This document shows positions 1 through 64,000 of a DNA stretch of 64,000 nucleotides, in pieces. The stretch lies in NCBI GenBank assembly GCA_035653615.1, contig DASRBN010000001.1, positions 1 to 64,000 of the forward strand. The letters are read 5' to 3'. The notes under the pieces were generated by a model. The model saw only the letters and a program-made list of their open reading frames with translations, searched no databases and was not told where the DNA came from. A program made the translations under genes and the position numbers. Numbering within the stretch: position 1 is the stretch's first letter; each line of letters starts with the position of its first letter. Source of the DNA: Ktedonobacteraceae bacterium (GTDB lineage: Bacteria; Chloroflexota; Ktedonobacteria; Ktedonobacterales; Ktedonobacteraceae).

Positions 1-1
1 T

Positions 2-151
2 CCTTTTCGTGCGGCTCCTTTGTATTATTCCTTTAGTCAGATGAAAAGAGTTGAGTTCTGGACAGAGGAGTTCGTAGTACGTTTGGCCTATCAGTGCCTT
101 TTTAACAATTGGATGCAACGCTTCTATGATGGTTCTCTAGCAGCCATTTGA
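2..151 (+). CDS. C-terminal end of an unidentified protein (partial)
   Basis: An open frame enters from the left edge and runs 49 codons to a TGA at 149-151, ending in ...NWMQRFYDGSLAAI. It is rich in aromatic residues and has no motif I recognise. It lies 159 bases upstream of the Cys-rich peptide gene on the same strand, so it could be part of the same locus. The start is outside the window, so neither length nor family can be judged. It might also be chance open frame. Confidence 0.3.
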   Translation, partial: PFRAAPLYYSFSQMKRVEFWTEEFVVRLAYQCLFNNWMQRFYDGSLAAI

Positions 152-310
152 GAGATGGCGGAAGGTGGCGTTCTCTCCTCTGATCGCTTGTATTACCGCT
201 GCAAGCCACTTAAGAGGACCTGTTGCACTTTTTCGCTAAACGAGCCACTGACAGGGCTGATAGACCCGATTGTGTTCGTTCTTTGTTCCATCAGAGGAAG
301 GAGATCTACA

Positions 311-553
311 ATGTCGAGCAAACTCTTCGCTTTTAATGTGTCGAAGAAGCCAGAAAAAGCAGAGAACCAGTGGATAGGCGACCCAGTCGTTCATGCGGGT
401 TGTGTAACCTCCGTCATTGGTTACTGCACTGGCAATCAAAACTATGGTAATGCAGCATGTGACTACTGTTATGGGATTAATAATCACTGCCATGCGTGGG
501 GTGGCATGGGTTACCAAATCTGTGATGGTAGTCAGAGTGACCTTTGCTGTTAA
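311..553 (+). CDS. Small Cys-rich peptide, candidate RiPP precursor
   Basis: An 80-residue peptide starting MSSKLFAFNVSKKPEK. The ATG at 311 is chosen over an upstream in-frame start at 155 because it has a strong GAAGGAG Shine-Dalgarno 7 nt before it. The first ~28 residues are charged and Cys-free, like a leader. The rest is a Gly/Tyr/Asn/Cys-rich core with eight cysteines, including ACDYC, NHCH and a terminal CC. There is no classical signal peptide. The next genes downstream are an ATP-grasp ligase fragment of the peptide-maturase type and a Clp-fold serine protease, a combination that would fit a ribosomally made, modified and cleaved peptide. The core does not match a precursor family I know, so the natural-product role is inferred from composition and neighbours. 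Alternatives are a secreted disulfide-rich peptide or a zinc-binding small protein. Confidence 0.6.
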   Translation: MSSKLFAFNVSKKPEKAENQWIGDPVVHAGCVTSVIGYCTGNQNYGNAACDYCYGINNHCHAWGGMGYQICDGSQSDLCC

Positions 554-837
554 TGACCTCGATAGAAGCAGGTAAAGTATGCTAGGCTAGGAGATATAAG
601 AGCACCAAAGAAAGCTGATCGGCGAGGAGAATGGCTCAAAAATGCCTGGAATCTGTAGAGAAGGCAGAATGTGGTTACTCGATTTAGTTCCTTAGCACGA
701 GATCAGTAACCCGGGTTAGTGACCTTATTTGCGGATCGCTAAAGCAACTGGTGCCTAGGATTCCTTTAGTTAGCTGGGGCTTATCTTGATCGATTGGCAG
801 GTCCGTCATCAAGTTTCACATCAGGTGTTAAAGACTG

Positions 838-1215
838 ATGTACTCTAATGTAGATTCCTCAATGCGCAATGAACTGCGGGTAACTATCATCGGTGACGAG
901 CTTTTTGCTGCTGAAATTGACTCACAATCAAGAGAAAGTACAAGTGTTGATTGGCGGAATTGGAGCGATGGTGGCATCGACATTCCCTATCGCAAAGCAA
1001 CTCTTCCAGCAGATATCGCTGAGCGTTGTATGATGTTGGTCCGCAGCTACCACCTCAACTTTAGTGCGATAGACCTTATACTCACGCCTGATGGCCGGTA
1101 TGTGTTCCTCGAAAACAACCCAAACGGGCAGTTCATGTGGGTTGAGAAACTTGTACCTGAGCTGGAAATGACAGCTGCGCTGGCTTCATGCTTGATTCGA
1201 GGAGCAAACAACTAG
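838..1215 (+). pseudogene. C-terminal fragment of an MvdD-type ATP-grasp ligase
   Basis: The 125 residues match the C-terminal third of ATP-grasp peptide maturases (microviridin/graspetide ligase group): ELRVTIIGDELFAAEIDSQ, NFSAIDLILTPDGRYVFLE, then the metal/ATP-binding NPNGQFMWVEKL and a terminal LLIRG-like SCLIRGA. Full proteins are about 300-330 residues; the N-terminal domain and the nucleotide-binding loop are missing. Upstream in this frame there is a stop at 829-831, and no frame between 554 and 837 restores a plausible N-terminal half. It overlaps the protease start by 28 nt. It is most likely a truncated remnant of a ligase that once acted on the upstream peptide; a functional half-protein is less likely. 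Confidence 0.6.
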
Positions 1216-2204
1216 CAGCGGAAGTAATGGCAAAGCTAGCAACACTAGTTGAGAAGAAATGGCATATGGAATCCTTTATATTGCCCCAATTGTATGAACT
1301 ACAAGCGCTCCGTGGAAAGCCGGTGGTCATTTATAGCTCAACGATCGACAGTGATGTTGTTCGTATACTGTACGAATGTCTACGGCAAATGGGACCAACC
1401 CAACGACTTGATGTAGTACTCTCCACCCCCGGCGGCGTAGTCACAATCGCCCGCCGGCTCGCGCTGCTGTTGCGCGAGTTCACGCAACACCTGACTATCC
1501 TGGTACCTTACCATGCCAAGTCGGCAGGCACACTACTCTGCCTGAGCGCAAACGAGTTAGTGTTAGGACCAATGGCAGAGCTTGGCCCAATTGATGCTCA
1601 TATAGGCTCTGTTGGGGCTTCTCCATCCGATGCGCCCAGTATGATCTCGACAGAAGACGTTCGGGCTTTCCGACAGATGGCCGAAGATTGGTTCGGGGTA
1701 AACCGCGAGGAAGACCATCTGCAGGTCCTGGCACTGATGGCTGAGCGTGTGTTTCCTACATCGCTGGGTTCGTTCTATCGCTCTGACCGACTGACCCGCC
1801 AAGCGGCACAAGAATTATTATACTACCAATTGCCGGATGTTGAGGAGAACACCCGGCAGCGGATTGTGAATCAACTCGTCGGCGGCTATTACGCTCATGA
1901 CCACATCATCACCCGCGTCGAAGCGCGGAACCTCGGTCTTCAGGTGCGCTTCGCTTCCCCTCAAGAAGAGGCATTACTGTGGGATATTTCAAAGACGAAT
2001 CGGCGGCAATTTCTCGAACACACCGGCCGATCCGATGACGAAGGCATTATCGGACTGATTATGAGCGCTCATTTTTGCGCCCGTCAGGTACTGCACTGGG
2101 CTGATGTTCCCAGGGTACAACGTGTCGGGATGCGGCAAGGGAAAGAAGGTGGGTCACAAACGCAGAAAATATCGCATGTTTCTTGGGAAATTGATGGAGA
2201 ATGA
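1188..2204 (+). CDS. SDH-family Clp-fold serine protease
   Basis: A 338-residue protein of the serine dehydrogenase proteinase (SDH_sah, crotonase/SppA-like) type. Family marks are VVLSTPGGVVTIARRLA (oxyanion-hole glycines), the nucleophile segment VPYHAKSAGTLLCLSANELV with Ser after Lys-Ala-Lys, and ELVLGPMAELGPIDAHIG. No signal peptide or clear membrane segment is seen, so a cytosolic or membrane-peripheral peptidase is likely. The ATG at 1188 overlaps the ATP-grasp fragment, suggesting past translational coupling; an ATG at 1227 is an alternative start. In this setting it could be the leader peptidase for the Cys-rich peptide, but SDH proteases also occur alone, so this is inference. Confidence 0.75.
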   Translation: MLDSRSKQLAAEVMAKLATLVEKKWHMESFILPQLYELQALRGKPVVIYSSTIDSDVVRILYECLRQMGPTQRLDVVLSTPGGVVTIARRLALLLREFTQHLTILVPYHAKSAGTLLCLSANELVLGPMAELGPIDAHIGSVGASPSDAPSMISTEDVRAFRQMAEDWFGVNREEDHLQVLALMAERVFPTSLGSFYRSDRLTRQAAQELLYYQLPDVEENTRQRIVNQLVGGYYAHDHIITRVEARNLGLQVRFASPQEEALLWDISKTNRRQFLEHTGRSDDEGIIGLIMSAHFCARQVLHWADVPRVQRVGMRQGKEGGSQTQKISHVSWEIDGE

Positions 2205-2632
2205 TAGCTAATTAGAGGTCCGCATGCTTGCTGCGTGTTTCTTGCTGTCTTGCCGGATTGCCATCACGTACTTGTTCAGTTTCTCCGCAGGCAGCAAAAT
2301 CCCGGTTAGGTATATTCCGCAAGACTTAACTAGGTGTGAGTGAGGATAGCACTACTCGTACTTATGAGTGCTGTATTCGTCGTGCTTGCTACCAACCTGA
2401 GTGATGTTGTCGAGACACTTCGCCAACCTTTCCCAGTGAGGGAAGGCAGAGGCGAGAAAATAGATGCATTCGGGCTGACTTACAGTGATGAGCATTACAT
2501 TCAGTCGGACAAGGGAATGGGCACGGTGATTTTCCAGATGCCAGGCGCCACCTCGCGAGCTTCGGGCAATGGCTGGTCGGCCCGTCGATGTTGCGCCGGA
2601 GAAGGTTGCTGCATAATAAGAGGTTATCCTTT
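2205..2632 (+). other. 428-bp stretch without a supported gene
   Basis: Between the SDH protease and the CRISPR-like unit I see no convincing coding sequence. A GTG-initiated frame from 2340 gives a hydrophobic start but then runs through the leader-repeat unit and the tRNA, so it is not credible as a gene. No palindrome of the dispersed families is present here. Confidence 0.5.
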
Positions 2633-2742
2633 GTTGTTTAGTGCAAATGCCTTTGACATGTTCGGGTGTGGCCGCTATACTCTCCCCACAGAGCAGCGGC
2701 AGGAACTGGACCTTTTCCCGACTTCCCGGTGGGGATTGAAAC
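2633..2742 (+). CRISPR. Solitary CRISPR leader-repeat unit, copy A
   Basis: A 110-bp unit made of a leader with a consensus promoter followed by one 37-nt sequence (2706-2742) that has the form of a CRISPR repeat: it contains the complementary arms CCCGACTTCCCG / GGTGGGG and ends in GGGGATTGAAAC, the 3' end shared by many type I/III repeats. The same arrangement, with about 85 percent identity by eye and the repeat differing at two positions, recurs at 34355-34465 on the minus strand; similarity stops exactly at the end of the repeat in both. No second repeat follows within 100 bp and no cas genes are in the window. It is read as an orphan leader plus first repeat, or a mobile unit derived from one. 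Confidence 0.6.
2653..2681 (+). promoter_or_regulatory. Promoter in the CRISPR-like leader, copy A
   Basis: TTGACA (2653-2658) and TATACT (2676-2681) are separated by 17 nt, a near-perfect housekeeping-sigma promoter. It would transcribe through the single repeat and the unique sequence behind it towards tRNA-Pro. Both hexamers and the spacing are conserved in copy B. Confidence 0.65.
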
Positions 2743-2832
2743 ACACGAATTCCTGCCTTGATTGTATGGTTTCACGTAAGGTTGTGTCAACATCCCGCAA
2801 AACAAATGGATGTCAGGCCAGGAAAAAAATCC

Positions 2833-2862
2833 TTGACGAACAGGGCCAATTTCTGCTATACT
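2833..2862 (+). promoter_or_regulatory. Promoter of tRNA-Pro
   Basis: TTGACG (2833-2838) and TATACT (2857-2862) with 18-nt spacing, ending 17 bases before the tRNA 5' end. Position and match fit a strong stable-RNA promoter. Confidence 0.65.
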
Positions 2863-2879
2863 GGCTATGTTCTCAAAAA

Positions 2880-2955
<76 letters not shown>

Positions 2956-2958
2956 ACG

Positions 2959-3005
2959 AAAGCGAGGGAGGAAATCTGCCATGAGCAGGCTTCCCACCTC
3001 GCTTT
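2959..3005 (+). terminator. Hairpin terminator after tRNA-Pro
   Basis: AAAGCGAGG (2959-2967) pairs with CCTCGCTTT (2997-3005), followed by GTTTGT. The long loop and weak T tract make it an imperfect terminator, but the position directly after the tRNA fits. Confidence 0.5.
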
Positions 3006-3069
3006 GTTTGTCCTGGTCTCTCCTTCGGCTCTAAGGCTTTGAGAAGATGAAATCAAGCTAGCTATCTGG

Positions 3070-3161
3070 CAGGGCTATTGAAAAGTCGCGAGAACGAGCT
3101 TGATTTTGTCGGAGCGCCTTCTAAAGTTGACCTCACTTGACGCGACTTTTCAATAGCCCTG
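3070..3161 (+). mobile_element. 92-bp MITE, copy 1, with 9-bp target duplication
   Basis: Perfect 21-bp terminal inverted repeats starting CAGGGCTATTGAAAAGTCG enclose about 50 bp of unique sequence. The element is flanked by direct repeats GCTATCTGG at 3061-3069 and 3162-3170, which is the mark of a transposition event. It has no coding capacity, so it must be moved in trans by a transposase acting on these ends. A second copy is at 11326-11416. Confidence 0.85.
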
Positions 3162-3291
3162 GCTATCTGGAAATCCTCATTGACAAACATATTAAGTTAA
3201 GATAGTATATCCAGCCAGCAAGAGGAAAAAATTACCTGTAATCCTTCCAACTCCCATTATCAACGATGCAGGTATTAGAGGTAGATATCTA

Positions 3292-4062
3292 ATGGGAATC
3301 CTTAGCCTATTTTCTGGTTGTGGCGGATGTAGTTTAGGTTTGAGGCAGGCAGGTCTGCGCGTTAATTTAGCTATAGATATTGACAAGGATGCGTGCAATA
3401 CTTACGAAGCTAATCTTGGGCAAAATACAACCTGGTGCAATGATCTTTCAAAAATTACCCCTCACGAACTTTTAGAAAGATCAGGCCTTCGGCGAGAAAA
3501 TGTAGACCTCCTGGTAGGTGGCCCCCCTTGTCAAGGATTCAGTTCTGCTGGAGCCAAAGACTGGACCGACCCGAGAAATATACTTATCAGGAATTTTGTA
3601 GAAATTGTAGTCACTTTAAGGCCAACCTGGTTTATTATGGAAAACGTTGAGGGATTGCTCACTGCGAACAATGGGATCTTTCTTATCGGAGCAATAATGC
3701 AGTTTCTTGAAGCAGGATACTGGCTTCGTGCTAAAAAAATTTATATGGAGAGGTATGGCCTTCCTCAACGTAGGAAGAGGGTTTTCATCATTGGAAATTT
3801 AGAACGGTGTGAATTTAACTTTCCGGAGCCAACCCATTTCGAACAGCAAACTCTATTTAATTCTGAACAACCACCCTTTTTGAACATACTCGATGCAATA
3901 GGTGACTTGCCGCCCGCTACCAATATAGGAGAGGTATTTTACGATAAAGAGCCTGAAAATTATTACCAAAACCGGTTACGCCGAACAGATGATCGACCCA
4001 TTCTTCATCACCAAATAAAAGGATTAAATGGGCCTGTTCAACAGAGAATTGCTCTTCTCTGA
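3292..4062 (+). CDS. 5mC DNA methyltransferase, N-terminal part of a split gene
   Basis: This 256-residue part of a C5-cytosine DNA methyltransferase carries the AdoMet-binding motif I (LSLFSGCGGCSLGL, residues ~3-16), catalytic motif IV (GGPPCQGFSSAG) with the nucleophilic Cys, motif VI (MENVEGL) and motif VIII (QRRKRVFIIG). It ends at an in-frame TGA (4060-4062) in the middle of the family's conserved IALL-EGE-MKHLPEEL stretch, and the C-terminal part continues in the same frame 12 nt later. The stop therefore splits one gene. Either it is a recent nonsense mutation or sequence error, or the enzyme works as two chains, as the naturally split M.AquI does. It would protect DNA against the endonuclease encoded at 4532. 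Confidence 0.85.
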   Translation: MGILSLFSGCGGCSLGLRQAGLRVNLAIDIDKDACNTYEANLGQNTTWCNDLSKITPHELLERSGLRRENVDLLVGGPPCQGFSSAGAKDWTDPRNILIRNFVEIVVTLRPTWFIMENVEGLLTANNGIFLIGAIMQFLEAGYWLRAKKIYMERYGLPQRRKRVFIIGNLERCEFNFPEPTHFEQQTLFNSEQPPFLNILDAIGDLPPATNIGEVFYDKEPENYYQNRLRRTDDRPILHHQIKGLNGPVQQRIALL

Positions 4063-4074
4063 GAAGGAGAAACA

Positions 4075-4551
4075 ATGAAACACCTACCAGAGGAACTTCA
4101 GCATCCCAGCTTTACAAGGCGTTCGTATCGTAGAGTAATGGATGGAACTCCAACTGAAAAAAGAGGAGGCCCTCCCTCTGGTTTGAAGCGGCTAGTAGCT
4201 CTCGAGCCATCTCTTACTATAACCTCGGGATCGTATTCAGAATTTATTCATCCGATAGAAAATAGACCTCTAACGCTGAGAGAATGCGCCCGAATTCAGT
4301 CTTTCCCTGATTACTTCGAATTTCAGGGAGCATGGTCATCTATTGCAACTCAAATTGGAAATGCCATACCACCGATTTTTATGGAAGTTTTAGCCAGGCA
4401 TATCCAAAGCTTGGCTACCTGGCGTCGATCAGAAAATTCTAGAGGACGTTGGCTTGGTATTAATGCGACAAAATCCGACGGGAAAAGTCCAATATTAATA
4501 AAAGTCCTAACCGAACTTGAGGAGAGAACTAATGCTTTTTCCTACGCTTGA
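4075..4551 (+). CDS. 5mC DNA methyltransferase, C-terminal part of a split gene
   Basis: These 158 residues continue the methyltransferase of 3292-4062 in the same frame: target-recognition region (SYRRVMDGTPTEKRGGPPSG), then motif IX/X (PLTLRECARIQSFPDYFEF and QIGNAIPP). A good Shine-Dalgarno, AAGGAG, lies 5 nt before the ATG at 4075, so independent translation right after the stop of the first part is plausible. The 3' end overlaps the start of the endonuclease gene, indicating one operon. Confidence 0.8.
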   Translation: MKHLPEELQHPSFTRRSYRRVMDGTPTEKRGGPPSGLKRLVALEPSLTITSGSYSEFIHPIENRPLTLRECARIQSFPDYFEFQGAWSSIATQIGNAIPPIFMEVLARHIQSLATWRRSENSRGRWLGINATKSDGKSPILIKVLTELEERTNAFSYA

Positions 4552-5431
4552 CCAAAGAAGTCGAGCACTAATTAACAAAGCCAGGCACCTGGGAGGTAAA
4601 GGTCCAACAGTTAATCTTGAAGATCATGAACTACTAAGACTATGTGCAATAGTCGCTATTGACCTGAACCAACCATCACTAGCTAAGGACATTGTCAAGG
4701 ATGAAACCATTTCGAATGGTTATTATGGTCTTCCACTTGAGTGGTTTACTCAACCTACACCTAAAAGCGTTGATTTCGTAGAAACTTTCTTACAATTAAG
4801 ACAAGAAATATCGGATTTCGAAACCTATTTTGCTAATCTATGTGAAATCCACAAGCATCGTGTCAAATTCAAACTTATTCTTGAGCAACAGAAACTTCCA
4901 CAGATTGAGCCAATAGTACCCCGTTGCTTATTAGAATACAAATTGAGGCCATCCGAAGCCTTAGCTTCCTGGCTCGTTTGGAGAAAATGGTTATACGACA
5001 TAGATAACAGATCTGCCCAAGAAACAGGTTATCTTTTTGAACCCATCTTGACAGCAGCCATTGGTGGCGTATCTTACCCGGCGAGTAAATCTCCTGTAAA
5101 GCGAGCAGATAAATCCTCGAATGGTAGGCAAGTAGATTGTCTAGAAGGCAATCACGCTTATGAGTTCAAAATGCGTGTTACTATTGCTGCGAGTAATCAA
5201 GGCAGATTCAAAGAAGAGCTTGATTTTGCGCGTGATTGTAACTATTCGGGATATATACCTGTTTTACTTGTCCTTGATCCAACTTCATCTACCCGTTTAG
5301 ACGAATTAATAGCTGAGTATTCAAAGTATGATGGATATGCGCTAGTTGGCAACGAGGCCTGGAAACATATTGAAGATAAAGCAGGAAGTACAATGGAAAA
5401 TTTGTTGAGAAGTATGTGCGGATACCTTTAA
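4532..5431 (+). CDS. ApaLI-like type II restriction endonuclease (PD-(D/E)XK)
   Basis: About 299 residues from ATG 4532, which has GAGGAG 7 nt upstream; it overlaps the end of the methyltransferase by 20 nt. The nuclease core is seen around GRQVDCLEGNHAYEFKMRV: an Asp and, after a beta turn, E-F-K, the PD-(D/E)XK signature, preceded by the conserved YPASKSPVKR and followed by GRFKEELDFARDC and YIPVLLVLDPT. This pattern is the one I associate with ApaLI-like endonucleases paired with 5mC methyltransferases, so it is the cutting partner of the preceding gene. The family name is from memory of its motifs and the exact recognition site cannot be read from sequence. Confidence 0.7.
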   Translation: MLFPTLDQRSRALINKARHLGGKGPTVNLEDHELLRLCAIVAIDLNQPSLAKDIVKDETISNGYYGLPLEWFTQPTPKSVDFVETFLQLRQEISDFETYFANLCEIHKHRVKFKLILEQQKLPQIEPIVPRCLLEYKLRPSEALASWLVWRKWLYDIDNRSAQETGYLFEPILTAAIGGVSYPASKSPVKRADKSSNGRQVDCLEGNHAYEFKMRVTIAASNQGRFKEELDFARDCNYSGYIPVLLVLDPTSSTRLDELIAEYSKYDGYALVGNEAWKHIEDKAGSTMENLLRSMCGYL

Positions 5432-5607
5432 AAGAAGTAGATGCAAGCTATAAGAGCTTATTATCTCTCGCTCTTTCTAGAACAGAGACGGAAATTTCTA
5501 TTCAAATTGGTGATCAAGGCTTCTCAATATCCCGAGTCAAACGGCAAACCGATTTTGAGGACGATGGGGAAAATGATCTAGACGAAGCAGATGAGCAAGA
5601 GAGTTGA
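5416..5607 (+). CDS. Small acidic protein after the endonuclease gene
   Basis: A 63-residue frame starting at GTG 5416, overlapping the endonuclease stop by 16 nt, ending in a run of Asp/Glu (DFEDDGENDLDEADEQES). No motif recognised. Overlap and same strand suggest membership in the restriction-modification operon, but shortness and the GTG start keep this uncertain. Confidence 0.35.
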   Translation: MRIPLKEVDASYKSLLSLALSRTETEISIQIGDQGFSISRVKRQTDFEDDGENDLDEADEQES

Positions 5608-5797
5608 AGAGATAAAGCAAGTTCTGTTGTCACTAGAGATAAAGCCGAGAGTATTCTATTACTTCCCATGGTATCTAATGCATGAAAAGAAAAGGACGGT
5701 AGGACAAATGGAACTGCTCAGCCTGAATATTCAGCTTGCGATGGCGGATATTTACCGCAAGCTGAATATTCAGGTTGGCCTTTACGGGCAGGAATAG
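5591..5797 (+). CDS. Small hypothetical protein
   Basis: A 68-residue frame from ATG 5591 overlapping the previous stop, starting MSKRVEEIKQVLLSLEIKPR. Its last third is encoded by a 19-bp inverted repeat (5722-5774), so this could be a real short gene ended by a hairpin or merely open frame. No family recognised. Confidence 0.3.
   Translation: MSKRVEEIKQVLLSLEIKPRVFYYFPWYLMHEKKRTVGQMELLSLNIQLAMADIYRKLNIQVGLYGQE
5722..5774 (+). repeat. Perfect 19-bp inverted repeat (hairpin)
   Basis: CCTGAATATTCAGCTTGCG at 5722-5740 is exactly complementary to 5756-5774, with a 15-nt loop. It lies at the end of the restriction operon. There is no T tract, so it is not a classical terminator; it may stabilise mRNA 3' ends or be a palindromic element. 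TGAATATTCA is itself a palindrome. Confidence 0.7.
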
Positions 5798-5808
5798 GAA
5801 ATGGGGTA

Positions 5809-6783
5809 TTAGGCCCCTCGCTTATCGCGCAAATCATACAAAGGCAAGCCGGTACGCGCGGCAATAAATGAAAGCAGCGACTCCATCTGCCGGTTATATT
5901 CTTCTTCTGAGAGGACGGGCCGCGCGTAGAACACTACCCTGAAACTGCTGCGTCTCATCCACGTCCAGCGCACGATATCATTGGCGCTGGACAGCTCAAA
6001 GATGGTCGGATGAGGATAGCGTTTCGCGCCGAAGAGCCCGTCGATGGCAAAGAGTTTCGCCTCTTGCCACGGGACGCTGTGAACCTTGAGAAAACCGAAC
6101 ATCATCAGGCCATTTTCCGTCACGGTGAGATGCTGCCGCGCTTTGAAGTACATCACGCCGAACAACAGGCCACCATAGAGCAGCATAAGCACGACGAAAA
6201 CCGCAATGACGATAATGACGAATATCGAGGGGAGCGTGTGATGATGCGGCAAAGGCGGGAAGAGGGTGGGAAAGAAGACGAAGAAGAGAACGGCAATGAC
6301 GATCATGCCCACAAAAAACGAGCCTAATATGATGAGGAAGACCTTCCAGTTGGGGCGCTGCTTAAATGTCGTCCGCAATGAGGTATTGCTTTTTGCCGGT
6401 GATGCCTCACCGATCACGGTTGGCACGGGTAGCGCGTCGGCATCAGGACGAGGTTGCTGTGCCGCCAACAGGCTCGGATCGCCAGCTGCCGCTATCTGCC
6501 TGCGCCGTTCCAATCGCTCCCAGAACTTGTAGAGCCGTGTAAAGAAGAACAGCATGAAGACGGCATAGACAAAATAGAAAATCACATAAAACGGAAAGAA
6601 CGAACCAGGAAACGGATTGCTTTTATCGAACAGCGAACTAATCACAATGGCAACAATGCCCAGGAGCATTATTCCCCCGCCGATGAGCATCAACCATCGA
6701 GATACGCGCAATCGCGTCAGGGTCGGTTCAACAATCACGATACGCGGCGCCTGTTGCTGTTTCGTATGAGCGGTCTTCAGCAT
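5809..6783 (-). CDS. Membrane protein of unknown function
   Basis: A 324-residue protein with four predicted membrane segments: ~30-50 and ~64-84 in the first half, then ~147-172 and ~184-210 after a hydrophilic, Pro-rich linker. The cytoplasmic C-terminal ~110 residues (LTVTENGLMMFGFLKVHSVPW and following) resemble a small PH-like beta domain of the kind seen in bacterial membrane proteins, but I cannot assign a family. The ATG at 6783 has AGGGGGA about 7 nt upstream. It converges with the restriction operon and has no obvious operon partner. Confidence 0.75.
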   Translation of the reverse strand: MLKTAHTKQQQAPRIVIVEPTLTRLRVSRWLMLIGGGIMLLGIVAIVISSLFDKSNPFPGSFFPFYVIFYFVYAVFMLFFFTRLYKFWERLERRRQIAAAGDPSLLAAQQPRPDADALPVPTVIGEASPAKSNTSLRTTFKQRPNWKVFLIILGSFFVGMIVIAVLFFVFFPTLFPPLPHHHTLPSIFVIIVIAVFVVLMLLYGGLLFGVMYFKARQHLTVTENGLMMFGFLKVHSVPWQEAKLFAIDGLFGAKRYPHPTIFELSSANDIVRWTWMRRSSFRVVFYARPVLSEEEYNRQMESLLSFIAARTGLPLYDLRDKRGA

Positions 6784-6979
6784 AGCATTTCCCCCTATCT
6801 TGCGTTGCTTATAAAGACTATAATAGTCAACACATTTTACTTACTCAAGTTGCTTGCTACCTATTATCTAATACGGTTAAGGGCGAAAGAAGACATACAA
6901 AAAGAGCCTCTCACTGAGACAGACTCTTTTTTCAACTCTGAAGAGGTTGAGGTCTTACTTTGATCCAGATTATTGTCTT

Positions 6980-7168
6980 TCAGGCAGCCGCATACGAGCG
7001 AACATCAACCTGTACTCCTACACGAGCCGCTTCCTCAAGGATATGAAGCAAGTGCCTGGTCGTTGCAGCTTCCAGGTACGCTTCACCGCATGCCTGGCAG
7101 ACCTCGGCAGGGACATTTTTTGGGAAATACAATTTAACCGCAAGAATCGGATAGCTTCCCTGGCGACA
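6980..7168 (-). pseudogene. YgiT-type zinc-finger antitoxin fragment
   Basis: The segment VPAEVCQACGEAYLE..TTRHLLHILEEAARVGVQVDVRSYAA matches the C-terminal half of YgiT/MqsA-type zinc-finger antitoxins, including the second CxxC. The first CxxC and a proper start are absent; upstream the frame runs into the large palindrome at 7258-7341, which may have cut the gene. No partner toxin (DUF4258/MqsR type) is next to it. It is read as a decayed toxin-antitoxin remnant. Confidence 0.6.
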
Positions 7169-7257
7169 ATATCTTATTATACCAGTGCAAGGATTGTCAG
7201 AGCCCAGAGATACATGGGATGATTTCCAAGAAGTCCCCACAGCTATCAGGGGCGCGC

Positions 7258-7341
7258 GATTCTTCGCGGTGCTCAGAATGACATGGCCCGGACATACCCG
7301 GGTATGTCCGGGCCATGTCATTTTGAGCACCGCGAAGAATC
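7258..7341. repeat. Large palindrome, GATTCTTCGC family, copy 1
   Basis: An 84-bp near-perfect palindrome centred on CCCGGG. The outer arms are GATTCTTCGC and its complement, and the inner arms carry TCAGAATGACA and TGTCATTTTGA. Six copies of this arm pair occur in the window, always in intergenic DNA. It sits between the YgiT fragment and ada. Confidence 0.85.
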
Positions 7342-7391
7342 TTTGTCCATCTTCTGGGAATCACCGGGATACACCTACGGAGAATACCAAC

Positions 7392-8441
7392 ATGCAAGAA
7401 GAAACGTACTGGCAGGCAGTAATGACGCGCGACAGCAGCTCAAACGGAACCTTTGTCTATGGTGTGCGTTCTACCGGCGTCTACTGCAACCCATCATGCC
7501 CTTCGCGACGCCCTAAACGCGAGCAGGTGGTCTTCTTCCCGTTGCCTGAAGCGGCGGAACAGGCCGGATTCCGACCATGCCGGCGCTGCCACCCACAAGA
7601 AAAGGGAGCCAACGATCCGCAGGTCGAGCTGGTGCGTGAGGCCTGCCGCTATATCGAGCACCATCTTGAAAACCCGCCTGACCTGAGCGAGTTGAGCGAG
7701 CATGTACATGTAAGCCCGTTCCATTTGCAGCGCGTCTTCAAGCGCGTCATGGGCATTTCGCCTCGCCAGTATGCCGAAGCGTACCGGCTAGGGCAGTTCA
7801 AGGTACAACTGAAGGAGGGAGAATCGGTGACAAACGCACTGTATGATGCAGGATATGGTTCCAGCAGCCGTCTTTATGAGCGCGTGCCCTCGCAACTGGG
7901 CATGACGCCAACGGCTTATAGGCGCGGTGGACTCGGCATGCACATTTCCTATACTATCGTGGACAGCCCGCTGGGGCGCCTGCTGGTGGCCGCGACAGAA
8001 AAAGGCATCTGCCATATCAGCATGGGCGACTCCGATGCCACGCTCGAAGCCACGTTGTTCAAGGAATACCCTGCAGCCGAGATTACGCGCAACGATGATA
8101 GTTTGCATGAGTGGGTTACCGCGCTTTTGAGCCACCTGAATGGCGAGCAGCCGCACCTCGATCTGCCCCTGGATATTCAGGCCACGGCCTTTCAATGGCG
8201 CGTCTGGCAGGCATTACAGGCCATTCCCTACGGCGATACACGCTCTTACAGCGAAGTGGCCCGCACGATTGGCGCTCCCAAAGCCGCTCGCGCCGTGGCC
8301 CGTGCCTGCGCTACCAACCCTGTCCCACTGGTGATCCCCTGCCACCGCGTCGTGCGTGAGGACGGCAGTTCCGGCGGCTATCGCTACGGAGCAGAGCGCA
8401 AGCAGCAATTATTGGAGCAGGAAGCGAGAGGAGGCCGGTAA
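7392..8441 (+). CDS. ada: Bifunctional DNA alkylation repair/transcription activator Ada
   Basis: A 349-residue Ada. It transfers methyl groups from methylphosphotriesters and from O6-methylguanine/O4-methylthymine to its own cysteines and then activates alkylation-response genes. Domain order: N-terminal zinc domain with C32, C36, C62, C65 (VYCNPSCPSR, PCRRCHP), where C32 is the expected phosphotriester acceptor; AraC-type helix-turn-helix (~85-180); Ogt-like C-terminal domain (~185-345) with active-site PCHR in VIPCHRVVR. ATG 7392 is chosen because the Ada homology begins there; the frame upstream is made of the palindrome. The gene is not in an operon. Confidence 0.93.
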   Translation: MQEETYWQAVMTRDSSSNGTFVYGVRSTGVYCNPSCPSRRPKREQVVFFPLPEAAEQAGFRPCRRCHPQEKGANDPQVELVREACRYIEHHLENPPDLSELSEHVHVSPFHLQRVFKRVMGISPRQYAEAYRLGQFKVQLKEGESVTNALYDAGYGSSSRLYERVPSQLGMTPTAYRRGGLGMHISYTIVDSPLGRLLVAATEKGICHISMGDSDATLEATLFKEYPAAEITRNDDSLHEWVTALLSHLNGEQPHLDLPLDIQATAFQWRVWQALQAIPYGDTRSYSEVARTIGAPKAARAVARACATNPVPLVIPCHRVVREDGSSGGYRYGAERKQQLLEQEARGGR

Positions 8442-8480
8442 ATCGGGGGTAAAGAAGAGGATGCCATACTGTGCAGGATG

Positions 8481-8598
8481 CGGAGGCCGATCAATCGGCG
8501 CTGTGTACGGTATGCCTGTCCCCCAGACAGGACTGCCCGGCCCCTACGGCCCGTAGGCCCCGATTTATCGCGGGCATCGCCGATTGATCGGCCTCCGG
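8481..8598. repeat. GGCCGAT-ATCGGCC repeat family, copy 1
   Basis: A 118-bp inverted repeat with outer arms CGGAGGCCGATCAATCGGCG and its near complement, and an inner palindrome around CCCCAGACAGGACTGCC. Related copies are at 39113, 44736, 50701 and, inside a gene, 60471. It lies just after ada. Confidence 0.75.
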
Positions 8599-8764
8599 AC
8601 GAGGCGTCCACAGCCTTATATAGGCCAAGTTCCCCTTTTTATTGCCTGATTGGATGTAGTGTTTACATCAATACTCTGCTACTATACAAAGGGAAGTGAG
8701 TATCGTTGTTTTTTCAATCCTGCGACTACTCCCACCAGCAGCCGCATAAGCAAGGGAGGGCATC

Positions 8765-8896
8765 ATGGAAATGCTCATTTTGCTCGTTCTCGTGATTGTA
8801 TTCGATGTAGTAGCTCTGCGGTGGGGCTTCGACAGCGCCGATGGCCTCAATAGTCCTGAATGGCTGCGCAGGCAGCTCTGGTATGGATTTCATTAA
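8765..8896 (+). CDS. 43-residue small membrane protein
   Basis: ATG 8765 is preceded by GGGAGGG and opens a 43-codon frame. The start MEMLILLVLVIVFDVVALR is a membrane segment, followed by WGFDSADGLNSPEWLRRQLWYG, a short Trp-rich polar tail. The clean start signal, the sharp hydrophobic/polar division and the WGFDS-DG-SPEW pattern make this a likely real gene. Function unknown; it is likely a single-pass inner-membrane protein. Confidence 0.6.
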   Translation: MEMLILLVLVIVFDVVALRWGFDSADGLNSPEWLRRQLWYGFH

Positions 8897-8973
8897 TGTA
8901 TGCCGTTGAAAACATTACAAAAACAAGCAATTCGGGCCAGGGATTCTGGTATCCGCACTAGACAGGAATGTAG

Positions 8974-9921
8974 ATGAACGATAGCTATTCCGGGAAAGCA
9001 GTGCAAGATGAAGTGGTAAGCGTAGATGCGAATAATGAGAAAGTTGCCTCTAAAACTTCTGCCAGCAGTCGCTTAGGGATACTGTTTGCTCTATCCGCGC
9101 TGTATGTCCTCTGGGGCGGCACGTACCTGGCAATGCGTATCGCGCTGCGAAGCTTCCCGCCATTTCTGCTGTCTGGAATACGCTTCCTGATCGCGGGCTC
9201 GATCCTGTACGTATTCCTGCGCGCTCGCGGCGGAGAAACGCCCACACGCAAGCAATGGGTTGGAGCGGCCCTGGTTGGCCTACTGTTGCTGGTCGGCGGC
9301 AATGGCGGTGTGGTTTTTGCCGAGCAATGGGTGGCATCGGGTTTAGCATCGCTGGGCATCGCGGCGGTTCCGCTGTGGGCGGCGCTCTTCTCCGGGCTAT
9401 TCGGACGCTGGCCCAATCGCAAAGAATGGTTGGGTCTCGGCATAGGCTTCATCGGCGTGGTGCTGCTGAACCTGGAAAACGGCTTCTCGGCCAATCCATT
9501 AGGCGCGATTGCGCTCCTGATAGCCCCTATAAGCTGGGCCTTTGGCTCTATCTGGAGCTCGCGCCTGCCACTTCCTAAAGGGTTAATGGCCAGCGCAGCC
9601 CAGATGCTGGCCGGCGGGTTGGCGCTGGTTATCCTGGGCCTATCATTGGGAGAGCGGGTGACGAGCGCCCCTGCTGCCGGGCCGGTATGGGCGATGCTCT
9701 TCCTGATCTTCGGTGGCTCCTTGATCGCCTACAGCGCCTACGGATACCTGCTGACCCATGTACGACCGGCCCTGGCAACCAGCTACGCCTACGTCAATCC
9801 TGCCGTGGCAGTCGGTCTGGGCGCACTTTTTGCCGGAGAAAAGCTCACGCCCGTGGGGTTTGTAGCAATGCTTGCGATTCTGACCGGTGTGTGCCTGCTC
9901 TCGCTTGTGCGGCAACACTAA
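8974..9921 (+). CDS. EamA/DMT-superfamily transporter
   Basis: A 315-residue inner-membrane protein with ten hydrophobic segments forming two EamA repeats (ALYVLWGGTYLAMRIALRSFPP at ~43-64, and the second repeat from ~180). The WGGTYLAMR motif and overall length fit the YedA-like drug/metabolite exporter group, which moves small metabolites or amino acids out of the cell. The N-terminal ~30 residues are hydrophilic. It converges with ychF with a 7-bp gap. The substrate cannot be told from sequence. Confidence 0.85.
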   Translation: MNDSYSGKAVQDEVVSVDANNEKVASKTSASSRLGILFALSALYVLWGGTYLAMRIALRSFPPFLLSGIRFLIAGSILYVFLRARGGETPTRKQWVGAALVGLLLLVGGNGGVVFAEQWVASGLASLGIAAVPLWAALFSGLFGRWPNRKEWLGLGIGFIGVVLLNLENGFSANPLGAIALLIAPISWAFGSIWSSRLPLPKGLMASAAQMLAGGLALVILGLSLGERVTSAPAAGPVWAMLFLIFGGSLIAYSAYGYLLTHVRPALATSYAYVNPAVAVGLGALFAGEKLTPVGFVAMLAILTGVCLLSLVRQH

Positions 9922-9928
9922 CCGTAAT

Positions 9929-11104
9929 TCATTTCCCCACGTTAAAGCGGAAATGCGCGATATCACCGTCCTGGATCACGTAGTCTTTTCCTTCGAGGCG
10001 TTGCAGGCCTTTTTTGGCAGCGGCCGCGAAGGAGCCGCAGGCCATAAAGTCTTCAAAGCGCGTCACCTCGGCGCGAATGAAGCCGCGCTCGATATCGGAG
10101 TGAATTTTGCCCGCCGCCTCTGGCGCCTTTGCGCCTTTCGTGACCGTCCAGGCGCGCACTTCGTCCTCACCGGCAGTGAGAAAGGTGATCAGGTTGAGCA
10201 GGCGATAGCCAACCTGGATCACGCGGTCAGCCCCCAGTTTGGGCAGACCCAACGCTTCCAGGTACTCGGCGGCATCCTCTTCTGGCAGCTCGGCCAGTTC
10301 CGCTTCCAGGCGTGCTGAGACGGCAACGACCTCGGACCCCTCGTCTTTTGCGCGCCTGGCAATCTTCGCGATGCCTTTCAGTTCGCCCTCGAGCGTTGCC
10401 TCGTCCACATCCTCGCCGGCAGCGATGCGTTCCAGCAAATCGTTGGCCGCTCCCAGCACATCTTCGCTTACATTCAAGACATACATACGCGGCTTGAGCG
10501 TGAGCAGGAAGAGTTCGTCCAGCACGGCGCGGTCTTGCGGCAGCAGCTCGACCTGGCTTACAGGCCGTAGATCTTCCAGTGCCTCTTGCAGCAGGTGCAG
10601 GATCGCCAGTTCTTGCTGGTATTTTTTCTCTCCTGATTTGGCGGCTTTGGTTGTGCGCTCGATGCGCTTCTCGACGGTGGCAAGGTCGGTCAGCGCCAGT
10701 TCAGCGTTCAGGCTGTCCAGGTCACGATTGGGATCGATATCGTTATAGGGATGTGGGACGTTGCTATTCTCAAAGGTGCGAAGCACAATCGCCAGGGCAT
10801 CGGCATTGCGAATATGCCCCAAAAATTCCGCGCTCAACCCCTGCCTCTTCTCGCCGCTATCGTGTTTTGCCTGCCCTATACCGGCCACATCCACAAAGTC
10901 AACCGTGGCATAGGTGACCTTTTTGGGATGAAAAATCTCTGCCAGCGGCTGCAAGCGAGGGTCTGGCACCTGTACAACGGCATGATTTGCCTGTACGGTA
11001 CTGGTTGCGTAGCCGCTGATGGGCGCGCCCGCCTTCGTTAAAGCATTGAAGAGCGTCGTTTTACCGCTCTGTGGTAAACCTATTATTCCTATTGTTAGAG
11101 CCAT
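9929..11104 (-). CDS. ychF: Obg-like P-loop NTPase YchF
   Basis: A 391-residue YchF-family protein, a ribosome-associated ATPase linked to translation and oxidative-stress control. G1 is GLPQSGKTTLFNALTKAG (a slight change from the common GLPNVGKST), G3 is DFVDVAGIGQAKHDSGEKRQG, a coiled-coil insert lies at ~130-200, and a C-terminal TGS domain (~295-390) ends in QDGDIAHFRFNV. The length is typical. Start chosen at ATG 11104 with AGAGGAT upstream. It is not in an operon. Confidence 0.92.
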   Translation of the reverse strand: MALTIGIIGLPQSGKTTLFNALTKAGAPISGYATSTVQANHAVVQVPDPRLQPLAEIFHPKKVTYATVDFVDVAGIGQAKHDSGEKRQGLSAEFLGHIRNADALAIVLRTFENSNVPHPYNDIDPNRDLDSLNAELALTDLATVEKRIERTTKAAKSGEKKYQQELAILHLLQEALEDLRPVSQVELLPQDRAVLDELFLLTLKPRMYVLNVSEDVLGAANDLLERIAAGEDVDEATLEGELKGIAKIARRAKDEGSEVVAVSARLEAELAELPEEDAAEYLEALGLPKLGADRVIQVGYRLLNLITFLTAGEDEVRAWTVTKGAKAPEAAGKIHSDIERGFIRAEVTRFEDFMACGSFAAAAKKGLQRLEGKDYVIQDGDIAHFRFNVGK

Positions 11105-11207
11105 ATGAGATCCTCTCTATAATATGGGCGATGGACAGATGAAACCCATGGTAATTCCCAGCAGTTCCCAGAATGCAGGGAGCTTGTGGTCTCTCAGGAG
11201 TGCAGAC

Positions 11208-11295
11208 GGGATTCTTCGTTGCACTCAGAATGACATGCCTCGGACACACCCGGGTGTGTCCGGGGCATGTCATTCTGAGTGCAACGAAGAATCCC
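11208..11295. repeat. Large palindrome, GATTCTTCGC family, copy 2
   Basis: An 88-bp palindrome centred on CCCGGG with arms GGGATTCTTCG and complement, and an inner TCAGAATGACATGCC pair. The arms vary (TTGCAC for GGTGCT) with matching changes on both sides, which suggests that pairing itself is kept. Confidence 0.85.
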
Positions 11296-11325
11296 TGGCC
11301 AGCTTATAGATAATCACCAGTGCAC

Positions 11326-11416
11326 CAGGGCTATTGAAAAGTCGAGAGAACGAGCTTGATTTTGTCGGAGCGCCTTCTAAAGTTGACCTCACTGACTCGA
11401 CTTTTAAATAGCTCTG
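11326..11416 (+). mobile_element. 91-bp MITE, copy 2, with near-perfect target duplication
   Basis: The same element as at 3070-3161 in the same orientation, about 95 percent identical by eye; the right terminal repeat has a few changes (TTTAAATAGCTCTG). Flanking direct repeats are CCAGTGCAC (11317-11325) and CCAGTGCAA (11417-11425), eight of nine identical. The decayed right end and duplication suggest an older insertion than copy 1. Confidence 0.8.
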
Positions 11417-11507
11417 CCAGTGCAAACTCGCACTTGACGTTATCTGAGCAAAGCCATACAATATGTTTGATTATACAGCGTTTCCCATGAACCGGAGGTA
11501 ACTTTCT

Positions 11508-11738
11508 ATGCCATTGTACGAGTATCGTTGCTCGGACTGCAAATCTAAATTTGAATTGCTGGTCAGTCACCAGCATGCCGATGATGTTGTATGCACGAAG
11601 TGCCACAGCGAAAAGGTACGCCGTTTGCTCTCGGTCTTCGCCCTCAGCACCAATAGCGAGGACGGCGGCTATGACGATATGAGCGACTCTATGGGTGGAA
11701 GTTGTGCTTGTGGCAATGGCAGCTGCGGCTGCAACTAG
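11508..11738 (+). CDS. FmdB-family zinc-ribbon protein
   Basis: A 76-residue protein starting MPLYEYRCSDCKSKFE, the diagnostic FmdB/CxxC start, with a second CTKCHSEKVRR pair completing a zinc ribbon (~8-41). The tail is Gly/Ser/Cys-rich (GGSCACGNGSCGCN), common in this family. GGAGG lies 8 nt before ATG 11508. FmdB proteins are thought to be regulatory, but their role is poorly defined. It precedes a membrane-protein gene by 15 bp and may be cotranscribed with it. Confidence 0.88.
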   Translation: MPLYEYRCSDCKSKFELLVSHQHADDVVCTKCHSEKVRRLLSVFALSTNSEDGGYDDMSDSMGGSCACGNGSCGCN

Positions 11739-11753
11739 CCAGGTTAGACGAAT

Positions 11754-12263
11754 ATGTTCAATAAAACGTCCTACCGGCGTGGCGTGATAGAGGGCGTTGT
11801 TCTCTACACGCTGGGCCGTCTTGGCGCATTGATTACACCAGCATTCTTCCCCGGCTGGCTATTTATTATAATGCCCCTGATCTTCCTATTATTCCAATAT
11901 CTGCTCGCGCCCCTATGGGCTACGCGCCGCATTCAATCTGTGAAACGCGAGCGCCTCAGCAAGCGTTTCTGGCTGCTCGGCCCGCGCATGGCGGCCATCT
12001 GCTTCGCCATCGACCTGTTCATCACCCTGACCATAGGCACAGCCCTCAACACCTTTACCGAAGTCCAGCATGGCCCGGCTCTGTGGCGCTTCTTCCAGAG
12101 TGGCGCGAATCACCTGAGCCTCGCCGATTTCGGCCTCTACGAACTGAAGAGCGCGGCCCTGCTCCTGTCTTTCTTCACGCTGACGGTGGTGTGTACACGC
12201 CTGGCGCAGGGTGGCTTTTTGAGATTCACGATGCCGGCGGGGGGAAATCGGGTGACGCTGTAA
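11754..12263 (+). CDS. Membrane protein of unknown function
   Basis: A 169-residue protein with four probable membrane segments (~10-30, ~35-55, ~75-97, ~135-155) and a basic loop RRIQSVKRERLSKRF after the second. It resembles RDD-like or small integral membrane proteins in outline, but I do not recognise the family. It follows fmdB by 15 bp on the same strand. Confidence 0.65.
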   Translation: MFNKTSYRRGVIEGVVLYTLGRLGALITPAFFPGWLFIIMPLIFLLFQYLLAPLWATRRIQSVKRERLSKRFWLLGPRMAAICFAIDLFITLTIGTALNTFTEVQHGPALWRFFQSGANHLSLADFGLYELKSAALLLSFFTLTVVCTRLAQGGFLRFTMPAGGNRVTL

Positions 12264-12505
12264 TCCGAAACGTTCTGCTAACACTTGAACGGAGAGCCCC
12301 TGTCCTTCCCAAATTCCAAACAGGGCTAACTATGGGCGATAATCAGCTAGTTTTTCCGCATTTTTCCCGATGCGCTGTATCTCTATAGTAGATTGGTCAG
12401 ATTGTTTTGCTGCGCCCGTTAATAACATGGGTATGTTTTTGGCTCACTCCATAATCTGATTGGCTAGAAGGAGCGGTAAAGAGCCAGATGAAATTACCAG
12501 CATGT

Positions 12506-12511
12506 TATAAT
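12506..12511 (+). promoter_or_regulatory. -10 element upstream of the N4/N6 methyltransferase
   Basis: TATAAT within GTTATAATATG, 49 bp before the ATG at 12560; no good -35 is seen at the usual distance. The rest of the 296-bp gap from 12264 shows no gene, only a short dyad near 12290-12325 (CCCTGT...ACAGGG). Confidence 0.4.
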
Positions 12512-12559
12512 ATGAGGGTGTCTAAGCCATTTCAAATGAGAATAGACAAGAGGAATTCT

Positions 12560-13556
12560 ATGAGTAATGATCAAGTTTGGCGAACACAAATCTTGCAGGG
12601 TGATTGTCTGGATATTTTGCCTCAACTACCCTTCGAACTCCGTTGACCTGATAGTAACTTCTCCACCCTATGCTGATCAACGTAAGGATACATACGGTGG
12701 TGTACATCCAGACCGATATGTTGAATGGTTTCTTCCTATTGCCGCCGAGTTGAAAAGAGTATTGAAACCGAGGGGGTCTTTCATTCTCAATATCAAAGAG
12801 CGGGTAGTGGATGGTGAACGACACACCTATGTACTTGAACTGATTGTGGCTTTACGCAAACAAGGATGGTTATGGACAGAGGAATACATATGGCACAAAC
12901 GAAATAGCTATCCTGGTAAGTGGCCTAATCGTTTTCGTGATGCCTGGGAGCGTTGTCTCCATTTCACTAAAGAAAAACATTTTGCGATGTATCAAGATGC
13001 AGTACGGGTTCCAATGGGTGATTGGAGCCAGTCACGCCTGCGGAATCTTAGTGAAACAGATAGGCGACGCGATAACTCGCGTGTGCAAAGTGGGTTTGGT
13101 AAGAAGATTGAAAACTGGGTTGGCCGTGAGCTAGCTTATCCAGATAATGTATTGTATCTAGCTACAGAATGTAGCAACCGTGGCCATAGTGCAACTTTTC
13201 CTGTCGAGTTGCCATCATGGTTTATCAAGCTATTTACTCAACCCGGTGATGTAGTCCTTGATCCTTTTCTCGGCTCTGGGACAACTGCTGTTGCCGCTAG
13301 ACAACTCGGTAGGCATTGTATTGGAATCGAAATAGATCCCAAATATATTCAAATTGCTAATCAGCGATTGGATGCTATGCAACTACCTATTCCTCTATTT
13401 GGTGGGGAGAGCGATGAGGAAACACCTATTTCTTCTGAGGGAACCCAGCTTGCTAGCCAACCTGGTGATTCCTTATTTAGAACAGATAATGAAATAGAGG
13501 ATAATGAATATTATGAATCCGTCGGGACAGGCGTTTTGGGAAGAAATTACAGGTGA
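12560..13556 (+). pseudogene. Beta-class N4/N6 DNA methyltransferase with a frameshift
   Basis: A site-specific DNA methyltransferase with the catalytic motif IV first (DLIVTSPPYADQR) and the AdoMet motif last (VLDPFLGSGTTAVAARQLG, then GIEIDPKYI), the beta-class order. It modifies an exocyclic amino group of cytosine or adenine. ATG 12560 (GAGG upstream) opens a family-like N-terminus MSNDQVWRTQILQGDCLDIL, but one extra C in the CCC at 12629-12631 moves the frame; the rest is in the other frame. Translation from ATG 12567 in that second frame would give a full-length protein with ~24 scrambled residues. Its likely endonuclease partner starts at 13504. Either a real lesion or a homopolymer error. 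Confidence 0.8.
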
Positions 13557-13839
13557 TCCCGATTTTTACATCAAGCTGATAAACCTCATGCGTGACTACC
13601 CCACACAGCATCGCATTGAATTTGAGAAAGAGTGGGCTAAAGCACTGAATAGATTTGAGCTAGACTTTCTCAACAACTTTGGCAATCCGGATGGTAGCAT
13701 AGATTGGGAAAAGTTGCTGCGCTTCAACAGCGGAAAAGAAAAAATTCCCTGGGTATCTAAAGTCGTCCCGGTAAGCATCATAGAAGTGGAAGACGATAAC
13801 AACATAGAGGATTACGAGGACGAAGAACAACCACTCTGA
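13504..13839 (+). CDS. Small protein coupled to the methyltransferase, possible endonuclease fragment
   Basis: A 111-residue frame overlapping the methyltransferase end by 53 nt, with ATGs at 13504 and 13513. The sequence FWEEITGDPDFYIKLINLM, then DFLNNFGNPDGSIDWEKLLRFNSG, resembles a segment I associate with type II endonucleases that follow this methyltransferase type, but it lacks a visible catalytic PD-(D/E)XK core and has an acidic tail. It may be a subunit, a truncated enzyme or a control protein. Confidence 0.45.
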   Translation: MNIMNPSGQAFWEEITGDPDFYIKLINLMRDYPTQHRIEFEKEWAKALNRFELDFLNNFGNPDGSIDWEKLLRFNSGKEKIPWVSKVVPVSIIEVEDDNNIEDYEDEEQPL

Positions 13840-13980
13840 AGCCTGTTTGCTTCCTCTTACGTGCAATAAGCAGAAGCGGATGCGGTATTCGACTGGAGCC
13901 AACGGCGTCTCCAATCAATGCTGCATCCTACAAGGTATTATTTGAAAAGCCGTGCAACGCACGGAGGAAAGGGAGTCAAC

Positions 13981-14355
13981 TTGGAGAACCTTACCACTCG
14001 CTCTCGTCCATTGGGTATCACCATTATCGCTATTATTATGGCAATACAGGGTATTCTCGGCATTATCGCCGGAATCACCCTATTAGCAGGATCAGCTAGC
14101 GGAGGCCTGTTTGCCGCTGGTATAATCACCCTGGTGCTGGGAGTCCTCTACCTGATCCTGGCCTGGGGATTATGGACATTACAAACCTGGGCATTCTGGG
14201 CCACAGTGATACTCGAAGTAATCGCGCTGCTCGATGGCATATTCGCTCTGGGACAAAGCGGCTTCTTCTCAGGTATCGTCAATGTAGTACTTGCCCTGGT
14301 GATCCTGATCTACCTGTTCGCTGACCGCAACGTGCGCGCAGCATTCCGCACGTGA
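13981..14355 (+). CDS. Small four-helix membrane protein
   Basis: A 124-residue protein from TTG 13981, which has AAAGGGAG 5 nt upstream; an upstream in-frame ATG at 13918 adds an unlikely basic stretch. It has four hydrophobic segments (ITIIAIIMAIQGILGIIAGI, the Gly-rich second, a Trp-rich third around LAWGLWTLQTWAFWATVIL, and a last one before FADRNVRAAF). It resembles DUF2127-like or other integral membrane proteins with the closing VRAAF; function unknown. Confidence 0.65.
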   Translation: MENLTTRSRPLGITIIAIIMAIQGILGIIAGITLLAGSASGGLFAAGIITLVLGVLYLILAWGLWTLQTWAFWATVILEVIALLDGIFALGQSGFFSGIVNVVLALVILIYLFADRNVRAAFRT

Positions 14356-14363
14356 TAAGCGAT

Positions 14364-14431
14364 AGCCGAGCAAGGACAGGCAAGAGGCCGTCACGCCAGC
14401 GTGACGGCCTCTTGCCTGTCCTTGCTCGGCT
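14364..14431. terminator. Bidirectional terminator, 33-bp stem
   Basis: AGCCGAGCAAGGACAGGCAA and on to the centre at ~14397 is fully complementary to the second half ending TTGCTCGGCT at 14431, followed by TATTT. It lies between converging genes and shares its right end with the stop region of the minus-strand gene, so it probably ends transcription from both sides. Confidence 0.8.
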
Positions 14432-14434
14432 TAT

Positions 14435-16441
14435 TTAAGAGACTTTTGATTCTGCCTTTTCCTCTTCCTGCTCAACTGCCACTAACGGCCTTGTTTCCTG
14501 GTGCTGGATGAGACGAATTTCGTTCTCGAAGATGTGGCGCAGGATGGCTACCGAACAGGCGTAGGTCGAGTCCATGCCGAAGTATGACAGGCTGCCGGCG
14601 CCAAGATTCTTGCCGCGCGTGTATGGCGTATCCGAGGCGTAGTGGAGAATGCCCAGTTCGTAGGGCAGGCGCGCGAAGTTGATGTTCTCGCCCACGGGAT
14701 AGCGCGTCAGGTATTGATCTTCGTAGACCGCGTTCAGGTAGGGGCCGCTCTCCATTTCGACCACCGTATAATTGGCGCGATAGTAGAAATCAAAGTACTG
14801 GCGATTTTGCAGGTAAGTGCCCTTGCCCGAGACGGCCTTCTGGTTATCCAGCACGGAGCCGTAGATCAGGTAAGGCTGCACATCCTGCGCGATAAAGCAG
14901 TTATCCAGCCAGTAGGTGTTCTGGCTATGCTCGTCCAGCACCACATTTGAGATCATGACATCGCCGATGCTGCCGTTGAGCGTGGCCGCTTTGCCCAGGA
15001 TATAGATGCCGCGTATCTGCGGGAGATTTTCCATAATTTCGCGCAGCATGCGATAGGCGGCCATCCCCAGGGGATAGTCGATATTGAGGATAATCGCCTG
15101 GCTCTTCGCCAGCGCGTCCATGCCAGACATGCGGCAACGCGGGTCAATCTCTACCGGGCGCAGCCGTGCCAGCTCGAACACCTGGGCGTCGATCTCCAGG
15201 CCGTGCCGCGCTCCAATGTACCAGATGCCGCGCTCCTGTTCTTCGCGCTGGCGATTGCGCGCGAATTCCTTGCCCGCCGGGGTACGTGCCCACTCGCGAG
15301 CAGTAAAGTACAGGAAATTTTGCCAGTTGCCGGGCACTATACCCTCTTGCAGTTTACGGCATTCCTCGGCCAGGTAGGGGTCTTCGTCGCTCAAGGCAAA
15401 TTTCGTCAACTCCTCTTCACGGCTCAGCAGGCTGCCCGACATCAGATTGACCAGGCTATGCGTATTGCTGGAGACGAAGTACACGGGCCGCTCCTGCAGG
15501 CCAAGCGTGTCAAGCAGTTTTTCGACCGGAGTCCACCATTCATGTGTGGCGCGTACATAACCGACATGCGAGCCGCCCAGCATACGCAGTGAGAAACTTT
15601 TACGCTGCCTGCCGATGATGAGTAGATTCTCCCACAGGTGATCGCCCCAGATGACTTCCAGGCGCTGCCAATCATCAACTGAAATGTGCAAACGTTGTCG
15701 TAGCACCTTGCTAATTTCAACAAACACCGGCGAGGTGCGGTCCATGCGTGTTTCGAGCAACTGCATCGTCGTGGGATCGTCATTGAGCAGGTAATACATT
15801 TTGTTCCATTCGATCTGGAACGCGACCAGGATGGGAACGATATCATCGGTATCGCTTACGCTAGCAACATAGACCGCCAGGGTCTCTTTCCCATCATAGA
15901 ACCATTTGCGGCGTCGCGCTGAAGCCGTAACGGCCTCCCAGCGATCGACATGGAATCCCTGGCGCAAAAACACCTGCTCCGACTGGCCCAGCAGCACCAG
16001 GTTGCAGTGAAGAATCGAAGCCGGCAGGCGCAAAACGCTGTAAATGAAGGCGGACATATCCGGATAGGGCGAGCGCGCATCTGGATGCAGGCTGGAATCG
16101 ATATTGTAATGAGCCTGCACCAGGGCTTTCAGACTGACTTCACCGGAACTGCGCAGCAGTGTGTTATACATGCGGATGTACAGGTCAACATCTCGTTTGC
16201 CGGCTTCGTGGCGTCCTTCCCCTTGCTCGAAGTAGACATCCGTAACCCGGCGCCTTTGCTCAAGGCTATCTCGATTATCAGTGCTATCAATGGTCTGCCC
16301 TGTTTCACCGCTATCGATATAAAATTCGTCGGTTGGTGGCTGCCCGTCAAATGAGTCAGGGGTATGATTTTGACGGACAGGCCGGTTATTTTTTCGTGGC
16401 ATACTGTCTTGCTTACCTCTTAACACTCTTGTGTTTTTCAT
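14435..16441 (-). CDS. 668-residue conserved protein with phosphorylase-like C-terminal domain
   Basis: The N-terminal ~65 residues are basic and polar and likely disordered. The middle is an alpha/beta region without known motifs. The C-terminal ~280 residues show nucleoside-phosphorylase-superfamily features: IRGIYILGKAATLNGSIGDV, NVVLDEHSQNTYW, and VVEMESGPYLNAVYE, the ME-S element that in purine and uridine phosphorylases contacts ribose. No signal peptide. The partner and substrate are unknown; nucleoside or base binding is inferred from these motifs. It lies alone between two terminators or converging genes. Confidence 0.65.
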   Translation of the reverse strand: MKNTRVLRGKQDSMPRKNNRPVRQNHTPDSFDGQPPTDEFYIDSGETGQTIDSTDNRDSLEQRRRVTDVYFEQGEGRHEAGKRDVDLYIRMYNTLLRSSGEVSLKALVQAHYNIDSSLHPDARSPYPDMSAFIYSVLRLPASILHCNLVLLGQSEQVFLRQGFHVDRWEAVTASARRRKWFYDGKETLAVYVASVSDTDDIVPILVAFQIEWNKMYYLLNDDPTTMQLLETRMDRTSPVFVEISKVLRQRLHISVDDWQRLEVIWGDHLWENLLIIGRQRKSFSLRMLGGSHVGYVRATHEWWTPVEKLLDTLGLQERPVYFVSSNTHSLVNLMSGSLLSREEELTKFALSDEDPYLAEECRKLQEGIVPGNWQNFLYFTAREWARTPAGKEFARNRQREEQERGIWYIGARHGLEIDAQVFELARLRPVEIDPRCRMSGMDALAKSQAIILNIDYPLGMAAYRMLREIMENLPQIRGIYILGKAATLNGSIGDVMISNVVLDEHSQNTYWLDNCFIAQDVQPYLIYGSVLDNQKAVSGKGTYLQNRQYFDFYYRANYTVVEMESGPYLNAVYEDQYLTRYPVGENINFARLPYELGILHYASDTPYTRGKNLGAGSLSYFGMDSTYACSVAILRHIFENEIRLIQHQETRPLVAVEQEEEKAESKVS

Positions 16442-16511
16442 TATATTTCATAGTATTATACTCGCTTAATAAACGTTCTGGTAGGGGAGTTTTAATATGG
16501 CTCCTGAGTCT

Positions 16512-17522
16512 TTAGAGAATGCCTTCCAACTCATCCTTCAGGTCGCGCATCATTAATTCTGGCACGGCTTTTTTAGGGTCCAGCCCTTCGAAGAGAACCA
16601 GGCTGAGCTGGCTGGTAATGGGCATTTCAACATCAAAGCGTGTCGCCAGTTGCAGGGCCGCACGAGTAGTAGATACGCCCTCGGCCACTGTACGAGTTGA
16701 GGCCAGGATATCCGGAAGCTTTTCGCCCGCGGCCAGGCGCTGGCCCAGGCGATGGTTGCGGCTCAGTGGGCTGGCACAGGTTGCGACGAGATCGCCGATG
16801 CCGGCCAGTCCCGCGAACGTCAGGGGATGCGCCCCGGCAGCGATACCCAGGCGCGAGATTTCCGCCAGCCCGCGTGTTATGAAAGCTGCCTTCGAGCTGT
16901 CGCCATAGCCCATACCGTCATTAATGCCCGCGCCAATGGCGATGATATTTTTGAGCGCGCCTCCCAGCTCGACGCCAACCACATCATTCACCGTATAGAG
17001 ACGAAACCGCTGCGTGCTCAACAGCGAACGAGCGTGTACGGCGATATCCTGCTCATAAGCCGCTACGACAGCAGCGGTCGGCTTTCCCTCCGCCACCTCT
17101 CGGGAGATGTTGGGGCCACTGAGAGCTGCCACGCGATGCGCGGCATCAGGAAGCTCTTCGGCTATGATCTCGGTCATGCGTTTGAGGGTGCCGATTTCTA
17201 TGCCCTTGCTGGCGCTTACCAGCACGGATCCTTTTTCAACATAAGGGGCGAGTAAGCGCACATTCTCGCGCATGCGCTGCGAAGGCGTCACAAGCACGAG
17301 CATATCCTTCCCCTGCACAGCCTCTCTTATGTCGGAAGTGACCTGTAGGCTGTCCGGGAAGCGAAATCCAGGCAGGAAGAGCCTATTTTCACGCTGTGCT
17401 TGCATTTCAGCGGCGCGTTCAGGATTGTGTTCCCACAACGTGGTAGCGGTGCCTTTACCGGCTAATAAAAGGGCCAGAGTCGTGCCCCATGCGCCGCTGC
17501 CGATGATACCTGCTGATACCAT
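16512..17522 (-). CDS. gpsA: Glycerol-3-phosphate dehydrogenase (NAD(P)+)
   Basis: A 336-residue GpsA that reduces dihydroxyacetone phosphate to sn-glycerol 3-phosphate for phospholipid synthesis. The Rossmann start is AGIIGSGAWGTTLALLL, then LVTPSQRMRENV, SASKGIEIGTLKRM, LSGPNISREVAEGKPTA and the catalytic-Lys region ELGGALKNIIAIGAGINDGMGYGD; the C-terminal helical domain has FAGLAGIGDLVATCASPLSRN. All family marks and the length are normal. Cytosolic. It is a single gene here, divergent from the NotI-like locus. Confidence 0.96.
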   Translation of the reverse strand: MVSAGIIGSGAWGTTLALLLAGKGTATTLWEHNPERAAEMQAQRENRLFLPGFRFPDSLQVTSDIREAVQGKDMLVLVTPSQRMRENVRLLAPYVEKGSVLVSASKGIEIGTLKRMTEIIAEELPDAAHRVAALSGPNISREVAEGKPTAAVVAAYEQDIAVHARSLLSTQRFRLYTVNDVVGVELGGALKNIIAIGAGINDGMGYGDSSKAAFITRGLAEISRLGIAAGAHPLTFAGLAGIGDLVATCASPLSRNHRLGQRLAAGEKLPDILASTRTVAEGVSTTRAALQLATRFDVEMPITSQLSLVLFEGLDPKKAVPELMMRDLKDELEGIL

Positions 17523-17652
17523 GATGTCCTCTCTTACCTCGTTGTTGCTGTAATTGTAACACAGGAGAGAGGGAGATGGGAGACTTGATAGATGGAAGAC
17601 AATAATAAGGACTCACTTAAAGCTGAGTATTTTTATCAGGAGGATGGGTTAG

Positions 17653-18549
17653 ATGCCAGATCATCCACTCGCGGAAGTCTTTGGTTTCCCTACCAACAAT
17701 TTCTCACCTGATGCAGGGCGATACCGGAAGAACAGACTTTGCCCATTCAACAATAAGGTTCCTTCCTGTACAAAGGATAAGGCAGAGAATCCTTTAGGCG
17801 TATGTAGTGTATACGAAGCAAATAGAACAGTGATTACCTGTCCTGTACGTTTCCGTCAAGATTGGCTTATAGCTGAAGATGCAGCTGCTTTTTTCTTTCC
17901 GCCAGGACAATCATGGACCTCTCTTACAGAGATTCGCATCAACGATAAGTACGGCAAGTCTGCAGGTAACATTGATATAGTACTCGTCAGCTACGACGAT
18001 ACAGGAAGGCTTCTTGATTTTGGCGCACTCGAGGTGCAGGCTGTCTATATCTCTGGTAATATCCGAAAAGCATTTGAGTATTATATGGAAAACCCCGAAG
18101 AACATGCTAAAATGGATTGGCTGGGAAAACGTGACTATCCTCGTCCTGATTATCTTTCCTCTTCACGTAAGAGGCTAGCACCTCAACTTATCTATAAAGG
18201 CGGGATTCTATATGCCTGGGGCAAGAAACAAGCAGTGGCAGTCGATAGCAAATTTTTTAATACGCTGCCTCCAATGGATGAAGTAGATCAAACGGAAGCC
18301 GAGATGGCCTGGCTTATTTATGATCTACAACTCGATTCCTCACAAAATCGTTACCGTCTTGTTCGCTCCAGAACGGTTTACACGGGTTTTAACGCTGCAT
18401 TAAATAAAATTACAACAGCAGAACCCGGAGAGGTGCAGGACTTTATGGATCAATTGCAGGAGAAGCTAGATGAAAAGCTTGAAAATAGCACGCCACCCGA
18501 TGCTCCAACATTGTTAGATGTAGTAGACATCGAGACAGAAAATATGTAA
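17653..18549 (+). CDS. NotI-family type II restriction endonuclease
   Basis: A 298-residue protein from ATG 17653, with a perfect AGGAGG 9 nt upstream. The N-terminal part shows the four cysteines of the NotI iron-binding fold: C30 (LCPFNN), C39, C51 (LGVCSV) and C63 (TCPVRF). The catalytic core reads NIDIVLVSYDD...FGALEVQAVYISG, an Asp followed by E-V-Q, the E-x-Q variant that NotI itself uses in place of E-x-K. Length is slightly below NotI. It is followed 44 bp later by a D12 adenine methylase, the presumed protective partner. NotI cuts an all-GC site, so an adenine methylase partner implies another recognition sequence. Confidence 0.85.
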   Translation: MPDHPLAEVFGFPTNNFSPDAGRYRKNRLCPFNNKVPSCTKDKAENPLGVCSVYEANRTVITCPVRFRQDWLIAEDAAAFFFPPGQSWTSLTEIRINDKYGKSAGNIDIVLVSYDDTGRLLDFGALEVQAVYISGNIRKAFEYYMENPEEHAKMDWLGKRDYPRPDYLSSSRKRLAPQLIYKGGILYAWGKKQAVAVDSKFFNTLPPMDEVDQTEAEMAWLIYDLQLDSSQNRYRLVRSRTVYTGFNAALNKITTAEPGEVQDFMDQLQEKLDEKLENSTPPDAPTLLDVVDIETENM

Positions 18550-18593
18550 AGATTATCATAGTTGCCTGAAATTATTTCAAGTAGAGGGATCAG

Positions 18594-19511
18594 ATGCAGC
18601 AGATCGGTTTGTTCGGATATTTGCCACTACCTACTGAAGTCAATGTAGCTTCGATACCACAACGTAGCCCTTTTCGATATCCAGGGGGAAAGACCTGGTT
18701 GGTACCACATTTGCGCAGATGGCTCTCTCCAGATGTGAGAAAGCATGCAGGCGTTTTGCCTGTTCGTCCAGCCAGGCTTATTGAGCCATTCGCAGGTGGT
18801 GGGATTATCAGCTTAACGGCAGTCGCCGAAAATCTTGTTGATCATGTTACAATGGTTGAGTTGGATAAGGATGTGGCCTCCGTATGGCAAACAATTCTTG
18901 AAGGCGAAGACTGGAACTGGCTCATTAATGAAATCACGACTTTCAATGTGACACATGAGAATGTTTTGTCTTTGCTCGCAAAAACTGATATTGAACTCAA
19001 AGAAGAGGCATTTAGAACCATTCTGAGAAATCGCGTTAATCGAGGCGGCATCCTGGCGCCAGGAGCAGGAATAGTAAAAGAGGGTGAGAATGGACGAGGT
19101 ATCACTTCTAGATGGTATCCAATGACTCTTAAAAAGCGTATACAAGACATTGTTCATATGCGGGATCGCATTACTTTTATCCATGGAGATGGGATGGGTA
19201 TTCTGAGTGAGCAAGCGGATTGCACCGATACCGTTTTCTTCATCGATCCTCCCTATACTGTCGCTGGCAAAAGGGCAGGAGAACGCCTTTATAAGCATTC
19301 TAAATTAGACCATGAAAGACTCTTTGAAATTGCTAGTAAACTACGCGGCGATTTCCTGATGACCTATGACAATGTCGACGATGTGAAACAACTCGCGCGT
19401 AGATTTGGTTTCGATACACAGGTTGTTGCCATGAAAAACACCCATCATGCAAAGATGACAGAATTGCTCATTGGCCCAAACCTCGAATGGCTACGCCTGG
19501 ACTCGTTTTGA
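18594..19511 (+). CDS. D12-class N6-adenine DNA methyltransferase
   Basis: A 305-residue Dam-like methylase. Motifs are SPFRYPGGKTWLVPHL (~26-41), the AdoMet loop IEPFAGGGIISLTA (~63-76), and catalytic FFIDPPYTVAGK (~211-222, DPPY); the alpha-class order is typical for D12 enzymes. It shares the operon with the NotI-like endonuclease and presumably methylates an adenine in the same site. Length is slightly longer than Dam. The target-recognition region lies between the two motifs and does not reveal the site. ATG 18594 is used; AGAGGGATC is just upstream. Confidence 0.88.
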   Translation: MQQIGLFGYLPLPTEVNVASIPQRSPFRYPGGKTWLVPHLRRWLSPDVRKHAGVLPVRPARLIEPFAGGGIISLTAVAENLVDHVTMVELDKDVASVWQTILEGEDWNWLINEITTFNVTHENVLSLLAKTDIELKEEAFRTILRNRVNRGGILAPGAGIVKEGENGRGITSRWYPMTLKKRIQDIVHMRDRITFIHGDGMGILSEQADCTDTVFFIDPPYTVAGKRAGERLYKHSKLDHERLFEIASKLRGDFLMTYDNVDDVKQLARRFGFDTQVVAMKNTHHAKMTELLIGPNLEWLRLDSF

Positions 19512-19553
19512 TTTTTCTGACGAGATCTCTTGAGAATTCCTATCCTGGAATAG

Positions 19554-20150
19554 CTATTTTTCAGCCGGACTCTGGTGCTGCCTCTGCGGCTCCTTCGGCT
19601 CATCCTGGTAGACCGAGGGCTTCAAAATACCAATGTAGGGCAGATTGCGGTAGCGCTGCGCATAGTCAAGGCCATAGCCCACGACAAAGCGGTCTGGAAT
19701 TTGAAAACCGGTATAGTCCAGCTCGACGGCCTTCACACGTTCGCGTCCTTTATCCAGCAGCGCACAGATGCGCAGGCTCTGCGGCTTTCTCTGGCGCAGG
19801 ATCTCCGTTTGATAATGGAGCGTGAGGCCGCTATCCACAATATCTTCCACAATCAGCACGTGTTTTTGCGCAATCGGCCCTTCCAGGTCCTTAAGAATAC
19901 GTACTACGCCGCTCGATTCGGTACTATTGCCATAGCTGGAGATGGCCATATAATCGATCTCCAGCGGCAAATCGATGGCCCGCGACAGATCGCCAATGAA
20001 TGGCACCGCGCCTTTCAGCGTTCCCAATAGCAGCAGATTTTTGCCTTTGTAATCCTCAGTAATGCGCTTTCCTAATTCAATAACCTTCGCCTGAATTTGC
20101 TCGCCGGTTAACAATATCTCGGCAATATCATCGTGCATACTCATGGCCAC
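19554..20150 (-). CDS. hpt: Hypoxanthine phosphoribosyltransferase
   Basis: A 198-residue PRTase that makes IMP/GMP from hypoxanthine/guanine and PRPP. Family features are LLLLGTLKGAVPFIGDLSRAI, the MAISSYG loop, and the PRPP-binding VLIVEDIVDSGLTLHY; the metal/base-binding end is FVVGYGLDYAQRYRNLPYIG. About 20 extra C-terminal residues (Pro/Gln-rich) are added to the usual ~180. It starts 7 nt after tilS on the same strand, the widespread tilS-hpt pair; the usual third partner ftsH is not next to it. Confidence 0.95.
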   Translation of the reverse strand: MAMSMHDDIAEILLTGEQIQAKVIELGKRITEDYKGKNLLLLGTLKGAVPFIGDLSRAIDLPLEIDYMAISSYGNSTESSGVVRILKDLEGPIAQKHVLIVEDIVDSGLTLHYQTEILRQRKPQSLRICALLDKGRERVKAVELDYTGFQIPDRFVVGYGLDYAQRYRNLPYIGILKPSVYQDEPKEPQRQHQSPAEK

Positions 20151-20157
20151 CTCTTGT

Positions 20158-21639
20158 TTACACCTGTTTCATCAAAAAACGTACAATACGCTGTGTCTCT
20201 CTGCTGATCTTCACACGATCATCCAGGCATACGCCCGCCAGCCAGATGCAATGGGATGGCGAAAAGACAAGTGGGATGAAATCACGCTCATGGCGCGCAA
20301 TATGCTTATCCACCAGAATGTCCTGCACCTTTTTTTCGTGAATCATGCCCAACGGCCGCATGCGATCACCTGGAAGTCGGGTGCGCACCCATACAGAAGG
20401 CCCGACTTTGTCCGCATCCGCATACACAGTATGACGAGTGGAAGGAAGCAAACGCCACACCTGCGGCCAATCCTCCCGCTGCAAAGCCTGCCTTACTTGC
20501 TGCATCACGTCTTCTGGTACCATCTCCGCCGCAATCTGCCAGGATGTTCCTACTACCTCAACACAGCCGGGAACTGAAAGCAGCGCTGCCTCCCGCGTAT
20601 CGCTTTTGCCGCCCATCGGATGAATAGCTGTATGTATATTCAGACGCTTAAACGTCACGTGATTGAAATCGTAGATAACCCGCAGGCCGCGTGGAAAATC
20701 TAACCGGCGCTCCTGCCCATCATTTTTGTGAGCCAGCAGTTGCTCCAGCAGCCTGTAATGACGAGCTTCGAGCGGCGATTGACCGTCATAGAGACGGGCG
20801 GTAACGCGCCGCAACAGGTGCCGGTACAAACTCAATGGCAGCGCTAGAAAGGTGCGGGCATCTAATTTGATAGAATTTTCCTGCTGCGCCAGAACTATGG
20901 TTAGCCAGCACGCATCGACCTGGGTCTCGATCCATTCTACATCGACGCGCACACTATCGGCATTGCGCAACAGCGTCTCCTGTATACCCGGATTCAACGA
21001 TTCGAGCAGGGGCAGGAGTTCGTGACGAATGCGATTGCGCAGGAAGCGTGGGTCGGTGTTGCTCAAGTCTTCCAGCGGCACAATTGCGTGTTGCCGGCAA
21101 TAGGTGATGCTCTCAGCATGGCTTTCCGCCAGGAGCGGGCGAATGATATCCTGCTGCTTCGGCAGCATGCCAACCAGACCGGCCAGACCGCTGCCGCGTA
21201 TCCAGTGCAGCAGCAACGTTTCAACCTGGTCATCCGCGTGATGTGCCACCGCGATTGGCTGGCCCTGCGCGACCTGGCGCAAGAAACGATAGCGAGCTAC
21301 GCGAGCCGCATCTTCCAATGAGCGATGTTCTTCGCGCGCCAGTGCCGGAACATCAACAGTACCCACCGTACAAGGTATGCCCCAGTCCGCCGCTATTTTC
21401 GCGACGGTTTCAGCATCCTGCTCGCTGGCCGCACCGCGCAGCATGTGATTGAGGTGAGCGGCATGCAAACGCAACTGTGGATAGCGCTTCCCCGGCCCAC
21501 ACAGGCGGTTCAAGAGATGCAGAAGGCACAACGAATCCGCCCCGCCCGAAACGGCGACAATAATTTCGCCGCTGCCAGGAAAGAGATGGTGTTTTTCAAT
21601 ATAGGCGGTGACACGGTCTGGTATATCCATTGTGTTCAT
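20158..21639 (-). CDS. tilS: tRNA(Ile)-lysidine synthase
   Basis: A 493-residue TilS that converts C34 of the CAU-anticodon tRNA-Ile to lysidine with ATP, so that it reads AUA. The PP-loop motif is IIVAVSGGADSLCLLHLL (~27-44), followed by LHAAHLNHMLRG, VAHHADDQVETLLLHWIRGSG and NRIRHELLPLLE, all typical; the C-terminal TilS_C domain ends around VWVRTRLPGDRMRPLG. Length is normal. Likely transcribed with hpt. Confidence 0.95.
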   Translation of the reverse strand: MNTMDIPDRVTAYIEKHHLFPGSGEIIVAVSGGADSLCLLHLLNRLCGPGKRYPQLRLHAAHLNHMLRGAASEQDAETVAKIAADWGIPCTVGTVDVPALAREEHRSLEDAARVARYRFLRQVAQGQPIAVAHHADDQVETLLLHWIRGSGLAGLVGMLPKQQDIIRPLLAESHAESITYCRQHAIVPLEDLSNTDPRFLRNRIRHELLPLLESLNPGIQETLLRNADSVRVDVEWIETQVDACWLTIVLAQQENSIKLDARTFLALPLSLYRHLLRRVTARLYDGQSPLEARHYRLLEQLLAHKNDGQERRLDFPRGLRVIYDFNHVTFKRLNIHTAIHPMGGKSDTREAALLSVPGCVEVVGTSWQIAAEMVPEDVMQQVRQALQREDWPQVWRLLPSTRHTVYADADKVGPSVWVRTRLPGDRMRPLGMIHEKKVQDILVDKHIARHERDFIPLVFSPSHCIWLAGVCLDDRVKISRETQRIVRFLMKQV

Positions 21640-21815
21640 TTTGATAAAGGCATATCTGGTAACTTTTGGGTAATCACCGGAGACATATAGATTATTCCCA
21701 TGTGATGTGATACGATATAAGCAATTATACCACTACCGGGGCCTGCTTCCCCGGCATGGAACCGGCGCTTTGTAGAGGCGTGATGTTTTTAACGCTCATA
21801 GGGAATAGCGATAGT

Positions 21816-22325
21816 ATGGCAATTCACAAAATAATTACCGCGGAAAATCCTATCTTACGGCAGAAAGGCAAAAAGATTCACCGGTTCGACGCTTCGATTC
21901 AGAAGTTGATCGATGACATGTTTGAGACCATGCATGCGGCGCATGGCGCGGGACTGGCAGCGCCTCAGATAGCCCTTTCGCTGCGTATCTTCGTAGCCGA
22001 GTACGAAGATAAAAAGGTGGCGATGGTCAATCCAGAGATCATCAAGGCCGAGGGCGAGGAGATCGGCACCGAGGCCTGCCTGAGCATTCCAGGCTATGCC
22101 GGCGATAATATCCGCCGCGCGGCAAAGGTGGTTGTACGCGGCCAGGATGCCCGTGGCAAGCCGATGAAGGTTCACGCCGAAGGATGGTTTGCCCGTATCC
22201 TCCAGCACGAGATTGACCACCTGGATGGTATCCTCTTCCTGGACCGCCTGGATCGGCCCGAAGACTTGCGCGAAGTGCGCGAGGAAGAATGGGAAGAGGC
22301 CGAAGCTGAGGCCATTGTAGAGTAA
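21816..22325 (+). CDS. def: Peptide deformylase
   Basis: About 169 residues from ATG 21816 (MAIHKIITAENPILRQ); upstream in-frame starts add a stretch without family similarity. It removes the formyl group from nascent proteins at the ribosome. Motif 1 is HGAGLAAPQIAL (GxGxAAxQ type), motif 2 is EACLSIPG (Ala replaces the usual Gly of EGCLS; the metal-binding Cys is present), motif 3 is QHEIDHLDGILF with the HExxH zinc/iron site. The tail is very acidic. It converges with the next gene over a long hairpin. Confidence 0.93.
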   Translation: MAIHKIITAENPILRQKGKKIHRFDASIQKLIDDMFETMHAAHGAGLAAPQIALSLRIFVAEYEDKKVAMVNPEIIKAEGEEIGTEACLSIPGYAGDNIRRAAKVVVRGQDARGKPMKVHAEGWFARILQHEIDHLDGILFLDRLDRPEDLREVREEEWEEAEAEAIVE

Positions 22326-22391
22326 TAAGCAGATATGGCGAAGAGAGGGACTGGCGCGCGCCAGTCCCTCTCTTCGCCATATCTGCTTATT
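22324..22391. terminator. Bidirectional terminator, perfect 34-bp stem
   Basis: A 68-bp perfect palindrome centred on CGCG whose outer bases are AATAAGCAG and CTGCTTATT, followed by GTTTTTG. It starts at the def stop codon and reaches into the stop of the minus-strand zinc-ribbon gene, so it serves both converging genes. Confidence 0.85.
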
Positions 22392-22776
22392 GTTTTTGTT
22401 GCCGCCTGATCATTGGCAGGGTTTGCTTCCCCAGCGTCTTTTCACAGTTGGGGCAGACGTAGAATCCCTCTTCTTCGCGGTAGCGCACTTCGCTCAAAGT
22501 GTAGTACAGGTAGCAGATGCCGCAGCGCGTACTGTCCTGCTGGCTTGCAACCTGGCGATCCTTCGCGAACAACTCACGCAATGAAGCAATCAGGCCCTCG
22601 AAGTCGAACGAACCTGTATAGCTGCGCCCGGCACTGACGACCGGCAGCGACCCGGTAGAATTGCTCACCCGCATTTCGCGGCGGCTGTTGTATGAATTTC
22701 CGTTCCCCGACGGTCTGGAATCGGGATCAGGAATATATTGATTGCTCACGGCATGTGTCTCCGGTAGTAACTGCAT
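22387..22776 (-). CDS. Zinc-ribbon protein of unknown function
   Basis: A 129-residue protein. The first ~50 residues are polar and low-complexity; the C-terminal part has CGICYLYYTLSEVRYREEEGFYVCPNC, a CxxC-x20-CxxC zinc ribbon, and a basic tail. No catalytic features. The stop codon lies within the terminator shared with def. Likely a small nucleic-acid or protein-binding ribbon, but nothing more specific can be said. Confidence 0.65.
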   Translation of the reverse strand: MQLLPETHAVSNQYIPDPDSRPSGNGNSYNSRREMRVSNSTGSLPVVSAGRSYTGSFDFEGLIASLRELFAKDRQVASQQDSTRCGICYLYYTLSEVRYREEEGFYVCPNCEKTLGKQTLPMIRRQQKQ

Positions 22777-23060
22777 GTGAACATGGGCTTAACACTTCAC
22801 TAATTGTACCATATTGCCCGTTGTTTTACTACTGCTGTGTGGATGGCAGTACAAGGTCTATTAGCACTCCCTGGCTATTTGTACCTATTGTTAGCAATAG
22901 TACTCAGCAAGCGGCCCATTGATACCGGTACCCCCCGCCCACAGGTCGCTTCCGGTAATCTCTCTAAAAGAGAAAAAAGCGACATCGCCTGTCATATGTG
23001 ATACACTACAAACAACACATCCCACATACCGCCCTTATAGCGATACAAGGAAATCCAAAA

Positions 23061-23981
23061 TTGACAGCAGCACGCACTCCATTTGACAAACTGACGCCCA
23101 TTCACCCCAACCGGCGCATAACGTTGGAGACCGGCAAAACACCCATCGCGCCGCGGTTCATAGACCTGCTCGTCCCGCTCGGCTTCGGGCAGCGCGCGCT
23201 CGTTGTTGCACCTCCCAAGGCCGGCAAAACCACCATTTTACGCCAGGTCGCTTCGTCCATTCTCACCAATTACCCCGAAGCCAGCCTGTTCCTCTGCCTC
23301 GTGGATGAACGGCCGGAAGAAGTCACCGAATGGCGTATGGAGGTACAGGGACCGAACGTCAAACTCTATGCATCAAGCTTCGACCAACGATTGACCCGGC
23401 ATGGGCGGATCGTCGAGCAGGCCCTGAACGATGCTAAACGGCTGGTCGAACAGGGCAAGGATGTCGTGATCCTGCTTGATTCATTGACGCGGCTGGCCCG
23501 CGCACACAATTTGAGCAGCGAGATGTGGGATGGGCCGCGTTCCGGGCGCGGCGGCTACGGCAGTCGCACGCTCTCCGGTGGCATCGATGTGCGCGCGCTC
23601 GAAGTTGGCAGGCGCGTCTTCGGTGCCGCTCGCACACTTGAGGAGGGTGGAAGTCTGACCATCGTCGCCAGTTGCCTCGTGGAAACCGGCAGTCGTCTCG
23701 ATGAGGTGGTCTACGAAGAGTTCAAGGGAACAGGCAACCTGGAGATTCGCCTCTCGCGCGAGCTGGCGGACCGCCGTATCTTCCCTGCCGTCGATATCGC
23801 CGCCTCCAGTACGCGCCAGGAGGAGCGCCTGCTTTCGCCATCAGAACTGCGCGCCTCGGCCATCTTGCGCCGCAGGATGGCCGATTTGCCACACCGCGAG
23901 ATGACAGAGCAGGTGATCCGGCTGTTTGAAAAGACGAGTTCGAATGCCAGGTTGGTCGAGGCTGTAGTAGCACAGGGATAA
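23061..23981 (+). CDS. rho: Rho-type transcription terminator lacking the RNA-binding domain
   Basis: The hexameric ATPase core of Rho: [26 protein letters not shown] (Walker A), [29 protein letters not shown] (Walker B), [29 protein letters not shown] and [29 protein letters not shown]. All are conserved. The protein begins only at [19 protein letters not shown], where the core of full Rho starts; the N-terminal cold-shock-like primary RNA-binding domain is absent. TTG 23061 (AAGGA upstream) gives 306 residues; GTG 22998 would add 21. Full Rho is about 420 or more. The upstream 200 bp contain in-frame stops and no clear domain. It may be a second, short Rho or a truncated gene. Confidence 0.85.
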
Positions 23982-24026
23982 AAGGAAAGAGAGACGCACC
24001 GTAGCGCATCTCTCTTTCCTTTTATC
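23977..24026. terminator. Terminator between rho-like and ABC permease genes
   Basis: GATAAAAGGAAAGAGAGA pairs with TCTCTCTTTCCTTTTATC across a 14-nt loop. Both strands give a T-rich 3' arm, so it probably serves both converging genes. Confidence 0.8.
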
Positions 24027-24066
24027 ATTGCAGGACCATGGCGAGGACAAGCCGCTGTCCCTACAG

Positions 24067-25320
24067 CTACGCCGCCTTCTCCTGGAAGCGGAAGAAGCGC
24101 ATGGCGATCAGGAAACAGATGATGCCATAGGCCAGCAGACCCAGCATATCGGGCGCTACCTGCGCGAAATCTTTACCCAGGATCATGACGCCGTTCAGAC
24201 CCTCCATCGCCCAGGCCGTCACGCCCAGTTTGGCGAACTGCTGCATCCACGATGGCTCCAGGAAGAGCGGCCACCAGGCCCCGCCGATAGCCGAGGTGAT
24301 CAACACCACCAGCGTGACAATCGGGTTAAGCTGTCGCCGCGTCTTGACCACCGAGACCAGCAGGATACCCAGGCCGGTGGTAGCGAAGCTGGTGCAGATC
24401 AGCAGCAGGATGACCGCCGGCCAGGAGCCGACATCCAGGTGGAAGGCGAAGTAGCCGACGGCAAAGAGAACAGCCAGCTGCGCCAGTGTGAGCAGGAACT
24501 GCGCCAGTAGCTTGCCGCCCAGCAGCGCGTACTTCTGCACGGGCGCGATCAGCAGGCGGCGGAATGTGCCATCCTCTTTTTCTTGCAGGATGGTTCCGGC
24601 GGCAGCATTGATGCCGAAGAGCGCGAAGAAGACCGCATAGCCAGGCACAAGCTGATCGAAACTATTGATCTTCACAGCTTTGCCCGCCGTTAGCGCCTGC
24701 ACTGCGGCTTGCCCGCCGGTTACGCTGACCTGTCCTACATTGCTTGCTATCGCCTGCGGATTGATCGTAGTCGGCGCGCAGTGATTCCCTGGCTGGTTGC
24801 ACACACTGTAGACCTGCCCCACTGCCGAACTGCCCGCCAGTTCCGAGGTCAACACGTTGGTCACGATGTTCTGCACAATGGTGGCCCGCGGATCGTTATT
24901 GCTCGGCAGCGAATAGAACTGGACGAGATTTTTAGGTGTTGTTCCGTTCTGAGATGCCGCGTTGACCTTATCAGTTGTGCCAGCCGGAATGATTACACCG
25001 GCATTCACATTGCTGTTGTTGGCTACCTGGTCCGTGACCTGTCCAGGACTGTTGTACTGATTGACGGTAATCTGCAATTGATTGCTGTTGATCTTGAGTG
25101 CGTTGATGATAGACGTACCAACGTAGCCGTTGTCCTGATTGCTCACCGCAACGGTGATACTGATCTGGCTAGAGCTGCTGCCGAAAATGTTGCCGAAAGC
25201 CAGGCCTATGACTGCGATCAGCACCAGTGGCACAGCAAGCAACAGAATAAACGAATTTCTATCTTTAAGAGTCTCCAAGAGGTCTTTTTTGGCGATATAC
25301 CAGGCGGTCTTCATTGTCAT
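24067..25320 (-). CDS. ABC-2 type transporter permease
   Basis: A 417-residue exporter permease. One N-terminal membrane segment (FILLLAVPLVLIAVIGLAFG, ~25-44) is followed by a large extracytoplasmic domain (~50-220, Asn/Gln/Ser-rich) and then five membrane segments from ~230 to the end, the ABC2_membrane_3 arrangement. It forms a transporter with the ATPase encoded 18 bp upstream (25339-26157). Likely substrates are drugs, lipids or polysaccharides; not determined by sequence. Confidence 0.88.
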   Translation of the reverse strand: MTMKTAWYIAKKDLLETLKDRNSFILLLAVPLVLIAVIGLAFGNIFGSSSSQISITVAVSNQDNGYVGTSIINALKINSNQLQITVNQYNSPGQVTDQVANNSNVNAGVIIPAGTTDKVNAASQNGTTPKNLVQFYSLPSNNDPRATIVQNIVTNVLTSELAGSSAVGQVYSVCNQPGNHCAPTTINPQAIASNVGQVSVTGGQAAVQALTAGKAVKINSFDQLVPGYAVFFALFGINAAAGTILQEKEDGTFRRLLIAPVQKYALLGGKLLAQFLLTLAQLAVLFAVGYFAFHLDVGSWPAVILLLICTSFATTGLGILLVSVVKTRRQLNPIVTLVVLITSAIGGAWWPLFLEPSWMQQFAKLGVTAWAMEGLNGVMILGKDFAQVAPDMLGLLAYGIICFLIAMRFFRFQEKAA

Positions 25321-25338
25321 TCTCTCCCTTATATCCTA

Positions 25339-26157
25339 TTAGTCGCGTAACGTCTTGCCTGTTAATTGAATGAACAGTTCCTGTAAGCCATGGGGGCGCT
25401 GGACTTCACGTGTATGGTCGCGCAATGCCAGCAATTCCTCGAGCGTGCCCATGGCGATGATGCGTCCCTCGTCCATGATGGCGATGTGATTGCAGAGGCG
25501 CTCAGCCTCTTCCATATAGTGCGTCGTGTAAAGGATGGTTGTGCCCTGGTCGCGCAGCTTTTCGATGGTGTCAAAGATGTTCTCGCGTGACTGCGGGTCT
25601 ACACCGACGGTTGGCTCGTCCATGAGTAACAGGTTGGGCCGGTGTAGCATAGCAATCGCCATATTGATGCGCCGCTGCATGCCGCCGGAGAAGTTCTTGA
25701 TCGGCTCGTTGCGGCGCTCGTAAAGACCGACGAAGTGCAGCACATCCGCGGCGCGTTCGCGCCGCTCCTTGCGGGACAGGCCATAAATTTCGCCGAAAAA
25801 CTCCAGGTTCTCCATCGAGGTCAGGTCTTTATAGAGGGCGATCTCCTGCGGTACCACGCCAATAATACGTTTTACCTTCATGGGCTCCTTCCTGATTGAA
25901 AGGCTATCGATAATTGTATCGCCGGAGGTCGGCTCGATGTAGCCACACATCATATTAATGGTGGTGCTTTTGCCCGCGCCATTGGGGCCAAGCAATCCAA
26001 AGATTTCACCCCTACCAATGGTGAACGAAACGCCTTTTACTGCTTCGATCTTGCCGAACGTCTTAACCAGATTGAGTACCTGTACATCAACCGGACGACC
26101 ATCCTTCGGCAGGTGGATCGGCCCGGTTGTAGTCGTGAATGAGGTCATTTCTTCCAT
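25339..26157 (-). CDS. ABC transporter ATP-binding protein
   Basis: A 272-residue ABC ATPase of the DrrA/NatA type. Walker A is [14 protein letters not shown] (~53-66), Q-loop [12 protein letters not shown], signature [13 protein letters not shown], Walker [17 protein letters not shown], and the switch His in [13 protein letters not shown]. The first ~25 residues are extra and carry no motif. It energises the adjacent permease and is the first gene of the pair. Confidence 0.93.
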
Positions 26158-26305
26158 AATGAAACTCCTGAGTAACTTTAATGACAGCGATAAGAGTTGT
26201 GATCAATAAAGCTTTGATATCGAGGCGGCCATGCTTATTTATCCGGCATAGCTCGCCGTCTGATGATAAGTTCTCTATGTCCACTGAACATAGTATACGT
26301 GTATT

Positions 26306-26545
26306 CTACACAAGGGGGGAGTACGAAAAGGCATGTTCCGGCGATATGACGAAAGTCATATCTGCATTATCGGCAACATTACCTAAGTTATTCGCAGAGT
26401 CTTGCAGCTCCATTCGTAAATTTCCCATATAGCGCGAGGCATAAATATTCTGACCAAATGCGACTCCCTGACTCAACAAGTGCATGCCAGCCGCTTTTCT
26501 ATCGCCCAGAGAAAGGTATGATATACTAGAGTCATAGAGGTTCAT
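26306..26545 (-). pseudogene. Possible TPR-protein C-terminal remnant
   Basis: A 79-residue frame in the region upstream of the zinc-ribbon gene. LYDSSISYLSLGDRKAAGMHLLSQGVAFGQ resembles a TPR repeat, and NIYASRYMGNLRMEL resembles the helix that often ends TPR-containing regulators of this group. There is no start domain and no ribosome-binding site. It is best seen as a decayed fragment or chance frame. The 417-bp interval 26158-26574 shows nothing else besides the start region of the next gene. Confidence 0.3.
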
Positions 26546-26574
26546 TGATATTCATAGAGACGGGAGAGCAAGCC

Positions 26575-27237
26575 ATGCGCTGCCCATATTGTGGAGGCTT
26601 CAATAAAGATCAAGCTCCATTCTGTGTCTACTGCGGTCGCGATTTGCCAAGCGAGTCTTACAATCAACCTGCTTCGCGCGCGCAATCGCGCCAGGCTCCT
26701 CAACCGCAGGCACGTCCTGCTGCCGCACCGCAACCACCCTACCAGCAGCCACGCCAGGTTCCTGGCCCTCCCGGGCGCCGTCCTGCCGCCGCGTCCTCAA
26801 CAGCCGCAAGGCAACCCGCACCGGTTGTTCCGCAGGCGCCGCCCCCACCACCAGCGCCTGAACCCCCCGCTCCATTTCCGCCGCGCACTGTAGCCGAACT
26901 CAAAGCGCTCGAGCCGGGCGCGCTTCCTTACAACGTTGTGGATAGCGCGATTGGTGATGGAGGGAAGAAAATCGTGCGTATCACCTACGCGAGAGCTGTT
27001 CCCTGGCAACAGGCGGCTACATTGCTCAAAGCGTTCAAGGAGCAGCAGGAAGAAAGATTCAACAGCATCATCATCCAGGGAGTAACCGGGCAGGATACCA
27101 CCATCTATTCGTTTACGCAGGGCCAGCTGACCTTCGACCGCAACGTGCGCCTGGGCAGTATGACCACGAACCGCTACCTGATTGAAACCGGCAACGGCTA
27201 TGAAAGTGACTCTGTGCGTATCGTGTTGAACGAGTAG
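26575..27237 (+). CDS. Zinc-ribbon protein with Pro-rich linker
   Basis: A 220-residue protein starting at ATG 26575 (GGGAGAG upstream). It begins with a zinc ribbon MRCPYCGGFNKDQAPFCVYCGRDL, continues with ~85 residues of Pro/Gln/Ala-rich linker, and ends with a compact alpha/beta domain (~115-220) around LEPGALPYNVVDSAIGDGGKKIV with no family I recognise. No signal peptide or membrane segment. The architecture suggests a cytosolic adaptor. It is followed 12 bp later by the nucleoside phosphorylase gene, so the two are probably cotranscribed. Confidence 0.7.
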   Translation: MRCPYCGGFNKDQAPFCVYCGRDLPSESYNQPASRAQSRQAPQPQARPAAAPQPPYQQPRQVPGPPGRRPAAASSTAARQPAPVVPQAPPPPPAPEPPAPFPPRTVAELKALEPGALPYNVVDSAIGDGGKKIVRITYARAVPWQQAATLLKAFKEQQEERFNSIIIQGVTGQDTTIYSFTQGQLTFDRNVRLGSMTTNRYLIETGNGYESDSVRIVLNE

Positions 27238-27249
27238 TCAGGATATTCC

Positions 27250-28557
27250 ATGCAGGCAGTAGAACTTATCCGCAAAAAACGCGATGGACACGAGCTCAGC
27301 ACAGCAGAAATATCCTGGCTGGTTGAGCAATATACACGCGATCAGATTCCCGATTACCAGATGTCGGCCTGGTTGATGGCTGTGTACTGGCGCGGGATGA
27401 ACGCCCGTGAAACCAGCGATCTCACGCTGGCAATGGCGCGTTCGGGCGAAGAGCTACACATACGCGATACCATCGCTCCGGTGGTAGACAAACACAGCAC
27501 CGGCGGCGTCGGGGACAAAGTGACGCTGGCCGTCGCGCCGCTGGTAGCCGCGTGTGGTGTCGCCGTCGGCAAAATGACGGGGCGTGGCCTTGGTCACACC
27601 GGTGGCACCGTCGATAAGTTAGAATCGGTCAGCGGCTTCCGTTCTGCCCTCTCGCGTGCCGAGTTTATGCGTATCCTCACGCAACATCATATCGTCCTGG
27701 CCGGGCAGTCAAGCGACCTGGCGCCCGCCGACGGCAAGATGTACGCGCTGCGCGACGTAACGGGGACGATAGAAAGCATTCCCTTGATAGCTGCCAGTAT
27801 CATGAGTAAGAAGCTGGCGATTGGAGCCTCGCACCTGCTGCTGGATGTGAAAGTCGGCTCCGGGGCCTTTATGAAGCATGTTGAGCAGGCGCGCGAACTG
27901 GCACAGACCATGGTCGATATTGGGCGTTTAGCGGGCCTGCATACGGTTGCCGCTATTACCTCGATGGAGCAGCCTCTTGGTCGCGCTATCGGCAACGCCC
28001 TGGAAATGGCCGAGGCGATTGCAATTTTGCATGGCAATGGGCCGGGGGACGTTTCAGAACTCTGCTATCACGAAGCGGCAGAATTATTGGTGATGACGGG
28101 TGCGGCGAAAAGTATGGCCGAGGCGGAACAGCGCGTTGAACAGGCAATTCGCTCAGGCGCGGCGGTGGCAAAACTGGCGGAAGTGATCGCCGCCCAGGAC
28201 GGCGATGCGCGCCAGATCGAACATCCCGAATTGCTCCTAAAGGCTCCGGTACGCTCAATGCTCATGTCGCCGCGTAGTGCTTATATCGCCGGCATCGAGG
28301 CCGAACGCATGGGCCTGGCCAGCATGCAACTGGGGGCAGGACGATTCAAGAAAGGCGAGCAGATTGACCATCGCACGGGCCTCGTCTTACAGGCCAGGAT
28401 GGGCGATTATCGCCATGCTGGCGACCCGCTGGTGGAGATTCACGCGCGCACCGCATCCGAGGCGAACTCTATTCAAGACATGCTACTGAGTTGTTATACA
28501 TGGAGCGATGCGCCGGTAAGTGTGGGGCCGCTGATTTATGAGACGATACGGCCATAG
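27250..28557 (+). CDS. pdp: Pyrimidine-nucleoside phosphorylase
   Basis: A 435-residue enzyme that splits thymidine/uridine with phosphate. The family signature is at VDKHSTGGVGDKVTLAVAPLVAACGV (~77-102), followed by KMTGRGLGHTGGTVDKLES; S and K contacts for base and phosphate are present (ASIMSKKLAIGASHLLLDVKVGSGAFM). Length and the C-terminal domain (HARTASEAN) fit Pdp/DeoA. Cytosolic, nucleoside salvage. ATG 27250 is preceded by AGGAT. The choice between pdp and deoA rests on length similarity and is not certain. Confidence 0.93.
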   Translation: MQAVELIRKKRDGHELSTAEISWLVEQYTRDQIPDYQMSAWLMAVYWRGMNARETSDLTLAMARSGEELHIRDTIAPVVDKHSTGGVGDKVTLAVAPLVAACGVAVGKMTGRGLGHTGGTVDKLESVSGFRSALSRAEFMRILTQHHIVLAGQSSDLAPADGKMYALRDVTGTIESIPLIAASIMSKKLAIGASHLLLDVKVGSGAFMKHVEQARELAQTMVDIGRLAGLHTVAAITSMEQPLGRAIGNALEMAEAIAILHGNGPGDVSELCYHEAAELLVMTGAAKSMAEAEQRVEQAIRSGAAVAKLAEVIAAQDGDARQIEHPELLLKAPVRSMLMSPRSAYIAGIEAERMGLASMQLGAGRFKKGEQIDHRTGLVLQARMGDYRHAGDPLVEIHARTASEANSIQDMLLSCYTWSDAPVSVGPLIYETIRP

Positions 28558-28568
28558 ATAGGGAAAAA

Positions 28569-28608
28569 GAGAAGCCTGTTCCGGCTAACTCGCATACCGG
28601 CTTCTCTC
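28569..28608. terminator. Hairpin after the nucleoside phosphorylase gene
   Basis: AGAGAAGCC pairs with GGCTTCTCT over a 19-nt loop that itself holds CCGGC/GCATACCGG. Short T content; a modest terminator between two converging genes. Confidence 0.45.
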
Positions 28609-29108
28609 CTCATGTAAGTGCTTTTTCTTGTCTTTGGTTAGCGCTAAAAGCAGTTGCTCGACCTCTTGAGCAGTTTGCGCAATGCTGATCTTGATGGTCA
28701 ACTGGCGCAACACCTGCGGGTCTTTCATATATCTTGTCTGTTTCTTTGCCAGTGAAGCAAGTTCCGGAAATTTTGCCTGGACAATATCGGCAAGCATCCC
28801 GCGTAGGGCACGGAGTTCACCTTCCTGCCGACCTTTTTCCAATCCCTGCTGGAGACCTTTCTGTACCATTTCCTGATATGCCCATGATTCCTCAAAAATG
28901 TCCATGACAAATTTACTCCTTAGCCATTCATAATCGCCTGGGTCCGATTCCTCATCTCAGTAACCAATTCTTTTTCAAAGTGCGCGCCCGGAAGTAATAA
29001 CGACACCAGGTGCTGCGGATTAGCTCCCACCAGCATTTTCATCAGGCCGTCCCATATCTTAGCCACGTTACAATCCTCAAATATTTGTATTTGATCTAAG
29101 TGTAACAT
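28585..29108 (-). pseudogene. Rpn/YhgA-like nuclease C-terminal part, frameshifted
   Basis: Two adjacent minus-strand frames belong together. The first (29108-28920) reads LVSLLLPGAHFEKELVTEMRNRTQAIMNG and stops; the second, one base out of phase, continues WLRSKFVMDIFEESWAYQEMVQKGLQQGLEKGRQEGELRALRGML and ends with ...LLLALT. The LQQGLEKGRQEGE stretch is the typical C-terminal end of Rpn-family (PD-(D/E)XK recombination-promoting nuclease/transposase) and DUF4351-type proteins. The N-terminal catalytic domain is largely missing. Judged a decayed copy. Confidence 0.6.
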
Positions 29109-29163
29109 AGCTGAGGCGGCTTGTCGAGTCTTTTTAACAGGTGCATCCCCCAGAAGTGGTCGG

Positions 29164-29239
29164 GGCAGGTAGGGATTCTTCGCTGCACTCAGAATGACAG
29201 GCCTGTCATTCTGAGTGCAGCGAAGAATCCCTACCTGCC
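29164..29239. repeat. Large palindrome, GATTCTTCGC family, copy 3
   Basis: A perfect 76-bp palindrome, outer GGCAGGTAGGGATTCTTCGC and complement, centred on AGGCCT. It is located just after the 3' end of the kinase-Kelch gene. Confidence 0.85.
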
Positions 29240-29268
29240 TTATCGATTAGCATCAGTATTTCGCATTA

Positions 29269-31719
29269 CTATTGATTTATCGTCAACTCCAAAAAATCAG
29301 CCGTCGGTCGAGTGGTAGTATTGGCGCCGCGCTCAAGGTAGACGTGCCCCATGCCGTCGCATGCCGCGGCTCCCAGCAGCGAACCTCCGGATGGTAAAGG
29401 TGGTAGTGCTTGCCATTGTAGCGTGTGCAAATCGAATCGCCAGGCGCTGCCCAGGGATGTATTGTGCATGTAATCATAACCGCCGATGATGACGATATGC
29501 CCCTGCCCATCCAGGCAACTGGCGACCCCGCTCAGAGGCAGTGGAGCGGTAGCCTGCTCAAGCGTCCAGGCGTTTTGTTGAATATCGTAGCGATACACTT
29601 GCTGCGTCGGCAGGTGCTGGCCTGCATCCCTTGATCCTCCCAGCATCAGGATGCCACTCTGCCCACCAGGTGCCAGCACAACGTAGCCCAATCCCAGCGG
29701 TAAGGGTGCCAGCGCGTGCCATTGCCGGGTGACAATATCGTAACGATACCAGCCGCGACCGGCCACCGTGTGAGGATTGCCCGGTATCATAAAGCCCTGG
29801 GTAATGTACAGGTGCCCCTGCTGATCGGCCAGCATCGCTCCACCGAAGCCGAGCGAGATACTGGCAGGCGGCACGATTTTGCGCAGCGTCCCGTCTTCGG
29901 GGCGATACATATAGAGCAGCGAGGTCACTCGATAGGTATCCGGCGAATAGCCGGCCGTAAAAAAGAGATCATTGTGTTCATCCAGGGCGGCAGCATTGTT
30001 GCCCATGCCGGGGAAGCCCTTACTTTCCACCGTTTCCCAGTGCGCTGCGGCAATATCGTAACGGAAAAGTTCCCGGCTATAAGCTGGTTTTAGCTCAAAT
30101 CCACGGTAGCCGCCGCTCACATAAATGTATGCGCGCCCCCCTACCTGCACGTATGTAGCGGTATTATCGGCTTCTGGCGAGGGTAAAGATGGCAATACCT
30201 GCCACGTACTCGCGCCTGGTTGTGACGGCCTTTGGGTTTGCGCGGGAGGAGTAGCGCTGTTCAGGCCACCAGAATGGCGTGGAGAAAATCGATTATAGGC
30301 AAAGAGCGATGTCATCAGGAGAGCAAGCAGCAAAGCGAGCAGAAAACATACGCGTACAATGCGGGGAATTTCAGGCTTTCTAGCAATGTATTGTCGGCTA
30401 TTGGCCTGATCGGTGAAAATATTGGCCTGCTGAGCCTCTGTTGGCGCATCGTGGTCGCCGGGATGTGGCGGTTTATTAGCGATCAGTTTTCTCATCGATG
30501 CTGTTACTCGTTCCTGCAAAGCGGCATCGATAGAAACAAGCTGGAGACTCAGCGCTTCTTGCTCCAACTCTTCGCGGTCTCCCTTATCAAGGACTTTGTG
30601 CCTGCGCTTATGCCACGCTGTGTCGTTTTGAGGAACACGCGCTGCTTCAACCGGCAATTCTGCCTGTATATCTCCGCCCTGAATTGCGCCTGGTGCCTGC
30701 TCACCAGCATTCTCGCTTGAAGCAGGCAGTTCTCGTCGTTGTGCCTGTTGCGAACATAAACGTAGCTCTTCATGAGTGCGCACCCGCTTCAATGCTACAT
30801 AAAGGGTATGAGCCGTCTGGAAGCGATACGCCGGCTCCGGGCGAATAGCGACGGCGACAAGCCCGCACAGTGCAGGCGATAGAGCCGGGTTGAGTTGCTG
30901 GAGAGGTTCAAATTTATCCCTATTTGCTCCTTTTCTGGCCGGCCGGTGGCCGCACAGCATCTCATACAGGATGATTCCCAGGCTGAACAGATCGGAGCGC
31001 GCATCGGTTTGCCCGCTGCCTTCAAATTGTTCAGGCGAGGCATAGCCGGGCGAACCAAAATCCGTCGTATCATTCATCTGGCCCTCTTTGAAATAGCGCG
31101 CGATGCCAAAATCCACCAGCACCAGTCGTCCCTCCGGCGTGATGATAATGTTCGATGGCTTGAGGTCGCGAAAGATGACCGGGGGCACCTGCCTGTGCAG
31201 GTAATCCAGCACGTCGCAGAGCTGCATGGTGTAGTTGATCGCTTCGAGCGGGGGAAGCGGCGCGTGCTGCCGCATGTAGGCGGCAAGCGTTGGTCCTGGC
31301 ACATACTCCATTACCAGGTACCAGTAACCATCTTCAAAAAAGTAGTCATAGAGCTTAGGAATGGCCGGATGATGCAGGCGGGCCAGCAATAATGCCTCGC
31401 GCAAAAATCTGTCGGTATGTGTGCCCCCACTGAGCGGAAAATCATTGAAGGCGCTTTGATATGAACCCTGGGATGGCGCTCCTTCAGTGTGAAGGAGACG
31501 GTCTAACTCCCCGGCTACGCTTTGCGGAAGTGGCGCATCCGCGCGTGCCTGCTTCAAGGCTACCGGTACGTCGAGTTCCGCGTGCGTGGCGAGCAATACC
31601 TTACCCATGCCACCATGTCCCAGCACCCTTTCAACCGCGTATATGCCATTTTGCAGGTAGCGGCCAACCAGTGCCGTTTGCTGCGCCGCTTTTTGCTTGC
31701 CCTGTTGCGTTCCCGACAT
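29269..31719 (-). CDS. Ser/Thr protein kinase with C-terminal Kelch propeller
   Basis: An 816-residue PknB-type kinase. Kinase domain ~24-300: Gly loop VLGHGGMGKVLLA, catalytic Lys in PVALKQA, HRD variant IFRDLKPSNIII (Phe for His), DFG in VDFGIARYF, and GYASPEQFEGSG. A long polar region follows, then one membrane segment VCFLLALLLALLMTSLFAYNRF (~455-476), and an external ~320-residue part with Kelch-like repeats (LFRYDIAAAHWETV; WYRYDIVTRQWHALAPLP; VYRYDIQQNAWTLEQA; WRFDLHTLQWQALPPLP). This is a receptor-like layout: propeller outside, kinase inside. Start at ATG 31719 with AAGGAG. The ligand is unknown. Confidence 0.9.
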   Translation of the reverse strand: MSGTQQGKQKAAQQTALVGRYLQNGIYAVERVLGHGGMGKVLLATHAELDVPVALKQARADAPLPQSVAGELDRLLHTEGAPSQGSYQSAFNDFPLSGGTHTDRFLREALLLARLHHPAIPKLYDYFFEDGYWYLVMEYVPGPTLAAYMRQHAPLPPLEAINYTMQLCDVLDYLHRQVPPVIFRDLKPSNIIITPEGRLVLVDFGIARYFKEGQMNDTTDFGSPGYASPEQFEGSGQTDARSDLFSLGIILYEMLCGHRPARKGANRDKFEPLQQLNPALSPALCGLVAVAIRPEPAYRFQTAHTLYVALKRVRTHEELRLCSQQAQRRELPASSENAGEQAPGAIQGGDIQAELPVEAARVPQNDTAWHKRRHKVLDKGDREELEQEALSLQLVSIDAALQERVTASMRKLIANKPPHPGDHDAPTEAQQANIFTDQANSRQYIARKPEIPRIVRVCFLLALLLALLMTSLFAYNRFSPRHSGGLNSATPPAQTQRPSQPGASTWQVLPSLPSPEADNTATYVQVGGRAYIYVSGGYRGFELKPAYSRELFRYDIAAAHWETVESKGFPGMGNNAAALDEHNDLFFTAGYSPDTYRVTSLLYMYRPEDGTLRKIVPPASISLGFGGAMLADQQGHLYITQGFMIPGNPHTVAGRGWYRYDIVTRQWHALAPLPLGLGYVVLAPGGQSGILMLGGSRDAGQHLPTQQVYRYDIQQNAWTLEQATAPLPLSGVASCLDGQGHIVIIGGYDYMHNTSLGSAWRFDLHTLQWQALPPLPSGGSLLGAAACDGMGHVYLERGANTTTRPTADFLELTINQ

Positions 31720-31829
31720 GTGCTCCTTCCCTTCCCACGTAACCCTTTATTGTTCATGTTAATGAAAGCGCATGTTTTGTCAACAAGGAAGCGGCGTTTA
31801 TTAGCGATGATACAGTTGAACGTTCAACT

Positions 31830-32777
31830 TCATCGCGCAAGCTCGGCCATCATGCCGAACAGGCTCATGGAGTCGGCTGGCGCAGACGTGTCACCCAATT
31901 CTCGATAGATGGAGGCCACGTTCACGGCGATGCGCTCGCCATCAGTCCATGTGGCGTAACGATCCAGCGGTATATCCCTGGCGGTCTCCAGGATGGGCAT
32001 TCCGGCCTCGTAGCGTTTGCGCGCCTCGGCGTAGATATATTCGAAGTAGCCCTTTAACTCCTGGACTCCCTTTTTATCGGTAATCGGGCCATGGCCAGGC
32101 ACAATCGTCTCCACATCCATTTGCAAGATGCGGTCGCATGCCCGCAGCCAGTTGCCGGTTGGCCCGGCCCAGATAATGGGATGACCGCCGATAAACAGGA
32201 TATCGCCGGTAAATATGACGCGATCGCTCGGGATATAGACCATTGTATCGCCGCGTGTATGCGCCGGGCCTACCTCGATGAGCTGCACAGCTTTGTCTCC
32301 AACTGCCAGGCTGTATTCGCCCTCGAAAGTGGTCTTTGGCGGTGTAACAACAATATTGTCGAACTCGAAAGGGCTGAAGATACGGCTCATGTACTCGCCG
32401 GTCGGCCCAAGTTGTGCCCCCTGCTTAACGACCATAGCAAGCAATTGTGGTTTGACGCCCTCAATCATCTCTTCCGCGGTGCGCGCCGACGCGATGATCT
32501 GAGCATCGGCCACCAGCTGATTGCCAAAACAGTGATCGCCATTGGCGTGCGTATTCACCACTATGTCGATATGGGCAGCCGCGGGAATCGACCTGCGCAT
32601 GGTATCCAGCATCTGCTGCGTCAATTTCAGGTCGAAGAGCGTATCGATCAACAGGGAAGTCTCGCCATCCACGAGGATGCCGGCGTTACTCCATCCCCAG
32701 GTGCCATCGGGCTGCAGGTAGGCGTAAACAGAGTTGCCGAGATCGTGCAAGCCTTTCGTATACGACCACTTGCCCAT
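31830..32777 (-). CDS. Metallo-beta-lactamase-fold hydrolase
   Basis: A 315-residue MBL-fold protein. The metal site is NTHANGDHCFGN, where the usual HxHxDH has Asn at the second His, as in a known subgroup; further ligands are in GPAHTRGDTMVY, the FTGDILF Asp and VPGHGPIT. No signal peptide. Substrate not determined; the family includes lactonases, thioesterases and other hydrolases. The next gene downstream in transcription order lies before it: the nitroreductase at 32784 ends 6 bp upstream, so the two form an operon. Confidence 0.88.
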   Translation of the reverse strand: MGKWSYTKGLHDLGNSVYAYLQPDGTWGWSNAGILVDGETSLLIDTLFDLKLTQQMLDTMRRSIPAAAHIDIVVNTHANGDHCFGNQLVADAQIIASARTAEEMIEGVKPQLLAMVVKQGAQLGPTGEYMSRIFSPFEFDNIVVTPPKTTFEGEYSLAVGDKAVQLIEVGPAHTRGDTMVYIPSDRVIFTGDILFIGGHPIIWAGPTGNWLRACDRILQMDVETIVPGHGPITDKKGVQELKGYFEYIYAEARKRYEAGMPILETARDIPLDRYATWTDGERIAVNVASIYRELGDTSAPADSMSLFGMMAELAR

Positions 32778-32783
32778 ATGCAG

Positions 32784-33446
32784 TTACCACCTTTCCCAAT
32801 GCACTATTGACTCCAGTGGCACGCGAGGCGCGGGCTTGAAATCGGTTCCGATAGTATGGGCCACCGGAATAAGTGCGGCCTGCATGACGCGCTCATAGGG
32901 AATGCCCAGGACCTGTGCTGCTTCCTGTTCGTAGAACAGGTGAATAGTAGTCCAGCACGTCCCCAGTCCGCGAGCGCGAGCGGCCAGCATAAAACTCCAT
33001 ACAGCGGGCAAAATTGATCCCCATGTACTCGCCTGTGCGGTCACATTCAGGCCATCAGTACGCCCCCAGATACACGGCACCACCAGCACAGGGACTTCAT
33101 GCATATGATCGGCCAGGTACTGTGAAGAGTCTCGAACGCGCATCAGCGTCTTCGCCTGCTCGCGCGTCAGCCGCTGATCTGCGCGCATCGGATTGCCCGC
33201 TGCTATACGCTCAAGATAGGTAGCCCATCCTTTGCGGTAGATGGCGCCCAATGCCTCGCGTTGCTGGGCATCGGTCACGACCACAAAGTGCCAGCCCTGG
33301 CTATTGCTGCCGGTAGGAGCCTGGGTTGCCAGTTCAAGGCATTCCCTTATCAGTTCCGGCTCGACCGGACGCGAGAAATCCAGGCGCTTGCGTACCGAGC
33401 GGGTTGTTGACAGCAGTTCGTCCGGTGAAAGGTTCAGTATAGACAT
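32784..33446 (-). CDS. Nitroreductase-family flavoprotein
   Basis: A 220-residue FMN-dependent nitroreductase. RSVRKRLDFSRPV (~16-28) and APTGSNSQGWHFVVVTD (~43-59) are the FMN-binding segments; GLGTCWTTIHLFYEQEAAQVLGIP (~160-183) is the family's second mark. It reduces nitro compounds, quinones or similar acceptors with NAD(P)H. It is the first gene of a probable two-gene operon with the MBL hydrolase. Confidence 0.88.
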   Translation of the reverse strand: MSILNLSPDELLSTTRSVRKRLDFSRPVEPELIRECLELATQAPTGSNSQGWHFVVVTDAQQREALGAIYRKGWATYLERIAAGNPMRADQRLTREQAKTLMRVRDSSQYLADHMHEVPVLVVPCIWGRTDGLNVTAQASTWGSILPAVWSFMLAARARGLGTCWTTIHLFYEQEAAQVLGIPYERVMQAALIPVAHTIGTDFKPAPRVPLESIVHWERW

Positions 33447-33610
33447 GTATGCTTTTCTCCTTCGCTTAAAAATGCTTTCCTACGGGATTATGGTGTATTG
33501 TAGCACTTCTGGGTTCCCCGAAGGGCCGAACTTTTTACTCCGCTATCTTGTATCCTTTAGAGAGAGAAATCAGAAATCCGTTTCTCTCTGGTGATTCTCC
33601 AGTGGGCGGC

Positions 33611-33686
33611 CAGGGATTCTTCGCTGCGCTCAGAATGACAGGCCTGCGTGCAGGCCTGTCATTCTGAGCGCAGCGAAGAATCCCTG
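33611..33686. repeat. Large palindrome, GATTCTTCGC family, copy 4
   Basis: A 76-bp palindrome CAGGGATTCTTCGCTGCGCT to the complementary end at 33686, centred on TGCGTGCA. It lies between the divergent nitroreductase and ECF sigma genes. The interval 33447-33776 shows nothing else certain. Confidence 0.85.
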
Positions 33687-33776
33687 ACGCTAAGATCGCC
33701 CAGCCGTCCTGGCTTCTGTCAACTGGCCCGCTTCTAGGGAATCACCAGTCACATCTATACGGATTTTGGAGAGGTT

Positions 33777-34346
33777 ATGCCGACCGATGAAGAACTCGTT
33801 CGTGCGTGGCAGCGCGGAGATGTAGAGGCGCTGGAAACCCTTGTCCGGCGTTACCATGCCCCGCTGGTGGCTCACCTCTACCGTGTGCTGGGGGATACGC
33901 ACCTGGCAGAAGACCTGGCACAGGAAACATTCCTGCGCCTGGTGCGCGACGTGCAGACTTACCGGTATCCGCGCCCATTTCGTCCCTGGTTTTATGCCAT
34001 CGCGCATCACCTGGTCAGCAATCATTACGCCAGCGCCTATGCGCGTCGTGTTGAATTGCGCACCGAACTTCCTGAGGCAATTGCCCAGGACCCAGACCCG
34101 GCGGAATGGTTCGATCATTGGGAGAGGCACGACGATCTGAAGCAGGCCCTGGCGCATCTAAGCCAGGAGCAGCGCGAGGTGCTGAGTTTGCGGTTTGGTC
34201 AGGAGTTGAGCATTCAGGAAACAGCCGTCATTCTCTCTATTCCACCCGGCACCGTCAAAAGCCGCACTTTCACAGCCCTGCGCCTGCTGCGTGCATACCT
34301 TGAGGAGCAGGCAAAGCGGAGCGCGAACAGGCAAGGAGGAATATAA
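33777..34346 (+). CDS. ECF RNA polymerase sigma factor
   Basis: A 189-residue extracytoplasmic-function sigma factor. Region 2 (~5-75) has DEELVRAWQRGDVEALETLV, the core-binding AEDLAQETFLRLVRDV and PRPFRPWFYAIAHHLV; region 4 (~120-180) reads LSQEQREVLSLRFGQELSIQ and GTVKSRTFTALRLLRAYL. Start ATG 33777 with GGAGAGG close upstream. The next gene starts 1 bp after the stop and encodes a membrane protein with ABC genes behind it, so the sigma factor probably controls this transporter operon; the membrane protein may be its anti-sigma factor, although no zinc anti-sigma motif is visible. Confidence 0.93.
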   Translation: MPTDEELVRAWQRGDVEALETLVRRYHAPLVAHLYRVLGDTHLAEDLAQETFLRLVRDVQTYRYPRPFRPWFYAIAHHLVSNHYASAYARRVELRTELPEAIAQDPDPAEWFDHWERHDDLKQALAHLSQEQREVLSLRFGQELSIQETAVILSIPPGTVKSRTFTALRLLRAYLEEQAKRSANRQGGI

Positions 34347-34347
34347 C

Positions 34348-35286
34348 ATGGATAGTTTCAATCCCCAGCGGGAAGTCGGGAAAGGGTCCAGGTCCCGCCG
34401 CTTCTCCGTGAGGGAGGGTATAGCGGCCAAACTTGAAAATGTCAAGAGCAAATGCAATAAGCAGCCATTCAATCCCATGCCAGATTCATCCTGGCAGCAA
34501 GAGCATTTGCCCCCAGACCTGCAGGCTATCGCGCGCGCCTATGCCAATCAGCCGGTTCCGCGTCCATCACCCGGTTCGCACGCGAGCATGATGCAGCGTT
34601 TACTTGCAGAGGCGACATATACCAACCAGCATAAAGAGCCGGTGAGCTTCTGGCAGACGCTAGCCGTGGCACGTTGGCGCGCCTACCTGCTTGGCCCCTG
34701 GTTCTGGATTATTGGCATACCGGTGCTGCTGGTCGGCGGGCTGCTGGCCCCCAACGGGTTCGCGGGCAACCCGGGCGCGTGGTTGATCCTGCTGCTTCCA
34801 CTCACTACCGTGTTCAGCCTGGCGTATGCTTTACGCACATCTTCCGCTGGATTGCGCGCGGTTGAGGCAAGCTGCCCGGTCAACTTTGTACAAACAACCA
34901 TCGGCCTGGCGCTGGCGATTCTGGCTTTCGATATCCTGCTCGGCCTCGTCACGACCCTTTTCGCCACTCTGGTACATTTCGCACCTTTCTGGAATTTATT
35001 GCTCGCGTGGCTGGCTCCAGTACTATTGCTTACTGCCATCTCGCTTCCGCTCGCGCTCTTGCGTGGCTTAGGCCTGGCTATGCTGGTTGGAGGACTGCCC
35101 TGGCTGTTCCTGGGATTCAGCGCTCTGACGGCGCAAAATGCGAGCAACTGGGCAGCCTGGTTTTTTGCTCTGCCCCAGGATACTCTGGCGCTGCTGTCCC
35201 ACCTGGTTGTGATTGCGTTCAGCCTGGTGTTTCTGACCATGCTCTTGTTCAGCGCGCCACGATGGCAGCGCTTCTGCACTTTTTAA
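34348..35286 (+). CDS. Membrane protein of the ECF-ABC operon, with repeat-derived N-terminus
   Basis: A 312-residue protein from ATG 34348, which has a strong AAGGAGG; it begins right after the sigma-factor stop. Residues 3-39 (from FNPQREVGKGSRSRRF on) are encoded by the antisense of a CRISPR-like leader-repeat unit, so the original protein probably began near MPDSSWQQEHLPPDLQAI at ATG 34477, still in frame. The body has a cytoplasmic helical part (~50-105), then about six membrane segments (GPWFWIIGIPVLLVGGLLAP at ~124, further at ~147, ~190, ~220, ~250 and ~290). The neighbouring permease and ATPase suggest a signalling or accessory role in the transporter; anti-sigma activity is an inference. 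Confidence 0.75.
   Translation: MDSFNPQREVGKGSRSRRFSVREGIAAKLENVKSKCNKQPFNPMPDSSWQQEHLPPDLQAIARAYANQPVPRPSPGSHASMMQRLLAEATYTNQHKEPVSFWQTLAVARWRAYLLGPWFWIIGIPVLLVGGLLAPNGFAGNPGAWLILLLPLTTVFSLAYALRTSSAGLRAVEASCPVNFVQTTIGLALAILAFDILLGLVTTLFATLVHFAPFWNLLLAWLAPVLLLTAISLPLALLRGLGLAMLVGGLPWLFLGFSALTAQNASNWAAWFFALPQDTLALLSHLVVIAFSLVFLTMLLFSAPRWQRFCTF
34355..34465 (-). CRISPR. Solitary CRISPR leader-repeat unit, copy B
   Basis: The minus-strand copy of the unit at 2633-2742. The repeat occupies 34355-34391 and reads on the minus strand CCCGACTTCCCGCTGGGG followed by ATTGAAAC; the leader follows to 34465. Leader and repeat align over 110 bp with copy A with one single-base gap. Similarity ends exactly at the repeat end. 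On the minus strand the sequence after the repeat is the ribosome-binding site of the membrane-protein gene and the end of the sigma gene. Most of the unit is translated in antisense as codons 3-39 of that gene without a stop. Confidence 0.65.
34417..34445 (-). promoter_or_regulatory. Promoter in the CRISPR-like leader, copy B
   Basis: On the minus strand TTGACA (34445-34440) and TATACC (34422-34417), 17 nt apart. It would produce an antisense RNA over the start of the membrane-protein gene and into the sigma gene. Confidence 0.55.
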
Positions 35287-35305
35287 TTGATGAAAGGATT
35301 TCTCA

Positions 35306-36160
35306 ATGCGCAGCTTCTGGACCGTTATGAAACTCGAACTCTACCTCTTCTGGCGCAGCTGGACGACCTGGTTGATCGCCCTGGCAATAATTCTTATCGG
35401 CGTGCTGGCCGCCGACAATAACCGCAACCAGCCCTGGGGAATCTGGGGACAGATCGTTACTGTTGGGATGTTTCTCGCGCTCATCCTGACCTTCAGCACC
35501 GGCAATCAGATAAACCGCGACCGCGAGCGACGGCTGGACGGCGTGATATTCAGCACGCCGGTTATGACCACAATCTACGTTCTGGCAAAATACAGCGCGG
35601 CGCTGCTCTCGCTACTCGCACTCACCGGCCTCAGCCTGCTGGCCGCTATGCTCACCGATCAGTTTTATAACGTGCCGCGGCAGGTACTCTTTCTTTCTCC
35701 GGTCGTGTATCCATCGCTTGGCGTCCAGGTATACCTGCTTGGCTGGGTCTGGGTCATGCTGGTTCCGGTGATCTTCGGGGCAGCATTTATTTTCGCGACC
35801 ATCACGCTGACTCGTGGCAACCGCGTGGCTGCGTACATTGTCACGCTCCTGACCTGGCTCATCCCTGTTTTCACAGCTTCTCTTAATCCCGCGGTATTCT
35901 TCGATATCAGCGCCACAAGCTTTTTATATAGCTCAAGTCCGGCCGTAGACTTCTGGATTCAGCATTATCCAGGAGGAAGCCCCGCTCCCATTCCGCTGCC
36001 CCAGTTTATCCAGAAGATCATGCCCCTGGCGCGTACCGAAGTGCCGCCGGCAGCCCTGCTGGATAACCTGCTGTGGAATCGCCTGTTCTTCCTGGGGCTG
36101 GCAGCTGTCCTGCTCTACATCACCATGCTGGGCGTCCAACGCTCGCGTCGCAATGCATAA
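35306..36160 (+). CDS. ABC transporter permease
   Basis: A 284-residue integral membrane protein with about six membrane segments (~15-34, ~45-62, ~92-112, ~143-170, ~177-197, ~253-275). ELYLFWRSWTTWLIALAII at the start and the INRDRERRLDGVIFSTP loop are typical of ABC-2-like permeases found with a bacitracin/YtrB-type ATPase. Start ATG 35306 with AAAGGA upstream. It is placed between the membrane protein and the ATPase with gaps of 19 and 20 bp, one operon under the ECF sigma gene. Confidence 0.85.
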   Translation: MRSFWTVMKLELYLFWRSWTTWLIALAIILIGVLAADNNRNQPWGIWGQIVTVGMFLALILTFSTGNQINRDRERRLDGVIFSTPVMTTIYVLAKYSAALLSLLALTGLSLLAAMLTDQFYNVPRQVLFLSPVVYPSLGVQVYLLGWVWVMLVPVIFGAAFIFATITLTRGNRVAAYIVTLLTWLIPVFTASLNPAVFFDISATSFLYSSSPAVDFWIQHYPGGSPAPIPLPQFIQKIMPLARTEVPPAALLDNLLWNRLFFLGLAAVLLYITMLGVQRSRRNA

Positions 36161-36180
36161 CGAAAGGGAGGAAATACGCT

Positions 36181-37074
36181 ATGTCGCATCTTTTTATCGA
36201 CACAGTCAGCAAATGCTACGAACGCAAACACTGGGCCCTGCGCGATGTCTCCCTGCGTATGGAGGCCGGGGTTCTGGGCCTGGTTGGGCCAAATGGCGCA
36301 GGCAAAACAACGCTGCTCAAAATGCTGGCCACGCTGCTGCTGCCTACTCAGGGCCATATTACCTGGGATGGCCAGGATATTGTGCGCCATCTCGAGCAAC
36401 TTCGCCGCGTTCTGGGCTATGTTCCTCAGGATTTTGGAGTATATCCTCAACTGACCGCACGCGCGTTCTTGCGCTATATCGGTGAGCTGAAAGGTCTGCG
36501 TGGCTCGCACCTGCAACGGCGCGTTGAGGCAGTTCTGGCGACAGTTCATCTAGAAACAGACGCGGACCGGCGGCTAAAGACATTCTCCGGTGGCATGGTA
36601 CGCCGCGTCGGCATTGCCCAGGCTCTGCTCAATGAACCACGCCTGCTCATCCTCGACGAGCCAACATCTGGACTTGATCCAGCCGAGCGCGTCAGTTTTC
36701 GCGAAACGCTCGCCTCATTGGAGGGAGAACGCACAGTCATCTTCTCGACTCATATCATAAGCGACATCGAGGCCACCGCGACCCGGCTTGCCCTGCTCAA
36801 CCGCGGGCGCCTGATCTGGACGGGGACGCCTGAAGCGTTGCTCACCGATGCCGCCGGAGCCACCTGGGCATTAACCGTTTCTCAGGCCGAATTCAATGCC
36901 TTGCGCGCTCAATATCGTGTAAGCAGCGCAATTCCGCGCAACGGCAACATCGAGATGCGCGTGGTGGCACCCGGCAGGCCACATCCTAAGGCCAGTCCAA
37001 CAGAGCCTACACTGGAAGAGGCGTACCTGTTTTTTCAAGAGATGGAAGGGCAGACAACACTGGCGTTCAGTTAG
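36181..37074 (+). CDS. ABC transporter ATP-binding protein
   Basis: About 297 residues from ATG 36181, which has AAAGGGAGG upstream. Walker A is GLVGPNGAGKTTLLKML (~35-51), Q-loop RRVLGYVPQDFGVYP, signature TFSGGMVRRVGIAQ, Walker B LLILDEPTSGLDPAE, switch His STHIISDIEAT. The C-terminal ~70 residues bind regulatory or permease parts. It is the final gene of the ECF-ABC operon and overlaps the convergent methyltransferase gene by 4 bp. Confidence 0.93.
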   Translation: MSHLFIDTVSKCYERKHWALRDVSLRMEAGVLGLVGPNGAGKTTLLKMLATLLLPTQGHITWDGQDIVRHLEQLRRVLGYVPQDFGVYPQLTARAFLRYIGELKGLRGSHLQRRVEAVLATVHLETDADRRLKTFSGGMVRRVGIAQALLNEPRLLILDEPTSGLDPAERVSFRETLASLEGERTVIFSTHIISDIEATATRLALLNRGRLIWTGTPEALLTDAAGATWALTVSQAEFNALRAQYRVSSAIPRNGNIEMRVVAPGRPHPKASPTEPTLEEAYLFFQEMEGQTTLAFS

Positions 37075-37832
37075 TCAGGCTTCTCGCCAATCGTGATATA
37101 GACTTCCCAGCGACGGCTGCGCACGCGCTCCGAGCGGCGGCGTAGCCCGTTCTGCTCGAGTGGGATATGCTGGCCGAACCAGGCGTCCTCAAGCACATCG
37201 GTGGTATAGCCTGTATCATGGTTGGTAAACATGGTGCCATATTCGGAATTGCCGGCGCTGGAACTGCGCTGCACTTCTTCGTCCAGATTGCGACGTTTGC
37301 GCGGGCCAAAGACTGCTGCCGGGCCGTAGACAAGCATTTGTAGCAGGACAAGCAGTGGTTGAAAAAAGCCTACCGGCAGGAGATTGGCGCCCTCCACCAC
37401 GATCAGGCGCCCGCCCGGGCGCAGCACGCGCTCCACTTCGGCAATCGTATCGGGATCATAGATATATTCCGAGGGGAACGTGCTGATCACGGTATCGAAA
37501 GATTCATCGGAGAAAGGCAGATGTCGGGCCGAGCCATGAATAATCCAGGCTTTTTCTCCCGGCGCCCGCCGCTGCATCGTTTGCCGTGCCGCCTTGACCA
37601 TGGGCAGCGATTGCTCGACGGCCTGGCAATGATAGCCGGCAAGAGTCATATCCGCGAGCAGGTCTCCCAAACCACAGCCCAACTCCAGCACATCATGACC
37701 ATGTATGCGCGGCAGCACCAGGCGCTGCCAGACGCGCCATTGACCGGCAAATGGGACGGTACTGGCAAAACGATACAGGTATTTGTTTTTGTACAGTGTC
37801 TCGAAGAGTATTTTTCGCAGGCGAGGCGTCAT
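37071..37832 (-). CDS. Class I SAM-dependent methyltransferase
   Basis: A 253-residue methyltransferase. Motif I is DVLELGCGLGDLLADMTLAG (~48-67), motif II IHGSARHLPFSDESFDTVIS (~101-120), motif III ERVLRPGGRLIVVEGANLLP (~137-156). The ubiE/methyltransf_11 shape fits. A hydrophobic stretch (FFQPLLVLLQMLVYGPAAVFG, ~160-180) may attach it to the membrane. It overlaps the HAD hydrolase gene by 4 nt (ATGA), so the two are translationally coupled. Substrate unknown. Confidence 0.88.
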   Translation of the reverse strand: MTPRLRKILFETLYKNKYLYRFASTVPFAGQWRVWQRLVLPRIHGHDVLELGCGLGDLLADMTLAGYHCQAVEQSLPMVKAARQTMQRRAPGEKAWIIHGSARHLPFSDESFDTVISTFPSEYIYDPDTIAEVERVLRPGGRLIVVEGANLLPVGFFQPLLVLLQMLVYGPAAVFGPRKRRNLDEEVQRSSSAGNSEYGTMFTNHDTGYTTDVLEDAWFGQHIPLEQNGLRRRSERVRSRRWEVYITIGEKPD

Positions 37833-38839
37833 TGCTTGCCTACCTCCTGGAACACGTCCAGTAGCTCGCTCAAATGCTCGATCACCAGGTCGGGTTTAAT
37901 TTCGCCGCTGAAGAATTGGTCGAGGGAATCGCGGCTTTTTAACTGTGCCAGCATGTAGTCATCGTCGGTGACATGCATTCCTGATGGCCTTGTGCCTGCT
38001 ACAGCCCCTCCCATCTGCGTTCCCGGTTCTGGCGGAGCCGGATTGAGAGTCTGAGCGTCGCTAGATGGATATGATGGAGCTTGCATGTGTGCTTTGACCC
38101 GGCTATACAGTATCCGTTTGGGTTTCCAGATGGCGAACATTCCCAGGCTCAACGCGCCAACGATATCGGCGCGCAGGGAGTCGCCCACCATGGCTGCCTC
38201 CCGCGGCGGAATACGGAGGGCGTTTAAGGCATGGAAGAAGATGGCAGGATTGGGTTTGCGAACGCCAAGATCGGCCGAAATTGCCACAGCTCGCGGATCG
38301 AAATACTTGAAGAGGCCTAGCGATTGCACGTCTTCATGAAATGGCCGGCCACCCCACAGGCGGTTGCTGGCGACACCAAGCGCGAAGCCCCGCTGCTGCA
38401 AGGTTTCAAGGGTCGAGTGCGTGTCCTGGAAAAGCGGGCGGGATTCTGGAATGCGGACGCGCAGGGCTTCAAAAATAGCCTCACCAAGTGCCTCGTTAGG
38501 GGCATGGATGCCCCAGGCACGCAGCGTCTGAAGAACGACTTGCGGGCCATTGGCCTCAAGCCCCGGGTTGCTTTGAATGACGGCACGTACCTGTTCATTG
38601 AATGCCTCGCGCAGGCGCTGCCCCAGGGCCAGGTCATCAAGCGCCGGCAGGTATGCCGGCTCGACATGCTCGCGCAGTATCGCAACGGCACGCTGATTGG
38701 CCCTCATTTCCAGAAGCTCCCAGGTGCGCGCGTCTCCACGAAACCAGAGCGTATCTCCAAAGTCGAACAAAATACAGCGAATGGTGCGTCCGGCGAGAGC
38801 TTGAACAGGTCTTTCAGGCAAATGCCCTCTCCTCTTCAT
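37829..38839 (-). CDS. HAD-superfamily hydrolase
   Basis: A 336-residue HAD-family protein. Motif I is CILFDFGDTLWFRG (~23-36; nucleophile Asp, then GD in place of the general acid Asp), motif II in LGVASNRLWGG, motif III Lys in LGVRKPNPAIFFHAL, motif IV MVGDSLRADIVGALSLGM. A Pro-rich, disordered C-terminal part of ~75 residues follows. Phosphatase activity is probable, though the second Asp of motif I is replaced. Coupled to the methyltransferase behind it. Confidence 0.87.
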   Translation of the reverse strand: MKRRGHLPERPVQALAGRTIRCILFDFGDTLWFRGDARTWELLEMRANQRAVAILREHVEPAYLPALDDLALGQRLREAFNEQVRAVIQSNPGLEANGPQVVLQTLRAWGIHAPNEALGEAIFEALRVRIPESRPLFQDTHSTLETLQQRGFALGVASNRLWGGRPFHEDVQSLGLFKYFDPRAVAISADLGVRKPNPAIFFHALNALRIPPREAAMVGDSLRADIVGALSLGMFAIWKPKRILYSRVKAHMQAPSYPSSDAQTLNPAPPEPGTQMGGAVAGTRPSGMHVTDDDYMLAQLKSRDSLDQFFSGEIKPDLVIEHLSELLDVFQEVGKQ

Positions 38840-38926
38840 AGTCTACATTTCACGCTCAACACGAGGTATGGAACCTGGGATCAGGGCCGATAATGAATTT
38901 TTATTAGCACAGTCGGGAAGTTCCCC

Positions 38927-39010
38927 CTGGTCGTGCCATTCTGAGCGCAGCGAAGAATCTGCGTCCAGGCCCATCGGGATTCTTCGCTGCGCTCAGAATG
39001 GCACGACCAG
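38927..39010. repeat. Large palindrome, GATTCTTCGC family, copy 5
   Basis: An 84-bp inverted repeat, outer CTGGTCGTGCCATTCTGAGC and complement; here the arms are in reverse order (CAGAATGG outside), with ATTCTTCGC inside. Confidence 0.8.
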
Positions 39011-39063
39011 AACCACTCAGAATGACACGACTAGAACCGCTCAGAATGGCACGACTAGAACCA
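38992..39063 (+). repeat. Three 24-bp tandem repeats
   Basis: Units CTCAGAATGGCACGACCAG-AACCA and two near copies, at 38992, 39016 and 39040, with 2-3 differences. The first unit starts within the right arm of the preceding palindrome, so the tandem seems to have grown out of it. Confidence 0.75.
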
Positions 39064-39112
39064 CTCGGATAACCGGTTTTGATCGTGAAATTTCATCACC
39101 AGCGGCGGATGC

Positions 39113-39245
39113 GATGATGGTTTTTCACAAACTACTCCGGCAAAGGACGCGGGGCCGATCAATCGGCGGTGGGCGCGATGAATCGGCCCCTACGGCGCGG
39201 GGCCGATTCATCAGGCTGGTTGCCGGAGTAAGTTGTCAAAACTCA
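39113..39245. repeat. GGCCGAT-ATCGGCC repeat family, copy 2
   Basis: Contains GGGGCCGATCAATCGGCGG, GATGAATCGGCCCCTACGG and GGGGCCGATTCATC, flanked by ACTACTCCGGCAAAGGACGC on the left and a TTGCCGGAGTAAGTTGTCAA arm on the right. The flanks are also found at copies 44736 and 50701. The 450-bp interval before clpP consists mainly of repeats. Confidence 0.7.
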
Positions 39246-39291
39246 TGATCGGCCCAACTCCAGGTTCTATACCATACGTTGCTTTGAAGGA

Positions 39292-39957
39292 TTAGCGCGA
39301 GCTGGCCTCTTCCTGAGAAAGCACCTCGTCTACGAGTCCGTACTCTACTGCCTGCTGAGCGGTGAGGAAGTAGTTACGGTCGGCATCCTGCTGGATACGC
39401 TCCATGGTCTGGCCGGTGTGACGGGCCAGGATGTCGTAAATGCTGCGGCGCAGGCGCAGGATTTCGCGAGCGGTGATCTCGATATCGGCGGCCTGACCTT
39501 CCGCGCCACCAAGCGGCTGGTGGATCAGCACAGTCGAATTGGGCAGACAGAAACGCTTACCGGCGGCACCGGCGGCCAGCAGAACGGCTCCCATACTCAT
39601 GGCCATACCAACACATACCGTCGATACATCCGGCTTTAACCATTGCATCGTATCATAAATGGCAAGGCCGGCGTAGATTACGCCACCGGGCGAGTTGATG
39701 TACAGGTTGATATCCTTGGTGGCATCCTCGCTCTGCAGGAACAACAACTGCGCGACGGTTAAGTTGGCGACGTTATCATCAATAGGCGTTCCGATGAAGA
39801 TGATGCGCTCCTTCAGCAGGCGCGAATAGATGTCCATGCCGCGCTCACCACGAGGGGTGGATTCAATCACGTTCGGGATCACAATTCCTCGTGGCTCCAA
39901 AATTTCACGAGTTTCTTTGACCCATTTGGGATCTCTTGGGTTAAAAACAGCACCCAT
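39292..39957 (-). CDS. clpP: ATP-dependent Clp protease proteolytic subunit
   Basis: A 221-residue ClpP. The catalytic Ser is in [20 protein letters not shown] (~115-134), the His in [19 protein letters not shown], and the Asp in [29 protein letters not shown]. The N-terminal ~25 residues ([19 protein letters not shown]) are longer than in E. coli and may be processed. AAGGAG is 6 nt upstream of ATG 39957. Cytosolic proteolysis with ClpX/ClpC, which are not in this window. Confidence 0.95.
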
Positions 39958-40231
39958 TTTAGCTCCTTTTTATCTCTACAGGGAATGGACGATGGTCCTT
40001 CCTTGCTGCCCTGATTGAGATATGTTGCTTACAGCTAACTATAGTAAAAACAGTATCTCATGTGCAGAGGAACCCTACATTGTAGGGCCATGTACCGTTA
40101 TGATAGCACCTACAACGAGCAAACGCAAGAAATATACCTGTGATTTGGCACTCGCAAGGAAAGTCTGCTAACCCCAGAATCGGCGGGTGACCACAAGGGC
40201 TTACACGGGTAGGTTTTTTGCTGCATCTCCA

Positions 40232-40306
40232 GGGCATGTCATTCTGAGCGCAGCGAAGAATCTCTGCCGGTACGCGGATTCTTCGCTGCGCTCAGAATGA
40301 CATGCC
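40232..40306. repeat. Large palindrome, GATTCTTCGC family, copy 6, in a 543-bp gene-free interval
   Basis: A 75-bp inverted repeat with arms GGGCATGTCATTCTGAGCGC and complement. The interval 39958-40500 between clpP and the helicase-loader gene holds this palindrome, a direct repeat (see 40363-40401) and no supported gene; the clpP promoter should lie at its left end. Confidence 0.8.
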
Positions 40307-40362
40307 TGCGGGTCAATGATACGCTTCTGGATTATATTCCCTGACCTCTGGAGGGAGAACAT

Positions 40363-40401
40363 CCAGAATGACAGGTCTGCGGGTCAATGATACGCTTCTG
40401 G
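40363..40401 (+). repeat. Second copy of a 39-bp direct repeat
   Basis: CAGAATGACA, three variable bases, then CTGCGGGTCAATGATACGC and TTCTGG, repeated from 40292-40330. The first copy includes the right arm of the palindrome; the second has lost the left arm. It looks like a tandem duplication of the palindrome edge plus flank. Confidence 0.7.
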
Positions 40402-40500
40402 GGTGCTGCCAGGCAAAAATCCTCCCTGTCAAGACCTTCATGTAGTACACCACCCATCATGAAAACGACAGTTTCAGAAGAGGACCACAGGAGGTCGCTC

Positions 40501-42138
40501 CTACTCCCTGCGAGGATTGCGCAGCCGATAATCGTATGCCCCATCAAAAGTGACGGTTGTTACCAGGCTGGTATCCATCATACGCGAACGGATGCGCTCA
40601 TCGATGCCTTGCAGGCCAGCGTTGTTGGTCGTGATGACGGTCGGGAAGCGCGAGTTGTAGCGGTAGTTGAACAACTGGAAGAGCTTCTCGTTGGCCCAGG
40701 GCGAGCTTTGCTGCGCTCCCAGATCATCGAGGACGAGCAATTCCGCTTCGCGCATCTTAGAAAAGAGATGGTCATAGACCTCGGTTGCGTTGGGCATATA
40801 GGTCGTGCGCAGGTGATCGAGCAGGTCGCTGACCGTCTTGAAGAGAACGACCGCGCCATCCTCGAGACTTTGATTGGCGATGGCAGCCGCCAGGTGCGTC
40901 TTGCCACAACCTACCTTGCCGATCAACACCAGCCAGCCGTCGGGATTGCGCGCGTATTCCAGCGCGATTTGATAGGCCACCTGCACTGAACGCGAAACGT
41001 TGGGCCGGAAGTTCTGGAAAGTCTTATCGCGCAGATCGCCAAGATTGGATATATCTTGCAACTGGCGTCGCCGCTTCTCTTTGCGTTCGATCTCCTTGCA
41101 CTTACAGGCAATGGGTTTGCCGAAATTGGGGTGCCCATAAGGAACATCGGCCCGCAAATATCCCGCGCCCTTGCAGACCGGGCATACTCCCCCTCCCGGC
41201 GTGTAGGGCGCGGGAATAAGTGGAGTTGCCGGCTCCGGTAAGGCCCCTTGATGCGCAGGTTGGGACACGCGGGAGCCATCCGCCGAGATATGCTGGCTCA
41301 AACGCGCGAGACGTTGCTGATTCAGCGGCTGCGTAAAACGGTGCGAACGCCGCGGTTCTTCCGCGAACGAGGGCGACGCGGGAACATTTCCCATCTGCAT
41401 TTGAACTTCGCGCAGGTCGCGCGTGGTATATTGCGAGCGCTGCACCGGCAAGGGTGGCTCCGCATCAGGCAGCGAACGCAACTCTCGCGTTACGAGTTGA
41501 CGGGCGCCCTCTGGAAAGGTTTGCACTATTCTGGCCGCCGCCCTGCTGCTAGCAGGAACGATCTGCGCGGTTACGCTGGCATCGCGTGGCAGCGGCGGCA
41601 ACGCTTCGTCATTGGCATCGTTTTCCCAATCGCCGTAACGCATATCCGCCGTATCATCTTCCCACTCATCCTGCACATCTGCCTGGATTCTATACGAGTA
41701 GCCCTGATTCCTGCCTGGAACGAACTGCTCATCTTGTAGCGACCTTGCTCCATCCGTTCTGGGGGATGAACGCTGGACATCGTATGCCGCGTGAGATGCC
41801 TGCTGCTGGTAGGGCGCTATTCCATCCGCTTCACTCGTTAATGCGCGCTGCCGGGAATAGGGAGAATACGATGTTCGCGGCTGCTCCTGTTGGAGCGACC
41901 AGGAACGGCCTGCTTCTATCTCCATCCTGTCCCTTGAAGTAGCTGATTCCTGGTACGATTCGCGCGGGCGGGGCGTACGTGAAAGCGGTCCCAGGCGAGC
42001 AGTCTGCTCGCGTATGGGACGGCGCGGCGGCGCTCCGGGGCGCTGGCCTTGTGAGGGTGCGGGGGAAGCCGGTGGTTGTTCCCCATTTTGTGTGCGTGGA
42101 TGTGTTGTTTTTGCTAAGATTTCGTTCAGGCGTTCCAT
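40501..42138 (-). CDS. DnaC/DnaI-like helicase loader with long disordered N-terminus
   Basis: About 545 residues from ATG 42138 (GGAGGG upstream). The first ~310 residues are Pro/Arg/Ser/Gln-rich and probably disordered. A zinc cluster CPVCKGAGYL...ACKCKE (~322-350) is followed by an AAA+ domain of the DnaC/IstB type: LVLIGKVGCGKTHLAAAIAN (Walker A), LLVLDDLGAQ (Walker B), VITTNN (sensor 1) and a terminal Arg-rich DYRLRNPRR. It probably loads the DnaB helicase. It overlaps the DnaD-like gene by 13 nt and is third in the dnaB-dnaD-dnaC order. Confidence 0.85.
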   Translation of the reverse strand: MERLNEILAKTTHPRTQNGEQPPASPAPSQGQRPGAPPRRPIREQTARLGPLSRTPRPRESYQESATSRDRMEIEAGRSWSLQQEQPRTSYSPYSRQRALTSEADGIAPYQQQASHAAYDVQRSSPRTDGARSLQDEQFVPGRNQGYSYRIQADVQDEWEDDTADMRYGDWENDANDEALPPLPRDASVTAQIVPASSRAAARIVQTFPEGARQLVTRELRSLPDAEPPLPVQRSQYTTRDLREVQMQMGNVPASPSFAEEPRRSHRFTQPLNQQRLARLSQHISADGSRVSQPAHQGALPEPATPLIPAPYTPGGGVCPVCKGAGYLRADVPYGHPNFGKPIACKCKEIERKEKRRRQLQDISNLGDLRDKTFQNFRPNVSRSVQVAYQIALEYARNPDGWLVLIGKVGCGKTHLAAAIANQSLEDGAVVLFKTVSDLLDHLRTTYMPNATEVYDHLFSKMREAELLVLDDLGAQQSSPWANEKLFQLFNYRYNSRFPTVITTNNAGLQGIDERIRSRMMDTSLVTTVTFDGAYDYRLRNPRRE

Positions 42139-42875
42139 GCTTGCCTGCCCTCCGTTTCCCAGCGCCTCAGAATGGCGCGAATATAACTCCATTTGCGCTT
42201 ATTATGTTGTACAGCCTCGCGAAATGCCGCTTCGATCCAATCTGCCGGATAATGGTCGGCAGCATCCTGCAGTTCATCCGCGATCAAAGGAGAGAGTAAA
42301 CCGATATTCTGCTCGTATAATACAAATATATTGGGGCGCTCAATTTGTACCTGTATATGCTGCTTTGCGCCATAATTTCTTGAAACTGTCGATTTGCCTA
42401 TTTGAACTACCGCCGTTTCCTGCTCGACCTGCGGCTCCCTTTCAATATCCAGCAGGCTGGCGGGCACAATCTCACCTCCTTGCAGCTCCGCTACCACTTT
42501 GCGGCTGCGGGCCGTGTTGAAGAAATACCAGCCAATGATTTCTTCCTGGTCGTTGCTTTCACTCAATAGTTTTAAGTGTATCCGCAAAATGGTGCCGCGC
42601 GCAACTGCCGCCTCCAATCCCTGGCGCAGGCGTTCCTCCGCTGGACGCGGATCTCCCTTGCGTTTGAGGCTGCGCAGCAATATTTTGTCGGCCATCAATT
42701 CGCGGTCGCTGACGCAGCGCGGGTTGCCCTGCTTTTGTGCCAGCAGCCAGAAGAGGTGCAGCGTCACCTTCAGTTCAGCTGTATCCTCGATCTCCGGCGC
42801 CAGAACGGTAAAGAAGACTTCCGGCACCGGCACATATGGATTTTTCCCCGAAGGGAATCCGGCAAATTGTGTCAT
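42126..42875 (-). CDS. DnaD-like replication protein
   Basis: A 249-residue protein. The N-terminal ~110 residues look like a winged-helix domain (PVPEVFFTVLAPEIEDTAEL and LHLFWLLAQKQG); the C-terminal ~75 residues from NIFVLYEQNIGLLSPLIADE to KRKWSYIRAILRRW match the DnaD C-terminal domain (YxxNxGxL...WSYIxxIL). DnaD-type proteins bind DNA and help load the helicase at origins in Firmicutes-like systems. It lies between dnaB and the loader in one operon. Confidence 0.88.
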   Translation of the reverse strand: MTQFAGFPSGKNPYVPVPEVFFTVLAPEIEDTAELKVTLHLFWLLAQKQGNPRCVSDRELMADKILLRSLKRKGDPRPAEERLRQGLEAAVARGTILRIHLKLLSESNDQEEIIGWYFFNTARSRKVVAELQGGEIVPASLLDIEREPQVEQETAVVQIGKSTVSRNYGAKQHIQVQIERPNIFVLYEQNIGLLSPLIADELQDAADHYPADWIEAAFREAVQHNKRKWSYIRAILRRWETEGRQAWNA

Positions 42876-42889
42876 GATAATACGTCCAA

Positions 42890-44224
42890 TTATTCCGCTG
42901 CTGAATTGAGTTCCAGGTCGCGAAAGCGCGTCTGGCTTGCTTGAAAGAATAGACTGATCTCCCCAACCGGTCCATTGCGATGTTTTGCGATAATAATATC
43001 GGCAATATTTTTGCGTTCAGATTCAGGGTTATACACGTCGTCGCGATAAATAAACATGACGATATCCGAGTCTTGCTCGATTGATCCGGATTCTCTCAAA
43101 TCTGACAATTGCGGTACCTTCGATTGCCTGCTCTCCACCGCGCGCGATAATTGCGCCAGCGCCAGGATCGGTATGTTCAGCTCGCGCGCCAGACCTTTCA
43201 GGCTGCGACTGATCTCCGAAATCTCCTGCACGCGGTTCTCGTTGCGCTTGCCGCCAATTGTCGCCTGCATCAGTTGCAAGTAATCCACGATTATCAGGTC
43301 GACGCCATGCTCGGCCTGCAAGCGCCGTGCCTTGCTGCGCATCTCCATCGTGGAGATACCCGCCGTGTCATCGATCCAGATGTTGGCCTCCGAAAGCGTA
43401 TCCACGGCATACACGATGCGTTCCCACTCGTCTTCCTCGATCCAGCCCGTGCGCAGGCGCTGCTGGTCTATCGATGCATCCATCGACAGCAGGCGCTGCG
43501 CCAGCTGCTCCTTACTCATCTCAAGGCTAAAAATGGCAATGGAGATTTGATGCTTGATGGCGGCATTGTGCGCCAGGCTCAAGGCCAGGCTAGATTTACC
43601 GACTCCAGGCCTCGCGGCCAGCACAATCAAATCCGACTTCTGCAAGCCTCCCGTCAAGCGGTCAAGGTCGGTGAAACCGGTGGGAACGCCAACTATGGTT
43701 CCGCGCCTTTCATGCAACTGGTCCAGCTTATTCATATAGTCGGAAAGCACGTCGCGCACGTGCGAGAAGTCCGTGCGGGCATGACCCTGGCTGATTTCGA
43801 AAATCAGTTGCTCGGCCTTGTCCAGGGCGACATCGGCATCGCCCTCTTCATAAGCGATGGCGGCAATCTGACCGGCGGCGTGGATCAGGCGGCGTAAAAT
43901 AGAGGTGCGCTCTACGATGCGCCCGTAGTATTCGACATTGCCGCTCGTCGGCACCTGGTTGACCAGCGATGTGATATAGCTGGCTCCTCCCACCTCCTCG
44001 AGCTTATTCAGGCGCTCTAACTCATCACAAATGGTGATGAAATCGGCAGGCGAATGTTCTTCATATAGCCGGAGAATCACCTCATAGATGGTACGGTGAG
44101 CATCACGATAGAAATCCTCGGACCGCAGGAAATCCGACACCTGCACGATAGCCTCAGGGTCTATGATAATGCTACCGAGTACACCGGCCTCGGCCTCTAT
44201 GTTTTGCGGTAACAGCTTCTCCAC
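42890..44224 (-). CDS. dnaB: Replicative DNA helicase DnaB
   Basis: 444 residues from GTG 44224 (VEKLLPQNIEAEAGVLGSII); extra upstream codons have no family similarity. N-terminal DnaB_N domain ~5-105 (HRTIYEVILRLYEEHSPADFITICDEL), RecA-like core with LIVLAARPGVGKSSLALSLA (Walker A), VDLIIVDYLQLMQA (Walker B), LKGLARELNIPILALAQLSR, and the Arg finger region DLRESGSIEQDSDIVMFIYRD. The length is normal. It unwinds DNA at the fork. First gene of a dnaB-dnaD-dnaC operon that starts 220 bp from the DnaA-box cluster. Confidence 0.95.
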   Translation of the reverse strand: MEKLLPQNIEAEAGVLGSIIIDPEAIVQVSDFLRSEDFYRDAHRTIYEVILRLYEEHSPADFITICDELERLNKLEEVGGASYITSLVNQVPTSGNVEYYGRIVERTSILRRLIHAAGQIAAIAYEEGDADVALDKAEQLIFEISQGHARTDFSHVRDVLSDYMNKLDQLHERRGTIVGVPTGFTDLDRLTGGLQKSDLIVLAARPGVGKSSLALSLAHNAAIKHQISIAIFSLEMSKEQLAQRLLSMDASIDQQRLRTGWIEEDEWERIVYAVDTLSEANIWIDDTAGISTMEMRSKARRLQAEHGVDLIIVDYLQLMQATIGGKRNENRVQEISEISRSLKGLARELNIPILALAQLSRAVESRQSKVPQLSDLRESGSIEQDSDIVMFIYRDDVYNPESERKNIADIIIAKHRNGPVGEISLFFQASQTRFRDLELNSAAE

Positions 44225-44444
44225 GGTCTCGACACTCCAGAAAAATAGGTCAGATTTTCGTGATGCTCTCCCAAGCCGATTATAGCACAAAAGTTCGATG
44301 AACTGTGCTCGCTCCCTATTTTTGGGGGCAAAATCTCTCTCTCCCTTATGTCCCCAATGGGTTTTCGGGCTTGCTAAATGTGTGTGCCTCTTCAGTGTAG
44401 CGAATCTTTGCCCTGAAATCAATGAGCAAGCGGCGTATGTTCCT

Positions 44445-44589
44445 TGTGGATATGTGGATATGTTTCTCTTCCGTTTGTGCGTAACATCCCCCGGTAGGAT
44501 GACATAACTCTCACTTTTCCTCTACTTATCCACCGAAAAGATCAAGTTATCCGCACTTATCCCCAGGGTTATCCACAAGCTTATCCACA
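44445..44589. other. DnaA-box cluster, candidate replication origin or dnaB control region
   Basis: Seven 9-mers matching TTATCCACA with at most one mismatch lie in 145 bp. Two on the minus strand read ATATCCACA (44445-44453, 44453-44461). Plus-strand boxes are TTATCCACC (44526), TTATCCGCA (44547), TTATCCCCA (44557) and two perfect TTATCCACA (44569 and 44581). The region lies between dnaB (minus) and the plus-strand block from 44929. This spacing and orientation are those of an origin or DnaA-regulated promoter. dnaA, dnaN and gyrB are not in the window. Confidence 0.65.
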
Positions 44590-44735
44590 GGGAAACGTCA
44601 AAAATTCCCTTTTTTGGCCTTCATTTGTGATGACCGGTAATTACTTTTGTCTCCCTGGGGACTTCTGGCACCTGTTCTGGTACAGGGTGCTGCCGAATTT
44701 TCTCTAGTGAGTAGTAAAAATCAAAGTTGACCATC

Positions 44736-44842
44736 CGGGGGCCGATGAATCGGCGATGTGTACGGGCACCTCCGTAGGGGCCAGGCAGTCCTGTCTGGGG
44801 GACAGGCATACCGTACACACCGCCGATTCATCGGCCCCGCGT
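44736..44842. repeat. GGCCGAT-ATCGGCC repeat family, copy 3
   Basis: A 107-bp inverted repeat, GGGGGCCGATGAATCGGCG to CGCCGATTCATCGGCCCCG, with an inner CCAGGCAGTCCTGTCTGG palindrome shared in opposite orientation with copy 8481. It is followed by GCGTCCGTTGCCTGAATACG, a degenerate form of the flank at 39113. Confidence 0.75.
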
Positions 44843-44928
44843 CCGTTGCCTGAATACGTTGTGAAAAACCGTCATCGGTCATTGGTGAATCATCTGATTT
44901 CTCAATCCGAGCAAGGGGATGTTTATAT

Positions 44929-47900
44929 ATGCAGCCAGTCGAGAACAAAACGGGTGCGCAAGCTCGCCAGGCCTTCAACCGGCCTCCACGCATCTGGATA
45001 TCGCCGCCGCAGGGGAAAATCGCCATTCCTGCTCCGCCGGCAAGGGAGAGTATGCCTGCCATGCCGGGCATACTCTCCCTGCTGCTGCCAATGCTGATGG
45101 TTGTAATGCTGATTGGCATCTATATCTATGCCGATCATGGCTCTACACAACAGCTGGTCTTTCTGCTGCCTATCGCCGTTTTTTCTATCATGACCCCGCT
45201 GGCCACATTGCTGACCGCCCTGGCAAAAAAGAGAGCCGTCAAGCGCGCGTGGAAACGGAATGAGAAGCTCTACCGCAAGACGCTGGCCACACTGCGAGCA
45301 GCGTTGCTAGAGAAAGCGAACGAGCAGCGGACGGTTGCCTTGCTCAAAGACCCTGACCCGGCGGAACTCGAGACGCGCATTAAGGAGCAAAATCACCTGT
45401 GGGAGCGCCGTCCTGAAGACCCCGACTTCCTGGCAGTGCGCGTTGGCAGGGGCGCGCAGCCGTTTTCGATGGAACTGCAATTGCCAGAAATGGATCTCAC
45501 CGATCCGCTGCTGCCAGAGGTGCAGAAGCTCGGCCTCGACTTCAATGTCGTGCAGGATATGCCGTGCTGTGTCTCGTTGACAAAGGTGAAGTCGCTTGGT
45601 ATCACCGGACAGAGGCAAACGGTGGCCGATTTTGCGCGTGGGTTTGTCTGCCAGATTGCGACGCTGCACGCGCCAGAGGATGTGCGCATTTTCGGCGTCT
45701 TTCCCACCTCGCAAAAGCAGGACTGGGAGTGGATGAAGGAGTTGCCGCATACGATGCCGTTAAAAGCGGGCAAGCAGGAGCGACTATTCGCGACCGGGCA
45801 GGAAGACGCGGAGGAACTGTTGAACGTGCTGCTCGAGGAATTGAGCCAGCGCGCCTCTAAAGGCAACGAGGGCGAGGCCGCTGCTTCCGGCGCGCCAGTT
45901 TCACCCTTGCCACATCTCGTCGTAATTGTGCATGACTATATCGAGGTGCGCAAGCACCCTGCCCTGACGCATGCATTCAAACTGGGCGAGCAGCTGGGAG
46001 TCTCGGTGATCTACCTGGTGGCCGGTGAGCAGGATGTGCCGGGTGAGTGCCGGGGAGTTATACGCCTGCACGATGAGCAGCACCTGTCCTACGCCGCCGC
46101 CGGTTTTGCGGGAGAGACGCTGGAGCAGGTGAAGCCAGATATCATGGAACTGGCAATGGCAAGCAAAATTGCTCGCGCCCTTGCGCCGCTACACGTGGCG
46201 ATAGAGGGCGAAGACGCCGATTTGCCAACGAACGTGCGACTGCTCGACCTGCTGGGCATCCCCTACGCTGATCGCCACAACATCGAGGAATGGTGGAAGT
46301 CGCCGCCTTTTGGCCGCCTGCGCGTTCCACTGGGGATAGGGTCTAAAGGTATTATCTGGATCGATTTCAACGAAAACGCGCACGGGCCGCATGGCATCAT
46401 CGCCGGTACGACCGGAGCGGGCAAGAGTGAACTGCTGCAATCGTTGATTATGGGCCTGGCAGTTACCCATCACCCGCACCTGGTAAACTTCGTGCTGGTC
46501 GACTTCAAGGGTGGAGCGGCGTTCAAAGCGTTTGAACAGTTGCCGCATACCGTAGGCATGGTCACCGATCTGAGTGGCAGGCTGACCGAACGCGCGCTCA
46601 TCGCTCTCAAGAGCGAATTGAGACGGCGCGAACACCTGCTGAACGAGGCCAACGCCAGGAACATCGCTCAATACCAGGCCATGCGCGCCGCCGACCCGTC
46701 CTCCCTGGAGCCTCTACCCAACCTGTTTATTATCATTGACGAATTCGCGGAACTGGCTAAAGAGCATCCCACTTTCATGGATGGGCTGGTCAGCGTGGTG
46801 CAAAAGGGGCGCAGCCTGGGAGTACACCTGATCCTGGCGACCCAGAAGCCAACAGGCGCAGTGAATCCCAATATCTGGTCCAACCTGAAGTTCCGCATCT
46901 GCCTGCGCGTGGCCTCCTTGCAAGATAGCCGCGATATGCTGGGCCGTTCGGAAGCGGCGCTACTTCCAAGCACAATTCCAGGACGCGCCTACTTCCAGAT
47001 CGGCTCCGAAATCTTCGAATTGTTCCAGAGCGCCCGCATCTCGCTTCCGGCGCGTCTCTCTGATGTAGCGATGCTGGCGGCACAAACAGCAGTCGCCGGT
47101 GAAGAAGTAACCGATCAACATGTGCTCAGCGAGTTGATGAAACCTTTCCGTGAGGCGCTGAGCAGGCAACTTTTCCGCCCCTGGCCCGCGCCATTGCCCC
47201 AGCGTATCACCTTGCCCGAGCTCTACCATCGAATTCAAGCAGATACCAGTAGGGGCGGGGGTAGAGGCGGACGTGGTGTGGGGAAGCTGGCTCCGCCCTC
47301 AAGCATGGATGGTATGTTTGCATCTACGCCTTCCTTTGGCTGGCTGGTATTTCCGGTAGGTCTGGTGGATCGCCCGGTGGAGCAGCGGCAAGAGATTTTG
47401 TGGCTCGATATGCCACGCCAGGGGGGACATGTATTGATAGCAGGCGCCTCCGGCAGCGGCAAAAGCGTCTTTTTGCGCACCCTGATTACATCGCTGGCGC
47501 AGACGCACACCCCGGCGCAGCTGCATTTCTACCTGATCGATTTTGGCGGGCAGGCGCTGCGGGTCTTCGAGAAACTGCCACATGTTGGTGGGATTTTCGG
47601 CGAATCCGATGAGGAGTATATTCGCCGTTTGTTGCGCAAGCTGCAAGGGACGATTGATGAGCGCAAGAATATCTTCAGGGAACGCCAGATCGACGATTTC
47701 CTGGCCTACCAGCGCCGCCGTCTTGAGGACGAATCGCTGCCAGAATTGCCGGCGGTGATGCTGGTAATCGATAAGTTCATCGAGTTCCGGCAGGCATATG
47801 ACAAAGAAATGGATTTGCTGCTCTCAATCGCGCGTTTTGGCCGTACCTATGGTGTTTACCTGGTGTTGAGTATCGACCGGCCCGTGGCGCTGCCATCGCA

Positions 47901-49014
47901 ACTGTTGAGTCTGATCGATTTGCGCATCGGCTTGCGACTGGTGGAACTGACCGATTCGCTTATCCTGCTGAACAAACATGATGCTGCCCACATCGACCCC
48001 GGTAATCCCGGGCGGGGATATAAGCGTGGCAAGGCCAGCGAAGAGGTTCAGATTGCTCTACCGGTGGCCGGTGAGGAGGATGATGAGCAGGCGCGCCGGC
48101 TTGAGGAACTCGTCACTGCTATCGCAGGTGAGGCCGATGGGCAGGCAGCGCCGCCAATCCGGCTATTGCCGGATTATGTGCGCATCGACGACTTTTTGAT
48201 TGAGGCGGCGTTCAGCAACCCGCTGGCGCCAACCTCGTGCTCGATTCGCCTGCGTATCGGTATCGAGGATCTCTCTTTGCAGCCAATCGCGGTCGAATTA
48301 AATGCTGATACCCCGCATATGCTGGTAGGCGGTGGCCCGGGCAGCGGGCGCACGGGGATCTTGCAGGCCTTTCTGATGGTGCTGGCAAGCACTCCTTCGT
48401 GCAGCGAAGCGCGTGTTATCCTCGTCGATTTCCGGCGTACCTCGCGGCTCTTCCGCCGCCTGCCCAATATCTGGATGTATGCCGATAACGAGGAGCGCTT
48501 AGGCGAGGCGATAGATGCATTGAAGGCCGAATTGCGCGTGCGTATGGCCCGCCTGCGCCAGGCATTAGAAGAGCAACAGGAAGACAATGATGAATTGCCG
48601 GATGTACCCATGCCGCCTCTGCTGTTGATGATCGATGATTACGATCAACTCGGTATCCTGACGAAAAACCCGCTCAACGATTTGAAAGAGTTCTTGCTGC
48701 AAGCGCGCGATTTGCACCTGCACATCATCATCGCGGGCACGCCGGCAGACCTGGGCCGCAGCGATATGCTGCTCCAGCAGGTCAGGGCCTGCCGCATGGG
48801 TGTTGTGCTGGGCGGAGACGCTAACGATCCACCACTACTGGGGGTGCGACTGAGCGATCTACCCCCCGGGCGCGGCTACCTGGTGCGTCGCAATACACGC
48901 AGCCTGGCGCAGTTCGGCCATGTCACCTCACAAAACGAGGCGGAGCGCAATGCGATCATTTCATCGCACCTGCAATGGCTGCGCAATCCAGAGCAGACCA
49001 GCATCGCATCATGA
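44929..49014 (+). CDS. EccC-type FtsK/SpoIIIE ATPase (type VII secretion-like)
   Basis: A 1361-residue protein with two N-terminal membrane segments (~47-67, ~74-97), a linker domain, and three FtsK/SpoIIIE ATPase domains. Domain 1 has a full Walker A GTTGAGKSELLQ (~493) and Walker B LFIIIDEFAEL. Domain 2 has GASGSGKSVFLRT (~838) but VIDKFIEF in place of DE. Domain 3 has GGGPGSGRTG (~1134, Arg for Lys) and LLMIDDYDQL. This matches EccC of type VII secretion, which drives export of WXG100 proteins; only the first ATPase appears fully active, as usual. No EccB, EccD, EccE or WXG100 gene is seen near it. Start ATG 44929; CAAGGGG upstream. Confidence 0.93.
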   Translation: MQPVENKTGAQARQAFNRPPRIWISPPQGKIAIPAPPARESMPAMPGILSLLLPMLMVVMLIGIYIYADHGSTQQLVFLLPIAVFSIMTPLATLLTALAKKRAVKRAWKRNEKLYRKTLATLRAALLEKANEQRTVALLKDPDPAELETRIKEQNHLWERRPEDPDFLAVRVGRGAQPFSMELQLPEMDLTDPLLPEVQKLGLDFNVVQDMPCCVSLTKVKSLGITGQRQTVADFARGFVCQIATLHAPEDVRIFGVFPTSQKQDWEWMKELPHTMPLKAGKQERLFATGQEDAEELLNVLLEELSQRASKGNEGEAAASGAPVSPLPHLVVIVHDYIEVRKHPALTHAFKLGEQLGVSVIYLVAGEQDVPGECRGVIRLHDEQHLSYAAAGFAGETLEQVKPDIMELAMASKIARALAPLHVAIEGEDADLPTNVRLLDLLGIPYADRHNIEEWWKSPPFGRLRVPLGIGSKGIIWIDFNENAHGPHGIIAGTTGAGKSELLQSLIMGLAVTHHPHLVNFVLVDFKGGAAFKAFEQLPHTVGMVTDLSGRLTERALIALKSELRRREHLLNEANARNIAQYQAMRAADPSSLEPLPNLFIIIDEFAELAKEHPTFMDGLVSVVQKGRSLGVHLILATQKPTGAVNPNIWSNLKFRICLRVASLQDSRDMLGRSEAALLPSTIPGRAYFQIGSEIFELFQSARISLPARLSDVAMLAAQTAVAGEEVTDQHVLSELMKPFREALSRQLFRPWPAPLPQRITLPELYHRIQADTSRGGGRGGRGVGKLAPPSSMDGMFASTPSFGWLVFPVGLVDRPVEQRQEILWLDMPRQGGHVLIAGASGSGKSVFLRTLITSLAQTHTPAQLHFYLIDFGGQALRVFEKLPHVGGIFGESDEEYIRRLLRKLQGTIDERKNIFRERQIDDFLAYQRRRLEDESLPELPAVMLVIDKFIEFRQAYDKEMDLLLSIARFGRTYGVYLVLSIDRPVALPSQLLSLIDLRIGLRLVELTDSLILLNKHDAAHIDPGNPGRGYKRGKASEEVQIALPVAGEEDDEQARRLEELVTAIAGEADGQAAPPIRLLPDYVRIDDFLIEAAFSNPLAPTSCSIRLRIGIEDLSLQPIAVELNADTPHMLVGGGPGSGRTGILQAFLMVLASTPSCSEARVILVDFRRTSRLFRRLPNIWMYADNEERLGEAIDALKAELRVRMARLRQALEEQQEDNDELPDVPMPPLLLMIDDYDQLGILTKNPLNDLKEFLLQARDLHLHIIIAGTPADLGRSDMLLQQVRACRMGVVLGGDANDPPLLGVRLSDLPPGRGYLVRRNTRSLAQFGHVTSQNEAERNAIISSHLQWLRNPEQTSIAS

Positions 49015-49035
49015 TAGGAGCAGAATGTAACCCTT

Positions 49036-49575
49036 ATGATCTGGAAGAAGAATAGCGAACGCATCAATAAGGCTGTCACGAGATTGCTGCAGGCGGGCCA
49101 TATTTCTGAGCCACCGGTTCCTGTTGAGCAATTGGCCGAACTGTGCGGCGTTCAGATTCGCTACGTGCCATACGAGGGGCAACTGGCAAGCCTGCTCTTA
49201 TGGGAAGATGGTCATACGGTGATCGGTGTAAACCGCCTGCACTCCCTTACGCGCCAGCGCTTTGCCATCGCGCACGAGTTGGGGCACCTCGAACTGCACC
49301 ATCATACCGGCAGCCATATCGACCGCCACTTTTCGCTGCCCTTACACCCCCTGCCCGCGCTCTCGCCGGTTGAGTCGTTAGAATGCGAGGCCAGCACGTT
49401 TGCCGCGGAGCTGCTGGTGCCAACTCCTTTTCTCGAACATGATCTGAAGGGATTGAAAATGCCTGTCGATTACGATGATAATGCCGCGACCCTGGCGCTT
49501 GCCGGGCGCTACCAGGTCAGTTCGCAGCTCATGAGCTTCCGGCTGGTGAGCATGTACTTCTGTTCAGAACGATAA
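49036..49575 (+). CDS. ImmA/IrrE-family metallopeptidase
   Basis: A 179-residue protein with the zinc motif FAIAHELGHLELHHHTG (HExxH, ~77-93) and a third ligand in LECEASTFAAELLVP. An N-terminal PVPVEQLAELCGVQIRYVPY region is typical. These cytosolic peptidases often cleave a regulator (ImmR-type) to relieve repression in mobile elements or stress responses. No helix-turn-helix regulator is adjacent. It follows the EccC gene by 21 bp, so both may be cotranscribed. Confidence 0.9.
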   Translation: MIWKKNSERINKAVTRLLQAGHISEPPVPVEQLAELCGVQIRYVPYEGQLASLLLWEDGHTVIGVNRLHSLTRQRFAIAHELGHLELHHHTGSHIDRHFSLPLHPLPALSPVESLECEASTFAAELLVPTPFLEHDLKGLKMPVDYDDNAATLALAGRYQVSSQLMSFRLVSMYFCSER

Positions 49576-49756
49576 AAAATCAAGCAGTGGGGCTTGACCC
49601 AACAGCGCAAGAGCGTTATTATAGCACGGAGAAATTTAGCTGTTGGGCACCCGCCGTATAGAGATAAGAGATACGTATTGATCGTTCTGGAATTATTGGT
49701 TGGGGGCCACCGTCTTGTCATAGCTATTCACATTACGAAGGAGTCATGCCGACCCC

Positions 49757-50650
49757 ATGCCAAAAACTACCAAACGCGCGGCCACCAGAAAGGCGGCCAG
49801 AATCGCAAAAGCTCATGCTACGGAACTGCCAAAATTGCAGGTGAAAGAGGCGCCCAGGCGAGCGCCCGGCTATAAACCGCCTGCGCGCGGCATCGCCCGC
49901 TATCCCTGGGGGGCCACCATCCTGACGATCTTGATTATTGGCTTAGGTATCTGGACCATCTACTTCTATCACGTCGGGCCGTTCGCGCTTCCTGCCTCGA
50001 ACCATCATGCCGTGGTCAAACCCAACCTGAAGTTGCCGAATCCATCTCCCTGTGTCAGTTCGACTATCATCAAACAAATAACCGATACAGCGCCTGGACC
50101 CAGCGCGACCGCATTCAAGAATACGCAGCATACCTATTCGAAGGCTCCGGCTATGTCGATCAATGTCAATAAGTTTTACTGCGTGGGACTCAATACCAAT
50201 CGCGGCCTGATTGTGCTGGAACTTGATCCGCAGTACGCGCCGGTAACGGTAAATAACTTTGTCTTCCTGGCCGAGCATCATTTTTATGATGGGATGGTCT
50301 TCCACCGCGTCATCCAGACCGGCAATGGCATCCATATCATCCAGACCGGCGACCCAACTGGCACGGGTACAGGCGGCCCGGGCTATAAATTTAAAGACGA
50401 ACCTGTGTTGGGATCATATACCGCGGGCTGCGTGGCCATGGCAAATGCTGGCCCCAATACCAACGGTAGCCAGTTCTTCATCTGCACGGGAGATGACTCG
50501 AAGTTGCTGGCAAAGTCGTATAATCTTTTTGGGCGAGTCGTACAGGGATTGAATATCGCCCAGAAGATTCAGGGTCCTGGCGATGACCCGTCCACGAAAA
50601 ACATTAAACCGGATGTCCTGGAACACGTAATCGTTGTTCAGGCTCCGTAG
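49757..50650 (+). CDS. Membrane-anchored cyclophilin-type PPIase
   Basis: A 297-residue protein. The N-terminal ~55 residues are strongly basic, followed by one membrane segment WGATILTILIIGLGIWTIYFY (~54-74) and an external linker. The cyclophilin domain (~135-297) has VTVNNFVFLAEHHFYDGMVFHRVI, GDPTGTGTGGPGYKFKDE and VAMANAGPNTNGSQFFICTG, all active-site segments. It catalyses prolyl cis-trans isomerisation of exported proteins. It is the membrane counterpart of the cytosolic PPIase at 50900. Confidence 0.92.
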   Translation: MPKTTKRAATRKAARIAKAHATELPKLQVKEAPRRAPGYKPPARGIARYPWGATILTILIIGLGIWTIYFYHVGPFALPASNHHAVVKPNLKLPNPSPCVSSTIIKQITDTAPGPSATAFKNTQHTYSKAPAMSINVNKFYCVGLNTNRGLIVLELDPQYAPVTVNNFVFLAEHHFYDGMVFHRVIQTGNGIHIIQTGDPTGTGTGGPGYKFKDEPVLGSYTAGCVAMANAGPNTNGSQFFICTGDDSKLLAKSYNLFGRVVQGLNIAQKIQGPGDDPSTKNIKPDVLEHVIVVQAP

Positions 50651-50700
50651 GGGTCAGATTATGCACTTTGACAAATTAACCCGGTAACGTACCCGTGAAC

Positions 50701-50762
50701 TGGTCCCCTACCCGTAGGGGCCGGTTCACCGCGCCCACCGCCGATTTATCGGCCCCGCGTCC
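50701..50762. repeat. GGCCGAT-ATCGGCC repeat family, copy 4
   Basis: CCCGTAGGGGCCGGTTCACC followed by GCGCCCACCGCCGATTTATCG and GCCCCGCGTCC. It is closely related to the copy inside pullulanase at 60471-60516. The right flank CAGAGTAGTTTGTCAAACTC matches the 39113 copy. The 249-bp interval 50651-50899 has no gene. Confidence 0.7.
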
Positions 50763-50899
50763 ATTACCAGAGTAGTTTGTCAAACTCCATTATCGCGCCC
50801 CGGTCAGGACAGGCACCAGGCGCTGTCCCTACAGGACGAGGGATATTCCCCGATTCGATTGGAAAAATTCATTAGAGCAGAACGGAAAGGAAAGTAGAT

Positions 50900-51373
50900 A
50901 TGCCAGCGAAGCGTTACAATGCGCCACCAGAGATGCAAATTGAGACGAACAGAACCTATTCGGCAACCATTAAAACCAATAAGGGCGATATTCACCTGCA
51001 ATTGAATCCGGCTGAGGCGCCTATGACGGTGAATAATTTCGTAACCCTGGCGCGCGATGGGTTTTACGATAACGTGAAGTTCCATCGCGTCGTGCCCGGT
51101 TTCGTCATCCAGGGCGGCGATCCCACCGGAACCGGTAGAGGCGGCCCGGGCTATCAGTTCAAAGACGAGCCGGTCAAACGCCAATACCGGGCGGGAACGG
51201 TGGCAATGGCCAACGCGGGCCCCAATACCAATGGCAGCCAGTTCTTCATCTGCCTGGAAGATCAGCCCAACCTGCCGCCCAACTACACCATCTTCGGCGA
51301 CGTTACCTCCGGTATGGATGTCGTGCGCAACATTCGACAGGGGGATGTGATCTCGACGATTACCATCGAATAA
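50900..51373 (+). CDS. Cyclophilin-type peptidyl-prolyl isomerase
   Basis: A 157-residue single-domain cyclophilin without signal sequence, therefore cytosolic. Active-site parts: NNFVTLARDGFYDNVKFHRVVPGFVIQGGDPTGTG as the FHR...GGD region, VAMANAGPNTNGSQFFICL, and NYTIFGDVTSGMDVV. The length is somewhat short but complete. GGAAAGGAAAG upstream of ATG 50900. It is related to the preceding membrane-anchored cyclophilin, possibly a duplication. Confidence 0.94.
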   Translation: MPAKRYNAPPEMQIETNRTYSATIKTNKGDIHLQLNPAEAPMTVNNFVTLARDGFYDNVKFHRVVPGFVIQGGDPTGTGRGGPGYQFKDEPVKRQYRAGTVAMANAGPNTNGSQFFICLEDQPNLPPNYTIFGDVTSGMDVVRNIRQGDVISTITIE

Positions 51374-51413
51374 TCAATAACAAGAGTCATCCCAAATTGA
51401 GGTACAGGCAAGG

Positions 51414-51447
51414 AGGAGAGGGCAGCCATCACGGTACGCCCTCTCCT
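51414..51447 (+). terminator. Hairpin after the cyclophilin gene
   Basis: AGGAGAGGGC pairs with GCCCTCTCCT across a 14-nt loop, nested in an outer inverted repeat (TCATCCCAAAT at 51387 and ATTTGGGAGGGATGA after). No T tract, so termination is only probable. Confidence 0.5.
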
Positions 51448-51570
51448 TGTCTACTCATCAAGATTTGGGAGGGATGATACATGTTATTGACAAGCCGCCT
51501 TACTTACTCTACAATTGATTCGATGCATTGACAATCGAACCAGGCAGGCCATTCTCAAAAAGGGGGGAGT

Positions 51571-53436
51571 ATGGCGGAAAGCACAGGGCAGCACGCAGAG
51601 AAAATAGGGCAAAGACTCGGCAATTACCTGCTCACTTCCTTACTGGGAGCTGGGGGATTCGCGGCAGTCTATCTTGGTGAGCATATTCACCTGTCTACCC
51701 TTGCCGCGATCAAGGTGCTGCATACGCGCCTCTCGCCAGATGAGGTAGAGAAATTTCGGGCCGAGGCGCGTATCATTGCTCGCCTGGTACATCCTAATAT
51801 TGTGCGCGTGCTGGACTTTGGCGTACAGGATATGACTCCTTTCCTGGTCATGGAATACGCTCCCCACGGCACACTGCGCGAGCGCTGCCCTAAAGGGACG
51901 CCCCTCTCTATCGAGACGATACTTCCTTATGTCGCGCAGGTTGCGGAAGCGTTGCAATATGCCCACGACGACAAGGTGATTCACCGCGATATCAAGCCGG
52001 AGAACATGTTCGTCGGGCGGCGGAACGAAATACTGCTCGGCGATTTCGGCATCGCCCTCGTTGCGCAAAGCTCGCGCTACCAGGGTCTACAGGATATGGC
52101 CGGGACGATGGCCTATATGGCTCCCGAACAGATTGAGGGACGACCACAGCGCGCCAGCGACCAGTACTCGTTGGGCATCGTCGTGTACGAGTGGCTCAGT
52201 GGAGATCGTCCTTTTCATGGCTCGCTGACCGAGATTGTCGCCCAGCATCTCTCGGTTCCCCCCCGGCCTTTACGTGAAAGGAACCGCGCGATCTTACCAG
52301 ATGTTGAGCGCGTCGTGATGACGGCGCTCGCCAAAGACCCCAATGCCCGCTTCGGCAGCGTCAAGGCGTTTGCCAATGCCTTGCTACAGGCCGCCGCTAC
52401 CTCGGAACGTCCCATCGTCGTCATGTCGCCATCGACCGTTCCTCCCTCATTGGGAGCGGCGATAACCGACCCCGCGATGCCCGCAACACAACCCCTTTCG
52501 CGTGGCGAAGCTACGAGCATGGTCCTTTGCATCTATCGCGGCCATAGTGACAAGGTGAACGCACTGGCATGGTCGCCGGATAGTAGAACTATCGCTTCGG
52601 GCGGCGATGACAAAACTTTGCAGGTGTGGGATGCATTGACTGCCGCTCACATGGTCACGGTTGGCGAATCCTCCAGTGTCAAAGCGATCAGCTGGTCGCA
52701 GCAGAGTGACCTGATTGCCTATGGCAGTGGAGACGCGACGGTACAGGTCTGGGATAGAGCAAATCAAAGGAAAATCTACACCTATCGCGGCCATTCCTCG
52801 CCGGTCATTGCCGTCGCATGGTCGCCCAGCGGTCCATTTATCGCTTCCGCGTCGCATGAGGCGAACGTGCAGGTCTGGCAACTGCCGGACTCGACGGAGA
52901 TGACTCCGGCAGGTAGCATCTTGCAAGGGCACTCCTCAAGTGTAAGGACGGTGGGCTGGTCGCCCGATGGCACGCGCCTCGCGTCAGGTGGCAAAGACGG
53001 CATCGTGCAGGTATGGGACATGGCGACGGGAGCATGCATCACTACCTATCGTGGTCATAGCGATTGGGTGGATAGCGTGGCATGGTCGCCCGATGGCACA
53101 GCTATTGCCTCCGGAGCCTGGGATAGCAAGGTGAAAATATGGCAGGCGGGATCACTCCAGCAAGAGCCGCAACAGGTGTCACCTCAGGGCAACATTCTCA
53201 CTTACCATGGTCATACCTCGTACATCTACAGCGTTAGCTGGTCGCCCGACGGCGCGCGTATCGCTTCAGCCAGCAAAGATGCCACCGTCCATGTATGGGA
53301 TGCTGCCACCGGCCGGCGCATTTTCGTCTATCGCGGTCATACAACGGGTGTGAAAGCAGTGGCATGGTCGCCCGACGGCAGGTACCTCGCCTCGGCTGGG
53401 GATGATCAGACGGTGCAGGTATGGACGGCACCCTGA
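51571..53436 (+). CDS. Ser/Thr protein kinase with WD40 propeller, paralogue 1
   Basis: A 621-residue protein. The kinase domain (~15-275) has LLGAGGFAAVYLGEH, AIKVL, VIHRDIKPENMFVG, LGDFGIALVA, MAYMAPEQIEG and RASDQYSLGIVVYEW, all active-site residues present. After a ~45-residue linker follow seven WD40 repeats of the form YRGHSDKVNALAWSPDSR..IASGGDDKTLQVW to the C-terminus, enough for one propeller. There is no membrane segment, so it is cytosolic, with the propeller as sensor or substrate platform. AAAAAGGGGGGAG-type SD upstream. It is followed 32 bp later by its paralogue. Confidence 0.95.
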   Translation: MAESTGQHAEKIGQRLGNYLLTSLLGAGGFAAVYLGEHIHLSTLAAIKVLHTRLSPDEVEKFRAEARIIARLVHPNIVRVLDFGVQDMTPFLVMEYAPHGTLRERCPKGTPLSIETILPYVAQVAEALQYAHDDKVIHRDIKPENMFVGRRNEILLGDFGIALVAQSSRYQGLQDMAGTMAYMAPEQIEGRPQRASDQYSLGIVVYEWLSGDRPFHGSLTEIVAQHLSVPPRPLRERNRAILPDVERVVMTALAKDPNARFGSVKAFANALLQAAATSERPIVVMSPSTVPPSLGAAITDPAMPATQPLSRGEATSMVLCIYRGHSDKVNALAWSPDSRTIASGGDDKTLQVWDALTAAHMVTVGESSSVKAISWSQQSDLIAYGSGDATVQVWDRANQRKIYTYRGHSSPVIAVAWSPSGPFIASASHEANVQVWQLPDSTEMTPAGSILQGHSSSVRTVGWSPDGTRLASGGKDGIVQVWDMATGACITTYRGHSDWVDSVAWSPDGTAIASGAWDSKVKIWQAGSLQQEPQQVSPQGNILTYHGHTSYIYSVSWSPDGARIASASKDATVHVWDAATGRRIFVYRGHTTGVKAVAWSPDGRYLASAGDDQTVQVWTAP

Positions 53437-53468
53437 TCTGGTGAGCGAATAAACAAGGAGTCGAAACA

Positions 53469-55337
53469 ATGGCAGATCGTGCGGGACAGCAGCTTGGTCA
53501 TTATCGCCTGGTCCGTTTGCTCGGCGAAGGCGGCTTCGCCCAGGTCTACCTGGGCGAGCATATTCACCTGGGCTCGCAGGCCGCGATCAAAGTCTTGCAC
53601 AGCCAGTTGGCTAGCGATGATGTGGACAAATTTCTCCAGGAAGCGCGCAACCTGGTACGGCTGATCCATCCCAATATCGTCCGCGTGCTGGACTTTGGTA
53701 TAGAGGAGAAGACGCCTTTCCTGGTCATGGACTTTGCTCCCAACGGTACCTTGCGCCAGCGACACCCCAGGGGAGTACCCCTGCCCCTGTCCACAGTCGT
53801 CTCCTATGTGAAACAAATAGCTGATGGCCTGCAATTTGCTCATGAAGAGAAGCTCATCCATCGTGATATCAAACCGGAAAATATGCTCATCGGACGGCGC
53901 AATGAAATCCTCTTAAGCGATTTCGGCATTGCCATCGTGGCGCAAAGTTCGCGCTATCAAAGCACGCAGGACCTGGCCGGTACCATCGCGTACATGGCTC
54001 CCGAACAGATTCAGGCGCATCCACGTCCTGCCAGCGACCAGTATTCGCTGGGCATCGTTGTCTACGAATGGCTTACCGGTGACCGTCCCTTTCATGGCGG
54101 CTTCTCCGAGATTGCTATCAAGCATACCATCATGCCACCTCCACCCCTGCGCGAACGCATTCCCACCGTTTCACCTGATGTGGAACAGGTGGTCTTAACG
54201 GCCCTGGCCAAAGACCCCAAAGATCGCTTTGGCAGCATGCAGGCTTTCGCCAGAGCATTTGAGCAGGCCAGTTTGTCGGATCAGCATGCTCACCTGGCTC
54301 CCACCATTATCGTGAAGCCACCTGAACCGGTGGTACTGGCTTCACCTCTGGTGACCCCTTCGAATACTCCTTCCTCGCCGCAGCTTCCACCCATGCAGCT
54401 TGCCAGAGTTTCAAATGAAGTCGGAGCCATTCTTCATATCTATCGCGGTCATACAGGCCGCGTGAATACCGTAGCCTGGGCACCGGATGGGGAAAGAATT
54501 GCTTCAGGCAGCGATGATAAAACGGTGCAGATTTGGGATGCGGTTACTGGAGAAAAGATAAGTATCTGTACTGGCCATGCTAAACAGGTGAATGCAGTTG
54601 CATGGTCACCGGATGGTTCGCGCGTTGTTTCTGGGAGCAGTGATGCGAAAGCACAGGTTTGGGACCCTGCCGCGGGCAACAAGATAATTACCTATTATCA
54701 TGCTGGAGGCGTCAATACAGTGAAATGGTCACCAAATAAGCAATTTATCGCCTCTGCCGGCGAAAGTCAGGAGGTGCAGATATGGGATTCTATTCAAGGC
54801 TTTCGTGTGCTTAGCTTTCGTGGTCGTTCCCATACTGTGACCGATCTGAGCTGGTCTCCTAATGGAGTATTTCTGGCTTCTGCGGGGAATGATAGTGAAA
54901 TCCAGATATGGAATACATCTTTTGGCCAGAAAGTTCTCAGCTATACCAATCACTCTAATTGGGTAAATGCATTGTGCTATTCACCAGACGGAACCGGCCT
55001 TGCATCTGCAAGTGATGATAGGTCAGTACAAGTAACACTTCTAGCGCCAGGGAGAAACCTTTTTTCTCTGCAAGAGCCGAAAAGCATCTTCACCTTAAGA
55101 GGCCATAGTGGTAAAGTATTCGCGGTAGCGTGGTCACCTGATGGGAAATATATCGTTTCCGGTTCTCTGGATGGTACAGTGAAAATATGGGATAGCACTA
55201 CTGGCAGTAACATCTACACTTATTCCGGTCATTCTACTAAAGTAGGCACCGTAGCATGGTCGCCCAACGGCAAAATGATTGCGTCCGGGTCCTGGGATGG
55301 TGCAGTGCATATCTGGGTTGCCCCTTCATTCATGTGA
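53469..55337 (+). CDS. Ser/Thr protein kinase with WD40 propeller, paralogue 2
   Basis: 622 residues, colinear with the preceding gene: kinase domain with LLGEGGFAQVYLGEH, AIKVLH, LIHRDIKPENMLIG, LSDFGIAIVA, IAYMAPEQIQA; linker; WD40 repeats from IYRGHTGRVNTVAWAPDG to the end. Kinase halves are strikingly similar, propellers less so; one repeat in the second (VQVTLLAPGRNLFSLQEP) has lost its Trp-Asp ending. Codon use in its later repeats is more AT-rich than in the kinase part. Start ATG 53469 with AAGGAG. Probably one operon with paralogue 1. Confidence 0.95.
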   Translation: MADRAGQQLGHYRLVRLLGEGGFAQVYLGEHIHLGSQAAIKVLHSQLASDDVDKFLQEARNLVRLIHPNIVRVLDFGIEEKTPFLVMDFAPNGTLRQRHPRGVPLPLSTVVSYVKQIADGLQFAHEEKLIHRDIKPENMLIGRRNEILLSDFGIAIVAQSSRYQSTQDLAGTIAYMAPEQIQAHPRPASDQYSLGIVVYEWLTGDRPFHGGFSEIAIKHTIMPPPPLRERIPTVSPDVEQVVLTALAKDPKDRFGSMQAFARAFEQASLSDQHAHLAPTIIVKPPEPVVLASPLVTPSNTPSSPQLPPMQLARVSNEVGAILHIYRGHTGRVNTVAWAPDGERIASGSDDKTVQIWDAVTGEKISICTGHAKQVNAVAWSPDGSRVVSGSSDAKAQVWDPAAGNKIITYYHAGGVNTVKWSPNKQFIASAGESQEVQIWDSIQGFRVLSFRGRSHTVTDLSWSPNGVFLASAGNDSEIQIWNTSFGQKVLSYTNHSNWVNALCYSPDGTGLASASDDRSVQVTLLAPGRNLFSLQEPKSIFTLRGHSGKVFAVAWSPDGKYIVSGSLDGTVKIWDSTTGSNIYTYSGHSTKVGTVAWSPNGKMIASGSWDGAVHIWVAPSFM

Positions 55338-55469
55338 ACCAACCTGATCTTTCCCCACACTCAACGAAATAACATAGTAATTCAGGCACTGTCCCTACAG
55401 ATATGATATAGTATAAAGCACACAGAGTACTCAACGACTGAGCACAGGCAAGAAACACAGGATAGAACT

Positions 55470-56303
55470 ATGAATGCCACATCCATCTACAGCGAAATAC
55501 AGGCAGCTTTGAAGCAGGGCGAGCGGGTAGCAGTCGCCACCGTCGTCAAAACCATCGGCGCGGCTCCCTGCGGCGTTGGCACCAAAATGCTGGTGCGCGC
55601 CGACGGTACTACCAGCGGCAGCTTCGCCGGTTCCAAAGTTGATATGCAAGTTGCCCAGAGCGCCTTGCAAGCCTTGCAAGAGGGCAAATCGAGCATCACT
55701 CACGTTCACCTTGACCCTGACCAGGCCGTGGGCAGTTGCGGGGCCACGCTCGAATTGTTCATCGAAGTACTGTACCCCGAACCGCGCCTCATCATCGCCG
55801 GAGCAGGAAATGTCGCGCAGGCCCTGGCTCGCCTGGCAACCCAGCTTGATTACCGCATCGTCGTCGTCGATGACCGGCGCGACCTGGCCGACCCGCACAT
55901 GTTCGGCGATAAGATACAGCTCACCTTCGGCGATATCCCCCAGACTATTCGCGAACTGGAACCCGACGAGGCCAGCTGGATTGTCATCGTCACGCGCGGC
56001 CATCACCTCGATAAAGATGCCCTGCGCGCCGCCCTGGAAACCTCCGCTCGCTACGTCGGCATGATCGGTAGTCCCGGCAAGATCAAGAACATTTTCCGCG
56101 ACCTGCTGCGAGAAGGATTTCCGCGCGAGCGCCTTGAGCAGGTACACTCGCCGATTGGCCTTGATCTAGGAGCGGAGACGCCGGAAGAAATCGCCCTCAG
56201 CATCGCCGCCGAAATGCTCATGTTGCGCAAGCATGGCACCGGCGCATCCCTGAAGACTATGCATCACTTTCTGGATGACCTGGTAGCGGCAGAAAGCCGT
56301 TGA
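55470..56303 (+). CDS. XdhC/CoxF-family molybdenum-enzyme maturation protein
   Basis: A 277-residue XdhC/CoxI protein. The N-terminal domain (~1-100) has VATVVKTIGAAPCGVGTKMLV and a conserved Cys in VGSCGATLELFIEV; the C-terminal Rossmann domain has RLIIAGAGNVAQALARLA (~111-128), VVVDDRRDLAD and YVGMIGSPGKIKNIF, closing with the GLDLGAETPEEIALSIAAEM motif. These proteins bind the molybdenum cofactor and help insert it, in sulfurated form, into xanthine dehydrogenase/CO dehydrogenase-type enzymes. No such enzyme gene is in the window. Confidence 0.92.
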   Translation: MNATSIYSEIQAALKQGERVAVATVVKTIGAAPCGVGTKMLVRADGTTSGSFAGSKVDMQVAQSALQALQEGKSSITHVHLDPDQAVGSCGATLELFIEVLYPEPRLIIAGAGNVAQALARLATQLDYRIVVVDDRRDLADPHMFGDKIQLTFGDIPQTIRELEPDEASWIVIVTRGHHLDKDALRAALETSARYVGMIGSPGKIKNIFRDLLREGFPRERLEQVHSPIGLDLGAETPEEIALSIAAEMLMLRKHGTGASLKTMHHFLDDLVAAESR

Positions 56304-56410
56304 TTCCACGCTCAATAAGCGTGAAGGTAGAGCCTGATTCAGTGAAGACTATAGCCGGTCATTCATCCTGCAGTCTCGCATGTGCCATCTACTTACTCTA
56401 TGGGTAGGTG

Positions 56411-57193
56411 TTAGAGTGGTTGATCAGGATCAATGCCGAGCGCACGCAGCTTCTCGGCGAGAGCTTGAGCGCGAGCTGCTTCTACCTGCAGTTGCTGGAT
56501 AGCTGCCTGGGCGCGAGCTGCTTCCCGCGTAGCCCGCGCAGCCTCCCGCTCGGCTCTCTCTGCTTCGGCCTGACGTACTGCCGTCTCCACCTCTATTTCG
56601 GTGAGTCTGCGGTTCCATAACAGGTCATAGAGGCGTAAATACTTGCCATCCGCCTTGAGCCAACTACGCAATTGTGGACTCCATAACCTACCATCTAGTT
56701 CCGGCAACACCTTTTGCAATGGCCTTGTAATGGCGTTTCGCTGCCAGCCAAACAAACGGCCTCCTTTACGCCGGCTCAATGGCAGGGGCGGGTCGTAGGG
56801 GTCGAAGGCGTAGTATTCCAGCACGCCCATCTGGGCATACGTCAATGGTTTCTCGTCCAGGTCCCGCTTCCACGTCTTGTCGGAAGCGAACTCGAAGACG
56901 ACTTGAGGCGCCGGGCCGGTGATACCAACGCGCCAGCTGATCTCCTCACGATACGGCACACCCTTGATGACGGCAATATCGGGCGCTATCGGATATTCCA
57001 TTTCATCGTTGGTGACGTAGAAGTTCAGATTGACCTGCACCGAACAGATCTGGCCACGAAAGAGCCACTTGAGGACTTCCTCGAGATACACGATTGATAC
57101 GTGATGCAGGGTGGTTTCCCCCATCAGGTCCTCCTCGGTGGGATGGCTATCATAATAGTAGGAAACCGTCTTGTCTCTGCTGTGCTCGATCAT
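56411..57193 (-). CDS. Uma2-family (DUF820) PD-(D/E)XK protein with coiled-coil tail
   Basis: About 260 residues from ATG 57193, chosen for AAGGAG 6 nt upstream. The Uma2-like fold spans ~15-190: YPIAPDIAVIKGV (PD element), VVFEFASDKTWKRD (E of the E-x-K/S region), LEYYAFDPYDPP. The tail (~195-260) is an Ala/Glu/Arg-rich coiled coil (AERAEREAARATREAARAQA) ending in LGIDPD, very common in this family. Possible nuclease of unknown role; many copies occur in such genomes. Confidence 0.88.
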   Translation of the reverse strand: MIEHSRDKTVSYYYDSHPTEEDLMGETTLHHVSIVYLEEVLKWLFRGQICSVQVNLNFYVTNDEMEYPIAPDIAVIKGVPYREEISWRVGITGPAPQVVFEFASDKTWKRDLDEKPLTYAQMGVLEYYAFDPYDPPLPLSRRKGGRLFGWQRNAITRPLQKVLPELDGRLWSPQLRSWLKADGKYLRLYDLLWNRRLTEIEVETAVRQAEAERAEREAARATREAARAQAAIQQLQVEAARAQALAEKLRALGIDPDQPL

Positions 57194-57235
57194 AGCTACT
57201 CCTTGTGTATCTCGCCTCATGCAGGTCGCCTCCCC

Positions 57236-57322
57236 TCAAAGCGCCTTATTCCTCACCATTCTCTCAAAAATTGCCAGCTTCTCTTGTTCCGCATTGATCT
57301 GCGGAATAACCTCTTGCCAAAT
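57236..57322 (-). other. Short open segment upstream of the Uma2 gene
   Basis: The minus-strand frame IWQEVIPQINAEQEKLAIFERMVRNKAL ends at 57236 and is bounded upstream by a stop. It has no start codon, but the composition looks protein-like. It may be the end of a decayed gene in the 315-bp gap between the Uma2 gene and the lipoprotein gene; the rest of the gap shows nothing. Confidence 0.25.
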
Positions 57323-57508
57323 CTATAATAACACAGATGCAACCGCGCTACAAGCCGCAAAAGCTCTGGGTAAATATCTCGACGGCTTGAAAATCTGGGC
57401 AGAAAGAATGATAATACATAAAGCAGCCAGATTTCCTGGCTGTTGAAACGTATTTTGCGAGATTCGTTGGTAAAAGCCGCTCCACAGAGCTTCCTCTGAA
57501 GGAAATAC

Positions 57509-58465
57509 ATGTTGTTAAAAAATCGGATCATTCTCACATATACTACCGGACTTATCTGTCTTCTACTACTTACTTCCTGCGAGCATACATCTACTCCTGC
57601 CGCCTCTCCGACTGAAACCGCGACTGCCTCTCCGACCGCGCCAGCCATAACATCCACTGTCACCACAAATGGCACCCCTGACACAACACCTACCCACTAT
57701 ACAGCGCGGGTAATTGTATCAGGTGGGAGACGGCCCGATGACCTGGCCTTTGACCCGCAGGGACGCCTGGTCTTCAGCGATTTCTATAATGGAACCGTCA
57801 GCCGCGTCAATGCGGATGGCTCGATTACCGTACTTGTCAGTGGCATCGCCGGTCCCGAAGGCATCGCCTTCCTGCCTGACGGCACCATGATTATCGCGGA
57901 ACAGCAGACGAATCGCATCCTCAGCCTTGCTCCCGGAGCCACCTCGCTCACCGTCTTGCGCACGCTCCCCGGCACTCCTGGCGGCCCGCCCTGCAAAGAC
58001 GGCGTAGATGGCATCGCTTATGATCCTATCACTCAGACGCTGATTATACCGGACAGCCCCACGGGCAATGTCTATCGTATGAGCCTGGATGGGCAGAAAC
58101 TCACGCTGCTGGCATCCGGCATTCCGCGCCCGGTTGGAGCAGCGGTCGATCAGAATGGCACCGTCTATATTGCGGACGAATGCGGTGGATCGCTCTGGAT
58201 TATCGCGCCAAACGGCAAGACGACCCGCATGGGCGGTTTTGGCAAGCTTGACGATGTCGAGCTTGATTCCCGTGGCAATATCCTGGTCATCGACCTGGCC
58301 CCATCCATACACGCGCTCATTCGCATTCGCCGCTCGACGGGCAAGCGCGAGGTTCTGGCCAGCAAGGGCTTTATCGAGCCGCAAGGACTGGTCATCGATA
58401 AAAACGATGATATATTTGTATCAGATGATTACGCCGATAAGATTGTGGAGTATAAACCCGTATGA
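57509..58465 (+). CDS. Lipoprotein with SMP-30/NHL-type beta propeller
   Basis: A 318-residue protein. Signal peptide LTYTTGLICLLLLTSC with a lipobox at LLTSC (Cys ~25), a Thr/Pro/Ala-rich linker to ~65, and a beta-propeller of the SMP-30/gluconolactonase or NHL type (DLAFDPQGRLVFSDFYNGTV, GIAFLPDGTMIIAEQQTNRI, GAAVDQNGTVYIADECGG, GLVIDKNDDIFVSDDYADKI). It is exported and membrane-anchored; possible lactonase or sugar-binding function, not proven by residues seen. AAGGA before ATG 57509. Its end is duplicated (see 58436-58545). Confidence 0.85.
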   Translation: MLLKNRIILTYTTGLICLLLLTSCEHTSTPAASPTETATASPTAPAITSTVTTNGTPDTTPTHYTARVIVSGGRRPDDLAFDPQGRLVFSDFYNGTVSRVNADGSITVLVSGIAGPEGIAFLPDGTMIIAEQQTNRILSLAPGATSLTVLRTLPGTPGGPPCKDGVDGIAYDPITQTLIIPDSPTGNVYRMSLDGQKLTLLASGIPRPVGAAVDQNGTVYIADECGGSLWIIAPNGKTTRMGGFGKLDDVELDSRGNILVIDLAPSIHALIRIRRSTGKREVLASKGFIEPQGLVIDKNDDIFVSDDYADKIVEYKPV

Positions 58466-58545
58466 AGAAACTTTGGGATTCTTCGCTTCACTCAGAATGA
58501 CATCGAGGATAAGATTGTGGAGTATAAACCTGTATGAAGAAACTT
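58436..58545 (+). repeat. 38-bp duplication around half a GATTCTTCGC element
   Basis: 58436-58473 and 58508-58545 are identical at 37 of 38 positions (start GATAAGATTGTGGAGTATAA). Between them is a 34-bp piece TGGGATTCTTCGCTTCACTC...ATGACATCGAG, one arm of the dispersed palindrome family. Copy 1 carries the stop of the lipoprotein gene, copy 2 the start of the CoA-transferase gene. Confidence 0.85.
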
Positions 58546-59448
58546 ATGACCATGGCCGAGGCCATTGCGCAATTCGTTCCTGATGGCTCGTCGATTGCCA
58601 TCGGACTGGCGCTCGAGCCGCTGATACCTTTTGCCGCCGCGCATGAGATCATTCGCCAGCAGCGGCGCAACCTGACGCTGATCGGACCTATTTCCGACAT
58701 CCTTTTCGATCAGTTAATCGGCGCGGGCTGCGTCGAGAAAATCTCCGCGGCCTGGGTGGGTAATGTTAGCGAGGGATTGGCGCATTGCTATCGCCGCGCC
58801 ACCGAACAGTCCATCCCGCGTCCCATCGTCACCGAGGATTACAGCAACTTCACCATCGGATTGGCGCTGCTGGCCGCCGGGATCGGTTCGCCCTATATTC
58901 CCACGCGCACGCTGCTGGGTGGCGATATTCCGCGCAAAAATACCACGTTGCGCACTATCTCTTCACCGGACGATGGCACACCGTTGCTACTCGTTCCTGC
59001 CTTGCGGCCCGATGTCACGATCATTCACGTGCAGCGCAGCGACGAGGACGGCAACGCTCATATGTGGGGAAGTTCCGGCATCACCGAACAGGCCATGCTC
59101 GCGGCGCGCGACGTAATTATCGTGGCAGAGGAAATCGTGCCGCGCGAGGTGATCGTGAGCGACCCGAACCGCGTGTTGGGGCCATCCTTCAAAGTGCGGG
59201 CAGTCGTGCATGAGCCGTGGGGAGCGCATCCCTCAGCTGTCCAGGGCTATTACAACCGCGACCATGCCTTTTACCATGAATATCACACGCGCACACGCAC
59301 GGTCGAGGGCTACGCATCCTGGCTCGACGACTGGGTGCTCAGCACACCCAATCGCGCCGCCTACCTTGCCAGGTTGGGCGAAGAGCGCCTGAGCAGCCTG
59401 GGCATCAAAGAGCATCGCTACGCCGCGCCCGTGGATTACGGATATTAG
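58534..59448 (+). CDS. CoA-transferase subunit A
   Basis: A 304-residue alpha subunit of a family I CoA-transferase (glutaconate CoA-transferase/IpdA type). Features: MAEAIAQFVPDGSSIAIGLALE (~7-28), LTLIGPISDILFDQLIGAGCVEKI, YSNFTIGLALLAAGIGSPYIP, and VTIIHVQRSDEDGNAHMWGS. With the next gene it forms an enzyme that exchanges CoA between acyl groups, or, as in IpdAB, hydrolyses a ring acyl-CoA. The ATG at 58534 lies in the second copy of the duplication; the ribosome-binding region is the repeated end of the preceding gene. Confidence 0.9.
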   Translation: MKKLMTMAEAIAQFVPDGSSIAIGLALEPLIPFAAAHEIIRQQRRNLTLIGPISDILFDQLIGAGCVEKISAAWVGNVSEGLAHCYRRATEQSIPRPIVTEDYSNFTIGLALLAAGIGSPYIPTRTLLGGDIPRKNTTLRTISSPDDGTPLLLVPALRPDVTIIHVQRSDEDGNAHMWGSSGITEQAMLAARDVIIVAEEIVPREVIVSDPNRVLGPSFKVRAVVHEPWGAHPSAVQGYYNRDHAFYHEYHTRTRTVEGYASWLDDWVLSTPNRAAYLARLGEERLSSLGIKEHRYAAPVDYGY

Positions 59449-59458
59449 AGGATCATCT

Positions 59459-60238
59459 ATGGAATACACACCGCGAGAACTGATGGTTGTCTGCGCCGCC
59501 AGGCAGATACACGACGGCGAAAATGTCTTTGTCGGCATGCGCCTGCCCCTGATAGCATTCGCGCTTGCCAAACGCACGCACGCGCCCAACTGCATCGGAC
59601 TCTTCGAGACGGGCACCATCCGCGATGAACCGTCCGCGGAACTGCTCTACACGATGGGCGACGCGCCGAATATCACGGGTGCCTTATGGACGACCGGCAC
59701 GCTCAACGTCATGGCGCCCATGGCGGCAGGCGACGTACACCTTGGATTCATCGGCGGCGCGGAGGTTGATCGTTACGGCAACCTCAATACCTCGCTGATC
59801 GGCGACTGGCAGCATCCGAGTGTGCGCCTGCCTGGCAGTGGTGGCGGAGCCGATATCGCCTCGTTTTCGCAGCGACTCGCCATCATCATGCAGCACGACC
59901 GCCGCCGCCTGCGCGAAAAAGTGGACTTCGTGACCAGCCCCGGCTACGGCTATCCCGATGAACATGGGCCTGCCGGAATGGCCTGGCGTAAACGTGTCGG
60001 CCTGCCAAGAGGTGGCCCCAGCGCGCTCATCACCACCCTGGCCGTTTTCACATTCGACCCCACAAACGGCGAGGCCATGCTCCAATCCTACCATCCCGGC
60101 ACCACGATAGAGCAGGTGCAGGAGCAAACAGGTTGGAAATTGCGGCTGGCTCCCGACTGCAAAGAAACAGTGCCACCAACCGAGGATGAGCTGCAGGTAA
60201 TTCGCGAACACGACCCGCGGGGGGTCTGGACACGTTGA
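59459..60238 (+). CDS. CoA-transferase subunit B
   Basis: A 259-residue beta subunit. CIGLFETGTIRDEP holds the catalytic Glu (ETG), AGDVHLGFIGGAEVDRYGNLN and LPGSGGGADIASFS are the family glycine elements. Alpha and beta subunits lie 10 bp apart with AGAGGA before ATG 59459. The SGGG variant and spacing fit GctB/IpdB-like proteins; the substrate is unknown. The C-terminus ends VWTR just before a short repeat. Confidence 0.9.
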   Translation: MEYTPRELMVVCAARQIHDGENVFVGMRLPLIAFALAKRTHAPNCIGLFETGTIRDEPSAELLYTMGDAPNITGALWTTGTLNVMAPMAAGDVHLGFIGGAEVDRYGNLNTSLIGDWQHPSVRLPGSGGGADIASFSQRLAIIMQHDRRRLREKVDFVTSPGYGYPDEHGPAGMAWRKRVGLPRGGPSALITTLAVFTFDPTNGEAMLQSYHPGTTIEQVQEQTGWKLRLAPDCKETVPPTEDELQVIREHDPRGVWTR

Positions 60239-60311
60239 ATAAGGTAGGGGCGTACCCTTGAGGTCGCCCTGGCACTTTATCGTGAAAGGGCCTGGACACG
60301 TTGAAGTTCCC

Positions 60312-62501
60312 ATGTTAAAACTCCCTGCCGCCATCAATGCATACCTGGATGCTGATACGACAATCATCGTCAAGCTCAGCGAGCCTCTCACGCTGCCTTT
60401 TGCCGTGGAAGATGTAACACTGACCGACGCGACGACGGGTCTTGCTCTCCCTGTTACCGGCATAGTCGAGGGGCCCGTAGGGGCCGATTCATCGCGCCCA
60501 GTGCCGATTGATCGGCCTGCCACCATCCAGACCGACCTTATCGAAGTAACATTGGCCCAGGCTCCAGATGTAACCCACAGCCTGTCCATCACCATCAAAG
60601 GATACACAGCCTGTCCTGTTACGCCGCGCAATGTCTTAAATGGCGAGCAATACGTTTATCGTGGAAACGACCTGGGCGCTACCTATGCGCCGCGGGCCAG
60701 CTCGTTCCGCCTCTGGGCTCCCATGGCCTCGCAAGTACAGCTCTTATTGTTCGATAGTGAGACCGGTCCTTTGCGGCGGCAGGTTCAGATGCTGCCAGGA
60801 GCCAATGGCACATGGCATAGCGAGGTTTCCGGTGATTTGCGGAACTGGTACTACCTCTACGCGGTGACTGTGCATGGCACGACGCTGGAAGCCGTCGATC
60901 CTTATGCCAGAGCGATAGCAGTCAATGCGACACGAGGCATGATTATCGATCCGCAAGAAACCAATCCACCGGGATGGGAGCAGGATCGCTACGTGACCCT
61001 CGCTCACCCGCAGGATGCCATCATCTACGAGGTGCATGTACGCGATTTCTCGATCAACCCGAATTCAGGAATAACGCATCGGGGGAAATATCTGGCCTTT
61101 ACGGAACGCGGCACAAAAGGGCCTGGCGACGTGGCGACGGGCGTGGATCATCTGAAAGAACTTGGCATCACGCACGTGCAGTTGCAGCCAATACAGGAGT
61201 TCGCGAGCATCGATGAGAACAATCCCGATCAATACAACTGGGGCTATGACCCGCGCAACTACAATGTGCCCGAAGGCGCCTACGCAACAACGCCGCATGG
61301 CACTGCCCGTATCATCGAATGCAAGCAGATGATCCAGAGCCTGCACGGCGATGGTATCGGCGTCGTTCTGGATGTCGTCTATAACCACACCTATGCCATT
61401 CGCGATTCCGACTTCGATAAGATCGTTCCACAATACTACTATCGCACCGATTACTCGGGGAACTATACCAACGGCTCCGGCACCGGCAACGAGATTGCCG
61501 CCGAGCGGCCAATGGTGCAGAAATTCATCCTTGACTCCCTCGTGTATTGGGCGCAGGAATATCATGTTGATGGCTTTCGCTTCGACCTGATGGCCCTGCT
61601 TGGCATCGACACCATGAAAAGGATTTCGGAAACGCTGCATACTATCAATCCCCATGCGCTGCTCTACGGGGAACCGTGGACCGGCGGCACTTCAGGTTTG
61701 CCGGACAGCGAATTACTCACGAAAGGGCGGCAGCGAGGACTCGGCATCGCCGTTTTCAACGACGATATCCGCGATGCGCTCTGCGGCAGCGTCTTTGATG
61801 CTACAGCAAAAGGCTTCACGACAGGCGCGCCGGGACTTGCCGGCAGAATTGCGAGCGCGGTAGAGGGCAGCGTCGATGCTTTCGCCGCTTCGCCAGCAGA
61901 AAGCATCAATTACGTAACAAGTCACGATAACTACGCGCTATGGGATAAAATTACGCTCAGCACGCCGGATGCCACCCAGGAAGAGCGTATCAAGATGGAT
62001 GAACTCGCCCAGGCAGTGATTATGACCTGCCAGGGCATCGCCTTCCTGCATGGCGGCGAGGAGCTATTGCGTACCAAAGGCGGCAATTCCAACAGTTACA
62101 ACGCCGGCGATACCGTCAACCAGTTCGACTGGTCGCGTAAAGAGCAGTATTTGAGGGTGTTCAGGTACTATACTTGCCTGATCCACCTGCGCCGGATGCA
62201 TCCTGCCTTCCGCATGACACCGGCAAGCGCTATTCGCGATCACCTCACCTTTCACGACAGCCCCGAGAACACATTGATGTTTGAACTGCGGAACCATGCC
62301 AATGGCGATGATTGGAAAAATATCCTCGTCATCTACAATCCCAACAGGGCCGATATAGTATGCGCATTGCCTCCCGGCAACTGGATCATTGTAGCTACTC
62401 GGGACCGCGTAAGCGAAAGCTACCTGGGACAGGCTTCTCGGGAAGTAATCGTGCCGGCTATTTCGTGCGTGATGTTGTACCAGGATGGAGTATCTCAATA
62501 A
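60312..62501 (+). CDS. pulA: Type I pullulanase
   Basis: About 729 residues from ATG 60312; TTG 60258 is an alternative start. It hydrolyses alpha-1,6 branches in glycogen, starch or pullulan. N-terminal domain to ~110, CBM48 ~125-210 (YAPRASSFRLWAPMASQVQL), and a GH13 domain with the type I pullulanase signature YNWGYDPRNYNVPEGAY, VVYNHTY, DGFRFDLMALLG (nucleophile Asp), LLYGEPWTGG (acid Glu) and INYVTSHDNYALWDK. No signal peptide, so intracellular. The N-terminal domain contains ~15 residues (GPVGADSSRPVPIDRPA) encoded by a dispersed repeat. Its end overlaps the convergent alpha-glucosidase by 44 bp. Confidence 0.93.
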   Translation: MLKLPAAINAYLDADTTIIVKLSEPLTLPFAVEDVTLTDATTGLALPVTGIVEGPVGADSSRPVPIDRPATIQTDLIEVTLAQAPDVTHSLSITIKGYTACPVTPRNVLNGEQYVYRGNDLGATYAPRASSFRLWAPMASQVQLLLFDSETGPLRRQVQMLPGANGTWHSEVSGDLRNWYYLYAVTVHGTTLEAVDPYARAIAVNATRGMIIDPQETNPPGWEQDRYVTLAHPQDAIIYEVHVRDFSINPNSGITHRGKYLAFTERGTKGPGDVATGVDHLKELGITHVQLQPIQEFASIDENNPDQYNWGYDPRNYNVPEGAYATTPHGTARIIECKQMIQSLHGDGIGVVLDVVYNHTYAIRDSDFDKIVPQYYYRTDYSGNYTNGSGTGNEIAAERPMVQKFILDSLVYWAQEYHVDGFRFDLMALLGIDTMKRISETLHTINPHALLYGEPWTGGTSGLPDSELLTKGRQRGLGIAVFNDDIRDALCGSVFDATAKGFTTGAPGLAGRIASAVEGSVDAFAASPAESINYVTSHDNYALWDKITLSTPDATQEERIKMDELAQAVIMTCQGIAFLHGGEELLRTKGGNSNSYNAGDTVNQFDWSRKEQYLRVFRYYTCLIHLRRMHPAFRMTPASAIRDHLTFHDSPENTLMFELRNHANGDDWKNILVIYNPNRADIVCALPPGNWIIVATRDRVSESYLGQASREVIVPAISCVMLYQDGVSQ
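60471..60516 (+). repeat. GGCCGAT-ATCGGCC repeat inside pulA (copy 5)
   Basis: CCCGTAGGGGCCGATTCATC and on to GTGCCGATTGATCGGCC match the copy at 50701-50762 with few differences. Here it is read as protein in the N-terminal domain of pullulanase without stop or frame loss. Confidence 0.75.
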
Positions 62502-64000
62502 CACACCCCTCGTTCCCTCTCAAGCTCAGAGAAGTGAGTTCAACCGCCTCCTCATGATCAAGGTGTGTCGAAAGCAGGATACGGCCATTGCCCAACCCGG
62601 CCAGCCGTATTCGCTGCTCGTTACTCGAAAAATTCAGCGCGATGAGAAACCGCTGATTTTCAGACTGCCGCGTGTAGACGAAACAGTCACCAGGAGCGCC
62701 CTCGATAGCGGCGTAACTTCCTACCGAGAGAGCGGGAGTGGCACGGCGCAGCTGGAGCAACGCGCGTGTAAGCGCAAGCATCGAATGGCTATCTTCGCGC
62801 TCGACGGCAACATTCGTTTGTTTATAATCGGCGGGAATGGGCAGCCAGGGTTTGATGGTGGGAGCGCAGAAGCCGGCGTTGGGAGAAGCGTCCCACTGCA
62901 TGGGTGTGCGTTCAGGGTCGCGGCCCACTCCTTTACCTGGCTGGGCGATTTCCCATGGGTCCTGGATGTACTCGGGCGGTATCTCGCCATCGTGCATGCC
63001 GATTTCTTCGCCGTAATACACGGTTGGCGTGCCGCGTAATGTGAGTAGCAACAGCATGGCGATACGCGCCTGCTCAGCGCCCACGCGAGCCGCGATGCGT
63101 GGTTCGTCATGATTGCTCAACACGTAGTTCGGCCAGGCGCCCGCTGGCAGAGCGGATTCGACGGCGTTCACAAGTTTTTGTACAGCTGCGGCCTTCCAGG
63201 GAATGCTTAACAGTCCGAAGTTGAGCGGCATGTGCATTTCATCAAGCTGCAAGCCATAATAGCTGGCCCACTCCGGCCAGTCGAAGATATGCATCTCGCC
63301 AACCGACACGCGCGGCGACGTTTCACTATATGCATCCAGAAGCTGGCGCAGTTCGCGATACACCTCGTGGACATCTGGATGCGCCTTGTCATGAATATGC
63401 AACTGGGAATCATACTCGGTGACAGGTTTGTAACCCGTCTCTCCTGGATTGGGATTGGGTGGATTATCGCGCAATTGCGGGTCTTTCATGATGCGGTGCG
63501 CAGAGTCAATGCGCAGTCCGTCCACTCCGCGGTCGAGCCAGAAGCGCGCCACATCGAACATGGCCTCTTTGACGGCTGGATTGCGCCAGTTGAGGTCGGG
63601 CATAGCTTTGTGATAGGAATGAAGATAATACTGACCTGTCACGGCATCCCATTCCCAGGCCGAACTGCCCCAGCTTGCCAGCCAGTTGTTGGGCGGCGAG
63701 CCATCAGACTTGGGATCAGCCCATACATACCAGTCGCGCCTGGGATTGTCGCGCGAGGAACGCGATTCGATGAACCAGGGATGCCGGTCAGACGTATGAT
63801 TGGGTACGTAATCCATAATGATCTTCAAATTCCGTTGATGGGCCTCTTTCACGAGCATGTCGAATGCTGCCAGGTTGCCGAAAAGCGGATCGATATCCGT
63901 AAAGTTGCTGATATCGTAGCCGAAATCGACCATCGGCGAGGGATAAATGGGAGAAAGCCAGAGAGCATCGACTCCCAGCCAGCTCAGATAGTCCAGTTTC
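62458..64000 (-). CDS. GH13 alpha-glucosidase / oligo-1,6-glucosidase (partial)
   Basis: The C-terminal ~514 residues; the start lies beyond the right edge, and the frame reaches the edge as LDYLSWLGVDALWLSPIYPSPM. GH13 subfamily features: MDYVPNHTSDRHPWFIESRSS, DGLRIDSAHRIMKDP (nucleophile Asp), VSVGEMHIFDWPEW (acid Glu) and YVLSNHDEPRIAARVG (transition-state His-Asp). The type fits alpha-glucosidases that cleave 1,4- or 1,6-linked oligosaccharides. Intracellular. With pullulanase it completes breakdown of branched glucans. The genes converge and overlap by 44 bp, so they are not one operon. Confidence 0.93.
   Translation of the reverse strand, partial: KLDYLSWLGVDALWLSPIYPSPMVDFGYDISNFTDIDPLFGNLAAFDMLVKEAHQRNLKIIMDYVPNHTSDRHPWFIESRSSRDNPRRDWYVWADPKSDGSPPNNWLASWGSSAWEWDAVTGQYYLHSYHKAMPDLNWRNPAVKEAMFDVARFWLDRGVDGLRIDSAHRIMKDPQLRDNPPNPNPGETGYKPVTEYDSQLHIHDKAHPDVHEVYRELRQLLDAYSETSPRVSVGEMHIFDWPEWASYYGLQLDEMHMPLNFGLLSIPWKAAAVQKLVNAVESALPAGAWPNYVLSNHDEPRIAARVGAEQARIAMLLLLTLRGTPTVYYGEEIGMHDGEIPPEYIQDPWEIAQPGKGVGRDPERTPMQWDASPNAGFCAPTIKPWLPIPADYKQTNVAVEREDSHSMLALTRALLQLRRATPALSVGSYAAIEGAPGDCFVYTRQSENQRFLIALNFSSNEQRIRLAGLGNGRILLSTHLDHEEAVELTSLSLRGNEGCVIEILHPGTTSRTK

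What the first reader, a model, noticed from the sequence alone, without database searches (positions are those of the whole stretch)
2633..2742. Two dispersed copies of a leader plus single CRISPR-like repeat, without array or cas genes
2633-2742 (plus) and 34355-34465 (minus) align over about 110 bp. Both hold a consensus promoter with 17-nt spacing, a ~24-bp stretch, and one 37-nt repeat ending in GGGGATTGAAAC. Similarity stops exactly at the repeat end, where the first spacer would begin. Different unique sequence follows each. This is what a mobile or duplicated leader-repeat would leave, or what an RNA gene using a CRISPR repeat as handle would look like. Promoters and repeat are conserved, suggesting that transcription matters.
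Basis: partly seen in the sequence, partly recalled or inferred. Interest (0 to 1): 0.85.

Follow-up and report, generated by a model that had tools for sequence, protein, structure and literature searches.

The report
Mobile repeat with CRISPR-repeat-like end
The two copies belong to a family of about fifty short, scattered, apparently mobile DNA elements in this soil bacterium's genome; each carries a promoter-like sequence and ends in about 18 bases that match the end of the host's own CRISPR repeat, so each could in principle make a guide-like RNA from whatever DNA it landed beside, although that has not been shown.

Summary
The unit is a ~99-bp element (window 2642-2741 plus strand; 34356-34456 minus strand) with at least 41 BLAST copies in this 6.6-Mb Ktedonobacteraceae genome and relatives in other genera of the family, 20 of them in one other genome. 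Its flanks carry matching 4-bp xTAx (mostly YTAR) direct repeats more often than shuffling predicts, and 96%-identical copies sit in unrelated flanks, so it is best read as a non-autonomous mobile element. It inserts often exactly at stop codons (TAA/TAG). No transposase partner and no terminal inverted repeats were found.

It is not a copy of the CRISPR leader plus repeat. The genome does have long arrays and a complete type I-D system with Cas6, but the leaders are unrelated and only the last ~18 nt are shared (17/18). That short resemblance appears specific: the type-1 end matches this genome's repeats, the type-2 end in another genus matches an array repeat of that genome (17/20), and the cross-comparisons between the two do not match. 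Most likely a mobile element whose right end mimics the host's Cas6 hairpin and crRNA handle. RNA function is inferred, not shown. Selection on promoter hexamers is not detectable; on the handle it is weak.

The parts
2642..2741 (+). element copy 1 (type 1), from TGCAAATGCC to ATTGAAA
   Evidence: profile hit 2637-2744, E 5e-29
2638..2641 (+). left flanking tetranucleotide TTAG (right flank here is CACA, so no intact duplication in this copy)
2653..2681 (+). promoter-like TTGACA-17-TATACT
   Evidence: 11 of 12 positions
2725..2742 (+). CRISPR-repeat-like end CCCGGTGGGGATTGAAAC (17/18 with the genome's array repeats; the last C is outside the conserved unit)
34356..34456 (-). element copy 2 (type 1)
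   Evidence: profile hit, E 5e-28
34457..34460 (-). left flanking tetranucleotide TTAT
34352..34355 (-). right flanking tetranucleotide CTAT (3 of 4 identical to the left flank)
34417..34445 (-). promoter-like TTGACA-17-TATACC
   Evidence: read directly
34355..34372 (-). CRISPR-repeat-like end CCCGCTGGGGATTGAAAC
33777..34346 (+). ORF of 189 aa that reads like an ECF-type sigma factor (judged by eye, no family search); it ends about 9 bp from the right end of copy 2, which therefore points antisense into its 3' end

Best explanation
A family of ~99-bp, non-autonomous, apparently mobile elements specific to Ktedonobacteraceae. Shown: dispersal to at least 41 sites; sharp boundaries TGCATTTGC...TTGAAA; excess of matching 4-bp flanking repeats of the form xTAx (mostly YTAR); frequent insertion exactly at TAA/TAG stop codons, which such a duplication would leave intact; a right end that matches the 3' part of the host's own CRISPR repeat. 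Inferred: an unidentified transposase acting in trans moves it; the promoter-like sequence transcribes toward the right end; Cas6 could recognise the CCCG-loop-GGG hairpin plus ATTGAAA(C), releasing an RNA with a crRNA-type 5' handle followed by flanking sequence, often antisense to the 3' end of the neighbouring gene. Whether such RNA regulates genes, acts as a decoy for Cas proteins, or does nothing is not known.
For: 41 copies at E<=1e-3; 55 full-length copies catalogued over the genomes; a 96%-identical pair (C15:248.6 kb and C27:49.6 kb) with unrelated flanks up to the same boundaries. Flank test: identical 4-bp flanks in 8 of 55 copies versus 2.7 by shuffling, p=0.003; among 16 copies with xTAx on both sides the 4th base agrees in 12 versus 5.6, p=0.0008. 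Stop codons of opposite-strand ORFs of >=120 codons fall exactly at the right end in 8 copies and within 15 bp in 17. CRISPR match: type 1 versus G000 repeats 17/18, shuffle p<=0.001; type 2 versus the G027 array repeat 17/20, p=0.002; type 2 versus G000 repeats p about 0.8, type 1 versus the two G027 repeats p=0.16 and 0.07. The highest copy numbers are in those two genomes. Cas6 with a complete type I-D system in G000; Cas6 beside the matching array in G027. ATTGAAA is the most often intact 7-mer, 25 of 31 BLAST-detected copies against a median of 9.
Against: No terminal inverted repeats in the copies here (2 of 55 at p<0.05, as expected by chance), no transposase with such ends found, and the one IS701 copy has unrelated ends. 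The flank test is significant but not overwhelming, uses hand-curated boundaries, and nine copies carry CTGG only on the left. The host-matching argument rests on two genomes; type 1 also matches one G023 repeat (p<=0.001), and type 2 also occurs in genomes where no Cas1 was found (G035, G045). Copy-specific hairpin covariation is not significant within either type. Promoter hexamers are not preferentially conserved. The strong handle constraint (p=1e-7) is inflated by how copies were detected; in the less biased set it is p=0.02 and GGCAGGA is at least as constrained.
Confidence: 0.6

Rival explanations
1. A plain dispersed repeat or MITE-like element whose right end resembles a CRISPR repeat by coincidence; promoter-like and structured features are inherited and unused.
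For: Similar substitution rates over -35, -10, spacer and body; no significant copy-specific covariation of the terminal hairpin within either type; some copies have the promoter region disrupted or the tag broken. In G032/G034 an element with the same left box has CTAG on both sides and near-matching inverted ends TGCATCTACCCTTGA / TCAAGGAAGATGCAA (p=0.0008 for L192), as an ordinary MITE would.
Against: The end matches the host repeat in two genera with two different handle sequences, and the cross-comparisons do not; ATTGAAA is the most often intact 7-mer.
Confidence: 0.3
2. A dispersed set of crRNA-like regulatory RNA genes, in the manner of CreA: each copy makes one Cas6-processed guide that steers the type I-D complex to a nearby target.
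For: Promoter-like hexamers at 17 nt upstream of a host-matched handle; Cas6d present; excess of copies pointing antisense into gene 3' ends (17 versus 6 within 15 bp, counted; my binomial estimate p about 0.03); precedents of ectopic repeats with function (PMC9458426).
Against: No individual copy shown to be conserved as a guide; no second repeat; hexamers not constrained; targets not searched genome-wide.
Confidence: 0.12
3. Solitary CRISPR repeats acting as RNA anti-CRISPR decoys (Racr/SRU type) that happen to be on a mobile chromosomal element.
For: Promoter-like sequence plus solitary repeat-like end matched to the host's repeat; published prophage SRUs match the host subtype in 83% of cases and are often just downstream of a predicted promoter (PMC10651486).
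Against: Only about 18 of 37 nt match; copies are chromosomal, no hit in phage or plasmid collections nor, for the left box, in viral contigs; about 50 decoys beside long arrays would be odd if strong.
Confidence: 0.08
4. Remnants of a true CRISPR leader plus first repeat, spread by duplication.
For: Promoter-like sequence followed by a repeat-like end.
Against: Array leaders are unrelated and only 18 of 37 repeat bases match; relatives carry the same left half with a different end.
Confidence: 0.03

Closest known systems
Bacterial MITEs / non-autonomous insertion elements
   Same: short, dispersed, sharp ends, flanking direct repeats
   Different: no terminal inverted repeats in the copies of this genome, partner transposase unknown, host-matched CRISPR-like end
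IS701 family (4-bp target duplication; PMC2266710)
   Same: 4-bp flanking duplication; the YTAR consensus is from memory
   Different: the one IS701 copy in the genome has inverted ends AGTACTACAGTGNCACTT, unrelated
Solitary repeat units / Racr RNAs (PMC10651486)
   Same: promoter-like sequence plus one repeat-like unit resembling the host's repeat
   Different: multicopy on the chromosome, partial repeat only, not phage- or plasmid-borne in what was searched
CreA of CreTA modules and other ectopic repeats (PMC9458426)
   Same: degenerate repeat outside arrays with flanking guide-like sequence
   Different: no toxin partner looked for or seen, no second repeat seen, dozens of copies, most far from cas loci
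TnpB omegaRNA at the right end of IS200/IS605 elements
   Same: RNA-like scaffold ending at the element's edge so that the flank would be the guide
   Different: the end of the TnpB element checked is different and carries its own hairpin; flanking direct repeats, which IS200/IS605 insertion does not make (general knowledge)

Membership tests
CRISPR leader plus repeat | full 37-nt repeat | tested here: not met
   only the 3' 18 nt match, 17/18
CRISPR leader plus repeat | leader homologous to array leaders | tested here: not met
   no visible similarity between the element and the leaders of the C4, C9 and C44 arrays; no formal alignment score was computed
MITE / mobile element | many dispersed copies in unrelated flanks | tested here: met
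MITE / mobile element | target-site duplication | tested here: met
   4-bp excess, p=0.003 overall and 0.0008 for the 4th base, hand-curated boundaries; p=0.008 for identical flanks with automatic boundaries
MITE / mobile element | terminal inverted repeats | tested here: not met
   2 of 55 copies at p<0.05; present only in the G032/G034 relative
IS701-derived element | ends match an IS701 in the genome | tested here: not met
SRU / Racr | solitary repeat-like unit with promoter matching the host repeat | tested here: inconclusive
   partial repeat match only
SRU / Racr | inhibits CRISPR interference | not testable with these tools
   needs an interference assay
CreA-like guide RNA | guide with a target near its own locus | not tested
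   flanks were not searched genome-wide for targets
TnpB omegaRNA / IS605 | shared end with a tnpB element | tested here: inconclusive
   11 tnpB hits; nine loci scanned for one right-end motif, two gave ends, neither like the element; the other ends were not mapped

The most novel reading that the evidence does not exclude
A mobile element that carries a promoter and ends in the host's own crRNA handle, so that each insertion turns the flanking DNA into a class 1 CRISPR guide: a CRISPR counterpart of transposon-end guide RNAs, with its end tracking the repeat of each host.
Probability: 0.18. Interest if true: 0.92.

Novelty: new variant of a known kind. Interest (0 to 1): 0.6.

Why it matters
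If the host-matched end is functional, a simple mobile repeat has become a source of new CRISPR guides or of CRISPR decoys, linking transposition directly to guide RNA origin. Even if not, it shows a multicopy mobile element whose terminus has come to resemble the host's CRISPR repeat, and such copies could be miscounted as solitary CRISPR repeats in automated screens.

Tried and rejected
IS200/IS605 or TnpB omegaRNA origin: a tnpB gene lies just upstream of one copy (C30:327.2 kb), but its own right end is different and the neighbourhood is probably coincidence. IS701 origin: the single copy has unrelated ends. IS630-type insertion at TA: considered, set aside because the fourth flanking base also agrees. 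Whole-element RNA fold: strong energies, but a family-wide consensus structure is weak and copy-specific covariation is mostly not significant; hints are the start-site region with the 3' part in type 1, p=0.01, the left arm with the rest in type 1, p=0.04, and the terminal hairpin over both types together with one of four window choices, p=0.04. Rfam: nothing above threshold for the element. Array spacers against the elements: only 11-12-nt matches. Third window hit at 49403-49459: lies in an ORF, taken as a chance match. Autonomous element with the same ends: none found in the regions read.

Full report
What is there. The whole genome (6.59 Mb, 44 contigs) holds 41 copies at E<=1e-3 with the consensus and further divergent ones. 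Close relatives of the sequence were found only in the same family: the same left half appears in G023, G027 and G045 with a different end, CCCGCTTGAGGGTACTGAAA(C/T)TAG, and a search with the type-2 consensus finds matches in 10 of 29 family genomes from 8 of 13 genera, 20 of them in G027. Some of those matches cover only one end. Public records for the left box are a Ktedonobacteraceae and a Chloroflexi MAG. One exact scan of viral contigs for the left box and distant BLAST of phages and plasmids found nothing.

Boundaries and mobility. A catalogue of 55 full-length copies runs from TGCATTTGC to TTGAAA. Copies on C15 and C27 are 96% identical with unrelated flanks up to these points. The flanking tetranucleotides agree more often than shuffled ones (8 identical of 55 versus 2.7, p=0.003; 4th base 12 of 16 versus 5.6, p=0.0008). 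I curated the boundaries by hand for that test; the automatic version gave p=0.008 for identical flanks and no excess in total matching bases. The form is mostly YTAR, whose reverse complement is also YTAR, so TAA/TAG stop codons are natural sites that survive insertion. In agreement, stop codons of opposite-strand ORFs of at least 120 codons fall exactly at the right end in 8 copies and of same-strand ORFs at the left end in 4 (ORFs were called by length only). No inverted ends are detectable in these copies, but an orthologous relative in G032/G034 has CTAG on both sides and near-matching inverted ends. I found no transposase that fits.

Relation to CRISPR. The genome has arrays of 72, 64 and at least 39 repeats on C9, C4 and C44 plus smaller ones, a complete type I-D operon with Cas6d and a Cas1-RT locus beside the C44 array. 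The array leaders do not resemble the element. The repeats share only CCCG-T-GGGGATTGAAAC. Type-1 ends match them at 17/18, p<=0.001 by shuffling; type-2 ends do not (p about 0.8). Type-2 ends match an array repeat in G027 at 17/20, p=0.002; type-1 ends do not match the G027 repeats significantly (p=0.16 and 0.07). Type 1 also matches one G023 repeat, p<=0.001, while G023 carries a single type-2 copy, so the tracking is not perfect. I regard the link as probable, resting on two genomes.

Is it functional? Mixed. Over 25 closest pairs the tag ATTGAAA differs at 4% against 13-20% elsewhere, but the catalogue required a near-intact tag; in the 31 BLAST-detected copies the tag differs at 10% against 19%, p=0.02, and GGCAGGA at 6%. 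The -35 and -10 hexamers are not significantly more conserved than the rest. Terminal-hairpin covariation between arms is not significant within either type. So selection on an RNA product is possible but unproven.

Verdict. A real, multicopy, apparently mobile element with a host-matched CRISPR-like end; not a CRISPR leader and repeat. The RNA mechanism is inference.

Noticed in passing
L136/L184 and L150 (G027): Two copies carry a tandem duplication of the last ~14-17 nt (CTTGAGGGTACTGAAAT twice) without any spacer between.
   Followed up: no
L028, L114, L120, L177, L180 (G000): Several copies have the -10 region replaced by another G+C-rich sequence (GGGCGACC...CCCCTAC type), apparently a second dispersed repeat, at about the same internal place.
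   Followed up: no
L064 3381-6842 (G000 contig C44): A reverse transcriptase ORF lies next to cas1 beside a 39-repeat array whose repeat is of the same family as the other arrays.
   Followed up: partly
L191/L192 (G032/G034): An orthologous locus keeps the left box identical over about 47 bases with a different downstream sequence and inverted ends; it lies next to a conserved ORF and may be a functional promoter.
   Followed up: partly
L193/L194, L195, L199 (G037, G039, G019, G035): The 23-29-nt right end CGACCCGCTTGAGGRTACTGAAA is joined to different 5' sequences in several genera, so the right end behaves as a module.
   Followed up: partly
window 2880-2953: A tRNA gene lies about 140 bp downstream of copy 1 on the same strand, with its own promoter-like sequence (2833-2862) between.
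   Followed up: no
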